Notes under the pieces: generated by a model
What the model saw: the letters and a program-made list of their open reading frames with translations, nothing else
The model's database searches: none
Told to the model about the DNA's origin: nothing
Shown here: piece after piece, positions 1 to 38,979 of the stretch
Layout: each line of letters begins with the position of its first letter
Numbering within the stretch: position 1 is the stretch's first letter
IMG/VR virus record: IMGVR_UViG_3300044639_002764
Location: 1 to 38,979 of that record
Length of the DNA stretch: 38,979 nt
Source of the DNA: a virus
Reading direction: 5' to 3' (one strand)
Translations under genes and position numbers: made by a program

Positions 1-2
1 TT

Positions 3-221
3 ATAGACTTTGAACTTGATGAAAGAATAAAAAACATTGAAAAAGAAAAAATAAAAGACATGATGTTTTTACTATCAGGTCGTGAAGGCAATAAATTTAG
101 TATTGACTCAATTAGGTTCACTAAATTTTTACAAGTAATAACCTATGAAGTTGAATTATTTGAAAAAATTTGTAATTTAGGTGCCTATGTTTCAGTAAAT
201 GAAGTAATATGGAACGCATAA
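3..221 (+). CDS. C-terminal part of an unrecognised protein (5' end outside window)
   Basis: An open frame runs from the window edge to a TAA at 219-221 and encodes about 72 residues, starting IDFELDERIKNIEKEK and ending SVNEVIWNA. It is rich in charged residues and probably helical. Its end overlaps the start of the HExxH gene by 13 bases, which suggests translational coupling. No family is recognised from this fragment, and the true start lies upstream of the window. Confidence 0.6.
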   Translation: MDFELDERIKNIEKEKIKDMMFLLSGREGNKFSIDSIRFTKFLQVITYEVELFEKICNLGAYVSVNEVIWNA

Positions 222-817
222 TAACAGAAGGATTAGATTTACCAACAAGAAATATTGTCAAAGACATTATTAAAATTGTTAGAACGGGCGAAGTAGGTTC
301 GTATGAATTACCATTGGAGATTAATGGTGAAGATTATTATAAACACGATATGAGTGTATATTTTGATTGGAATAAAGAATGGAAAGAAAATAATCAAAAG
401 TATTTTGTTGACGGAAACTATGATGACGAAAGCTCAACAATGCAAGTTGTTCTTTTTATCAATGAAGATTATTACCCTGAATTACTTTATGATTTAATTG
501 CTGATTTAAATGATATTGTTAGACACGAATACGAACACCATATGCAAAATATCGGTCTAAGACCTGATGAAGAATTTAATGAATTAGATTTTGAAGACCA
601 ACCGACAGATTATACATATTATTTACAACCACACGAAATACCAGCGGTTTTACAAGGTTTAAGAAGAGTTATGAAATTAAGAAAAGTATCTTTAGAGGAT
701 GCTTTGGACGATTGGTACAAAAGAACATTTGATGAAAAAACAATGTCAAAATCAGACTATTCAAAGTTAAAAAAAGAGTTAAGAAAAGAATACGATAAAA
801 GGTATGGAAAAAAATGA
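209..817 (+). CDS. Putative HExxH zinc metallopeptidase, phage type
   Basis: The 202-residue protein carries HEYEHH, an HExxH zinc-protease signature (His106, Glu107, His110). A downstream PHEIPAVLQG segment supplies Glu143 as a plausible third zinc ligand. Small phage proteins with this arrangement are known as predicted metallopeptidases, but their substrates are generally not established. The N-terminus MERIITEG contains I-T-E-G, which fits the T4 prohead-protease cleavage pattern (I/L-x-E before A/G/S), so the protein may be packaged in the head. The C-terminus is strongly basic (KKELRKEYDKRYGKK). It overlaps the upstream partial gene by 13 bases and the next gene by 14, so the three are probably one transcript. 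The protease call rests on the motif alone. Confidence 0.65.
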   Translation: MERIITEGLDLPTRNIVKDIIKIVRTGEVGSYELPLEINGEDYYKHDMSVYFDWNKEWKENNQKYFVDGNYDDESSTMQVVLFINEDYYPELLYDLIADLNDIVRHEYEHHMQNIGLRPDEEFNELDFEDQPTDYTYYLQPHEIPAVLQGLRRVMKLRKVSLEDALDDWYKRTFDEKTMSKSDYSKLKKELRKEYDKRYGKK

Positions 818-1094
818 GCTTCAAAAACTCAATTTAGTGGAACTTAAAAATCTCTGTAAAAAAGAAGGTTTAAATTTTGATAAAAGTAGAGAAGAGCTTA
901 TCTTTGCACTTGACGAATATTTTAAACCTATGAGAGTTAAGACTGAATCACAAAAAAAATCGCCAAAATTAAAAATTAAAGGTGTGAAACTTTCTGAATC
1001 TGAACAATTGGCAGAAATGGGTAAATTGGTTGAAAAGAAACTAGCCCATAGATTGTATTATGCCAATGACACAATCTATTTTGAATTAAAGTAA
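804..1094 (+). CDS. Small SAP-like (putative nucleic-acid-binding) protein
   Basis: This 96-residue, lysine-rich protein starts within the end of the metallopeptidase gene (14-base overlap). Residues about 8-37 read LNLVELKNLCKKEGLNFDKS followed by REELI, matching the helix-turn-helix spacing of SAP/HeH domains, which bind DNA or RNA. The rest is basic and probably flexible, ending in a short beta-like segment (RLYYANDTIYFELK). Its stop lies two bases from the stop of the convergent membrane-protein gene. Assignment to SAP is by pattern only and the role is unknown. Confidence 0.55.
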   Translation: MEKNELQKLNLVELKNLCKKEGLNFDKSREELIFALDEYFKPMRVKTESQKKSPKLKIKGVKLSESEQLAEMGKLVEKKLAHRLYYANDTIYFELK

Positions 1095-1095
1095 A

Positions 1096-1707
1096 TTATC
1101 CTTTAATTCTCATATTATCCACCATTCTCTTAAGGAGATTGGATGAAACCATAATACCTGTTGCGTACAAAATGCTTTTAGAGATGAGGTCAAAATCAAG
1201 ACTATCGAGTCCACCAGACATTAATTTGTACATTTCAGTTAATAACGGTAAAAGAAATGCATAACTAACAATATCACTAGCTCTTTGAATACTAGCACCT
1301 AACACATTAAAAAACTTTGAAAATTTTCTACTAAAGAATGATGTGAAGTTTACCGCTTCAGCCAATTCATTTTCCAAATTTTCTTCTGAAATCTTTTTTT
1401 CAATCTTTTCAATTTCTTTGTTTTCAAAAAAGACAATCATTATCGCGGCAACTGCCAACATATTAATCTGATGTGAGTCAATTTCAGGATATCTACCATG
1501 TAAGAAATTAGTTATTGGACCTATTACCGCCCCAATACCAGCACCATAAGTCAACCCAAATTTAATATGAAAATTATACGATTGTTTTAAATCGGATATT
1601 ATTTTTTCGGTTAAAGACTTAAATTGTTCCAATTTTTCTTTAACCTTATCAATAAATGCGGCTTCAAGAATCAAATTATATTGCTCTTCAGTTATAGTAA
1701 TCTTCAT
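1096..1707 (-). CDS. Membrane-associated phage protein with prohead-cleavage-like N-terminus
   Basis: The 203-residue protein opens MKITITEEQYNLILEAAF. The I-L-E-A at residues 13-16 matches the consensus for T4-type prohead protease sites. It then has a helical charged stretch, hydrophobic segments near residues 50-70 (GLTYGAGIGAVIGPI) and 80-95 (INMLAVAAIMIVFF), an acidic-basic linker, and another hydrophobic region around 150-185. This resembles an internal virion or membrane-active protein. It is preceded by a TATTTAT element eight bases from the ATG, in an 18-bp palindrome shared with the divergent PPK2 gene. I do not recognise a family. Confidence 0.6.
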   Translation of the reverse strand: MKITITEEQYNLILEAAFIDKVKEKLEQFKSLTEKIISDLKQSYNFHIKFGLTYGAGIGAVIGPITNFLHGRYPEIDSHQINMLAVAAIMIVFFENKEIEKIEKKISEENLENELAEAVNFTSFFSRKFSKFFNVLGASIQRASDIVSYAFLLPLLTEMYKLMSGGLDSLDFDLISKSILYATGIMVSSNLLKRMVDNMRIKG

Positions 1708-1723
1708 ATTTATATATAAATAT
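1706..1723. repeat. Perfect 18-bp palindrome between divergent genes
   Basis: The sequence ATATTTATATATAAATAT reads the same on both strands. It places TATTTAT-type elements facing in both directions between the membrane-protein gene (minus) and the PPK2 gene (plus). It is probably a bidirectional late promoter region, although an operator role is also possible. Confidence 0.6.
1716..1722 (-). promoter_or_regulatory. TATTTAT late-type element for the 203-aa membrane protein
   Basis: TATTTAT on the minus strand lies 8 bases before the ATG at 1707. The same heptamer precedes many structural genes in this window. Confidence 0.5.
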
Positions 1724-1725
1724 TG

Positions 1726-1732
1726 TATTTAT
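1726..1732 (+). promoter_or_regulatory. TATTTAT late-type element for the PPK2 gene
   Basis: TATTTAT is followed by five bases and then ATG at 1738. This spacing decides the start in favour of ATG 1738 over the upstream in-frame TTG at 1723, which would put the element inside the gene. Confidence 0.55.
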
Positions 1733-1737
1733 TAATT

Positions 1738-3417
1738 ATGGAACTTAATCCCGAATTAAAAGTTGGTGATAGAATTATTTGTCACTACATGGAAGGAGAC
1801 TCTTTAAGAGTTCCTTTTGGCACTGCTGGTGAAGTTAGAGCAATTGAAAAAGTACCTTTTGGTGTTGGTTATCAATATAGAATGAAGTGGGATAATGGTT
1901 CCACACTTACCCTAATCCCTGAAACAGACATGTGGATACTTGAGTCTGATGATATTGTTGGTAAAGAAGATTTAAATGAGTCTATTGAAAAATTAAAAGA
2001 TGTATTGGAATTGGATGGTCTTAATCCTGAAGATTTTGATGAATTTATACAACAATTAAAAGATGAAGATATTACTGATGAATTTTTAAGAAATATTGAC
2101 AGAAAATTACTTAAGTCTGGTGATACAGTTGAGAACGTAAAAAAATATCTTAAAAAATATATTGAGTCTTTAAAGATTAGACAAGCAATATACAACGATG
2201 CCGATGATTCAGAAGAAGATGATGAATTGGAAGATTTTTTATTGAGAAAAGGTGGTGTTGAAATTGAAAAATCTAAATTAAAGAAAAAGAAATTTTTTAA
2301 AGAATTAAGACCATTACAAGTTGAATTATTAAAACTACAAGAGATGGTTAAAACATCAGGTAAACCATTTGTAATTGTTTTTGAAGGTAGAGATTCTGCA
2401 GGTAAAGGAACAATCATCAAAACAATGACCGAATACATGGACCCAAAGTATTTTAAAGTTGTGGCGTTAGGTATACCAACAAAAAAAGAAAGAAAGAATT
2501 GGTTTCAAAGATATCAAAGTCAAATGGAACCAAATAAGATAATATTATTTGATAGAAGTTGGTACAACAGAGGTATTGTTGAACCTGTAATGGGTTATTC
2601 TTCGTTTGAAGAATATCAAGAATTTATGGAGGGTGTTGGACCGTTTGAACAGAGTTTAGTTAGTGCGGGAGTTCCTATATTCAAGTTTTGGTTTTCAATT
2701 ACAAAAGAAACACAACTTAAGCGTTTTGAAATGAGACAAAAGTCACCACTTAAGTATTGGAAATATTCACCAAATGACGCAAAGTCAGTTGAGAAGTGGG
2801 AAGACTACACAAAGTATAAAAAAACCGCATTACTTAAAACTAAAGAAGTTGCGCCTTGGTATTTGATTGATACTAATGATAAAAGGACAGGTATTTTAAA
2901 TGCGTTAAGAGTAGTTTTAACCTATACTGATTATCCTGATAAAGAAGAAAAAAATATAGGGATGATTTATCCTGAAATTGTGACCAGTCTAAAAGAAGGG
3001 ATTATTGAAGAGTTTGAATTAAAAACATCAGAAAAATTAATGTTGGAAGTTAAAGAACTTGACAATTTTTTCAAAAAAGATGAATTATATTCTAATTTTT
3101 CACCTGAAGATTGGGACATATCCAAAGAATATTTAGAAACATTAAGACAAACAGGTATTGTAAATATGTTTGGTGCACCACCTTATCTTTACGCACCATT
3201 AGAGTGGATTGAAGACCAAGTTAAATGGATGGATTTGTCTGATGATAGGGAAGAAGCGATGGACAAACTTAGAGAACTTCACCCAAAAATGCAATCCGCA
3301 TTAATAAATGCCGCAATATCATCTTTGGGTGATTCTGAATATAGTCTACCAAAAATTAATTCAAAAATTCAAAAATTTGCTCTTTGGATTGTTGAAGAGA
3401 ATTTTAGTAATTGGTAG
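1738..3417 (+). CDS. PPK2-family polyphosphate kinase with extra N- and C-terminal domains
   Basis: PPK2 enzymes phosphorylate nucleotides using polyphosphate. The core spans about residues 185-400. It has a Walker A loop GRDSAGKGT (about 217-225), the Walker B/lid segment ILFDRSWYNRG (about 269-279), and the lid motif with RQKSPLKYWKYSPND. These match the canonical PPK2 GRDxAGKG, FDRSWYNR and SPxD blocks. The 559-residue protein is about twice a usual PPK2. Residues about 6-70 form a beta-rich KOW/SH3-like segment (VGDRIICHYMEGDSLRVPFG), then an acidic helical linker. The last 130 residues are a helical extension with no recognised fold. The TATTTAT element suggests late expression. Its stop overlaps the convergent RmlC-like gene by 14 bases. 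The fold is firm; substrate and direction are not predictable here. Confidence 0.85.
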   Translation: MELNPELKVGDRIICHYMEGDSLRVPFGTAGEVRAIEKVPFGVGYQYRMKWDNGSTLTLIPETDMWILESDDIVGKEDLNESIEKLKDVLELDGLNPEDFDEFIQQLKDEDITDEFLRNIDRKLLKSGDTVENVKKYLKKYIESLKIRQAIYNDADDSEEDDELEDFLLRKGGVEIEKSKLKKKKFFKELRPLQVELLKLQEMVKTSGKPFVIVFEGRDSAGKGTIIKTMTEYMDPKYFKVVALGIPTKKERKNWFQRYQSQMEPNKIILFDRSWYNRGIVEPVMGYSSFEEYQEFMEGVGPFEQSLVSAGVPIFKFWFSITKETQLKRFEMRQKSPLKYWKYSPNDAKSVEKWEDYTKYKKTALLKTKEVAPWYLIDTNDKRTGILNALRVVLTYTDYPDKEEKNIGMIYPEIVTSLKEGIIEEFELKTSEKLMLEVKELDNFFKKDELYSNFSPEDWDISKEYLETLRQTGIVNMFGAPPYLYAPLEWIEDQVKWMDLSDDREEAMDKLRELHPKMQSALINAAISSLGDSEYSLPKINSKIQKFALWIVEENFSNW

Positions 3418-3928
3418 TAAGTTCTTTAAAATCAATACCATTTAAATCTTTATCGGATATTACAGGTGAATCTGTAAATCTTTTTACTATAATGTCAAAA
3501 TCTTTTACCGAACTATATTTGATTGATTTTTCGTGTTCAGGTGAATAACTATTGTCCACAAAATATTGAATTATTGTATTTGGTTCCAAAGTAATTAGTC
3601 CATTTGCATATCCTCTCGGTACAAAAACAGCGTGGTCCTTATCTACTTCAAATATATACGTTAAACCAAAGTCTGGACTTATTTTATCAATACAAACAAT
3701 CATGTTATATATTTTACCCCACACTACTTTCAGATATTTTGATTGTTCAAAAGGTTCTTCTTGGTAATGTAAACCACGAATTGTGTATTTTTCAAAACTA
3801 ACACTGGTGTTAACTTGAACCCAATTCTTAACTAATGATTTTCCTGATTTATTTAAAAAAGGAGTCGCACAAAAGTTACCACGTTCATCTTGAAATGTTT
3901 TTTGTTCTATTATAAAAGGTGTTTCCAT
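3404..3928 (-). CDS. dTDP-4-dehydrorhamnose 3,5-epimerase-like protein (RmlC family)
   Basis: RmlC epimerises dTDP-4-keto-6-deoxyglucose on the way to dTDP-rhamnose. The 174-residue length fits the family. Visible signatures are FQDERGNF near the N-terminus, the catalytic IRGLHYQ, the beta strand KYLKVVWGKIYNMIVCID, and VPRGYANGLITLEPNTIIQY. In the last block the usual AHG is ANG, so one conserved His is replaced; activity could be altered or the substrate different. It is the last gene of the minus-strand operon starting at 7560, four bases after thyA. No other rhamnose genes are visible in the window. A role in modifying host surface sugar or virion glycans is possible but unproven. Confidence 0.85.
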   Translation of the reverse strand: METPFIIEQKTFQDERGNFCATPFLNKSGKSLVKNWVQVNTSVSFEKYTIRGLHYQEEPFEQSKYLKVVWGKIYNMIVCIDKISPDFGLTYIFEVDKDHAVFVPRGYANGLITLEPNTIIQYFVDNSYSPEHEKSIKYSSVKDFDIIVKRFTDSPVISDKDLNGIDFKELTTNY

Positions 3929-3932
3929 GTTA

Positions 3933-5189
3933 TTAATTTGATAAAGGAGCTTTGATTGCTGGGTGTGATTTATAATTTTCTAAAATAATATCATTAATTG
4001 AACTACAGAAAATACCATCTCTCACATGGACCGTTGGTAATTCAAAAGGCTCTCTTGTTCTTTTTGGTGTTGGTACATAATATTCATTATCGAAATCAGG
4101 TAAATTATTAGGGTCAAAATATCTTTCCATACCTGTTTCGTAGTTGTTATTAAACCATATATTATACCTTTCCTCGTCAGTTAACTTTCTACCAATCTGT
4201 TCTTTTGCTTGTTCAATATGATTTAAGTATATGTGTGTATCACCCAAATTACCAATCAATTCATCGGGAACCATATTTACCTCATCGGCTAACATCATTA
4301 ACAACAACCCATATGAAGCGATGTTAAATGGTAAACCTAAGAATGTATCTACTGAACGTTGATTCCACATTAAAGAGATTGCTCGTTGTGGTAATGATTT
4401 AGGGTAGAACAATGTTCCCATATGTTTTAATTCTAATGGTGTTTCATTTATTTCAATATTCAACCCTGATTTAGTATATTGTTCCCATTTCTCTTCTATA
4501 CTCAACTCTCTTGTATAAACTTGAAATCCATAATGACAAGGTGGAAGAACCATTTGTGCTAATTCTCCTACATTCCAAGCATTAACCATTAATCGTCTTG
4601 AGTCTGGGTTTGTTTTAAGGTCGTTAATTAGGCTTGTGATTTGGTCTATTTCAATTAATTGCATATTAGATTCAAAATCATTATTCATGACACTTCCCAT
4701 TTTGAACCAACTTCTCCACTGTGCACCGTAAATTGGACCTAATTCTCCCCACTCCTTAGCAAACTCATCATCAGTTTTGATTTTGTTGATGAACTCTTCT
4801 TTTGATAAAATTATTAATTTTTCGGGGTCACTAAACATTTTATCAATGTGTGGTTGTGAACCCAAAATATCACCAGATTCATATCCTTCTTTAATTAGTG
4901 TTGCCTCTGTTGAGAATCTTTTATATGCATCACCATCCCAAATATGACAACCATTATCAACAAGGAACTTAATGTTTGTATCACCACGAAGGAACCATAG
5001 TAATTCAGTTACCATAGTTTTCCAAGCCATCTTCTTGGTTGTTAAAAGAGGGAAACCCTCTTTCATATTATGACGGATAGTATAACCAAATATACTTTTA
5101 GTTCCTGTTCCTGTCCTATCTCGTTTTTCTACACCATACTCAATAATGTCTTTGAGTAGCTGCTGGTATTGTTTATCTATATTGTTCAT
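3933..5189 (-). CDS. thyA: Thymidylate synthase (ThyA type), enlarged
   Basis: ThyA methylates dUMP to dTMP with methylene-tetrahydrofolate. Signatures include RDRTGTGTKSIFG, LLTTKKMAWKTMVTELLWFL, YGAQWRSW, the dUMP-binding RRLMVNAWN, the catalytic LPPCHYGFQVY (Cys about residue 218), and the C-terminal block NIASYGLLLMMLADEVN with GDTHIYLNH. At 418 residues it is about 100 longer than most ThyA proteins. Extra segments lie between the WDGDAYKRFS region and YGAQW, and just after the catalytic block. Those inserts are charged and show no HNH or other motif, so they look like loop expansions, not an intein. It sits in the eight-gene minus operon and overlaps the preceding small gene by 17 bases. 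It would supply dTMP for phage replication. Confidence 0.95.
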   Translation of the reverse strand: MNNIDKQYQQLLKDIIEYGVEKRDRTGTGTKSIFGYTIRHNMKEGFPLLTTKKMAWKTMVTELLWFLRGDTNIKFLVDNGCHIWDGDAYKRFSTEATLIKEGYESGDILGSQPHIDKMFSDPEKLIILSKEEFINKIKTDDEFAKEWGELGPIYGAQWRSWFKMGSVMNNDFESNMQLIEIDQITSLINDLKTNPDSRRLMVNAWNVGELAQMVLPPCHYGFQVYTRELSIEEKWEQYTKSGLNIEINETPLELKHMGTLFYPKSLPQRAISLMWNQRSVDTFLGLPFNIASYGLLLMMLADEVNMVPDELIGNLGDTHIYLNHIEQAKEQIGRKLTDEERYNIWFNNNYETGMERYFDPNNLPDFDNEYYVPTPKRTREPFELPTVHVRDGIFCSSINDIILENYKSHPAIKAPLSN

Positions 5190-5361
5190 ATTTTAATAAA
5201 TCTACGTAATAGTTATCTGAAGTGTATCCATATTTTTGTTTAGCCTTTTCTGCTTCTTCCTTAGTTTTGAAGGGAGCTAAGATAACACCATTTTCTTTAT
5301 TTTGGTGTGCTGGTTCTTTTTCATAAACAGCATATTGTTTATCTACGTTATTCATTTTCAT
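5173..5361 (-). CDS. Small hypothetical protein with MNNxDKQY start module
   Basis: This 62-residue protein, MKMNNVDKQYAVYEKEP at its start, looks like a small SPOR-like or single beta-alpha fold. The segment GVILAPFKTKEEAEKAKQKY resembles the 'F.t.eeAe.fa' pattern of small phage proteins that mimic daily-activity tags, but no family is certain. A second ATG at 5355 gives MNNVDKQY directly. The start is near-identical to that of the next gene, thyA (MNNIDKQY), and similar to the previous gene (MNNIDNKY). It overlaps both neighbours and is part of one operon. Confidence 0.6.
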   Translation of the reverse strand: MKMNNVDKQYAVYEKEPAHQNKENGVILAPFKTKEEAEKAKQKYGYTSDNYYVDLLKYEQYR

Positions 5362-5563
5362 TTAACCATAAGTTAATTAATTCGGAACTATCTTTTTGAT
5401 ATTTTTCCTGTCTTTTAATTTCATAATCAAATCTATCGTTAGTTAATTCATCTAAATTAACAATATCAAAATGTTGGGTTGGTATTGTAAAAACTCTATA
5501 CCCCTCTTTTGTTTTATTGATAGTGATTCCGTCAACAATGTATTTATTATCGATGTTGTTCAT
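5348..5563 (-). CDS. Small hypothetical protein (71 aa)
   Basis: The protein begins MNNIDNKYIVDGITINKTK and has a beta-rich first half (YRVFTIPTQHFDIVNLDEL) followed by a charged helix ending LINLWLNENE. No family is recognised. It overlaps the following small gene by 14 bases and follows the previous gene after three bases, so it is co-transcribed with thyA. It is the first of three consecutive genes sharing the MNN[IV]D[KN] opening. Confidence 0.55.
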   Translation of the reverse strand: MNNIDNKYIVDGITINKTKEGYRVFTIPTQHFDIVNLDELTNDRFDYEIKRQEKYQKDSSELINLWLNENE

Positions 5564-5566
5564 TTA

Positions 5567-5755
5567 TCAATATCCTTTCTGTATTGTAAATCCATAAGAC
5601 CATCTTAACCAAGCGATTTGGACACCAAATGCGGGTGTTTCTACCCCTGTTTCCAAGAATGTATTTTTATCGTACCAAATACTGATACAAGGTACAAACC
5701 AAATGTGACCAGGAAAACTTGAAAATTTGTTTTTATTGACAAACCACTTATTCAT
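5567..5755 (-). CDS. Small aromatic-rich hypothetical protein (62 aa)
   Basis: The protein is unusually rich in Trp and Phe (WFV, GHIWFVPCISIWYDKN, IAWLRWSYGF) and is predicted to be beta-structured, not transmembrane, because hydrophobic runs are short and interrupted. No family is recognised. It overlaps the end of the upstream 105-aa gene by eight bases and sits in the same operon. Confidence 0.5.
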   Translation of the reverse strand: MNKWFVNKNKFSSFPGHIWFVPCISIWYDKNTFLETGVETPAFGVQIAWLRWSYGFTIQKGY

Positions 5756-6065
5756 TTATATAAGCCTTTCTGAACTTTTCGTCTTTATATATTTTGTTTT
5801 TAAATTCCCCAAAGGTATATGTGTCATCAGTATCTTCAAAAGAGGCATATTTTATATAATATTTCTGCAATTCTTCATCAGATAATTTTTCAGTACTTTC
5901 TTCATGTTTTCTCCTAAGTTCCATGAAAGCCAATTCTACCAATTCGACATATTTTAAATCGGGGTGTAATTGTTGTAGTTCGTCAATTTTTGGATGCATC
6001 TTTTTGAATATTCCGAGTTTATATGCGTCGTGAAATAATTCTTCTATCCAATCTTCGTTTGTCAT
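5748..6065 (-). CDS. Hypothetical acidic helical protein (105 aa)
   Basis: The 105-residue protein starts MTNEDWIEELFHDAYKLG and continues with a helical, charged sequence (LQQLHPDLKYVELVELAFME). It ends with a KIYKDEKFRKAYINE helix. No family is recognised. Its ATG overlaps the TGA of the CYTH gene (ATGA), a translationally coupled junction within the RNA-ligase operon. Confidence 0.55.
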   Translation of the reverse strand: MTNEDWIEELFHDAYKLGIFKKMHPKIDELQQLHPDLKYVELVELAFMELRRKHEESTEKLSDEELQKYYIKYASFEDTDDTYTFGEFKNKIYKDEKFRKAYINE

Positions 6066-6523
6066 TCTGCTAATTTTTTGTTGCTAAATTCTTTTATTCC
6101 TGTTACTTCGTATAATATTTCCTTATCAATGTACTTTGGAATAATAATCTTTTCTTCCAAATCTTTCAACTCAATTTCCAAAATAATAATGTTAATTCCG
6201 TCGTATTTGTCAATCTCAAATTTGTGACCTTTGTACTTAATTACCGTTCTGGTTTTTTTAATATGAAGTGAGTTCGATAAATCTAATTGGTCAAATTCTT
6301 CCCGAGTTAATGATGTTTCTTCTTCTTGGTTTACACCCTTTGAAAGGTTTGTCTTCTTTGTTTTGAAGAAGACAACCTTTTGGGTAGGAAGTTCAATTTG
6401 TTTTCTATATCTAAATCCATCATGGTGATACCACTGTTCTATCTGATAAACAGTGTTAATCTTTTCTAATCTTGGAAAACGTTTCAATAAAAATTTGCGT
6501 TCAATTTCTTTAAATGTCTTCAT
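6062..6523 (-). CDS. CYTH-domain triphosphatase-like protein
   Basis: CYTH proteins hydrolyse triphosphates (inorganic triphosphate, thiamine triphosphate, or RNA 5' ends) in a beta-tunnel lined by alternating charges. The signature ExExK-type opening EIERKFLL lies at the N-terminus. It is followed by FRYRKQ, VVFFKTKK, RTVIKYKGHKFEIDKYDG and IILEIELKD, which supply the expected Lys, Arg and Glu clusters. I choose ATG 6523 because it overlaps the RNA ligase TGA as ATGA, like the next junction. An ATG at 6535 would add four residues (MEKT). Sitting directly behind an RNA ligase, it may act in RNA end processing. That role is inference; the substrate cannot be read from sequence. Confidence 0.8.
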   Translation of the reverse strand: MKTFKEIERKFLLKRFPRLEKINTVYQIEQWYHHDGFRYRKQIELPTQKVVFFKTKKTNLSKGVNQEEETSLTREEFDQLDLSNSLHIKKTRTVIKYKGHKFEIDKYDGINIIILEIELKDLEEKIIIPKYIDKEILYEVTGIKEFSNKKLAE

Positions 6524-7560
6524 AGTTTTTTCCATTCAGGTTTTAATATGTTCCAAATTAACTTTTCATAAGGTTTTCCATCCCACATTGCAAACATAAC
6601 AGGTCTGTAAGGTGGATGTGAGTGTTGAAGAACATGTTCGGCAAATTGTTTCTTTGTTGGTTCAAATTCCCTATCACCATATTTTCCATAACGGAAATAA
6701 TCATGAGATTTTCCGCAATGTTCAGAAACCTGATAAAATCCATATTTCAATCTGTCGGCATATTCTTTAACTTTGTTATAGAACTCATCAGGAACATCTT
6801 TTAGTAGTTCGTTGATGTCACCACCATTAGATAAATGTTCCCAAACACCAGTGGTTGATATGTTGGTCATTATCTTATGAAGACGCAAGTATTCTTCTCC
6901 TTTGATTTTCATTCGGTCTCCGTTTGAAAAACGAACAACAAATCCTTCAGCGTTTTGCTCAACTTTAACCTTCAATTCGGAATAATCCCGAATTCCATCA
7001 TATTTTTCAACAATATCCCAACCATCAAATGAAATATCATCATATGGTAGTTCTTCCCCTGTTTCAGTGTTGATTATTCCCAACAATACCAATCTTTCTT
7101 GACCATTATAATCAACAACTATTCTGTTTTCAGGATAGATTATTTCAAACAAATAAGTAAAACCCTCAACGATTATATTTTGGTAGTTATGTTCATTGGC
7201 AAATTTAGTCATCCAAGACGATTGGTCTGAATTGAATGAACCACGAGTTGCACACACCATCTCTCCTTTGTATTTGAACATTATACCCAAAGAACCATCC
7301 ATCTTTTCAAAGACTTCAAAGTCTTGAGTTGGTGTGTGTCTATTTTCTTCTATGTTAAAGAATTTCTTAAATGGTCGAGCAGCAACATTACCATCATTAT
7401 CTATAATTAAACCTCTGGTCTGAAGTAATAACGGATATTGGTCCCAAGCACTTTCGTATTGTGCCTTTGGAGAATAATTCCAAATAGATAAAGGCAAGTT
7501 CTTATGAACTTGTTTGGTAACCAAACCTTTTACTGAAAGTTCATCTAATTCCTTTAACAT
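6520..7560 (-). CDS. RNA ligase, T4 Rnl1-like
   Basis: ATP-dependent RNA ligases seal 5'-phosphate and 3'-OH RNA ends through a lysyl-AMP. The 346-residue protein shows motif I EKMDGSLG with nucleophile Lys86, TRGSFNS (motif Ia region, about 105-111), FEIIYPENRIVVDY (motif III, about 138-151), EGFVVRF (motif IV, near 208) and MKIKGEEYLRLH (motif V). The FEIIYPENRIVVDY block is typical of Rnl1-type phage tRNA-repair ligases. It is the first gene of an eight-gene minus operon whose -7 box lies four bases before the ATG. With the CYTH gene and the polynucleotide kinase at 10355-10774, it could repair tRNAs cut by host anticodon nucleases. Confidence 0.9.
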   Translation of the reverse strand: MLKELDELSVKGLVTKQVHKNLPLSIWNYSPKAQYESAWDQYPLLLQTRGLIIDNDGNVAARPFKKFFNIEENRHTPTQDFEVFEKMDGSLGIMFKYKGEMVCATRGSFNSDQSSWMTKFANEHNYQNIIVEGFTYLFEIIYPENRIVVDYNGQERLVLLGIINTETGEELPYDDISFDGWDIVEKYDGIRDYSELKVKVEQNAEGFVVRFSNGDRMKIKGEEYLRLHKIMTNISTTGVWEHLSNGGDINELLKDVPDEFYNKVKEYADRLKYGFYQVSEHCGKSHDYFRYGKYGDREFEPTKKQFAEHVLQHSHPPYRPVMFAMWDGKPYEKLIWNILKPEWKKL

Positions 7561-7564
7561 AACG

Positions 7565-7572
7565 CAAAGATA
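7565..7572 (-). promoter_or_regulatory. Bacteroidota-type -7 box for the RNA-ligase operon
   Basis: TATCTTTG matches TAnnTTTG and ends four bases before the ATG at 7560, implying a leaderless or nearly leaderless mRNA. No TTTG is visible 19-21 bases upstream, so the -33 part is weak or absent. Confidence 0.6.
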
Positions 7573-7578
7573 CGAAAA

Positions 7579-8289
7579 TTAATTGATTGTTTTTAACTTT
7601 AAATCCTTAATAATTTTTTCCGCAATTTTTTTATGTCCTGCGGGTGACATGTGACATAGATTATCCCAACAATCTTTTCTATCAACAACTCTTACATCTA
7701 TTGGTGTTGCACCTTCCAAGTATTCAGTTAAAATAAGTTCTTGAAGTTTTTCATATCTTGGAACATAATTTGGGTTTTGGGTTCTTGTACATTTTCTTGG
7801 GTCAAATCCTGTTAAAACATAACATTTAATACCCAATCCCTTACACATTCTTGCAATACCTTTAATATTATTTAACGCTTCTGTTGGTGTAATATGACTT
7901 GAATACATGTCATTCGCACCACCATAAACAAAACAATAGTCTATTTTATTGTTTAATTTATACACACCCATCTCCAACATCCAATAAGTTGTTTTTCCAC
8001 CAACAGATGCATTGTTATATTTCATACCTGTTTTATTACACAACACTCTTTGCCAACCACTTTGTTCATTTGCGGTGTGGGAATCACCAATGAATAATGC
8101 GACATTATCTTTAACATCAATCAAAGTATCTTCAACTTTAACTACAGTATCTTTTTTAACCATAGTATCAATTTGTACTGAAGATGTGCTGTTTTTAGAC
8201 TGTCCATTCATTAATGACAGTTGAATCATTACAAATAGTACAAGTATATAGACTGAAAGTAATTTTATTTCTTCGCTAAAAAATTTCAT
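7579..8289 (-). CDS. Membrane-anchored SGNH/GDSL hydrolase
   Basis: SGNH hydrolases deacylate lipids, sugars or peptidoglycan. The 236-residue protein has an N-terminal hydrophobic anchor (about residues 8-25, LKLLSVYILVLFVM-like), a Ser/Thr-rich linker, then ALFIGDSHT with Ser70, an NASVGGKT Gly block, YGGANDMY with Asn126, and DNLCHMSPAGH containing the Asp-x-x-His catalytic pair. That order is the complete SGNH set. It follows the exported protein gene after one base and precedes the RNA-ligase promoter. A surface or periplasmic role, such as deacetylating an envelope glycan, is plausible. The substrate is unknown. Confidence 0.8.
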   Translation of the reverse strand: MKFFSEEIKLLSVYILVLFVMIQLSLMNGQSKNSTSSVQIDTMVKKDTVVKVEDTLIDVKDNVALFIGDSHTANEQSGWQRVLCNKTGMKYNNASVGGKTTYWMLEMGVYKLNNKIDYCFVYGGANDMYSSHITPTEALNNIKGIARMCKGLGIKCYVLTGFDPRKCTRTQNPNYVPRYEKLQELILTEYLEGATPIDVRVVDRKDCWDNLCHMSPAGHKKIAEKIIKDLKLKTIN

Positions 8290-8290
8290 A

Positions 8291-8686
8291 TTATTCTCCT
8301 TTTATGATTTCGATTGATTTAATTTTTTGGGTGTGTGCATCAACATAAAAGATTACCTTTTTTAATATTACAGTTTCATCTTTTTTACTTATAACTGAAA
8401 TCGTGAAAATATAACCACCATTGGTTTTACTTGTAAATTCACAATTACCTTTTGAAAAAATTTTGGTTACGTTTTCGATAACCTTGTCCGATGTTATATC
8501 TTTTGTTTTGAAGTCACCATTCTTTTTTTCTACGGAAAATTCTACAGTATCTAACAGATAATGTCCCAAATCACCGTGTATGATGTGTCTTGATGTTTCC
8601 TGTGCGTCATAGTGGGTTGGGAAACTCATGTATTGTGAAAACAAACTGAGTGGAAGAACGGATAAAATGAATAATAGTTTTTTCAT
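8291..8686 (-). CDS. Exported protein with signal peptide, unknown function
   Basis: The start is placed at ATG 8686 because a TATCTTTG box ends five bases upstream; the longer reading from 8722 would swallow the promoter and terminator. From there it begins MKKLLFILSVLPLSLFSQ, a clear signal peptide likely cut after SLFSQ or nearby. The 131-residue product has a mature beta-rich part (VEFSVEKKNGDF, GGYIFTISVISKKDETVILK). No family is recognised. It is one base from the SGNH gene, so the two are probably co-transcribed and act at the envelope. Confidence 0.65.
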   Translation of the reverse strand: MKKLLFILSVLPLSLFSQYMSFPTHYDAQETSRHIIHGDLGHYLLDTVEFSVEKKNGDFKTKDITSDKVIENVTKIFSKGNCEFTSKTNGGYIFTISVISKKDETVILKKVIFYVDAHTQKIKSIEIIKGE

Positions 8687-8691
8687 AGATG

Positions 8692-8723
8692 CAAAGATAA
8701 ATAAAAAACCCCGAGTGTTCAAA
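8692..8723 (-). promoter_or_regulatory. Bacteroidota-type promoter for the exported protein/SGNH pair
   Basis: TTTG (8723-8720), a 20-base spacer and TATCTTTG (8699-8692), five bases before ATG 8686. The -33 TTTG lies in the loop of the upstream gene's terminator hairpin. Confidence 0.75.
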
Positions 8724-8731
8724 TCTCGGGG
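8703..8731 (-). terminator. Rho-independent terminator after the lipoprotein gene
   Basis: On the minus strand CCCCGAG and CTCGGGG pair around a nine-base loop and are followed by six T. The loop contains the -33 TTTG of the next promoter. Confidence 0.8.
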
Positions 8732-8756
8732 CTTCTAATATTAATTATTTTTTATT

Positions 8757-9485
8757 TTATTTTCTCTTATAGTTGTATTTGTGACATTCAATCCACTTCT
8801 TGTATCTTGTCTTTCCAAGAATATCTAAAACTTTTTGTAGATATATTTTTTCACAATCTTTTATTTTACCGCTAGCCTCCGCTCTTTCAACACTTAACTT
8901 TATTTTTTCTTTAACCTGACCATTCAAGTATGACATTTTACCTGACCAAGTTTTTTCCAAAGAAGTTAACTTTTCTTTATATTGAGTCTGTGTTAACAAA
9001 CCTCTTTTTAAAGAATCATCTAATTTTCCTTTTTCAACCATATACCAATTCTTGTAGTAATTTTCTTTTTGAGTTTTAGCCCAAGATTCAATTTCTCTGT
9101 GAATTCTTGCGATTGTCAACTTATTTTGTTTTTGACATTCTATTTTGGCCAAATGAGCCTTTGTTAACAGCTCTTTTTCTGCCTTTGTAGTTTCAATACC
9201 TTTTACACAAGAATCGATTTTGTTTGTTCTTGATACAACCATAGTAAAAGGGTCATAATCCAAGAATAAAGGATAATCCATTATTTTTGCGTCTGTTAAT
9301 GGTGTTACGTCAGATGTCATTGGATTGTCAAAGATGACAGTACCCATAGAATCTACAACCGCATTTGGTTCTTCATCGACCATAAGATTTACGATAGGTT
9401 CAGGATTTGGTGTTATGGTTTCTTTTTTACAACCCATAAAACTAATCATACCTATTAAAGCGAGTGAGAATAATAGTTTTTTCAT
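8757..9485 (-). CDS. Putative lipoprotein with coiled-coil domain
   Basis: The 242-residue protein begins MKKLLFSLALIGMISFMGCK. The FMGC lipobox (Cys19) followed by KKE is typical of flavobacterial lipoproteins, so it is likely lipidated and placed in the envelope. A proline-rich, acidic segment follows (TPNPEPIVNL). The last 130 residues are helical and charged, with likely coiled coil (ESWAKTQKENYYKNW and onward). It has its own downstream terminator. It follows the T9SS-tail gene after 26 bases. A phage lipoprotein could mediate superinfection exclusion, but nothing in the sequence shows this. Confidence 0.65.
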   Translation of the reverse strand: MKKLLFSLALIGMISFMGCKKETITPNPEPIVNLMVDEEPNAVVDSMGTVIFDNPMTSDVTPLTDAKIMDYPLFLDYDPFTMVVSRTNKIDSCVKGIETTKAEKELLTKAHLAKIECQKQNKLTIARIHREIESWAKTQKENYYKNWYMVEKGKLDDSLKRGLLTQTQYKEKLTSLEKTWSGKMSYLNGQVKEKIKLSVERAEASGKIKDCEKIYLQKVLDILGKTRYKKWIECHKYNYKRK

Positions 9486-9511
9486 ATTTTATTGTTTAAT
9501 TATTAAATACC

Positions 9512-10348
9512 TTATTTATTTGTTTTATAAATTTTACGTCTTGTTCCGTCACTATACAAGTAAATTAGAATTTCATTTTCTCTAATATTGTACACAGGAC
9601 GACCCAACATATCGTAAACTCCGATTAATTTTGGTTCTGATTTATTAAACCTAGTAATTCCTGATGTTGGTTCTGTTGGACACACAATCATTTTTCTCAT
9701 AATCCATGTATCAATACCAGTACATTTGTTATACCAATAACCAACAAGTAAGTGTCTACCTGAGTCCGTAAATTTGTGTTGTACGATTCTTTGCGAAGCC
9801 ATGTTATAATAAACTAAATCTTTATCATCGAAATCATAACCGAAATAAATTGCTGAGTCAGTTAATTTTTCCCATTTAGTTTTACTCATAGTATCAAAAT
9901 ACAAACTCTTGTATATTGTGTAATAATATTCAGTACAAGTATCATTCATATTTGTAAGTTCAAAAGTGTATGATTTGCAATTATGAACTCCAATTCTATA
10001 TGTAACATCCGCTTTACCAAAAATTGTAATATCAACCTCATATTTGAATGTGGTGTCGCAATTATTACACTTATCAATTGCCTTCAAACCAACTCTATAC
10101 TTACCTTTAGTATTGAATTGAATTTGTGTAAATCCTCTGAAATCTGGCATTGTATCAGTTCTTTTCAATTGATAATCATAGACCAACCAAAGATAACTAG
10201 TACAGGTATCCATGTGTAAATTTGTTTGGAATGTAAATACATTTCCTTGTTGATTGACTTTTTTCATCCAATGACCAGTCCAGTCACATTTTGCGTTGAC
10301 ACTAAAAGCGGTCAACATTACGAGTAAGAGTGTTAGTATTCTTTTCAT
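9512..10348 (-). CDS. Secreted protein with T9SS sorting-domain-like C-terminus
   Basis: The 278-residue protein starts MKRILTLLLVMLTAFSVNAK, a signal peptide likely cut after VNA. The middle is beta-rich with many Cys (CDW, CTSYLW, KCNNCDTTF, KCTGIDTW) and resembles repeated Ig/PKD-like domains. The C-terminal 45 residues include LIGVYDMLGRPV, NEILIYLYSDG and TRRKIYKTNK. That is the layout of type IX secretion type A sorting tails of Bacteroidota (YDxLGR, then a hydrophobic strand, then a basic end). Seven bases separate it from the kinase gene. If correct, the phage would use the host T9SS to export it. The tail is shorter than the usual type A domain, so the match needs a profile search. 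Confidence 0.6.
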   Translation of the reverse strand: MKRILTLLLVMLTAFSVNAKCDWTGHWMKKVNQQGNVFTFQTNLHMDTCTSYLWLVYDYQLKRTDTMPDFRGFTQIQFNTKGKYRVGLKAIDKCNNCDTTFKYEVDITIFGKADVTYRIGVHNCKSYTFELTNMNDTCTEYYYTIYKSLYFDTMSKTKWEKLTDSAIYFGYDFDDKDLVYYNMASQRIVQHKFTDSGRHLLVGYWYNKCTGIDTWIMRKMIVCPTEPTSGITRFNKSEPKLIGVYDMLGRPVYNIRENEILIYLYSDGTRRKIYKTNK

Positions 10349-10354
10349 ATGTTT

Positions 10355-10774
10355 TTATAATTTAATTTCAAATCTGTCTTTCATTATCTGAAGTTTTTCT
10401 TCAGGAACACCATGTTCGTTTTTACCTTCATGTCTGTTTTCAACTATCAAACAGAACACACGATAACCCCAACTTTTAGCCAAAAGAAAATATGGTTCCA
10501 TTTCCCATTCTTGTGTGAATGTATTTGAAACGACAATATCTGAGTGGTCACCTGTTGTTTGATTCATAATCATTGCAAGTTCCACTTCTCCTTGACACCA
10601 ATTATGAGCTTCTCGTAGCTTGGTTGGGTCGAATTTATATTCACCATCAACCATAAAATAAGTGTCAGTTTCAAAATGAGTCGCGCCGAGTTGTTTTGCA
10701 AATGTAGATTTTCCTGAACCAGGAATACCACGAACTAAATAAAGGTTTTTACCTTCGCTTGAATATTGTATCAT
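10355..10774 (-). CDS. Polynucleotide kinase-like P-loop protein
   Basis: The 139-residue protein has Walker A GIPGSGKST (16-24), a THFETDTYF substrate-side block, IVVSNTFTQEWEMEPYF in place of the Walker B/PNK Asp-Thr segment, and a C-terminal NEHGVPEEKLQIMKDRFE. This order is seen in phage kinases of the AAA_33/PNK type, which phosphorylate 5'-OH RNA or DNA ends. No phosphatase domain is attached, unlike T4 Pnkp. It is downstream of the metallophosphoesterase gene and the small membrane protein, one base from the latter. With the RNA ligase it could form a repair pair. A small-molecule kinase is the alternative. Confidence 0.75.
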   Translation of the reverse strand: MIQYSSEGKNLYLVRGIPGSGKSTFAKQLGATHFETDTYFMVDGEYKFDPTKLREAHNWCQGEVELAMIMNQTTGDHSDIVVSNTFTQEWEMEPYFLLAKSWGYRVFCLIVENRHEGKNEHGVPEEKLQIMKDRFEIKL

Positions 10775-10775
10775 A

Positions 10776-10928
10776 TTATTCTTCCTTATTATCTATTAAA
10801 CCTGATTTTATACAATCGTGCATTCCGATTGTTAATTCTTCATTCTGTTCTTGAAGTGGGGATATATGGTATTTAAAACACCATATAATTCCCCACAACA
10901 AACCTATAATCAAACCAACAAAAAACAT
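10776..10928 (-). CDS. Small single-span membrane protein (50 aa)
   Basis: A short frame of 50 residues starts at ATG 10928 and stops at TAA 10778-10776. It begins MFFVGLIIGLLWGIIWCFKY, a single transmembrane helix, followed by a hydrophilic tail (HISPLQEQNEELTIGMHDC) ending KSGLIDNKEE. The ATG overlaps the stop of the metallophosphoesterase gene (TAATG), and its own stop is one base from the kinase ATG. The strict coupling at both ends supports a real gene. The function is unknown; Rz-like or anchor roles are possible. Confidence 0.6.
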   Translation of the reverse strand: MFFVGLIIGLLWGIIWCFKYHISPLQEQNEELTIGMHDCIKSGLIDNKEE

Positions 10929-11578
10929 TATATCAATCTTTTTTCATGGTGGTCTTTAGGAAGTGACAAACTTCTTACTGGTCTATCCTTCATTATCGTT
11001 CTAATCTCTTGGATGGAAATTGGGTATAAGTCATTTCCGTCAACACCAACATCCATAACCTTACCCTGTCCAATCCTTTGATGTCTTGGTAAGTGAACGT
11101 GTCCGTGCAAGTGGGGAACTCCATCATTCATTCCATCCCAACTTGCAATTGGAAAGTGCATACAAACCAAAGTTAATTTGTCAACTTCTTTACCTTTTGG
11201 AATTCGTAAATCCAAGTGTAAGTAATCTTGAGTTGAACTGAATATCTCTTGAATACCACCTTTGTTTCTTCTAATGTGGTGGTCGTGGTTTCCAAAAACC
11301 AAGTGAACATTCTTACAAAGAATTCTATTACGGAATTCTTCAATCATTTCAAAACCACCAAAAGACCAGTCACCCAAGTGAATTAGAATATCATCTTGTC
11401 CAACAACTTCATTGATGTTGTTAACAAGTGTATCGTTCATGTGTTCCAAACTTTTGAAATCGCGAGTCACACTATCAGCATCGGTCCATCTTGTTGTTGC
11501 ACGACAGATGTTTGAGTGTGAATAATGTGTATCACTCGTAAAAAAAAGATTTTGTCCTTTTTCTAAAATCAATTTCAT
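10928..11578 (-). CDS. Calcineurin-like metallophosphoesterase
   Basis: The 216-residue protein has the full two-metal motif set: SDTHYSH (Asp16, His18), LGDWSFGG (Asp70), GNHDHH (Asn97, His98, Asp99), MHFPIASW, and HLHGHVHLP. It hydrolyses phosphomono- or diesters in a Mn/Fe-dependent way; the natural substrate is unknown. It is the first gene of a minus-strand operon (phosphoesterase, small membrane protein, kinase, T9SS-tail protein, lipoprotein). A strong TAACTTTG promoter ends four bases before the ATG. Phage relatives are often predicted to act on RNA or nucleotides, in line with the kinase beside it. Confidence 0.85.
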   Translation of the reverse strand: MKLILEKGQNLFFTSDTHYSHSNICRATTRWTDADSVTRDFKSLEHMNDTLVNNINEVVGQDDILIHLGDWSFGGFEMIEEFRNRILCKNVHLVFGNHDHHIRRNKGGIQEIFSSTQDYLHLDLRIPKGKEVDKLTLVCMHFPIASWDGMNDGVPHLHGHVHLPRHQRIGQGKVMDVGVDGNDLYPISIQEIRTIMKDRPVRSLSLPKDHHEKRLI

Positions 11579-11582
11579 AATA

Positions 11583-11614
11583 CAAAGTTAGTTAATTATT
11601 TTGTTAAATTCAAA
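11583..11614 (-). promoter_or_regulatory. Bacteroidota-type promoter for the phosphoesterase operon
   Basis: TTTG (11614-11611), 20 bases, TAACTTTG (11590-11583), four bases from ATG 11578. It overlaps the end of the upstream 119-aa gene by a few bases. Confidence 0.75.
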
Positions 11615-11969
11615 TCTTTCTAAAAGTATTGGATTCTGATGACAATACAAATGTCCCAATGTAATCGTAGTTTTTATTCCACTCTTTAGGACCAATTATG
11701 GTTGTAATATATTCACCATCTTCTTTTTGGTATAAATGAACTTTTAATGTTTCATATGGTTTGAATTTAATTGTCATCCAAATAATATCATTCCATCTTT
11801 TTTCATCCAAAAGGTCAATTAATTCTTTTTTAATTTCTTCGATTCTTTGGGCGTAATGTTTATCAGTAGTATTTAATTTCTTTTCTTTGAATAATTCAAA
11901 TTTATTTAAATCTACTTTAACAAGTTGTGAACCTATCTCTGTTCCGTATGTTAGTTCACTTCTTTTCAT
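11610..11969 (-). CDS. Hypothetical protein (119 aa)
   Basis: The protein starts MKRSELTYGTEIGSQLVKVD. It has a Lys-rich helical stretch (RIEEIKKELIDLLDEKRWN), then beta-strand patterns (DIIWMTIKFKPYETLKVHLY, YITTIIGPKEW, YIGTFVLSS). No family is recognised. Its ATG overlaps the TGA of the previous gene (ATGA), so the two form a unit. It stops just upstream of the phosphoesterase promoter. Confidence 0.55.
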   Translation of the reverse strand: MKRSELTYGTEIGSQLVKVDLNKFELFKEKKLNTTDKHYAQRIEEIKKELIDLLDEKRWNDIIWMTIKFKPYETLKVHLYQKEDGEYITTIIGPKEWNKNYDYIGTFVLSSESNTFRKI

Positions 11970-12262
11970 TTTAATTTGTAGATATATTCTTTATCCTTTT
12001 TTTCAGGTGTAAGTTCCAAATCCAAGAATACTGCGTTTTGTTCACCAGCGTGTAAACCCAAAATATTGTAATCATAAAATTCTTCAGCTTCTTCTGATGT
12101 CATTGAATCTCGACTTTTAAGTTTATCTAAAATCATATCTTTACTATAAAGCATTCTTCTACCATTTCCAAATTCTTCAACAATACCAATAATACAATCT
12201 TCAAACCCACTGAGCAAAACCGCTCCTTCGGCATACGAGTCAATATCAACAACAAAATTCAT
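11966..12262 (-). CDS. Conserved phage-type hypothetical protein (98 aa)
   Basis: The protein reads MNFVVDIDSYAEGAVLLSGF and then has EEFGNGRRMLYSKDMILDKL, MTSEEAEEFYDYNILGLHAG and EQNAVFLD. I recognise the pattern of 'YSK..IL..L...D.M...EA.E.Y.YNI.G...GE..P.F' from hypothetical proteins common in phages and plasmids. Their function is unknown. It is coupled with the next gene by an ATGA overlap. No TAnnTTTG or TATTTAT element is seen immediately upstream; the 50 bases to the divergent 12313 gene are very AT-rich. Confidence 0.6.
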   Translation of the reverse strand: MNFVVDIDSYAEGAVLLSGFEDCIIGIVEEFGNGRRMLYSKDMILDKLKSRDSMTSEEAEEFYDYNILGLHAGEQNAVFLDLELTPEKKDKEYIYKLK

Positions 12263-12300
12263 TTAACAATGATAAAAAAATAAATTATGAAATTCAACTA

Positions 12301-12307
12301 TATTTAT
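12301..12307 (+). promoter_or_regulatory. TATTTAT late-type element
   Basis: TATTTAT, five bases, then ATG 12313. This spacing supports 12313 over the in-frame ATG at 12322. Confidence 0.55.
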
Positions 12308-12312
12308 ATTGT

Positions 12313-13086
12313 ATGAGATATATGTTAAACATTTCTGACGAGGAAAAGAAAGCCCTTCTTAACCAACACAAACAACCTTATAATGGTTATCAAACATTGC
12401 AACTACAACAACCTGATAACAGAATAGGAGTATACGACCCAGCTGGCGATAAAAAAGGAGTTCAAGTAACTGCTAACGGTGGTGTTAGGACTTATTCAAA
12501 TTTTAACTTACGTGAAAGTAAAGGTGATGTTGCAAAATTACAAGATGAGTTTGATTATGTTGCAGAAGGTGAAATGTGTGAAGAGTGTGGTAGTGGAATG
12601 ATGTACGAAGGCGAATGTAACGAATGTGGATATACTGTTAAAAACCCTGAACCAATGTATAGTCAAGGTTTTGATTATATGGCTGAAGAAGTTTCAGCGT
12701 CATTACAAGAACCTTATTCTGATATTGATTTCAGTGCTTACGATTTTGATTCAGGTGGACCTGAGCAATTTGAACCTGGTGATAAAGATGAAGATTATGG
12801 TTCAGGTTTAAAAAAACAACAGGATGTTTTAGACTACGTTTCACAACACGATAACGACCCTGATGCAAGGGCAATGTTAAGAGACTTAGAAATTGCAATG
12901 AATAACACCTATGATGGAAAAGAAGATTTAGGTGGAGAGTGGGAACCTTATGAATTTGATTCTGAAGGACCTATCAACAATAGTGGTGTGTTCAGAGAAA
13001 TGGAAGACCCCGAAGAAGTAGAAAAAGTTAAGGAATCAATTCAGGAATCCTTAAAATGGTTTAAAAGATTTTCAAAATTCAATTAA
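12313..13086 (+). CDS. Acidic Zn-ribbon-containing phage protein
   Basis: The 257-residue protein opens MRYMLNISDEEKKALLNQHK. A Zn-ribbon-like CEECGSGMMYEGECNECG lies at about residues 94-111. It is otherwise strongly acidic (GDKDEDYG, FDSEGP), with repeated SxxDFDSxGP-like pieces. The C-terminus SLKWFKRFSKFN is basic and amphipathic. The late-type element and a strong terminator downstream mark it as a single-gene unit. No function is recognised; virion-associated or regulatory roles both fit. Confidence 0.6.
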   Translation: MRYMLNISDEEKKALLNQHKQPYNGYQTLQLQQPDNRIGVYDPAGDKKGVQVTANGGVRTYSNFNLRESKGDVAKLQDEFDYVAEGEMCEECGSGMMYEGECNECGYTVKNPEPMYSQGFDYMAEEVSASLQEPYSDIDFSAYDFDSGGPEQFEPGDKDEDYGSGLKKQQDVLDYVSQHDNDPDARAMLRDLEIAMNNTYDGKEDLGGEWEPYEFDSEGPINNSGVFREMEDPEEVEKVKESIQESLKWFKRFSKFN

Positions 13087-13090
13087 TATC

Positions 13091-13117
13091 AAAACCCACC
13101 ACAAAGGTGGGTTTTTT
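13091..13117 (+). terminator. Terminator between convergent genes
   Basis: AAAACCCACC and GGTGGGTTTT pair around ACAAA and are followed by six T. The A-run on the left lets it work for the minus-strand 68-aa gene too. Confidence 0.85.
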
Positions 13118-13118
13118 A

Positions 13119-13325
13119 TTAGAATATTTTTACATCAACCATTTTTTGTGAAACCAAATTTTGTAAATGGTTGTACGTTTTAAAATCATTGTACATTTTG
13201 TAGTACAAATCAACGTAATTCATTGCTCTTTTTAGTTGAGTATACGTTGTACAAGAGTCAATTACAACACAAGCTTTTCTAAAAACTTTAACGTCAACTG
13301 TGGATTTTTGTTTTTTAAATAACAT
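13119..13325 (-). CDS. Small basic hypothetical protein (68 aa)
   Basis: The protein starts MLFKKQKSTVDVKVFRKACV and contains a Tyr-rich helix (MNYVDLYYKMYNDFKTYNHL). No family is recognised. It converges on the gene ending at 13086, sharing its terminator, and is divergent from the 97-aa gene at 13407. No consensus promoter box is seen upstream. Length and position make a real gene likely but not certain. Confidence 0.45.
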   Translation of the reverse strand: MLFKKQKSTVDVKVFRKACVVIDSCTTYTQLKRAMNYVDLYYKMYNDFKTYNHLQNLVSQKMVDVKIF

Positions 13326-13406
13326 AATTTAAATTATAAATGGTCTTTTGCTAAATATTGAGATATTTTGTTATGCAAAGGTAATAAATTTTATTGAATT
13401 AAAAAA

Positions 13407-13700
13407 ATGGAAATAATTGAAATTGTGTCATACAACCAAAGTGAGAGAATAACTGAAGTTGTTTTTAGAATGGTTAATGACGAAGAAGACATGATTAGAA
13501 CTGATGTTATTGAAAATTCTTATTTTGAAGAATTTGGTTTTGAATATCTATCACCACTAACTGACTTTTTATTTGAAGATGAGGGTGAGGACCCTAACGA
13601 TGATTTTTTTGATTATATTGACGAAGAAGATTTAAAAACATTTTTAAATGAGTATTACGTTGTATATCCTGAAAAATTACCAAAACCTGAATACGAATAA
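13407..13700 (+). CDS. Acidic hypothetical protein (97 aa)
   Basis: The protein reads MEIIEIVSYNQSERITEVVF at its start and is very acidic afterwards (FEDEGEDPNDDFFDYIDEED). Its fold looks like one beta-hairpin plus an acidic tail. A DNA-mimic or a regulator is conceivable from the charge, but nothing supports a specific role. The start lies after an A-rich run. The 80-base gap to the divergent 68-aa gene is AT-rich with no clear promoter. Confidence 0.5.
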   Translation: MEIIEIVSYNQSERITEVVFRMVNDEEDMIRTDVIENSYFEEFGFEYLSPLTDFLFEDEGEDPNDDFFDYIDEEDLKTFLNEYYVVYPEKLPKPEYE

Positions 13701-13715
13701 TTTAATTTCTTAAGG

Positions 13716-13722
13716 TATTTAT
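13716..13722 (+). promoter_or_regulatory. TATTTAT late-type element
   Basis: TATTTAT, six bases, then ATG 13729. Confidence 0.5.
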
Positions 13723-13728
13723 CTTTAA

Positions 13729-14022
13729 ATGCTGACCGAAGAAATTAAAAGAATTAAAAAAATGATGAATCTTTCTGAGGATGAGGAGGCCGCACCTGCA
13801 CCTGCAGCATCAACATCTACGGGTGGTGGTGAATCAGGTGGTGGAGAAGGGGGATACCCAACAGTTACAAAATGGGATAGCGGGGTTAAAAGAGGAAAAG
13901 GAAATACATTAGACCCAAAATCTAAATGGGATTCAGGTGTTACACGAGGTAAAGGAAATCAAATCGGTAAATCAAAATGGGAATCGGGATTAACTCGAGG
14001 TAAAGCAAACACACTTTTATAA
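13729..14022 (+). CDS. Triple WDSG-repeat protein
   Basis: The 97-residue protein starts MLTEEIKRIKKMMNLSEDEE, a leader similar to that of the 16108 gene (EIKRIKQLMSLNE). An Ala/Pro and Gly-rich linker follows. The second half is three tandem repeats of about 14-17 residues: KWDSGVKRGKGNTL, KWDSGVTRGKGNQI, KWESGLTRGKANTL. The repeats are basic with an invariant Trp, fitting a peptide that binds a partner protein or nucleic acid. TAATG couples it to the next large gene. Late-type element upstream. The repeat function is unknown and I know no named family. Confidence 0.65.
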   Translation: MLTEEIKRIKKMMNLSEDEEAAPAPAASTSTGGGESGGGEGGYPTVTKWDSGVKRGKGNTLDPKSKWDSGVTRGKGNQIGKSKWESGLTRGKANTLL

Positions 14023-16073
14023 TGAAAAATCAAAATCCACAAGACATATTGAATGAAATTTTACTTCGTATGAAGTACGATATGAGTAAAACTTTAACAG
14101 AAAATAAAGTTTTGGTTGAACAAATGTCAGATTATTATTATGACCAATTTGGGAATTTAAAATTAGAACCTGTTAATAAAACAAAAATGCCCGCATCACA
14201 GTTGTACCCTGAAATTAAAAACGGACAGTATCCAAAAACAGTAACTGATTATACAAAAAGAAGTGCGATAAATACATGGTATTCGACAGCATCATTAAGA
14301 AACGCGATTAAACAACCAAAGATTCAAACAAGACAAGAAGCAAACGCACAAAAATTAAAACAATCATTACCTCAAAATTTTGGTAAACCTAGAGAAGGGG
14401 CGGTAAGTCCATATAACTACACACCCACTTACTATCCTTCATATAGAAAAAATCAAGAAGTAAGTGATTATACGTCTTGGTATAATAATTATACGAATGT
14501 CGCACCATGGCAAAGAAACTTTATTGAGGAAGATAAGCCAAAAAGTACTGAAGAAGTCAAAGCTTTCCAAGATTTTTTAGATGATAACTACCCTACTTGG
14601 TATTTAAGTGGTAAATTAAATAAAGGTCAAGGATACGGTACTTTTGGTCCTAATACTACAAAAGCATGGTACCAAAATGAAAAAGTAAGAACCGATTGGT
14701 TCAATAAAAAAAATTCGTATTTAACTACAACAGGAAAATCAAAACTTGAATTTAATAAACCACAAAGACAAGTAAGTTATCGAGACGCAACAACAGTAGT
14801 TAAACCTCAAGTATTAAGCCCTGAAGAATTAAAATCAAATAAAGAATTTGCAGATAAAATTGCAAAGAGTCAAACTAGAGTTGAAATTTACGCTGCGTCT
14901 GGTGAGTATGAAATTCCAGCAGATGCCACAACAGAATTTTGGACATATGATGATGTATCGTCATTTGATAAATTTAAAAAAAATATAATAGACAAAGATA
15001 ATAGTGCAGCTTTATTATACACAACAAAACCACCTTTTTTTACAAAGCCAACAGTTAAAAGTTTTACAGTACCAATTAAAGGTGTTAATATAAAATTCAA
15101 AGAAGTTATTAATGGTGGTACATATAGTGGTTTTGGTACTTTAGACCAAGAAGGTTACTTAATTTATTATGACAAGTGGTCATTTTTTAATAAAACAACT
15201 TGGGAAGATTGGGGACCTACATTACTTAATGCAGGTTCATTAGTTTTAGCTTTATTACCCGCCACATGGCCATTATTGTTAATAAGTGCTGGTATGGATT
15301 TATACGCCGCTAAAATGCAATATGAACAAGGTGAAACTGAAGGTGCAAAAGTAAGTGCGTTATTGGCTTTAACACCATTTGTTGGTAAATTAGGTATTAA
15401 AGTTTCTCCTACGGTATCAAAAAACCTTATGAAAAAATTTGCAAATGCAACTACAGAACAAGAAGTTAGTAATATTGTTAAGACCTTATCAAAAGAAGAG
15501 CAAGGAGTCCTACAATCATTAAGAGAATTGGGAGATTTAAAATCTGAAGTAAAAGAAATAACAAAAAGTAAAGAAGTTTCGGATGCTATTAACAAAGCTG
15601 CTAAAGATGTTCCAGGAATTGGTAAAACAGCACTTAAAAAAGCGGGTTTAGAAATGTCATTAGCGGGTGGAGTGTTATTTTCGAAATGGGATGAAATGGA
15701 AGAAGAAATATTGGCACAAATGACCAATAAAGAGTTGATAAGCGATTATATTGATATTCTTAAGTCTATGACTGAAGACCAAGAACTTAAAAATAAGTTT
15801 GAGGATGTAAAAAACAAATTAGAAAAAAATACAACTAAATTTGTTGGTAATTTATTGAAAAAAATAATAGATGACGCGGAAGCTGCAAAAAAATTAAGTT
15901 TAGAAAAGTCAAAAACTGAAATAGATAAAATGAATAATTATTTAATGCAATCTAAACAATCAACAGATTCAAAAATTGGTAAAGAAAATGCTAAAAATCT
16001 AATAGATACTGTTGTATCATTGGGTAGGGGTAGGGGAGAAATTGAATCTGACACAGAAACATTAAACAAATAA
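14022..16073 (+). CDS. Large virion-associated protein with a peptidoglycan-binding-like domain
   Basis: The 683-residue protein has an early TLTENKVLVEQM segment. A domain at about residues 176-222 (EEVKAFQDFLDDNYPTWYL, then GKLNKGQGYGTFG and TKAWY) resembles peptidoglycan-binding type 1 repeats and recurs in the 17461 gene. Residues about 396-450 are hydrophobic (LLNAGSLVLALLPATWPLLL, then LLALTPFVGKLG), resembling the membrane-active stretch preceding toxin domains or internal ejection proteins. The C-terminal third is helical and charged. It is coupled to the triple-repeat gene by TAATG. An ejected or baseplate-associated protein that touches the cell wall is my inference. Confidence 0.6.
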   Translation: MKNQNPQDILNEILLRMKYDMSKTLTENKVLVEQMSDYYYDQFGNLKLEPVNKTKMPASQLYPEIKNGQYPKTVTDYTKRSAINTWYSTASLRNAIKQPKIQTRQEANAQKLKQSLPQNFGKPREGAVSPYNYTPTYYPSYRKNQEVSDYTSWYNNYTNVAPWQRNFIEEDKPKSTEEVKAFQDFLDDNYPTWYLSGKLNKGQGYGTFGPNTTKAWYQNEKVRTDWFNKKNSYLTTTGKSKLEFNKPQRQVSYRDATTVVKPQVLSPEELKSNKEFADKIAKSQTRVEIYAASGEYEIPADATTEFWTYDDVSSFDKFKKNIIDKDNSAALLYTTKPPFFTKPTVKSFTVPIKGVNIKFKEVINGGTYSGFGTLDQEGYLIYYDKWSFFNKTTWEDWGPTLLNAGSLVLALLPATWPLLLISAGMDLYAAKMQYEQGETEGAKVSALLALTPFVGKLGIKVSPTVSKNLMKKFANATTEQEVSNIVKTLSKEEQGVLQSLRELGDLKSEVKEITKSKEVSDAINKAAKDVPGIGKTALKKAGLEMSLAGGVLFSKWDEMEEEILAQMTNKELISDYIDILKSMTEDQELKNKFEDVKNKLEKNTTKFVGNLLKKIIDDAEAAKKLSLEKSKTEIDKMNNYLMQSKQSTDSKIGKENAKNLIDTVVSLGRGRGEIESDTETLNK

Positions 16074-16084
16074 AAAATATTACA

Positions 16085-16091
16085 TATTTAT
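16085..16091 (+). promoter_or_regulatory. TATTTAT late-type element
   Basis: TATTTAT lies 16 bases before ATG 16108, a longer spacing than most, which would leave a short leader. Confidence 0.4.
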
Positions 16092-16107
16092 AATAAAAAC
16101 TTAGATT

Positions 16108-17451
16108 ATGGAAATTTTATCAGAAATAAAAAGAATAAAACAATTAATGTCATTGAATGAGACATATTTTTTAAATGAAAGTTCTTTACCATCGTTAGCA
16201 GTTAGTACCGCCTTAAAATCAAGTTGGAAAGCAATTAATTTACTGGGAAATGCTGCTCAAATTGAAAGAACCTTACTTTCAAGTATTAGTGATATAGAAA
16301 AAAATGCGCTTAAGTTATTTTACAAAACGTCTTTTGGTGTTGATGATGCCGCTGTCAATGCGTTAGATATGACAAAAATACTTGATGACATTGTACAGTT
16401 ACCAGCGGGAAATTGGACTGATGATATAATAAAATCTATTGTAAAAGTTTATGATAAAATTCCTGAAGTGAGTAGTGATTTAACAACAACATTAAGTAAA
16501 AGTCAGGATATTATAGATAATTTTAAAATTTTACAAAAATTAATGGATGAAGGTAGTACCACTTATGATAATATATTAAGTGAACTTTCAGATGAGATTG
16601 GTTCTAATAACGCTAAAAATCTATTAAATAAGGTAAAATTAAAACCTGGTGTCGTTAATACTGCAACAAAAATAACCTTAGAATTGTCACAGGTTATTAA
16701 AAACGTTATTGACTCACAAGCAGTACCATTAGAAATTTTAAATCTTACGAAAAACAGGCCTGGATTTATTAATGAGTGTATTAGTATTGCTTTAAAATCA
16801 GGCGAGCAAATTGATTTTGATAAGTTTGTTGAGATACTAAACGATGCATATGCCAAACTGCCAGAAAATACAGCTATTAATAAAAATAAGTTTATTGAAC
16901 TAGCTAAAAGCATTTTTCTAAAAGAAACAGAAAAGCCACTGAGTTGGGGAAACCTTTCAATAATGAAACCAGCCGCAATTTACTTACCAATTGTTGGGTT
17001 GATTGCTGCATACACTTCGGATGAAAATGAACAATTGTATTTTGATAAATGTTTTAGTGAAAAAGGATATTCAGATGAAGAATACGATTTAGGTAACGAT
17101 AATAAACTTCCTTCAGACAGACAAACTAAATTTGATTCAGACGTTGCCGACTGTAACAATACTGCATGGTCTGAAGAAATTGTAGAAGATAGTTTAGATT
17201 TTTTACAGTTATCACTACCTGGACTTGGTAGTCTTATTGTATACGCAATAAAAGGGTATAAACCAACACAAAAAAAACCTAAAAAACGTGGCGTTGAATC
17301 CAATGAAAAATATACAGATGATGAAGCAAGTTTCAAAAAATGGATGGCAAAGCAAAACCTTACAGGTACACCTACAAAATCAAATATTGGCGGGTTTAAT
17401 TTAAATGGTAAAAACTATCAACTAAATTCAGATAATTCAGGTTTTGAATAA
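16108..17451 (+). CDS. Helical virion-associated protein, unknown function
   Basis: The 447-residue protein starts MEILSEIKRIKQLMSLNETY, sharing the EIKRIKxxMxL leader with the 13729 gene. L-N-E24 before Ser fits the prohead-protease pattern. The body is long helices (ELSQVIKNVIDSQAVPLEIL) with two hydrophobic segments near residues 287-300 (AAIYLPIVGLIAAYT) and 365-382 (LSLPGLGSLIVYAIKGY). The basic KKPKKRG stretch precedes a C-terminal segment ending FNLNGKNYQLNSDNSGFE. No family is recognised. It lies between two genes that share the PG-binding-like domain, which suggests one functional module. Confidence 0.55.
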   Translation: MEILSEIKRIKQLMSLNETYFLNESSLPSLAVSTALKSSWKAINLLGNAAQIERTLLSSISDIEKNALKLFYKTSFGVDDAAVNALDMTKILDDIVQLPAGNWTDDIIKSIVKVYDKIPEVSSDLTTTLSKSQDIIDNFKILQKLMDEGSTTYDNILSELSDEIGSNNAKNLLNKVKLKPGVVNTATKITLELSQVIKNVIDSQAVPLEILNLTKNRPGFINECISIALKSGEQIDFDKFVEILNDAYAKLPENTAINKNKFIELAKSIFLKETEKPLSWGNLSIMKPAAIYLPIVGLIAAYTSDENEQLYFDKCFSEKGYSDEEYDLGNDNKLPSDRQTKFDSDVADCNNTAWSEEIVEDSLDFLQLSLPGLGSLIVYAIKGYKPTQKKPKKRGVESNEKYTDDEASFKKWMAKQNLTGTPTKSNIGGFNLNGKNYQLNSDNSGFE

Positions 17452-17460
17452 TTATAAGTA

Positions 17461-19044
17461 ATGAGTTTAGTTTCACTAATATTAGAACAACCAGGTGATG
17501 GATGGATTTCATTAGGTTCAGGCGCTGTGGGAAAGAAAAAGGCTGCGAAAATAACAGACCCAAATATTGAAAAAAAAGAAAAGGATGGTGTTTGGTATTA
17601 TAAAGAAAAAGAAGTTGTTACTCCTCCACCAGTACAGGCTTGTCCTGTTGGTAATACTGATGAAGTCAAAAAATTCCAAGATTGGTTGGATATTAACGCT
17701 GCGGGGTGGGCAACAGGATACCCCAACGGTAAATTAAATAAAGGTCAGGGATATGGTGTTTGTGGTAATTTAACTAAAAATGCGTGGACAACTTATGGGA
17801 ACACATATAAGAGTGGTGGTGCGGTAAATCAAGATGGGGTTTCACAATCCCAAAAAGAAACTTTAGAAAGTTTAAGTTCAGACCCTCAATTAAAAGGTAT
17901 AATTGATGTTGCAAAAAAAGTAACATTCTTAGATAATAATAGAGCGGTTATTTATACATTTAACGCCAGAAAAAATGCTCAATTTAATGAAGACCCACAA
18001 GTAATTAGTACGGTAAAAAGAGCTAAAAACTTATTATCCTATAATAATAACAGTCCTTTGTTTTCATATATTGAAGCGGTAATTGAATATTATCAGGGAG
18101 CAATTACAGGTATAGTTACAAGTGATACAAATATTGAAACAGAACTATCAAAGACAACAAACAAAAAAATATTTGAAAATTTCTTTATTAGAAAATCCGA
18201 AGGTTTAATTAATTTATTATTTGAACAAACCGTATTCAATGTTATTGATGGACCTGGAAGTCAAAAATTATTAGGAGGTGTTAAACAATATGAAGATTTG
18301 GGTAATGTAGATTCAAACTCTTTAATAAATTTCAGGGTATATAATCAATCATTTGGTGCAATAAGACCAAAGGGTAAAGATAAACTTTTTCCTGATAAAG
18401 CACCTATTGTTGATGAAATAAGAAAAAAAATAAATTTACCCAAACCATCAGAAGGTACCAACCCACAACTATTTGATGATATGTTATATAAGGCAATTGA
18501 AAAATATAGAATGGATAACAAAATAACATATCCTAATGACCCTGGTTATATTGATACTTATTTAATTGATTTTATATATAAAGACGAGATTGATAAAAGA
18601 AAAAAAGAAAGTGGTCAAACACAAGTTAGTCCATCAACTAACAATAAGACAGTTGAAAACAAAAAATTACCTCAATCTTTTGGTAGAGTTAAAGAATACG
18701 CAAGAGTTATTGTTGCATCAGGTGACAAAGGTGAAAAACTTGATTTTGATTATTGTAAGTTTTTATTATCTGAATATCCAAAATTGGTAAAACAAACATT
18801 GACTTTATATAAGGCAAATCCTGAGTTAGAAATTAAAACAGAAACAGATGAGATTAAGAATATAAAAAAGGGTATTAAGTATTGTGGTACTTTACGTAGC
18901 GGAAGAACAAAAATATCTGGTTTAACAAATTTATTTACAAGTGGAGTTAAAGACATTGAAAATCTACCAAAACCATTTGGAATGGAGGAAACTGAAATAT
19001 ATTCATTAAATAATACTCAAAACTCAGAAACAGGAGTTGCATAA
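17461..19044 (+). CDS. Virion-associated protein with the same PG-binding-like domain
   Basis: The 527-residue protein opens MSLVSLILEQPGDGW; I-L-E at 7-9 fits the prohead-cleavage pattern loosely (followed by Gln). At about residues 65-115 it has DEVKKFQDWLD, GKLNKGQGYGVCG and TKNAWTTYG, a near copy of the domain in the 14022 gene. The rest has no recognised family: a helical middle and a C-terminus ending NNTQNSETGVA. No TATTTAT lies directly upstream, so it is probably read through from 16108. A cell-wall-contacting virion role is inferred from the shared domain. Confidence 0.6.
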   Translation: MSLVSLILEQPGDGWISLGSGAVGKKKAAKITDPNIEKKEKDGVWYYKEKEVVTPPPVQACPVGNTDEVKKFQDWLDINAAGWATGYPNGKLNKGQGYGVCGNLTKNAWTTYGNTYKSGGAVNQDGVSQSQKETLESLSSDPQLKGIIDVAKKVTFLDNNRAVIYTFNARKNAQFNEDPQVISTVKRAKNLLSYNNNSPLFSYIEAVIEYYQGAITGIVTSDTNIETELSKTTNKKIFENFFIRKSEGLINLLFEQTVFNVIDGPGSQKLLGGVKQYEDLGNVDSNSLINFRVYNQSFGAIRPKGKDKLFPDKAPIVDEIRKKINLPKPSEGTNPQLFDDMLYKAIEKYRMDNKITYPNDPGYIDTYLIDFIYKDEIDKRKKESGQTQVSPSTNNKTVENKKLPQSFGRVKEYARVIVASGDKGEKLDFDYCKFLLSEYPKLVKQTLTLYKANPELEIKTETDEIKNIKKGIKYCGTLRSGRTKISGLTNLFTSGVKDIENLPKPFGMEETEIYSLNNTQNSETGVA

Positions 19045-19051
19045 TATTTAT
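19045..19051 (+). promoter_or_regulatory. TATTTAT late-type element
   Basis: TATTTAT starts one base after the previous stop codon, then four bases, then ATG 19056. Confidence 0.55.
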
Positions 19052-19055
19052 CAAT

Positions 19056-19700
19056 ATGAGTCTTAGAAAAAAAATACATAACGAACTTATATCAGAAAAT
19101 CAAACAAAAAAAGAAAGTTTGATTATTGAATCAAAAATAATCAATTCACATCTTTCTACTTTGAAAAATTGTGAAGATTTTGATTGTGTCTTTGAAAGTC
19201 TTGTTAATAAAGTTAATTCTTTCAAAAAAAGAAATTTTTCAAGTTCGTTAATTAACGAAGCTGTTTTTGATATTCTAAAATCTTTATTTGGTGATTTAGA
19301 TGATTCATTAATGGTAGAATTTAAAAGTAGATTTGCCGACCACATAAATTCAAATCTAAAAATTGATGAACAATCAAAAGACTGTGTTAAAGAAGCAATA
19401 ATGGAAGTTCCAAATGACGAAATTTCAAAGTTGATGAGTGACCACGATTATGTATCTGAAATAGTTGCACACGCATATGTTGAATGTTTCAGAGACAATG
19501 TTTTAAAAACTGGTGTCGACCAAGAAATGGGAACCGCTGGAACAGAATTAAGAAACGCATTAAATAAATTACTTGATGATTCAAGTTTTAAAAGTAACTT
19601 GTCAGGAAAAATAAGTTCACAAATATCCGACACTCTCAAGGGCATCCAAGATAGAGATGAAAAGTTAGCCGATAAAATAAGAACAACCGTAACAGGTTAA
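19056..19700 (+). CDS. Helical protein with double prohead-cleavage-like sites
   Basis: The 214-residue protein starts MSLRKKIHNELISENQTKKE and then SLIIESKIINS. I-I-E25 before Ser fits T4-type prohead cleavage well and I-S-E14 before Asn fits partly. The remaining sequence is helical and charged, without hydrophobic spans. It looks like an internal head or core protein. It is the last of the 12.3-19.7 kb plus-strand genes and ends before a strong terminator. No family is recognised. Confidence 0.55.
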   Translation: MSLRKKIHNELISENQTKKESLIIESKIINSHLSTLKNCEDFDCVFESLVNKVNSFKKRNFSSSLINEAVFDILKSLFGDLDDSLMVEFKSRFADHINSNLKIDEQSKDCVKEAIMEVPNDEISKLMSDHDYVSEIVAHAYVECFRDNVLKTGVDQEMGTAGTELRNALNKLLDDSSFKSNLSGKISSQISDTLKGIQDRDEKLADKIRTTVTG

Positions 19701-19750
19701 TTCTTTATCGGAATAAACTTTAAAACAAGAGAGGAGGGGTCCTAAATCTA

Positions 19751-19780
19751 AAAAAAGGTGTCGAGAGACACCTTTTTTTT
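19751..19780. terminator. Bidirectional terminator
   Basis: AAAAAAGGTGTC and GACACCTTTTTTTT pair around GAGA. It serves the plus-strand gene ending at 19700 and the minus-strand tRNA/HNH unit. Confidence 0.9.
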
Positions 19781-19785
19781 ATTAG

Positions 19786-19871
19786 TACTCGGGACGGGAA
19801 TCGAACCCGTACTGTCTTTTCGGACAACTGGATTTTAAGTCCAGCGCGTCTACCTATTCCGCCACCCGAGC
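19786..19871 (-). tRNA. tRNA-Leu (anticodon TAA)
   Basis: Read on the minus strand the gene starts GCTCGGGTGGCGGAATAGG and has the anticodon arm CTGGA-CTTAAAA-TCCAG with anticodon TAA. It has the long variable arm of class II tRNAs (GTTGTCCGAAAAGACAGT) and the T arm ACGGG-TTCGATT-CCCGT. The acceptor GCTCGGG pairs with CCCGAGT with a G-U at the first pair. CCA is not encoded. The length of 86 suits tRNA-Leu. UUA is the expected preferred Leu codon in this AT-rich genome. It lies 45 bases downstream of the HNH gene on the same strand. Confidence 0.97.
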
Positions 19872-19915
19872 AATTCAAATAACAATTCTTTTACAAATAT
19901 ACGAAAGAATTTAAA

Positions 19916-20413
19916 TTATCCAAACATTTCAAGCTGAAAATCTTCCCAAATTTTTGAAGCACGACCTGCCACCAACTCAGAAAAGACTGATGGTTCATAA
20001 GGTTTTACCCTTAAAGTCATGTTTGCTTCTTTTGGTGTTTTATTTCCCTTCCTTGAATTACAATCAAAACAACAAGTAACCATGTTTTCCCATGAGTTTT
20101 CACCTCCCCTTGATTTAGGAATTACGTGGTCGATTGTAAGTTTTTTATTACCGCCGCAATATACGCAAACGTATTTATCTCTTTGATAAATTCTTGCCCT
20201 TGATATCTTGATATCTCTTTTTCTTCTAAATTTAATGTACTTCAGAAGACGTATAATCAGAGGTCTAATAAAATTTCCAACTGTGGTCATGATAGGGTTT
20301 TCATATTCCCTAAGAACTTCAGCCTTACCCTTATCAACCAATACAAATCCCCTACGTAAAGAAGTTACATTCAAAGGTGTATAGTCGTAATTTAATACAA
20401 GTACTGTTTCCAT
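19916..20413 (-). CDS. HNH endonuclease
   Basis: The 165-residue protein contains CVYCG, then LTIDHVIPKSRGGENSWENM and CCFDCNSRKGNKTPKEA. That is the HNH nuclease core (Asp-His, Asn, and the two zinc Cys pairs). The N-terminal METVLVLNYDYTPLNVTSLR region and the length match the small HNH proteins common in Bacteroidota genomes and phages. HNH proteins near terminases can aid packaging, but this one is 13 kb away, next to tRNA-Leu. It could be a homing or host-DNA-degrading nuclease. The role is open. Confidence 0.88.
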   Translation of the reverse strand: METVLVLNYDYTPLNVTSLRRGFVLVDKGKAEVLREYENPIMTTVGNFIRPLIIRLLKYIKFRRKRDIKISRARIYQRDKYVCVYCGGNKKLTIDHVIPKSRGGENSWENMVTCCFDCNSRKGNKTPKEANMTLRVKPYEPSVFSELVAGRASKIWEDFQLEMFG

Positions 20414-20423
20414 ATAATTGTTC

Positions 20424-20455
20424 TAAACATAAGTATTATCAAAGTAATAATCAAA
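20424..20455 (-). promoter_or_regulatory. Possible host-type promoter for the HNH gene
   Basis: TTTG (20455-20452), 20 bases, TATGTTTA (20431-20424), ten bases before ATG 20413. The -7 box has A where G is expected, so this is a weak match. Confidence 0.35.
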
Positions 20456-20924
20456 TATAAACTCTTTCATTGGTACCAACCATTTGTTTATACCATAGTT
20501 TTTTTTCATCGTGCCAAATGTAAGGGTCTTCAGGATTTTCGGTCCATCCAAACTTTGAATAGAAGTCAAAATCCTTTCTTAATAGATTAGCTCTGTGGGA
20601 TGAGTGGAATTCTTCATAACCAATCCAATCAGGTAGAACAATATCACCAACGTATTCTTCCCTTTGCATTGTGTTTTTAAACCCACGTTCAACCCAAACC
20701 TCAATACATTCATTATAATACATCTGAAGAGCTGGTACGTGGTCTTTCCACATAACAGAACAAGGATGGTTTATCCATCCTTTGTAGGGACGACCATCCT
20801 TACGAGGTCGCCCCAAGATTGCGTTAATAATTTGAAATGTTTCAACCCTTTGTTTTCCGAGCCTTTTGTTGTCTAAGGCTCGGAAACTATCTTTAAAGTC
20901 GGGATAAGGAAGGAATGTCTGCAT
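20451..20924 (-). CDS. Pyr_excise-like (MSMEG_6728 type) putative DNA glycosylase
   Basis: The 157-residue protein starts MQTFLPYPDFKDSFRALDNK, then RLGKQRVETFQIINAI and WINHPCSVMWKDHVPAL. These blocks are hallmarks of the MSMEG_6728 family, grouped with pyrimidine-dimer DNA glycosylases (the T4 endonuclease V superfamily). A repair role on UV-damaged DNA is possible, although biochemical evidence for this branch is limited as far as I know. Its ATG follows the upstream gene's stop as TAATATG, so the two are co-transcribed. Confidence 0.75.
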   Translation of the reverse strand: MQTFLPYPDFKDSFRALDNKRLGKQRVETFQIINAILGRPRKDGRPYKGWINHPCSVMWKDHVPALQMYYNECIEVWVERGFKNTMQREEYVGDIVLPDWIGYEEFHSSHRANLLRKDFDFYSKFGWTENPEDPYIWHDEKKLWYKQMVGTNERVYI

Positions 20925-20925
20925 A

Positions 20926-21666
20926 TTAGAATTTCAATAAGATTGCAGAATCACCGTTCCATACTTTGATTTGACGACGAGGAACCCAAAACTCCATCTC
21001 ACCGATTTCCTCAATCTTTGCAAGAACATCCTTGTTAAAACGCTCAACTTCAGATTTGTCCTTGATGTATTCAACACCCATGTGTTTTGCACATGTCTTA
21101 CCGTATCCTGTCAAACGAGAGAACTCATCGGTCAAGGTACGACCACAAGACTTACACACACCACAGTTTTTGGTGGTCAATTTACCTTTGAACTTTACCG
21201 CTTTTGCAGTTAAGGTAACAACCTCAGTGATATCCAACAACATTGGGTTGAACTGTAAACCCTTTTGTTTTTTCAAGGTTTCACCTGTGTTACGACCAAC
21301 CACGATGGTTTCACCAATCACGTCGATGTTCACATCCATACGTTGTTTTGCTTCTTCTTCACGAACAATCGCCTTGTTTGCTGCGTTGATTTGAGCGTCG
21401 GTCAAAGTTCCCCATTTTTCGAACTTTGCTTTGATATCCATTACAAAAGTATTCTCACCTTTGTACTGTACGATAGTTTTGATACGCTCAGGGAGGAATT
21501 CCAATTCCACTTTTTTAGCGGGTTCTGCAAAAGCTTTTTCTACTGCCATGGCTTGTCTTTCGGTCAAGCCACCCCATTTGTTTACTACTTCTTTCATTTT
21601 TGTGATGAAAGAGTTCTGACCCTGATAGTTTCTTACTTTGGTGTTGTGTTTAGTGATGGTGTTCAT
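20926..21666 (-). CDS. Zn-finger protein with two KWGxLT repeats (DUF6011-like)
   Basis: I start it at ATG 21666 (246 residues), because a TAACTTTG box with a leader shared with the next gene lies just upstream; an open frame continues to 21741 but would include the promoter. Residues 12-46 and 66-100 are two copies of a helical repeat (YQGQNSF...KWGGLTERQ and YKGENTF...KWGTLTDAQ). At about 168-198 lies CGVCKSCGRTLTDEFSRLTG followed by YGKTCAKHMG, the DUF6011-type zinc-binding pattern. The combination suggests nucleic-acid binding. The role is unknown. Confidence 0.65.
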   Translation of the reverse strand: MNTITKHNTKVRNYQGQNSFITKMKEVVNKWGGLTERQAMAVEKAFAEPAKKVELEFLPERIKTIVQYKGENTFVMDIKAKFEKWGTLTDAQINAANKAIVREEEAKQRMDVNIDVIGETIVVGRNTGETLKKQKGLQFNPMLLDITEVVTLTAKAVKFKGKLTTKNCGVCKSCGRTLTDEFSRLTGYGKTCAKHMGVEYIKDKSEVERFNKDVLAKIEEIGEMEFWVPRRQIKVWNGDSAILLKF

Positions 21667-21686
21667 AGTGGTGGTGATTAACAATA

Positions 21687-21694
21687 CAAAGTTA
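21687..21694 (-). promoter_or_regulatory. Host-type -7 box for the KWG-repeat gene
   Basis: TAACTTTG, followed by a TATTGTTAATCACCACCACT leader to ATG 21666. The -33 region is TTTT instead of TTTG. The leader is nearly identical to that of the neighbouring 21774 gene. Confidence 0.6.
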
Positions 21695-21728
21695 CGGATA
21701 ATTTCTGAATTAAAAAAATTTATTGCAC

Positions 21729-21754
21729 AAAAAAACCCCACTTTTTAAGTGGAG
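21729..21754 (-). terminator. Terminator after the 21774 gene
   Basis: On the minus strand CTCCACTT and AAGTGGGG pair around AAA and are followed by seven T. Confidence 0.8.
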
Positions 21755-21773
21755 TAATTTTGTGTTATTTATC

Positions 21774-22199
21774 TTACGCCATCACCAATTCAGGTTCGTT
21801 CATTACGTATGCCATGCAGGCCCAAGTTTTTGCATTAACCGCTTGATATTGATTTTGGTTATACAAGTTGGTATTCAAGAAGAAACTGTTGATAACTCCG
21901 ACAGTTACATTTCTCAACATATCTTCATCGATGAAAAATACCTTTTTACCTGAACGAGCAAATACGGTTAACCAATGGTCGGTACCTTCTGCTTTGAACT
22001 GGATGGTTTGGATTGCACCTTTCTGGTATTCTGACAAGATTGATGCTGGGTTTTTACTGTAATATTCGTCTTGATTATATCGTGAATCTACGGTAATCAT
22101 GAAACCCCCTCTGGATTTTACGATTACACGGAACTGGCCTTTGCGACCTCCTATGAAGTTTACGGTTTTGATGTCGGTGGTATTGATGATGTTTTTCAT
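21774..22199 (-). CDS. Hypothetical protein (141 aa)
   Basis: The start is ATG 22199 since a perfect promoter lies just upstream; the open frame to 22274 runs through that promoter and a terminator. The protein begins MKNIINTTDIKTVNFIGGRK and is beta-rich (GQFRVIVKSRGGFMITVDSR, IQFKAEGTDHWLTVFA, KKVFFIDEDM). No family is recognised. The codon usage is less AT-biased than its neighbours and the leader is shared with the 20926 gene, so the two may be co-regulated. It has its own terminator. Confidence 0.55.
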   Translation of the reverse strand: MKNIINTTDIKTVNFIGGRKGQFRVIVKSRGGFMITVDSRYNQDEYYSKNPASILSEYQKGAIQTIQFKAEGTDHWLTVFARSGKKVFFIDEDMLRNVTVGVINSFFLNTNLYNQNQYQAVNAKTWACMAYVMNEPELVMA

Positions 22200-22219
22200 A
22201 ATGTTGGTGATTAACAATA

Positions 22220-22250
22220 CAAAGGTACGACAATTTTTTATATTTACAAA
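22220..22250 (-). promoter_or_regulatory. Bacteroidota-type promoter for the 141-aa gene
   Basis: TTTG (22250-22247), 19 bases, TACCTTTG (22227-22220), with a leader of about 20 bases to ATG 22199. The -33 TTTG forms the end of the tmRNA terminator T-tract. Confidence 0.8.
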
Positions 22251-22276
22251 AAAAAAGTGGTCAATATAGACCACTT
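22248..22276 (-). terminator. tmRNA terminator
   Basis: On the minus strand AAGTGGTC and GACCACTT pair around TATATT, then seven or more T, 14 bases after the tmRNA 3' end. Confidence 0.88.
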
Positions 22277-22289
22277 TTGTAGAATTAAG

Positions 22290-22677
22290 TGGAGATGCGC
22301 AGTACTGCCCTGCGGTCTTGTTCGCCCTAAAAAATAGACCCTACACGTTTAGGTTAACATTTTCTAATGTTCCAAAATATCTGAGTTTTCACACCGCTCA
22401 GCGACGGTGGTAGTCCTTAAGGTGAACTACACCCTTTTGTTCCTTTTGAGATAGAAACCACATCTTAAAAGACTTCTGTTCCTAGGTTATATGTCTCCCG
22501 ACCTGAGTGTGTTGTGCCGATTAGGCTACAACAGCAGCTTCCTCACGGATTAAACCGCAAGCAGCCATTTTGTTCAAAACGTTGCCGTTTAATTGTTTAA
22601 ATCAGTTTTTAATGAGTTAATTCAGCTCATACGTGCGTCCATTCATTAATCACGCCAATCGATTCTATTTCACCCCC
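22290..22677 (-). ncRNA. ssrA: tmRNA (ssrA), phage-encoded
   Basis: This 388-base stretch has no ORF but folds as tmRNA. The ends pair as an acceptor: GGGGGTG (22677-22671) with CATCTCC (22297-22291) plus discriminator A; CCA is not encoded. Next to the acceptor is AAUCGAUUGG, matching the conserved UCGA of the tRNA-like domain. Helix 2 pairs AUGGAC and CACGU with ACGUG and GUCUAU near the 3' side. The tag frame starts at GGC (22586) with GNVLNK and ends REEAAVVA, 21 codons, UAA at 22523-22521. The stop lies in the loop of a nine-pair helix 5 (UGUUGU, GCC with GGC, ACAACA). The T-loop is GGCAGTA instead of the usual UUCRANY. It has a host-type promoter and a terminator. Confidence 0.9.
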
Positions 22678-22699
22678 ATATTTTCAAAGAACTTGTTTA

Positions 22700-22731
22700 C
22701 AAAGATATAAATATATTCTCAAACAAACAAA
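22700..22731 (-). promoter_or_regulatory. Bacteroidota-type promoter for tmRNA
   Basis: TTTG (22731-22728), 20 bases, TATCTTTG (22707-22700). The 5' end of mature tmRNA is 23 bases downstream of the box, leaving a short leader for RNase P to remove. A second TTTG at 22727-22724 gives a 16-base spacer and is less likely. Confidence 0.75.
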
Positions 22732-22737
22732 TCAAAG

Positions 22738-22744
22738 TATTTAT
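22738..22744 (+). promoter_or_regulatory. TATTTAT late-type element
   Basis: TATTTAT, five bases, then ATG 22750 (an ATG at 22747 is only two bases away). It is back to back with the tmRNA promoter. Confidence 0.55.
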
Positions 22745-22749
22745 TTATG

Positions 22750-24594
22750 ATGTCAGAAAATGTTATTAATGAAGTAATGTCAATGTTATTGGTTGAAGAC
22801 CGACGCTCTGATTTATTAACCAAATTCAAAAGTTTGAATATTAATTGGCCGACAAGGACAACTGAAGAAAACAAAGACGAATTGTTTCGTTTGATTTGGG
22901 ACCGAGATTTGAGCCCAACCAAAAAATACATCCCTTGGCTATTTAGACAAATAGAATTAAATCCTGGATTGAATCCGTATTCATTAGATGATACCATGTT
23001 TGATATATCTACATACATGGAGTTGATTGAAAAAAGGACTAATAAGGGTATTGAGACAGATTTTCAAAATAGATTAAAAAATGGTGACTTACAAAATTTT
23101 GCATTGGTGTACGACAAAATATTAAAAGCACCAAAAGATATTAATTCTTATGATAGTATAAATGCACTTCGAGAATATTATAAACATATCAAAGAATATA
23201 CATTCGCTAAAGACGAAATTAAAAAAGCCAAAAAAGAATCCAAAAAATTATACGAAGATGCTAATTACCTAATTGTCCAACCTTTGAGTTACACAGCATC
23301 ATGTGTGTATGGTGCGGGTACAAAATGGTGTGTATCATCAAGAGATACGGATAGACATTTTGAAGATTATACTAGAAGTTCAAAATTTGTTTATGTTATT
23401 AATAAAAAAAGTAATGACAGAAAATATGGTAAGTTTGCATTAAGAATACCAAACAACAAAAAAGAAAGTACTGAAGTTTGGGACCAACAGGATGCTAGGT
23501 CTACTTTCGATATTATGTTCGAAAAAATGCCAGGTATTAATTTAATTTTGGATGATATATTAAACATTTCAACAAACGAATACCAAATACTTAAAAAGTA
23601 CCAAGAAGGTAAAATAAAAGAAGATGAGGTTTTTTTACCTAACACCAATTTTGAAATTGAAAACGGAACATTATTCATGATGTTCGAAGACAATGAAGAA
23701 TACTTCAAGTTATTCAAATACGAACTATACGATTATACAATATCTGAAATGATTGCTATTACATCATACTCTTATGGGTATTCATCAAGAGAGTGGACCG
23801 ATTCTTATACCGCGAAAGAAGAATTTGATGAGGGTTATATGTTTGGTTATTTGGATGATGAAAATTTGGGAAAATTAAAAAAGATTGTAAAAATATTAAG
23901 ACCTAGTTTTGATTTTCTTGAAACAGAAGAACGCAGAAATTGGGAAGTTTATAAAGAAATGGCCCAAATTCTTGGAACTTATGATAGATTCAAAGATGAT
24001 ATGATTAGTTCTTATTCAATGGCATCTGATAGAGCTTATGAAGTAGGATTGGAACAGGCTATTAAAGACGAATTTTGTGATTGTTTGGGACCTTTGGGTA
24101 TTAAGATGATTAAGTGTTTTAAAAGTTATTCTATCAGTGTTGAAGACATGTTAAAACTTTATGAAGAAAATTCGGACCCAAAAAACTCAATAGAAAAGAC
24201 GATTGCCATGTCAATTACAACTTTAAGTCTTCCTGATGTTATAGAAAATTCTTATGAGTATCGTGACGAGGACACTTTAGTTTCAGAACTTAATAGTGAT
24301 ATAAGAGGTGAAATTGAAAAACTGTACGATAGTATTATGGATAATGAAGACGGGTTATTTGATGATATTGATGAGTATTCTAAAATTGTTGATTACATTG
24401 TTAAAAATTTCGGATTCAACGTTAGAAAAAATATACCAACACAACCTGACACTTATTTTGAGATAGTTGGTGTTGAACCACAAAATGAAGTGTTAATTGA
24501 ACTTACTAAGGGTTACAAAAGAAAAAGATTACTCGTTAGTTTAGAACAACTGGAAACTTTGTTGAAAAATTACAAACTTTTTGATATTATATAA
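22750..24594 (+). CDS. Large phage protein with GxGTKWC motif
   Basis: The 614-residue protein starts MSENVINEVMSMLLVEDRRS. At about residues 170-235 it has YLIVQPLSYTASCVYGAG, TKWCVSSRDTDRHFEDYT and SSKFVYVINKK. I have seen the G-x-G-T-K-W-C-x-[SA] pattern in long uncharacterised phage proteins, but I know no assigned activity. The remainder is acidic and helical with a C-terminal beta segment (NEVLIELTKGYKRKRLLVSL). L-L-V-E15 near the N-terminus fits the prohead-cleavage pattern only loosely. It starts from a late element divergent from tmRNA, and its 3' end carries the next gene's promoter. Confidence 0.55.
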   Translation: MSENVINEVMSMLLVEDRRSDLLTKFKSLNINWPTRTTEENKDELFRLIWDRDLSPTKKYIPWLFRQIELNPGLNPYSLDDTMFDISTYMELIEKRTNKGIETDFQNRLKNGDLQNFALVYDKILKAPKDINSYDSINALREYYKHIKEYTFAKDEIKKAKKESKKLYEDANYLIVQPLSYTASCVYGAGTKWCVSSRDTDRHFEDYTRSSKFVYVINKKSNDRKYGKFALRIPNNKKESTEVWDQQDARSTFDIMFEKMPGINLILDDILNISTNEYQILKKYQEGKIKEDEVFLPNTNFEIENGTLFMMFEDNEEYFKLFKYELYDYTISEMIAITSYSYGYSSREWTDSYTAKEEFDEGYMFGYLDDENLGKLKKIVKILRPSFDFLETEERRNWEVYKEMAQILGTYDRFKDDMISSYSMASDRAYEVGLEQAIKDEFCDCLGPLGIKMIKCFKSYSISVEDMLKLYEENSDPKNSIEKTIAMSITTLSLPDVIENSYEYRDEDTLVSELNSDIRGEIEKLYDSIMDNEDGLFDDIDEYSKIVDYIVKNFGFNVRKNIPTQPDTYFEIVGVEPQNEVLIELTKGYKRKRLLVSLEQLETLLKNYKLFDII

Positions 24595-24610
24595 TTTTTT
24601 TGTATCTTTG
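24580..24610 (+). promoter_or_regulatory. Bacteroidota-type promoter for the M20-like peptidase
   Basis: TTTG (24580-24583), 19 bases, TATCTTTG (24603-24610). Its -33 part lies inside the end of the previous gene. Confidence 0.8.
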
Positions 24611-24617
24611 CATGTAT

Positions 24618-25439
24618 ATGACACCGCAAAAGATAGAACATTTAAAAGAGGTATTATCCATACCAACCAAAACTTATCAAGAAGAACTCATGATTGAGTA
24701 TTTGGTAAATTACTTAAGTACAAAGGGATACGACTACAAAGTACAAGAAAACGGTAATATCTACGTAACCAAAGGTGTTGCGGATTATTATCCTTGTGTG
24801 ATTGCTCATACAGACACGGTACACTCAATTACCGAAATGGTGGTTAGAGAAGAAATGTTACCAAACTATTCAGGTGAAGACAAATTATCGCTTAAAGCAT
24901 ATCATAAAGAAACAGGTGCGCCTGTTGGTATTGGTGGTGACGATAAGTGCGGCGTGTACGCTTGTTTGGATTTGTTAGAACAATTACCTGTTTTGAAAGT
25001 TGCGTTATTTGTTTCTGAAGAAACTGGTTGTCACGGCTCAAGAAAAGCCGACCCTGAATTTTTCAGTAATGTAGGTTACGGTATTCAGTTTGACGCTCCT
25101 GAAAACTACATGATTACCGAATATTGTTGGGGTGTAAAATTGTTTGATAGGGATTCTGATTTCTTTGATAAGGTTGAACCGTTACTTGAAAAGTATATTG
25201 GTCAAAACCGTAGATTGATGCAACACCCTTATACCGATGTATCACAGGTCACTGCAAGGTTTAATGTTTCTTGTATTAACGTATCTTGTGGGTACTACAG
25301 ATACCACACTGCAAATGAATACGTTGTTGTCGAAGATTTGTTTAACTCTATTGATATGGTTAAAGAAATCATTGAATCTCTTGGGTACGATATGTATTCA
25401 AATGTTCCAAAAGTCCAACAATGGATGTTATTTAGTTAA
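24618..25439 (+). CDS. M20/M28-type Zn peptidase (peptidase T-like)
   Basis: The 273-residue protein (start at 24618; ATG 24612 would add two residues) has CVIAHTDTVHS with His64 and Asp66, GIGGDDKCGVYACL with the bridging Asp near 108, SEETGCHGSRKA with Glu134/135, and YYRYHTANEYV with a late His. These are the metal ligands and catalytic acid of M20-type aminopeptidases. No lid domain insertion as in peptidase T is visible, so the protein is short for the family. It has its own host-type promoter and ends at a bidirectional terminator facing clpC. It may process peptides from Clp degradation, but that is inference. Confidence 0.8.
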   Translation: MTPQKIEHLKEVLSIPTKTYQEELMIEYLVNYLSTKGYDYKVQENGNIYVTKGVADYYPCVIAHTDTVHSITEMVVREEMLPNYSGEDKLSLKAYHKETGAPVGIGGDDKCGVYACLDLLEQLPVLKVALFVSEETGCHGSRKADPEFFSNVGYGIQFDAPENYMITEYCWGVKLFDRDSDFFDKVEPLLEKYIGQNRRLMQHPYTDVSQVTARFNVSCINVSCGYYRYHTANEYVVVEDLFNSIDMVKEIIESLGYDMYSNVPKVQQWMLFS

Positions 25440-25441
25440 AT

Positions 25442-25472
25442 AAAAAAGGGGTCTTAATCGACCCCTTTTTTT
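25442..25472. terminator. Bidirectional terminator between peptidase and clpC
   Basis: AAAAAAGGGGTC and GACCCCTTTTTTT pair around TTAATC. Confidence 0.9.
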
Positions 25473-27543
25473 ATTCTACCTCAGACTTTTTCTTTCTTGT
25501 CTTTTTAGGTTTTGGTTCTTCAACCCGTTCTTCAATGAAAACCACTTTGTCATCCTGATAACCCAAAGTGTATGGTTTGTCAATCACAACATTACCCTTC
25601 AAGATTTCATCAGATATAAAATCTTCGATTTGAGATTGAATTGCTCTTTTGATTGGTCGAGCACCAAACTTTTCATCAAAACCAATTTCAGCGATTTTTG
25701 AAACCAAAGTTTCATCAATTTTGATTAGGTATTTCATACCTTCTAATCTCTTGATAAGTTTACCCAATTCGATATTAACAATTTGAGAAATTTCATTTTC
25801 TTTCAAAGGATTGAAAAATACAATGTCATCAACACGGTTAATAAATTCAGGTGGAAAGAATTTGCGAAGCTCATCTTCAATCATCATTTTCTTCATTTCA
25901 ACCTCTTTTTCAATTCTTGTTGTTGTACCAAAACCAACACCAGTTCCGAAGTCTTGAATTTTTCTTGCTCCGATATTTGAAGTCATAATAATCAAAGTAT
26001 TTTTGAAGTTGATTTTACGACCCAAACTATCTGTTAAGAATCCTTCGTCCATAGTTTGAAGAAGAAGGGTGAATATGTCCTTGTGTGCCTTTTCAATTTC
26101 ATCAAACAAGATAACAGAATAAGGTTTGTTTTTTACCTGTTCAGTTAATTGTCCACCTTCATTGTGTCCAACATAACCAGGAGGTGAACCAATCAATCTT
26201 GTCATTGTAAATTTTTCTTGATATTCGGACATATCAACCCTAATTAAAGCTTCTGAATCACCAAAGATTTCTCTTGCCAATTGTTTTGCCAAGTGAGTCT
26301 TACCAATACCTGTAGAACCCAAGAAGATAAATGAACCTATAGGTTTATTTGGTTCTTTAATACCAACCCTGTTTCTACGGATTGCTCTTGAAATCTTTGC
26401 GACTGCTTCGTTTTGACCGATAACGGATTGTTGTAGGTTTTCTTCTAAATGTAACAATGACTCTGATTCACTTTGTGAAAGTTTTGTCACGGGAATTTTG
26501 GTCATTGCCGCAACAACTTCATAAACCATGTCATCACCAACTTCCTTTCGGTTGTTGCTTCTGTTGTTCTCGAAGTTTTCTTTTTCTTCTTGAAGTCTTT
26601 TTAAAACCTTTCTTTCACGGTCACGTAATTCTGCAGCTTCTTCAAATCTTTGGTTTCTAACAACATCAATTTTTAATTGTTTAATTTTGTTAGCTTCTTC
26701 TTTAAGTTCCTCAATAATTTCGGGAACTTTAACTGTAATTTGACATCTAGCACCAACTTCATCCATGATATCAATGGCTTTGTCAGGAAACTCACGGTCT
26801 GTGATGTATCTATCCGCCAAATAAACACAAGCCTTAATTGCCTCGTCACTGAAATGTACCTTGTGGTGTTTTTCGTAATTTTCTTTTGCTTTTTCAAGAA
26901 TCTTAATTGTGTCAGTAATTGAAGTAGGTTCCACAATAACTTTTTGAAATCTTCTTTCCAAAGCACCATCCTTTTCGATGTGTTCACGATATTCATCTAA
27001 AGTAGTTGCACCGATACATTGGAGTTCTCCACGAGCAAGAGCGGGCTTGAATATGTTAGACGCGTCCAAAGAACCTGAAGAATTACCAGCTCCGATAATA
27101 GTGTGAATTTCATCAATAAAGATAATCACATCATGGGCTTCACGTAACTCGTCAGTAATAACTTTCATTCGTTCTTCAAACTGACCACGATACTTTGTAC
27201 CAGCAACGATTGATGTCATATCCAAACTTACAATTCTTTTATCCAAAAGATTTTGTGGACAATCACCTTCAAATATTTTCATCGCAAGTCCTTCAACAAC
27301 TGCAGTTTTACCACAACCTGGTTCACCAACCAATATTGGGTTATTTTTCTTTCTTCTTGAAAGAATCTGAGCAAGTCTGATAATTTCATTCTCTCTACCA
27401 ATAACAGGGTCTAACTTTCCTTCTTGAGCCAATTTAATAAGGTCACGAGAAAAGTTGTCCAATACGGGAGTGTTTGATTTTGAATCTGCCTTTGGGTTTT
27501 TCTTATCACCCATTTTTTCATTACGGTCTTCAGCGTCTATCAT
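25471..27543 (-). CDS. clpC: ClpC-type AAA+ unfoldase lacking the N-domain
   Basis: The 690-residue protein starts at ATG 27543 ([12 protein letters not shown]); an upstream TTG at 27552 lies inside the promoter. D1 has PVIGRENEI, Walker A GEPGCGKT (73-80), the pore-loop region [12 protein letters not shown] and Walker B IIFIDEIH. The short middle domain has a UVR-like [17 protein letters not shown], typical of ClpC. D2 has [32 protein letters not shown] and [20 protein letters not shown] holds the VGF tripeptide used by ClpC to dock ClpP. The usual 150-residue N-domain, which binds substrates and adaptors, is absent. The C-terminal tail is basic ([13 protein letters not shown]). It may recruit host ClpP. 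Confidence 0.93.
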
Positions 27544-27549
27544 ATGGTT

Positions 27550-27580
27550 CAAATATAAAATTTATTTCCAAAATATCAAA
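27550..27580 (-). promoter_or_regulatory. Bacteroidota-type promoter for clpC
   Basis: TTTG (27580-27577), 19 bases, TATATTTG (27557-27550), six bases before ATG 27543. Confidence 0.8.
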
Positions 27581-27618
27581 TGTGTCAAATTGTCACGTAA
27601 ATATGACAAAAAGTCAGT

Positions 27619-27649
27619 ATTGTTTAATTGGCACACTTTTGTATATTTG
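27619..27649 (+). promoter_or_regulatory. Host-type promoter for the UVR protein
   Basis: ATTG (27619-27622, one mismatch from TTTG), 19 bases, TATATTTG (27642-27649). It is divergent from the clpC promoter 40 bases away and leaves a 36-base leader to ATG 27686. Confidence 0.6.
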
Positions 27650-27685
27650 TAAAAAAAATAAACATTTTAAATTTAATAAAAAAGT

Positions 27686-28153
27686 ATGTTTGACTTATTT
27701 GGAAAAAATTACGGAAAATCAATTAAACAATTAATGAAAGAGTTTGATGAAATGATGGAAGGTATGAACAGATTCGACATTAATTATGATGAACACCCAA
27801 AATTAAAAGAAGAAAAAGGTAGTGATGAAAATGGTGAATGGACCAAAACTACCTATTCAACACCTGACGGTTCGTTTAGGTATCATGTTATTACAACATT
27901 AACTAATGGAAATCCTAAACAAAAAGGTAAAAAAACTGACGACACAATTTCTAAATTAAAACAAGAATTAGAATTATGTGTTGAAAAACAAGAATTTGAA
28001 AAAGCGGTTGAGTTAAGAGATAAGATTAGAAAATTTGAATCAAACCAAAATGAACTTTTGGAACTACAAGGAAAACTTGACGAAGCAATTTCAAAACAAG
28101 ACTTTGAGTCAGCAATAAAGCTCCGAGACAAAATAAATAAAATGAAGTCTTAA
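27686..28153 (+). CDS. Two-UVR-motif protein, possible ClpC adaptor
   Basis: The 155-residue protein starts MFDLFGKNYGKSIKQLMKEF. A beta-rich middle (WTKTTYSTPDGSFRYHVITT) is followed by two UVR motifs: ISKLKQELELCVEKQEFEKA with VELRDKIRK, and LQGKLDEAISKQDFESAIKL with RDKINK. The UVR fold is the helical hairpin of UvrB/UvrC contacts and of McsA and the ClpC middle domain, where it mediates ClpC interactions. McsA-type zinc fingers are absent. It is divergent from clpC across a short shared promoter region, so joint regulation and physical interaction with ClpC are plausible. That is inference from family and position. Confidence 0.7.
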   Translation: MFDLFGKNYGKSIKQLMKEFDEMMEGMNRFDINYDEHPKLKEEKGSDENGEWTKTTYSTPDGSFRYHVITTLTNGNPKQKGKKTDDTISKLKQELELCVEKQEFEKAVELRDKIRKFESNQNELLELQGKLDEAISKQDFESAIKLRDKINKMKS

Positions 28154-28156
28154 AGT

Positions 28157-28185
28157 AAAACCCCTACACAAAGTGGGGGTTTTTT
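28157..28185 (+). terminator. Terminator after the UVR gene
   Basis: CCCCTAC and GTGGGGG pair (one G-U) around ACAAA and are followed by six T. Three bases later begins the late element of the next gene. Confidence 0.82.
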
Positions 28186-28187
28186 CG

Positions 28188-28194
28188 TATTTAT
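28188..28194 (+). promoter_or_regulatory. TATTTAT late-type element
   Basis: TATTTAT, four bases, then ATG 28199. Confidence 0.55.
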
Positions 28195-28198
28195 TATT

Positions 28199-28441
28199 AT
28201 GGCTATTTTAAGAGAAGAAATCAAAGGAACTGTAATATACAATATTGTTAAATCATCAAACATTACAGAAAGCAAATATGATACCGCAACAAAAACAATG
28301 ACGGTAAAATTTAGTACAGGTCAAGAATATGAATACAAAGATGTACCACATGAAATGTACGTTCAATTCAGACTTGCGGAATCACAAGGAAAATATTTTT
28401 CTTCACAAATCAACAAAAAATTCGATTTTAAAAAATTGTAA
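28199..28441 (+). CDS. KTSC-domain protein
   Basis: The 80-residue protein has SSNITESKYDTATKTMTVKF, GQEYEYKDVPHEMYVQF and AESQGKYFSSQINKKF. These are the blocks of the KTSC domain, a small fold found alone or at the end of lysyl-tRNA synthetases and in phages. Its function is not established. It sits between a terminator and a second late element, so it is probably a one-gene late unit or a start point for the following genes. Confidence 0.78.
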   Translation: MAILREEIKGTVIYNIVKSSNITESKYDTATKTMTVKFSTGQEYEYKDVPHEMYVQFRLAESQGKYFSSQINKKFDFKKL

Positions 28442-28451
28442 TTGTTTGTTG

Positions 28452-28458
28452 TATTTAT
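28452..28458 (+). promoter_or_regulatory. TATTTAT late-type element
   Basis: TATTTAT, four bases, then GTG 28463. This spacing chooses GTG 28463 over the upstream in-frame TTG 28442. Confidence 0.5.
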
Positions 28459-28462
28459 TATT

Positions 28463-29239
28463 GTGAAGAATGTCGAAACAATAATAAAAAGTTTTGAAGT
28501 AAAAGATGAATTATCATCTGAAATTTGGAGTAATCCAACTGACAAACCTATGAACGAGGTTGATGCTTCGTCGTTGAAACTAAAACCTGAAATAAGAGAA
28601 AGATTATTAAAAATCGCCGAACTTTTTATTGACTACGTTAAAGTTGATATTTTCGTTGAAGATATTAGAATGACAGGTTCGTTGGCCAACTATAATTGGT
28701 CCGAATATTCGGATGTTGATTTACATATTATAACCTCATTATCTAATTACGGTAAAGATTCTGAACTATATGAAGAGTTGTTTAAATTAAAGAAAAAGGC
28801 TTTTAATTTAAAACATGATATAAAAATTAAAGGGTATGATGTTGAGGTGTATATTGAAGACAGTAGTGGTGGTCCTCGTTTTTCTGCAGGAATTTATTCT
28901 GTATTAGATAACGATTGGGTAATTTCACCAAAAAGAGAAAATCCAAAAATAGATTTAAATAAAGTTAAAGAAAAATCTGAACAATGGATGGAAATTATTG
29001 ATGGTGTGATTGATGCGGCAAGTAATGAAGATATTGAAACCTCATCTGAATTATTTAAAAAATATGGTAAAAAATTAAAAAATTATAGGGAATGTGGTCT
29101 TAAAAAAGGTGGCGAATATTCCTACGAAAATTTAGTTTTTAAAGTTTTAAGAAGAAATGGATATATCGGTAAATTCAAAGAAGCCGAAGATAAAATCATA
29201 GATAAACAACTATCGCTTAAAGAAAATAGAATATTTTAA
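28463..29239 (+). CDS. Nucleotidyltransferase-fold protein
   Basis: The 258-residue protein (GTG start, set by the late element) has [20 protein letters not shown]. This is the pol-beta nucleotidyltransferase signature with GS at 72-73 and Asp84/Asp86. The third acid is probably in [10 protein letters not shown] helical domain follows ([20 protein letters not shown]). Relatives occur in T4-like phages as predicted nucleotidyltransferases; the target (protein, tRNA or small molecule) is not known. It ends LSLKENRIF just before another late element. Confidence 0.78.
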
Positions 29240-29249
29240 GTAAATAGTA

Positions 29250-29256
29250 TATTTAT
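29250..29256 (+). promoter_or_regulatory. TATTTAT late-type element
   Basis: TATTTAT lies 13 bases before ATG 29270, so a short leader is possible. Confidence 0.4.
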
Positions 29257-29269
29257 AAAGAAAAAATAA

Positions 29270-29728
29270 ATGGCAACCGAAACACCTACACCTACCCCAA
29301 CCCAAACACCAACAGTTACGCCAACACCGTCTGTAACAGCAACGAATACGCCAACACCATCAATCACGCCAACAAAAACCGTAACACCGTCTGTAACAGC
29401 AACGAATACGCCAACACCATCAATCACGCCAACAAAAACCGTAACACCATCAGTTACACCAACAATAACGCCAACAAAAACCGTTACACCAACCGTAACA
29501 TCAACCGTTACTCCTACAGTAACACCAACACCTTCTAATTTTCCTACTAACGCAGATGCAAGTATTTATAACCAACCAATAGTTGGATATGTACCTGGTA
29601 CAGGCGATACTGTTGGAGATATTGTTACGTTTGACACAAATAATCCAATTTGGATGGGAAACCAAAGGGGATTGGCACCACAACCTGGAGCAATTACATT
29701 GGGAGGATTTAATGGACTAAACTCATAA
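29270..29728 (+). CDS. Thr/Pro-repeat surface-type protein
   Basis: The first 100 of 152 residues are almost only Thr, Pro, Val and Ser ([17 protein letters not shown] and onward), with a 20-residue unit repeated twice (about residues 19-60). The last 50 residues are a compact segment ([20 protein letters not shown]) with Gly-rich end. Such mucin-like stalks hold a domain away from a surface; a capsid decoration or head fibre is one reading. No signal peptide is present. The repeats are frequent in phage structural proteins of this kind, but the name is unknown. Late element upstream; strong slippage potential. Confidence 0.55.
29323..29450 (+). repeat. 60-bp tandem repeat, two copies
   Basis: A 60-base unit starting AACACCGTCTGTAACAGC is repeated back to back with no or very few changes. 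It is in frame (20 codons) and encodes the [16 protein letters not shown] pattern. Copy number changes would keep the reading frame. Confidence 0.85.
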
Positions 29729-29752
29729 AAATAAAAATTAAACAATATAAAA

Positions 29753-31006
29753 ATGGCAGATTTAAAACCAATAGGTAGCGAAAAACTTCAAGGAATGGAA
29801 AAAATTGCACGTATCATGGAAATTGCAAGATACGGTGAAGCTCCTAAAGAAGAAATAAATATTAATGAAACAACTTCATATACAAGAACATTAGCAGATG
29901 GATATGTTTATGGAATTGTTAATGAAAAAAATGGATATATTCTTAAAAGAGGTTTGACAGAATCTTCTTTGGATTATGTAGAACCAATGGCTAATAGAAA
30001 GTATATGAAGTCATATTCACAAGCATTTAAGAAATTAAATCTTTTGGCTGGTGAATTAAATAGACTTAATGAAAATATTAATGGTACTGAATTGTTTGGT
30101 GAAGAAAAAAAGTTTGTATTAAAAACACCAAAACAACAGATACCTGCGGCACCATCAGAACCTGCGGCTGAATTACCAACACCTCCAGCAGCACCTGAAC
30201 CATCTGCACCTGCAATGGGTGATATGGGAACTGAACCAATGGATGATATGGGAACTGAACCAATGGATGATATGGGAACTGAACCAATGGATGATATGGG
30301 AACTGAACCAATGGGTGATATGGGAACTGAACCAATGGGTGATATGGGTGACGAAGGAGAAGAGGTAACTTTTAAAACAATTCAAAAACTTACAGGAAAA
30401 TTAGGTCAAAAATTAAGAACTTTTGGTGATGAAAACGAAATGACACCTGAAGACGTTAAATACGTTTTAAATTCTGTTTTATCTGCTTTAGATTTATCAG
30501 TATTAGAGGATACTGATATTGAAGAAATTGTTGGTAAAATTGAAGGTGAGGAAACGGGTGACGAATCTATGGATATGTCGGAGCCAGCTATGGGAGCAAC
30601 AACAGACGAAGTTCCTTTAGATTTAGGTGCTGACGGTTCAGATGAAGTGTCTGTTCAACCTGAGGTAGGTGAATCAAGTCACAAACACGGAAGATTTTTA
30701 GATGAGTTATTTACAGAATCTAAAGTTGATAAAATTTTATCAAAATATTTCGTAATAACTGAAGAAGAAAAAAAACAAAGTGAAAAGAAAAAAGTAAAAA
30801 CTTTCATCAAAAGAAAAATCAACAAAGTTGGTGTAATTGATGAAATTAAAAAACTTTCCGAAACAATAGAACAAGAATTAACTGCAGAATTTATCTTAAG
30901 TGAAAATGAAAACGCTAAGTTTGTTGGTAAGACCAATTTAAAAAACTTGGTTTTTGAAAATGATGGAAAACAAATCAAAGTTTCTCCAAGAGGTGAAATT
31001 CTATGA
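29753..31006 (+). CDS. Acidic head-core-like protein with MGTEPMDD repeats
   Basis: The 417-residue protein starts MADLKPIGSEKLQGMEKIAR and has a compact N-terminal part (TRTLADGYVYGIVNEKNGYI). A Pro/Ala linker then leads to five octapeptide repeats MGTEPMDD/MGD at residues about 157-196. The middle is acidic (EDTDIEEIVGKIEGEETGDE), with a lysine-rich C-terminal region (EEKKQSEKKKVKTFIKRKIN). It sits at the head of the packaging/head block and overlaps the next gene as ATGA. The charge pattern suits a scaffold or core protein in a T4-like head, but homology to gp22 or gp67 is not visible. Confidence 0.6.
   Translation: MADLKPIGSEKLQGMEKIARIMEIARYGEAPKEEININETTSYTRTLADGYVYGIVNEKNGYILKRGLTESSLDYVEPMANRKYMKSYSQAFKKLNLLAGELNRLNENINGTELFGEEKKFVLKTPKQQIPAAPSEPAAELPTPPAAPEPSAPAMGDMGTEPMDDMGTEPMDDMGTEPMDDMGTEPMGDMGTEPMGDMGDEGEEVTFKTIQKLTGKLGQKLRTFGDENEMTPEDVKYVLNSVLSALDLSVLEDTDIEEIVGKIEGEETGDESMDMSEPAMGATTDEVPLDLGADGSDEVSVQPEVGESSHKHGRFLDELFTESKVDKILSKYFVITEEEKKQSEKKKVKTFIKRKINKVGVIDEIKKLSETIEQELTAEFILSENENAKFVGKTNLKNLVFENDGKQIKVSPRGEIL
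30221..30340 (+). repeat. 24-bp tandem repeat, five copies
   Basis: GATATGGGAACTGAACCAAT followed by GGAT or GGGT, five times without gaps. Each unit is eight codons of the 417-aa protein. Confidence 0.9.
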
Positions 31007-31407
31007 ATAAGTTAGTTTTTGTAAACGAGTTGGGTCCAAACTTTAAAGGTGATAATCTTTACGAGTTTATATTCTCAACAGAAAACGAAATAGATGGTGA
31101 GGGTTGGGATTCATCTCCAGCAGGAGGAAACCCCCAACCACCACACATTGATTTTATATCTAAAGTCGGTGTTTTGAAAAATGACAAAATAAAATTAAAC
31201 GTCATTCAAAACTCTGACTTTTTTTCCATATATGACGCAGTGGATAATGTAATTGCGTTGGCGTGGGAAGATATAGAAAACGAATATTATGATGAAAGCC
31301 AAACACGATTAGTTTTTCATTTTGGTGACACAGAAGAAAAAGTAATCGATAAACTATACGAAAGAGATATAGTATTAAAAATAGAAAAAGATTTAACACA
31401 TGTCTAA
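31003..31407 (+). CDS. Hypothetical conserved late protein (134 aa)
   Basis: The protein reads MNKLVFVNELGPNFKGDNLY at its start, then GEGWDSSPAGGNPQPPHIDF and a C-terminal VFHFGDTEEKVIDKLYERDI. It has no membrane span. Proteins with the 'E.D.IEGEGWD..PA.G.P.PP' style occur beside head genes of marine T4-like phages as far as I recall, with no assigned role. It is coupled at both ends: ATGA with the repeat protein, and an eight-base overlap with the next gene. Confidence 0.6.
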   Translation: MNKLVFVNELGPNFKGDNLYEFIFSTENEIDGEGWDSSPAGGNPQPPHIDFISKVGVLKNDKIKLNVIQNSDFFSIYDAVDNVIALAWEDIENEYYDESQTRLVFHFGDTEEKVIDKLYERDIVLKIEKDLTHV

Positions 31408-32413
31408 CATAGGTTCAAAAATAGAAAAACTAATAACTGAAGGGTTCAGTTATAATACATTAAGAGGTTTATCGGAGTCTCAAGTAAATCTATTGTATAA
31501 TAGATTGGTTGAAGCAAGACCATTTCAAACAACAGGTATGGAATATACACCTGATGAAGTAAAACAGATGGCACAAAAAGGTTTGGCAATGCCAGGCGGA
31601 AAAGAAGTTAAACCAACTCAACAAGGTGGTTTAATTGTGACTAATGAAGATACTGAAATGGATGTTGAAGACCCAAGCGCTGGTGAAATAACTCAAACAC
31701 CACATCAAAAAATGGCTCCTGATGGTATGGATGACGATTCTGATAAAGAATTAAATGAAAGATTTGAATCTAAAAGACAACAAAAATATTTTTGGTGGAA
31801 ATGCAATAGTTCAAAAAGTGAAAGAGCTAAAGAAAAATGGTGTAAATGGGCTAAAGAATTTTCAGATAAAACAAACTTTAAAAAGTTACCTGAAAAGGCC
31901 GAATCAGTAAAAAAACTTGAAGAAAGCTTGACAAAGTTAGTTGAAAAGTATATACCTGAGTCAATAAGTAAAAAAGACCTCATGGAATTAATCGAATCCT
32001 CAACAAGAACTAAGGAAGCTCCTGATAGAACTAAAGAAAAGGAAAAAGAAAAGAAAAAACCTGGTAATCCTTTTAAAATAGAACCTTCTCAAAAGCCAGG
32101 TCCTAAGGGTGCTGGTGAAGCTGCTCCAAAAGAAAAAGAAAAAACTAAAGAAAAGGAAAAACCAAAAACAAAAAATCCTTTTAGAATAAAACCTGAACAA
32201 AAGCCAGGTCCTAAAGGTGAATTAGGTGAAGCTGGAAGTGCAGCACCTGCTAAAGCACCTGAAAGAACAAAGGAAAAAGAAAAGGAAAAAGAAAAACCAA
32301 GTAGAAAAAACCCATTTAAAATAGAACCAGCTCAAAAGCCAGGTCCTAAAGGTAGAGTACCAAAATGGTTAAGTTTTGATACTTTCACTAAATTAGGTTA
32401 TAATTTAAAATAA
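31400..32413 (+). CDS. Basic internal-head-type protein with triple NPF repeat
   Basis: The 337-residue protein starts MSNIGSKIEKLITEGFSYN; I-T-E14 before Gly and a second L-V-E near 38 before Ala fit T4 prohead-cleavage sites. The middle has KYFWWKCNSSKSERAKEKWC. The last third has three repeats, GNPFKIEPSQKPGPKG, KNPFRIKPEQKPGPKG and KNPFKIEPAQKPGPKG, separated by Lys/Glu-rich linkers. The strong basicity suggests DNA contact inside the capsid. It is coupled by overlap with the 134-aa gene and by TAATG with the next gene. Confidence 0.6.
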   Translation: MSNIGSKIEKLITEGFSYNTLRGLSESQVNLLYNRLVEARPFQTTGMEYTPDEVKQMAQKGLAMPGGKEVKPTQQGGLIVTNEDTEMDVEDPSAGEITQTPHQKMAPDGMDDDSDKELNERFESKRQQKYFWWKCNSSKSERAKEKWCKWAKEFSDKTNFKKLPEKAESVKKLEESLTKLVEKYIPESISKKDLMELIESSTRTKEAPDRTKEKEKEKKKPGNPFKIEPSQKPGPKGAGEAAPKEKEKTKEKEKPKTKNPFRIKPEQKPGPKGELGEAGSAAPAKAPERTKEKEKEKEKPSRKNPFKIEPAQKPGPKGRVPKWLSFDTFTKLGYNLK

Positions 32414-33753
32414 TGAAAAACAGAAATCGTATATTTGAAGCACCTATAGATGAACCTGAAGGTTTTAGAATGAACCCTCAGTTAAAATCAAAAATTGAAC
32501 GTGGTGATACTCCATACTCAGACAGTCCATTCTTACCAAAAAAGAAAGAAAATGAGAGACAGTCTTTTGAAGAAAAAGCAGCAACAAAAAGATTTTCAGA
32601 TGTTGTTGGAAAATTACAAAGATATTTGGGTGTAAATGCACCAAGAGACCTTATGGGTCTTCAAATGACTATGATGAGAACCTTGGGTGACATCAAAAGA
32701 TTTGAATCTTCAAGGGAAAGAGAACTTGAAAATATGGCTGTAGAATTGGCTGAAAACGAATTGTTAGACCCGAAATACAGAGGTTATATTAAATTTGACG
32801 CGAAGTTCATGCCAATAGGAGGTCCTGTAAATCCAAATCTTCAAAAAACATCTGAAGAATTTTCATCTGAAGATATTGAACAAGCATTTGCAGCGCATGG
32901 TGAAGATGTGGATGAATTTTTAGATGCGTTTGAAAACTTTGATTACATGGTTGCAAGACGTAGATTCTTTAATGCAATATCCCAAGGATTTGCCAAAAAA
33001 GGACACTACATGTTTGAATTAGTAAGAGAAAGATTAGAAGAAATGGAGCCAGGAATTACAGACAAATATGGTGCTTTGATGGCTATGAATGATTATCTTT
33101 ATTGGATGTTCCCACCTGAAACATTAGAACAGATTTCAGCGTCAGGTCAAGGATTTGGTGGTGATGAAGAAGTTGAGTTTGAGGAAGATGAAAACGGAGA
33201 ACAAACAGGTAATTTAATTGTTAAAGCAAGAGGTGTTATATTTCCAATTTTGGTTCACGAATTATTAAAAGGTTATAAAGATATTATTTTGGCGCCTTCA
33301 CTACCTGAAGACCCAGTACAAGCTCAAATGGTTAGAGGTGTTGCAGATACTGCGGTAAATGAAATTTTTGATATTATCATAGGTGCATATCTTTGGGAGA
33401 AACTAAGAGAAGCGTTACCTGCTAAGATATTTGAAGATGAGGAAGGTATGAAAACAGTTCAAGGACTTGTTTTTAGAGAAATGATTAAAATACCAAAAAG
33501 AAGATTTATTTCTTTAGCTCAAAGAATTAATAGTGGTGACCAATCCGCATATTCTGAAATGGAAGAAATTGCCGATACGGTAATTGATGATTTAAATAAG
33601 ATGGATTTGGAAGAAATTTTAGGAAGTTTTGATTCGTATGAAGATGATGACGATGAGGATATGCCAACACTTCCACCATCAGATGACGATGATGACGATA
33701 ATATTGACTTATCATTTTTAGATGATTTTGGTATAGATAAACCGAAGGGATAA
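32413..33753 (+). CDS. Putative head protein upstream of terminase, acidic tail
   Basis: The 446-residue protein starts MKNRNRIFEAPIDEPEGFRM; I-F-E9 before Ala is a near-perfect prohead-cleavage site. A helical middle (DVVGKLQRYLGVNAPRDLMG) and a long folded region (VMARRRFFNA-like) follow. The last 45 residues are an acidic run (SYEDDDDEDMPTLPPSDDDD). A VHELLKG segment is not a metallopeptidase motif. The gene lies directly before terminase, where small terminase or adaptor proteins can occur; its size argues against gp16. The function is unknown. Confidence 0.6.
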   Translation: MKNRNRIFEAPIDEPEGFRMNPQLKSKIERGDTPYSDSPFLPKKKENERQSFEEKAATKRFSDVVGKLQRYLGVNAPRDLMGLQMTMMRTLGDIKRFESSRERELENMAVELAENELLDPKYRGYIKFDAKFMPIGGPVNPNLQKTSEEFSSEDIEQAFAAHGEDVDEFLDAFENFDYMVARRRFFNAISQGFAKKGHYMFELVRERLEEMEPGITDKYGALMAMNDYLYWMFPPETLEQISASGQGFGGDEEVEFEEDENGEQTGNLIVKARGVIFPILVHELLKGYKDIILAPSLPEDPVQAQMVRGVADTAVNEIFDIIIGAYLWEKLREALPAKIFEDEEGMKTVQGLVFREMIKIPKRRFISLAQRINSGDQSAYSEMEEIADTVIDDLNKMDLEEILGSFDSYEDDDDEDMPTLPPSDDDDDDNIDLSFLDDFGIDKPKG

Positions 33754-33760
33754 TTCGGGA

Positions 33761-33767
33761 TATTTAT
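33761..33767 (+). promoter_or_regulatory. TATTTAT late-type element for terminase
   Basis: TATTTAT, five bases, then ATG 33773. Confidence 0.6.
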
Positions 33768-33772
33768 ATTTA

Positions 33773-35548
33773 ATGAGCTTAAATAGAGAACAAGCACTTA
33801 TTGAATATGCAAAATGTGTCAAGAGTACACCTTATGCATTAAGAACATATCTTCAAACATATGACAACACGGTACAACGTTTTGTACCTTTAGATTTATT
33901 TTCAGACCAAATACAACTTGTTAATGACTACGATGAATACGAAGAAAACATCGCATTAAAATATCGTCAAGCAGGTGTTTCTACAGTAACAGCCGCGTGG
34001 ACATCAAAAAAGTTAGTATTTGCAAAAAAAGAAAAACCTGAAAAGATTCTTATCATTGCCAACAAATTGGACACGTCTGTCGAATTTGCAAACAAAATTA
34101 AACAATTTACAGAACAGTGGCCAAATTGGATGGGAATTGATTTCTCAAGTGAAAAAAATGCTGCTCGCCATTGGAAACTAACGAATGGTTGTGAGGTTAA
34201 AGCGGTTGCAACATCTAATGACGCACTTCGTGGTTATACCCCTACCGTATTAATATTTGACGAGGCTGCTTACATTGAGGCGGGTGACGACTTTTGGGCA
34301 GCTTGTATGGCATCACTTTCAACAGGTGGTAAAGTTATAGTTATTTCAACTCCGAATGGTTATGATTCGATTTATTATCCAATCTATGACCAATCAATTA
34401 AGGGGATGAATAACTTTAAAATAACTGAAATGTATTGGTGGAGAGACCCAAGATATACCAAAGACTTACAATTCATTAAAGTTAAAGATATTATTCATTA
34501 TTATCTCAATAGGGACGAATACAAAGATTTAGAAACAATTTCTTATGAGGGTGTCCCACACAATGAAAGAAATTATGACGATTTTAAAAAACTAATGGAT
34601 GAAGGTTACAAACCACATTCTGATTGGTTTGAAAAAATGGCCAAAAAATTAAAGTTTGATAGAAGAAAAATATCACAGGAATTAGAATGTAATTTCTTGG
34701 GTTCAGGTGATAATGTTATAGATAGTAAAATTATTGAAAAAATAAGAACTGAGATGGTATGTCAACCAGAATCCAAAATGGTACAAAATCAACTTTGGAT
34801 TTGGAAAGAACCACAAGTCGGACACAGATACATTATGGGTATTGACGTTTCAAGAGGTGATTCAGAAGATTACACATCGTTTCAAGTTGTTGATTTTGAC
34901 GAAAGAGAACAAGTTGCTGAATACCTTGGTAAAATCCCACCTGACGTTGCGGCTGAAATCGCATATAAATGGGCGGTATATTATGACTCTTTAATTGTTG
35001 TCGATATTACAGGTGGTATGGGTGTATCAACATCAAGAAAACTACAAGAAATGGGATATAAAAATCTTTATGTTGATGGTGTTAATTATGCAAATGTATG
35101 GGATTATAATCCTAAAGCAATGGAAAAAATTCCAGGAATTAATTTTAATGCTAAACGTGTTCAGATTATATCAGCATTTGAAGAGTCGTTAAGACATGGA
35201 TTTAAAGTATATTCACCAAGATTGTTGGGTGAAATGAACACATTTGTATATATAAATGGTAGGCCAGACCACATGAAAGGTCATCATGATGATTTAATTA
35301 TGTCAATATCAATGGCATTATACGTTGGACAAAACGCCTACAATCAACTAGAAAAAGTAACTGAACAAACCAAGGCATTATTGAACTCATGGGAAGTTCA
35401 TAATGACAGTACACAAAAATCATTAATTGATTTTAATCCTGGGATACCAGTAATGTCGCCAAGTTCTTATGGCGATAGATTTGGTAGTAATCCGACAAAA
35501 AGTGATTATGAAAAGTATTTATGGTTATTCGGTGGAGGAAGAAGATAA
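33773..35548 (+). CDS. Terminase large subunit (T4 gp17-like)
   Basis: TerL packages DNA with an N-terminal ATPase and cuts it with a C-terminal RNase H-like nuclease. The deviant Walker A is RQAGVST (65-71). Walker B is VLIFDEAAY (159-167) with Asp163/Glu164, and the coupling motif is VISTPNG (near 190-196). The nuclease has MGIDVSRGDSEDYTS (Asp near 358), LIVVDITGG (near 410) and KGHHDDLIMSIS (near 504), giving the three acids. At 591 residues it is close to T4 gp17. It is followed by the portal gene, as in T4-like phages, but with gp18/gp19 not between them. Confidence 0.97.
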   Translation: MSLNREQALIEYAKCVKSTPYALRTYLQTYDNTVQRFVPLDLFSDQIQLVNDYDEYEENIALKYRQAGVSTVTAAWTSKKLVFAKKEKPEKILIIANKLDTSVEFANKIKQFTEQWPNWMGIDFSSEKNAARHWKLTNGCEVKAVATSNDALRGYTPTVLIFDEAAYIEAGDDFWAACMASLSTGGKVIVISTPNGYDSIYYPIYDQSIKGMNNFKITEMYWWRDPRYTKDLQFIKVKDIIHYYLNRDEYKDLETISYEGVPHNERNYDDFKKLMDEGYKPHSDWFEKMAKKLKFDRRKISQELECNFLGSGDNVIDSKIIEKIRTEMVCQPESKMVQNQLWIWKEPQVGHRYIMGIDVSRGDSEDYTSFQVVDFDEREQVAEYLGKIPPDVAAEIAYKWAVYYDSLIVVDITGGMGVSTSRKLQEMGYKNLYVDGVNYANVWDYNPKAMEKIPGINFNAKRVQIISAFEESLRHGFKVYSPRLLGEMNTFVYINGRPDHMKGHHDDLIMSISMALYVGQNAYNQLEKVTEQTKALLNSWEVHNDSTQKSLIDFNPGIPVMSPSSYGDRFGSNPTKSDYEKYLWLFGGGRR

Positions 35549-35588
35549 ATCTTTATTCATAAACCAAATGAATTATAATTAATAGATA

Positions 35589-37409
35589 ATGGCAGATAAT
35601 TTAACCGTATGGCAACGACTTACAAGAGTCTTTGGTCCTGACTCAACACTGAGCCAACAGCCACCAATATACAAATTCGACAAAAAAGAACTTCTTAAAA
35701 CTGATAATAAGGAAGAGTTTGAAAAACAAAAACTTCAAGCACAACAAAGTTATTATTTAGGACAACAATGGGCAAAGATTGAAAACAATCTTTATACACA
35801 AGCAATCTATTATGAACCAACAAGATTGGCATCATATTATGATTACGAATCGATGGAATATACACCTGAGATTTCTACTGCTTTGGACATATATGCCGAG
35901 GAATCTACAACAACAAATGAAGATGGTTTTATTTTACAAATTTATTCTGAATCATCTCGTATTAAAGGTGTGTTAGCCGATTTATTTAATAATAGATTAG
36001 ATATTAATACAAACTTACCAATGTGGACAAGAAACACATGTAAGTATGGTGATAACTTTGTTTATTTAAAATTAGACCCTGAAAAAGGTATTGTTGGTTG
36101 TCAACAATTACCAAATATCGAAATCGAAAGATTAGAAAGGGGTATGAAAGTTAAGCCAGCACATAACACTTCTGAAGACGCAAGAGCTTTGAAATTTGTT
36201 TGGAAAGTAAAAGACATGGAATTTAATACTTGGGAAGTTGCTCACTTCAGATTATTAGGTGATGACCGAAAACTTCCTTATGGTACTTCTATGTTGGAAA
36301 AAGCAAGAAGGGTTTGGAAACAACTTTTACTTTCTGAAGATGCGATGTTGATTTATAGAACATCAAGAGCACCTGAAAGAAGGGTATTTAAAATATTTGT
36401 TGGAAATATGGATGACAAGGATGTTGAACCATATATCCAAAGAATTGCCAATAAGTTTAAACGTGACCAAGTTGTTGACCCAAAAACAGGTAACGTTGAT
36501 TTGCGTATGAACCAAATGGCGGTTGACCAAGATTTCTTTATCCCTGTTCGTGACCCAGCACAAACAAGTCCAATTGAGACATTGGCAGGAGCTCAAAACC
36601 TTTCTGAAATTGCGGATATTGAATATATTCAGAAAAAATTAGTTACGGCACTTCGTGTACCAAAAGCGTTCTTAGGTTTTGAAGAAGCGGTTGGGGACGG
36701 TAAAAATTTGGCGTTACAGGATATTAGATTCGCACGTACAATCAACAGAATCCAAAAATCAATGATTCAAGAATTAAACAAAATTGCAATTATTCACTTG
36801 TTTGTCTTGGGTTTTGAAGATGAATTAACGAACTTTACATTAGGTCTTACAAATCCTTCAACACAAGCGGATTTACTTAAAATTGATACTTGGAAAGAAA
36901 AAATGTTATTGTATAAAGATGCGGTTTCTGACCCTGGTTTAGGAATACAACCTGTTTCTGCAACTTGGGCTAAAAAACACATTCTTGGATTTTCTGACGA
37001 AGAAATCAAACTTGATATCCAACAACAAAGAATCGAAAGAGCTGTTGGTGCTGAACTTACAAAAACCGCAGAGGTTATTATCCATACAGGATTATTTGAC
37101 ACGGTTGATAAGTTATATGGTAAAAAACCTGACGAACCCGCAGGAACCGCACCTGAAGGTGGTGCACCACCTGAAGGAGGTATGGGTGACTTAGGAGCTC
37201 CACCACCACCAATGGGTGGTGAAGAAGCTGGTGGTCCTCCACCCCCACCACCAGGAGGTGAATTAGCTCCTGAATCAATTTTAGATAGAGACATGAATTT
37301 GATTTTGGAAGGTGATATGGTAAACGGTTCAGAAGAAATTGATTTATCTAAAGGAAGAAAGTCATTATTGGAAATTGAAAATAAACTGGAAGAACTATTA
37401 AATAAATAA
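35589..37409 (+). CDS. Portal protein (T4 gp20-like)
   Basis: The portal forms the DNA entry ring at one vertex. The 606-residue protein has YYEPTRLASYYDYESMEYTP, the clip/stem region RAPERRVFKIFVGNMDDKDV, and GAQNLSEIADIEYIQKKL with ALRVPKAFLGF, typical of gp20 proteins. Fold order and length fit the family. After residue 515 a low-complexity Gly/Pro tail (GAPPPPMGGEEAGGPPPPP) appears, then an acidic helical end. The tail is not usual for T4. No TATTTAT is immediately upstream, so it is probably transcribed with terminase. Confidence 0.93.
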   Translation: MADNLTVWQRLTRVFGPDSTLSQQPPIYKFDKKELLKTDNKEEFEKQKLQAQQSYYLGQQWAKIENNLYTQAIYYEPTRLASYYDYESMEYTPEISTALDIYAEESTTTNEDGFILQIYSESSRIKGVLADLFNNRLDINTNLPMWTRNTCKYGDNFVYLKLDPEKGIVGCQQLPNIEIERLERGMKVKPAHNTSEDARALKFVWKVKDMEFNTWEVAHFRLLGDDRKLPYGTSMLEKARRVWKQLLLSEDAMLIYRTSRAPERRVFKIFVGNMDDKDVEPYIQRIANKFKRDQVVDPKTGNVDLRMNQMAVDQDFFIPVRDPAQTSPIETLAGAQNLSEIADIEYIQKKLVTALRVPKAFLGFEEAVGDGKNLALQDIRFARTINRIQKSMIQELNKIAIIHLFVLGFEDELTNFTLGLTNPSTQADLLKIDTWKEKMLLYKDAVSDPGLGIQPVSATWAKKHILGFSDEEIKLDIQQQRIERAVGAELTKTAEVIIHTGLFDTVDKLYGKKPDEPAGTAPEGGAPPEGGMGDLGAPPPPMGGEEAGGPPPPPPGGELAPESILDRDMNLILEGDMVNGSEEIDLSKGRKSLLEIENKLEELLNK

Positions 37410-37411
37410 GA

Positions 37412-37418
37412 TATTTAT
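37412..37418 (+). promoter_or_regulatory. TATTTAT late-type element
   Basis: TATTTAT, four bases, then ATG 37423, starting two bases after the portal stop. Confidence 0.6.
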
Positions 37419-37422
37419 TGAT

Positions 37423-38151
37423 ATGAGAAATTTTGGAATATTAAAAAGTATAGTAGAAAACCACTTTGTTAATGTATATAAAAAACCTGAGTTCAAAACA
37501 GTAGTAAAAGAATTCAAAGAATTTATGGACGACAACAAAGAAGTTGGTAAAGTATATTTGAACTACGGTTCAATTATGAAAATGAACAATTTGAAAGAAG
37601 ATGTGGCAAGAGAATTCTTATCATTGTCTGTTGAGGATATAAAAAATACAATTAAAGAAAACAAAAAACAATTCCAAGAATTTGATTCTTGGGTTGAAAC
37701 TTTAAATGAAAAAGTTGAAAATAACTACAAACTTTTAGATGATTTGGTTTTCGCTAAAACTTCAGAAGATTTTGTTAAACTTGTTGAATCAAAAAAAGAA
37801 TTACACAAGAGATTAACCGAAACAAAAATTGAAGAAAAAACAATAACAGAAACAATTAATATTCCACTTGAAAATATGTTTGGAATCGCTGCTGATACAT
37901 TCGCAAAAGAATTTTCAACATTATCGGAGTCTGAATTGTTTGAGTTAAGGTCATTATTAAAAATGAGTACTGAAGAACTTAACGAAGGTATCGAAAGATT
38001 AAAGACTGAAGTTATCACAAAATTAGATTCAGTTCAACCTTCAGATGAGGAGACAAAAACTAAAATTAAAGAAACAAAAGAAAGAGTAGAAAAGACGTTT
38101 GTTGACACAATTTCTTATTATAAACTTAAAAAACTTTCAGAAGGACTTTAA
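37423..38151 (+). CDS. Coiled-coil head-core-like protein
   Basis: The 242-residue protein starts MRNFGILKSIVENHFVNVYK and is almost wholly charged helix (KENKKQFQEFDSWVETLNEK, TKTKIKETKERVEKTFVDTI). Directly after a portal gene this position is held in T4 by the core proteins gp67/gp68 and the protease. A scaffold or core role fits but is inferred from position and coiled coil. It has its own late element and a downstream terminator. Confidence 0.6.
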   Translation: MRNFGILKSIVENHFVNVYKKPEFKTVVKEFKEFMDDNKEVGKVYLNYGSIMKMNNLKEDVAREFLSLSVEDIKNTIKENKKQFQEFDSWVETLNEKVENNYKLLDDLVFAKTSEDFVKLVESKKELHKRLTETKIEEKTITETINIPLENMFGIAADTFAKEFSTLSESELFELRSLLKMSTEELNEGIERLKTEVITKLDSVQPSDEETKTKIKETKERVEKTFVDTISYYKLKKLSEGL

Positions 38152-38155
38152 AATA

Positions 38156-38182
38156 AAAACCCATCGAAATCGATGGGTTTTT
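38156..38182. terminator. Bidirectional terminator
   Basis: AAAACCCATCG and CGATGGGTTTT pair around AAAT. It lies between the core-like gene (plus) and the holin-like gene (minus). Confidence 0.9.
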
Positions 38183-38185
38183 CAT

Positions 38186-38434
38186 TTACTCTGATTTTGT
38201 TTCAGGATTCTTTTTCTTACCAAAAATTGCCTCAATAGTTGTAAGTCCTAAAAAACTACCACACAATAATGAAAGTGTGTCGTACATGTACTCAGGACAA
38301 ACACCAGTCTTTTGTGTTGCAACATAAGCCAAAACAATTAAGTTTAGTAAGGTAACAATACCTGAAAATCTTTTAGATGATACATCAGAACCATCACCCA
38401 AAAGTGATTTAATAAAATTTTTAATTGATTTCAT
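38186..38434 (-). CDS. Two-span membrane protein, holin-like
   Basis: The 82-residue protein starts MKSIKNFIKSLLGDGSDVSS, with hydrophobic spans at about 25-42 (GIVTLLNLIVLAYVAT) and 50-71 (TLSLLCGSFLGLTTIEAIF) and a charged tail KKKNPETKSE. The SSKRF segment before the first span resembles small holin-type proteins of Bacteroidota phages. A holin or a small inner-membrane protein are both possible. A TATTTAT element 21 bases upstream suggests late timing, consistent with lysis. No endolysin is seen beside it. Confidence 0.6.
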   Translation of the reverse strand: MKSIKNFIKSLLGDGSDVSSKRFSGIVTLLNLIVLAYVATQKTGVCPEYMYDTLSLLCGSFLGLTTIEAIFGKKKNPETKSE

Positions 38435-38455
38435 AATATTGTTATTTATTTAACA

Positions 38456-38462
38456 ATAAATA
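38456..38462 (-). promoter_or_regulatory. TATTTAT late-type element
   Basis: TATTTAT on the minus strand, 21 bases before ATG 38434. It ends at the stop of the bS21 gene, so it may serve only the holin-like gene. Confidence 0.35.
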
Positions 38463-38657
38463 TCAATCTACAAACTTATTTATCATCGCTTGTTTGTATT
38501 TGGCTTTCTTCATCTTTTCTCTTTTGATTGTTGTCTTTTTTACATACTCCTGTCTTTTTCTCAACTCTTCAATCTGTTTAGTTGAGATGACTTTGTATTT
38601 GTACCTTTTTAAAGCCTTGTCCAAACTCTCACCTTTTTCTATTTTTATTACAATCAT
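38463..38657 (-). CDS. rpsU: Ribosomal protein bS21 (phage-encoded)
   Basis: bS21 binds the 30S platform near the 16S 3' end. The 64-residue protein reads MIVIKIEKGESLDKALKRYK, then EELRKRQEYVKKTTIKREK, MKKAKYKQAMINKFVD. The GESLDKALKRYK block, basic middle and length are those of Bacteroidota bS21. Tyr54 lies in KAKYKQ, the position I recall as covering the anti-Shine-Dalgarno in the Flavobacterium ribosome. It could replace host bS21 and bias ribosomes to phage mRNAs. A TATTTAT element lies 18 bases upstream. The next gene downstream is holin-like. Confidence 0.92.
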   Translation of the reverse strand: MIVIKIEKGESLDKALKRYKYKVISTKQIEELRKRQEYVKKTTIKREKMKKAKYKQAMINKFVD

Positions 38658-38675
38658 ATTTTTTGTTATATGATA

Positions 38676-38682
38676 ATAAATA
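38676..38682 (-). promoter_or_regulatory. TATTTAT late-type element for bS21
   Basis: TATTTAT on the minus strand, 18 bases before ATG 38657, longer spacing than the plus-strand cases. Confidence 0.35.
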
Positions 38683-38766
38683 TAAAAACTTTTTTCAATT
38701 TTGTTAATATCTTTTTTTTTCTTATATTTTGTAAAAATAAACTTACTTATATGAACTCATTTAAAA

Positions 38767-38979
38767 ATGAAAAAAGGAAAAACATTCAAATTAGAATTGT
38801 TTAAAGATGCCAAATGTTATTTTGGTAGTGTCGATACGACAGAATTAAAATCAATTTATTTAGTATTACAAACATGGGTAACTCCAAAAGTGGAAAAGGA
38901 AAATTGGAGTATTACCGTAGGTTCTATCACAAGAACAATAAAACATAAAATATTAGAAGTAGTAAATAAAAAATTATTT
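38767..38979 (+). CDS. N-terminal part of an unrecognised protein (3' end outside window)
   Basis: An open frame from ATG 38767 runs to the window edge, giving 71 residues. It starts MKKGKTFKLELFKDAKCYFG and continues TTELKSIYLVLQTWVTPKVE, with an ENWSITVGSITRTIKHKI segment. It looks like a folded beta-alpha protein. No family is recognised. Upstream, TTTG at 38700 and a TATATTTTG at 38723 resemble a host-type promoter with one extra base. Confidence 0.55.
   Translation, partial: MKKGKTFKLELFKDAKCYFGSVDTTELKSIYLVLQTWVTPKVEKENWSITVGSITRTIKHKILEVVNKKLF

Follow-up and report, generated by a model that had tools for sequence, protein, structure and literature searches.

A tmRNA with a long conserved tag and an alpha-type elbow in a T4-like phage of probable Bacteroidota host

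Results

The window (the whole stretch of DNA analysed, 38,979 nucleotides, a 39-kb virus record of IMG/VR) encodes on its minus strand a predicted full-length one-piece tmRNA, and we regard it as highly likely that this RNA is a working tmRNA carrying the 21-residue tag GNVLNKMAACGLIREEAAVVA. Positions 22287-22677 match the Rfam model RF00023 with a score of 60 bits (gathering score 47 bits) and an E value of 3.4e-21 over the whole model (1-374). An earlier note, made from the letters alone, had read 22290-22677 as a tmRNA that the phage encodes and that bears a tag of 21 codons, a reading borne out by this match, which is the covariance-model check that it had proposed, and by conservation of the tag as a peptide; its limits are those of the mature RNA through A73 (22677 to 22290, 388 nucleotides), and the paired ends that it had seen, GGGGGTG with CATCTCC, form the seven base pairs of the acceptor stem. 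ARAGORN, the other program it had named, missed the tmRNA and reported only a tRNA-Leu in the window. CCA is absent from the gene, with ACTT standing in its place. The features expected of an RF00023 member are otherwise present, namely the covariance match, a 7-bp acceptor with G3-U70 and A73, a 5-bp T-stem, a tag frame open from the resume codon and a stop near the helix-5 loop; the canonical T-loop UUCRA with D-loop GG is replaced by GGCAGTA and UAG. This canonical elbow is typical of tmRNAs and does not define them, because accepted RF01849 tmRNAs have an alternative one. The pair G3-U70 together with A73 gives the predicted RNA alanine identity. Its minimum free energy fold as a whole is only modestly better than that of shuffled sequences (z -1.7). 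The features are collected in Table 1.

Table 1. Features of the tmRNA locus and of the candidate partner genes in the window
Feature	Position	Strand	Remarks
Intrinsic terminator	22253..22278	(-)	10-bp stem and U tract, about 9-12 nt past the tmRNA 3' end
One-piece tmRNA gene	22287..22677	(-)	RF00023, 60 bits; family of 68 distinct one-piece phage tmRNAs
Acceptor stem, 3' strand CAUCUCC, A73 at 22290	22291..22297	(-)	7/7 pairs
T-arm CGCAG-GGCAGTA-CTGCG, alpha-type T-loop	22298..22314	(-)	T-stem CGCAG/CUGCG, 5/5 pairs
Terminal tag hairpin (helix 5), stop in loop	22510..22533	(-)	Fold -11.3 kcal/mol, z -2.1
Tag frame, 21 codons and TAA, GNVLNKMAACGLIREEAAVVA	22521..22586	(-)	Resume codon GGC by Rfam alignment
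D-loop UAG replacing UGG (G18 to A)	22665..22667	(-)	Covaries with T-loop type, 67/67
Acceptor stem, 5' strand GGGGGUG	22671..22677	(-)	7/7 pairs; G3 pairs with U70
Bacteroidota-type promoter TTTG-N20-TATCTTTG	22700..22731	(-)	About 23 nt upstream of the tmRNA 5' end
ClpC-like double AAA+ unfoldase, no N-domain, VGF loop	25471..27552	(-)	Proposed tag reader
UVR-repeat protein, 155 aa, two UVR-like repeats	27686..28153	(+)	Beside the ClpC-like gene; NF053706, E 1.7e-9

The family was assembled from viral contigs by DNA-pattern scans and a profile built on the 16 sequences found first, and it comprises 68 distinct one-piece tmRNAs. All 64 scored members have 7/7 acceptor and 5/5 T-stem pairs with invariant G3-U70 and A73, and compensatory changes occur across the family in the T-stem and the lower acceptor. 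ARAGORN misses 53 of the 68, and RF00023 scores at least four (L166, L295, L298 and L322) below its cut-off; phage tmRNA surveys that rely on ARAGORN therefore undercount. A scan of bacterial genomes with the 3' motif returned 21 bacterial or archaeal hits, none of them a tmRNA of the window type. Phage tmRNAs are already known: they have been reported in 402 of 18,146 phage genomes (PMC9004378), a tmRNA database holds 79 unique phage sequences (PMC11915505), and tmRNA and SmpB have been noted in huge phages (PMC7162821). The new variant is the tag family of the window. Two further RNAs came to light in these searches. A GOLLD RNA (RF02032, 330 bits) lies at L259:1260-1659 (+) on a viral contig that also carries a GGC-elbow tmRNA, about 0.8 kb away, and a Bacteroidota-phylum bacterial genome carries, about 45 kb from its main tmRNA, a second one (G147:C1:772761-773172, 49.3 bits), possibly on a mobile element.

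The tag frame starts with GGC at 22586 and ends with TAA at 22523-22521. Across the 66 family tmRNAs read in frame, it is open in 66/66 and encodes 20-23 residues; the +1 and +2 frames are closed in 64/66 and 65/66. The ratio pN/pS is 0.36 in the tag frame (27 disjoint pairs, Fisher p 2e-8) and 0.64 and 1.95 in the shifted frames; the test ignores RNA-structure constraint on codons, a constraint that the shifted-frame controls share. On this comparison the tag is judged to be under purifying selection, and because it is conserved as a peptide we consider its translation very probable. Among 48 distinct tags, G1 is found in 48/48, G11 in 47/48 and L12 in 46/48; position 3 is V or T, positions 4, 7 and 13 are mostly hydrophobic, and frequent C-termini are VAVA, VTVA, AVVA and VVAA. 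None of the 48 ends in LAA or MAA. The earlier note had described host Bacteroidota tags as short with ALAA-like ends, and this agrees with the Bacteroidota-phylum tmRNAs whose tag ARAGORN could read, which have 9-10 residues ending in LAA or MAA. The possibility that the tag copies a phage protein was rejected, since among the 80,722 reading frames in the fetched loci the tag peptide turned up in tmRNAs only.

The end of the tag is placed differently by Rfam and by the reading frame. The Rfam alignment sets helix 5 within the tag, at an earlier out-of-frame UAA, and on that basis the tag could end early with a short product, ...WLLAV. Downstream of the resume codon that frame meets a UGA before it reaches the UAA, nearly all family members have stops in the alternative frames, and the protein signal belongs to the GGC frame, so that an early end seems extremely improbable. 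The hairpin at 22533-22510 (UGUUGU-A-GCC/GGC-ACAACA) instead carries the tag's own UAA in its loop, and here the placement of helix 5 in the earlier note fits the conserved frame, whereas that of Rfam does not. Family-wide, a stop in a hairpin loop occurs in 34/55 members against 27/66, 49/66 and 23/66 for displaced controls, giving no separation; helix 5 therefore rests on the hairpin of the window and on stability (mean z -2.2).

The T-loop GGCAGTA, which the earlier note had flagged as departing from the consensus, is indeed non-canonical but is no private oddity: together with the D-loop UAG, where others have UGG, it corresponds to the consensus of the Rfam alphaproteobacterial tmRNA RF01849 (T-loop GGC[AG]GUA, D-loop AUAGG). 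GG at these T-loop positions has been reported for Reclinomonas mitochondria, and one G for Caulobacter (PMC1168896). In 67 phage tmRNAs we found 17 GGC/AG elbows, 50 UUC/GG elbows and no mixed ones; one DNA-pattern scan selected the GGC T-loop, so that 17/67 is not a frequency, while the coupling stands because the scan did not select on the D-loop. On a tree built without the T-loop and D-loop columns, in which L322 is a long branch, each trait changes at least nine times, and in about nine cases both switch at once; the coupling holds in all six supported independent pairs (p 0.031). The known contacts of the tRNA elbow are 54-58, 18-55 and 19-56 (PMC7912444). The GGC/AG elbow may be a structural equivalent of UUC/GG that retains G19-C56 and substitutes the 18-55 and 54-58 contacts jointly; lacking U54 and U55, it would be unable to form the usual m5U and pseudouridine. 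What is new is the repeated, coordinated appearance of this elbow in one-piece phage tmRNAs. No alternative T-arm was found in 395 Bacteroidota-phylum genomes; two of the 395 fit the elbow pattern, both without a proper T-stem, and were dismissed as chance. Some 70 further hits to the T-arm pattern GGCRGNA were collected (L248-L340); the four tested (L252, L258, L312 and L332) proved to be alpha-type tmRNAs of the permuted kind, all from viral contigs, and the remainder resemble such tmRNAs by eye.

With a Bacteroidota-type promoter upstream and a strong intrinsic terminator downstream (Table 1), the tmRNA of the window looks like a separate transcription unit. Sites of the type TTTG-N20-TATCTTTG number 13 in the window against 2.6 expected, a count reached in 0 of 100 shuffles, and terminator-like sites around the tmRNA number two in the region against 0.3 in shuffles. 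Divergent from the promoter region lies a gene for a 615-aa protein (22747-24594, (+)), for which Pfam and NCBIfam gave no match and the sole hit, a weak one, was to a PHROG of unknown function. The adjoining genes 20926-21741 and 21774-22274 (-), one of which carries DUF6011, share similar leader DNA in which both GTG-initiated reading frames contain ...FVLLIT...M; promoter and leader are probably repeated here. The 166-aa reading frame at 21774-22274 was considered as an SmpB neighbouring the tmRNA and was set aside, having no Pfam match.

The window contig represents part of a T4-like myovirus. It encodes a T4-type terminase, and the closest annotated terminases include the one from Flavobacterium phage immuto (27% identity); no tmRNA was found in the immuto genome. 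Because the promoters in the window are of Bacteroidota type, the host is probably a member of the Bacteroidota. Contigs related to the window reach 311 kb, and 15 of the 37 related records searched contain a tmRNA over cut-off.

Candidate partners of the tag are encoded nearby. The reading frame 25471-27552 aligns with S. aureus ClpC (6em9) from ClpC residue 147 on (E 2.5e-225) and contains two AAA+ modules, a UVR-type middle domain and the [IVL]GF ClpP-docking loop. Only 74-89 residues precede the first Walker A motif, and we use the label ClpC-like because the N-terminal adaptor-binding domain is absent. A ClpC-like gene is present in 19 of 22 related records, the VGF/LGF loop is kept in all 11 readable homologs, and the gene lies 3 kb from the tmRNA in the window and about 3-20 kb from it across loci. 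ClpC-like genes also occur in 166 phage records, and since they are found in so many other phages ClpC need not serve the tag. In one relative (G031:C1:51528-53512) the ClpC-like gene is broken into two open frames that overlap. The product of 27686-28153 matches NF053706 well under its cut-off and resembles the C-terminal motif of McsA, a co-factor of ClpC; it is a possible adaptor. ClpP is encoded by three jumbo relatives, and SmpB (142 aa, PF01668, 138.6 bits) is encoded at L409:1100-1528, about 5 kb from the tmRNA of one jumbo relative, the 310,691-base contig G026. This contig also carries ClpP and ClpC and so holds all the parts for trans-translation and disposal on one phage contig. Neither SmpB nor ClpP was found in the window or its closest long relatives, and for the window phage host factors must therefore suffice.

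Discussion

Compared with the one-piece ssrA of Bacteroidota (RF00023), the tmRNA of the window has the same order of parts, G3-U70 acceptor, CUAAACGUGUAG helix-2 region and stop in helix 5, at a length of 388; it differs in its 21-residue tag without ALAA, where Bacteroidota have 9-10 residues (GENNYALAA and similar), and in its alpha-type elbow, and CCA is not encoded. The alphaproteobacterial two-piece tmRNAs (RF01849, and RF04321 tmRNA_permuted) share the T-loop GGC[AG]GUA and the D-loop AUAG, but the gene of the window is one-piece and unpermuted, with the acceptor strands at its two ends, and in body and tag it is a member of a phage family in which the UUC elbow predominates. Among the matches listed for the window there was no alpha_tmRNA or tmRNA_permuted, and only RF00023 reached its cut-off. 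By these features the RNA shares the alpha elbow and is not assigned to the alphaproteobacterial or permuted tmRNAs. Bacillus phage G, cluster C mycobacteriophages, Melnitz-like marine phages and huge phages likewise carry a complete tmRNA, and the 13-residue tag of phage G, AKLNITNNELQVA, also ends in VA. The long tag family G-x-[VT]-...-GL[IVLT]-...-VAVA sets the tmRNA of the window apart from these; it was found neither in 50,697 phage records, for which tblastn with 21 residues is a weak search, nor in the literature searched. A tag without the ALAA end is also known from Mycoplasma, where it has been attributed to a shift of protease (PMC3985003). The Mycoplasma tags read by Lon differ from those described here in sequence and ending, and the likely hosts of the window phage have Clp proteases, with the phage bringing ClpC.

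All of the evidence consists of sequences of metagenomic contigs. Following the known pathway of trans-translation, the host would add CCA to the phage tmRNA, AlaRS would charge it, host SmpB and EF-Tu would bring it to stalled ribosomes, and the stalled nascent chain would gain Ala and GNVLNKMAACGLIREEAAVVA. The phage tag would replace the ALAA degron of the host, and the tagged products would then go to the phage ClpC-like unfoldase working on host ClpP rather than to host ClpXP; in the jumbo relatives, the unfoldase would dock on phage ClpP. We put forward this fate of the tagged products tentatively, as one that is possible and somewhat short of probable; what links tag and unfoldase is neighbourhood and co-occurrence. 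On a broader and doubtful reading, a lineage of T4-like phages of Bacteroidota would have a rescue and disposal line to itself, with the tmRNA tag and ClpC joined in jumbo relatives by ClpP and SmpB, and the toggling of the elbow would perhaps escape elbow-directed host factors such as T-loop modification enzymes or nucleases.

Host proteases might instead not recognise the tag at all, so that ribosomes are freed and the tagged phage proteins survive. That none of the 48 tags ends in the host degron LAA or MAA, most ending in VAVA, VTVA, AVVA or similar, would fit such rescue without destruction. Nevertheless, the C-termini keep a small, hydrophobic character and almost always close with Ala, as in degrons, tags without ALAA can be degrons (the AFA tags of Mycoplasma are read by Lon, PMC3985003), and the N-terminal half of the tag is conserved too, which mere non-recognition would not need; we consider this account possible, and slightly less likely than disposal through ClpC. 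A regulatory decoy, titrating SmpB or competing with host tmRNA with the tag incidental, has a parallel in mycobacteriophage DS6A, whose tag-less RNA has little beyond the tRNA-like domain and resembles a molecule that inhibits tmRNA (PMC4131195), and a non-host elbow could change the binding of SmpB, for which D-loop and T-loop contacts are needed (PMC3968760). A decoy could do without a tag, whereas the tag here appears to be under purifying selection and is open in every family member read, and the family retains a full mRNA-like domain; we think a decoy improbable. Capture of a bacterial tmRNA, or misassembled host DNA, without a function for the phage, is more improbable still. Although integration often takes place at tmRNA genes, which phages sometimes take along (PMC9004378), this one recurs in related T4-like phages, the bacterial genome scan gave no tmRNA of its type, and the phage tags are unlike all Bacteroidota tags seen.

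In this phage family conservation extends beyond the degron tail to the whole tag, which is unlike the tags of the likely hosts, so that one reporter could test why phages carry tmRNA. In the elbow, two D-loop/T-loop solutions have replaced each other some nine times among RNAs that are similar elsewhere, which amounts to a natural experiment on the tRNA elbow.
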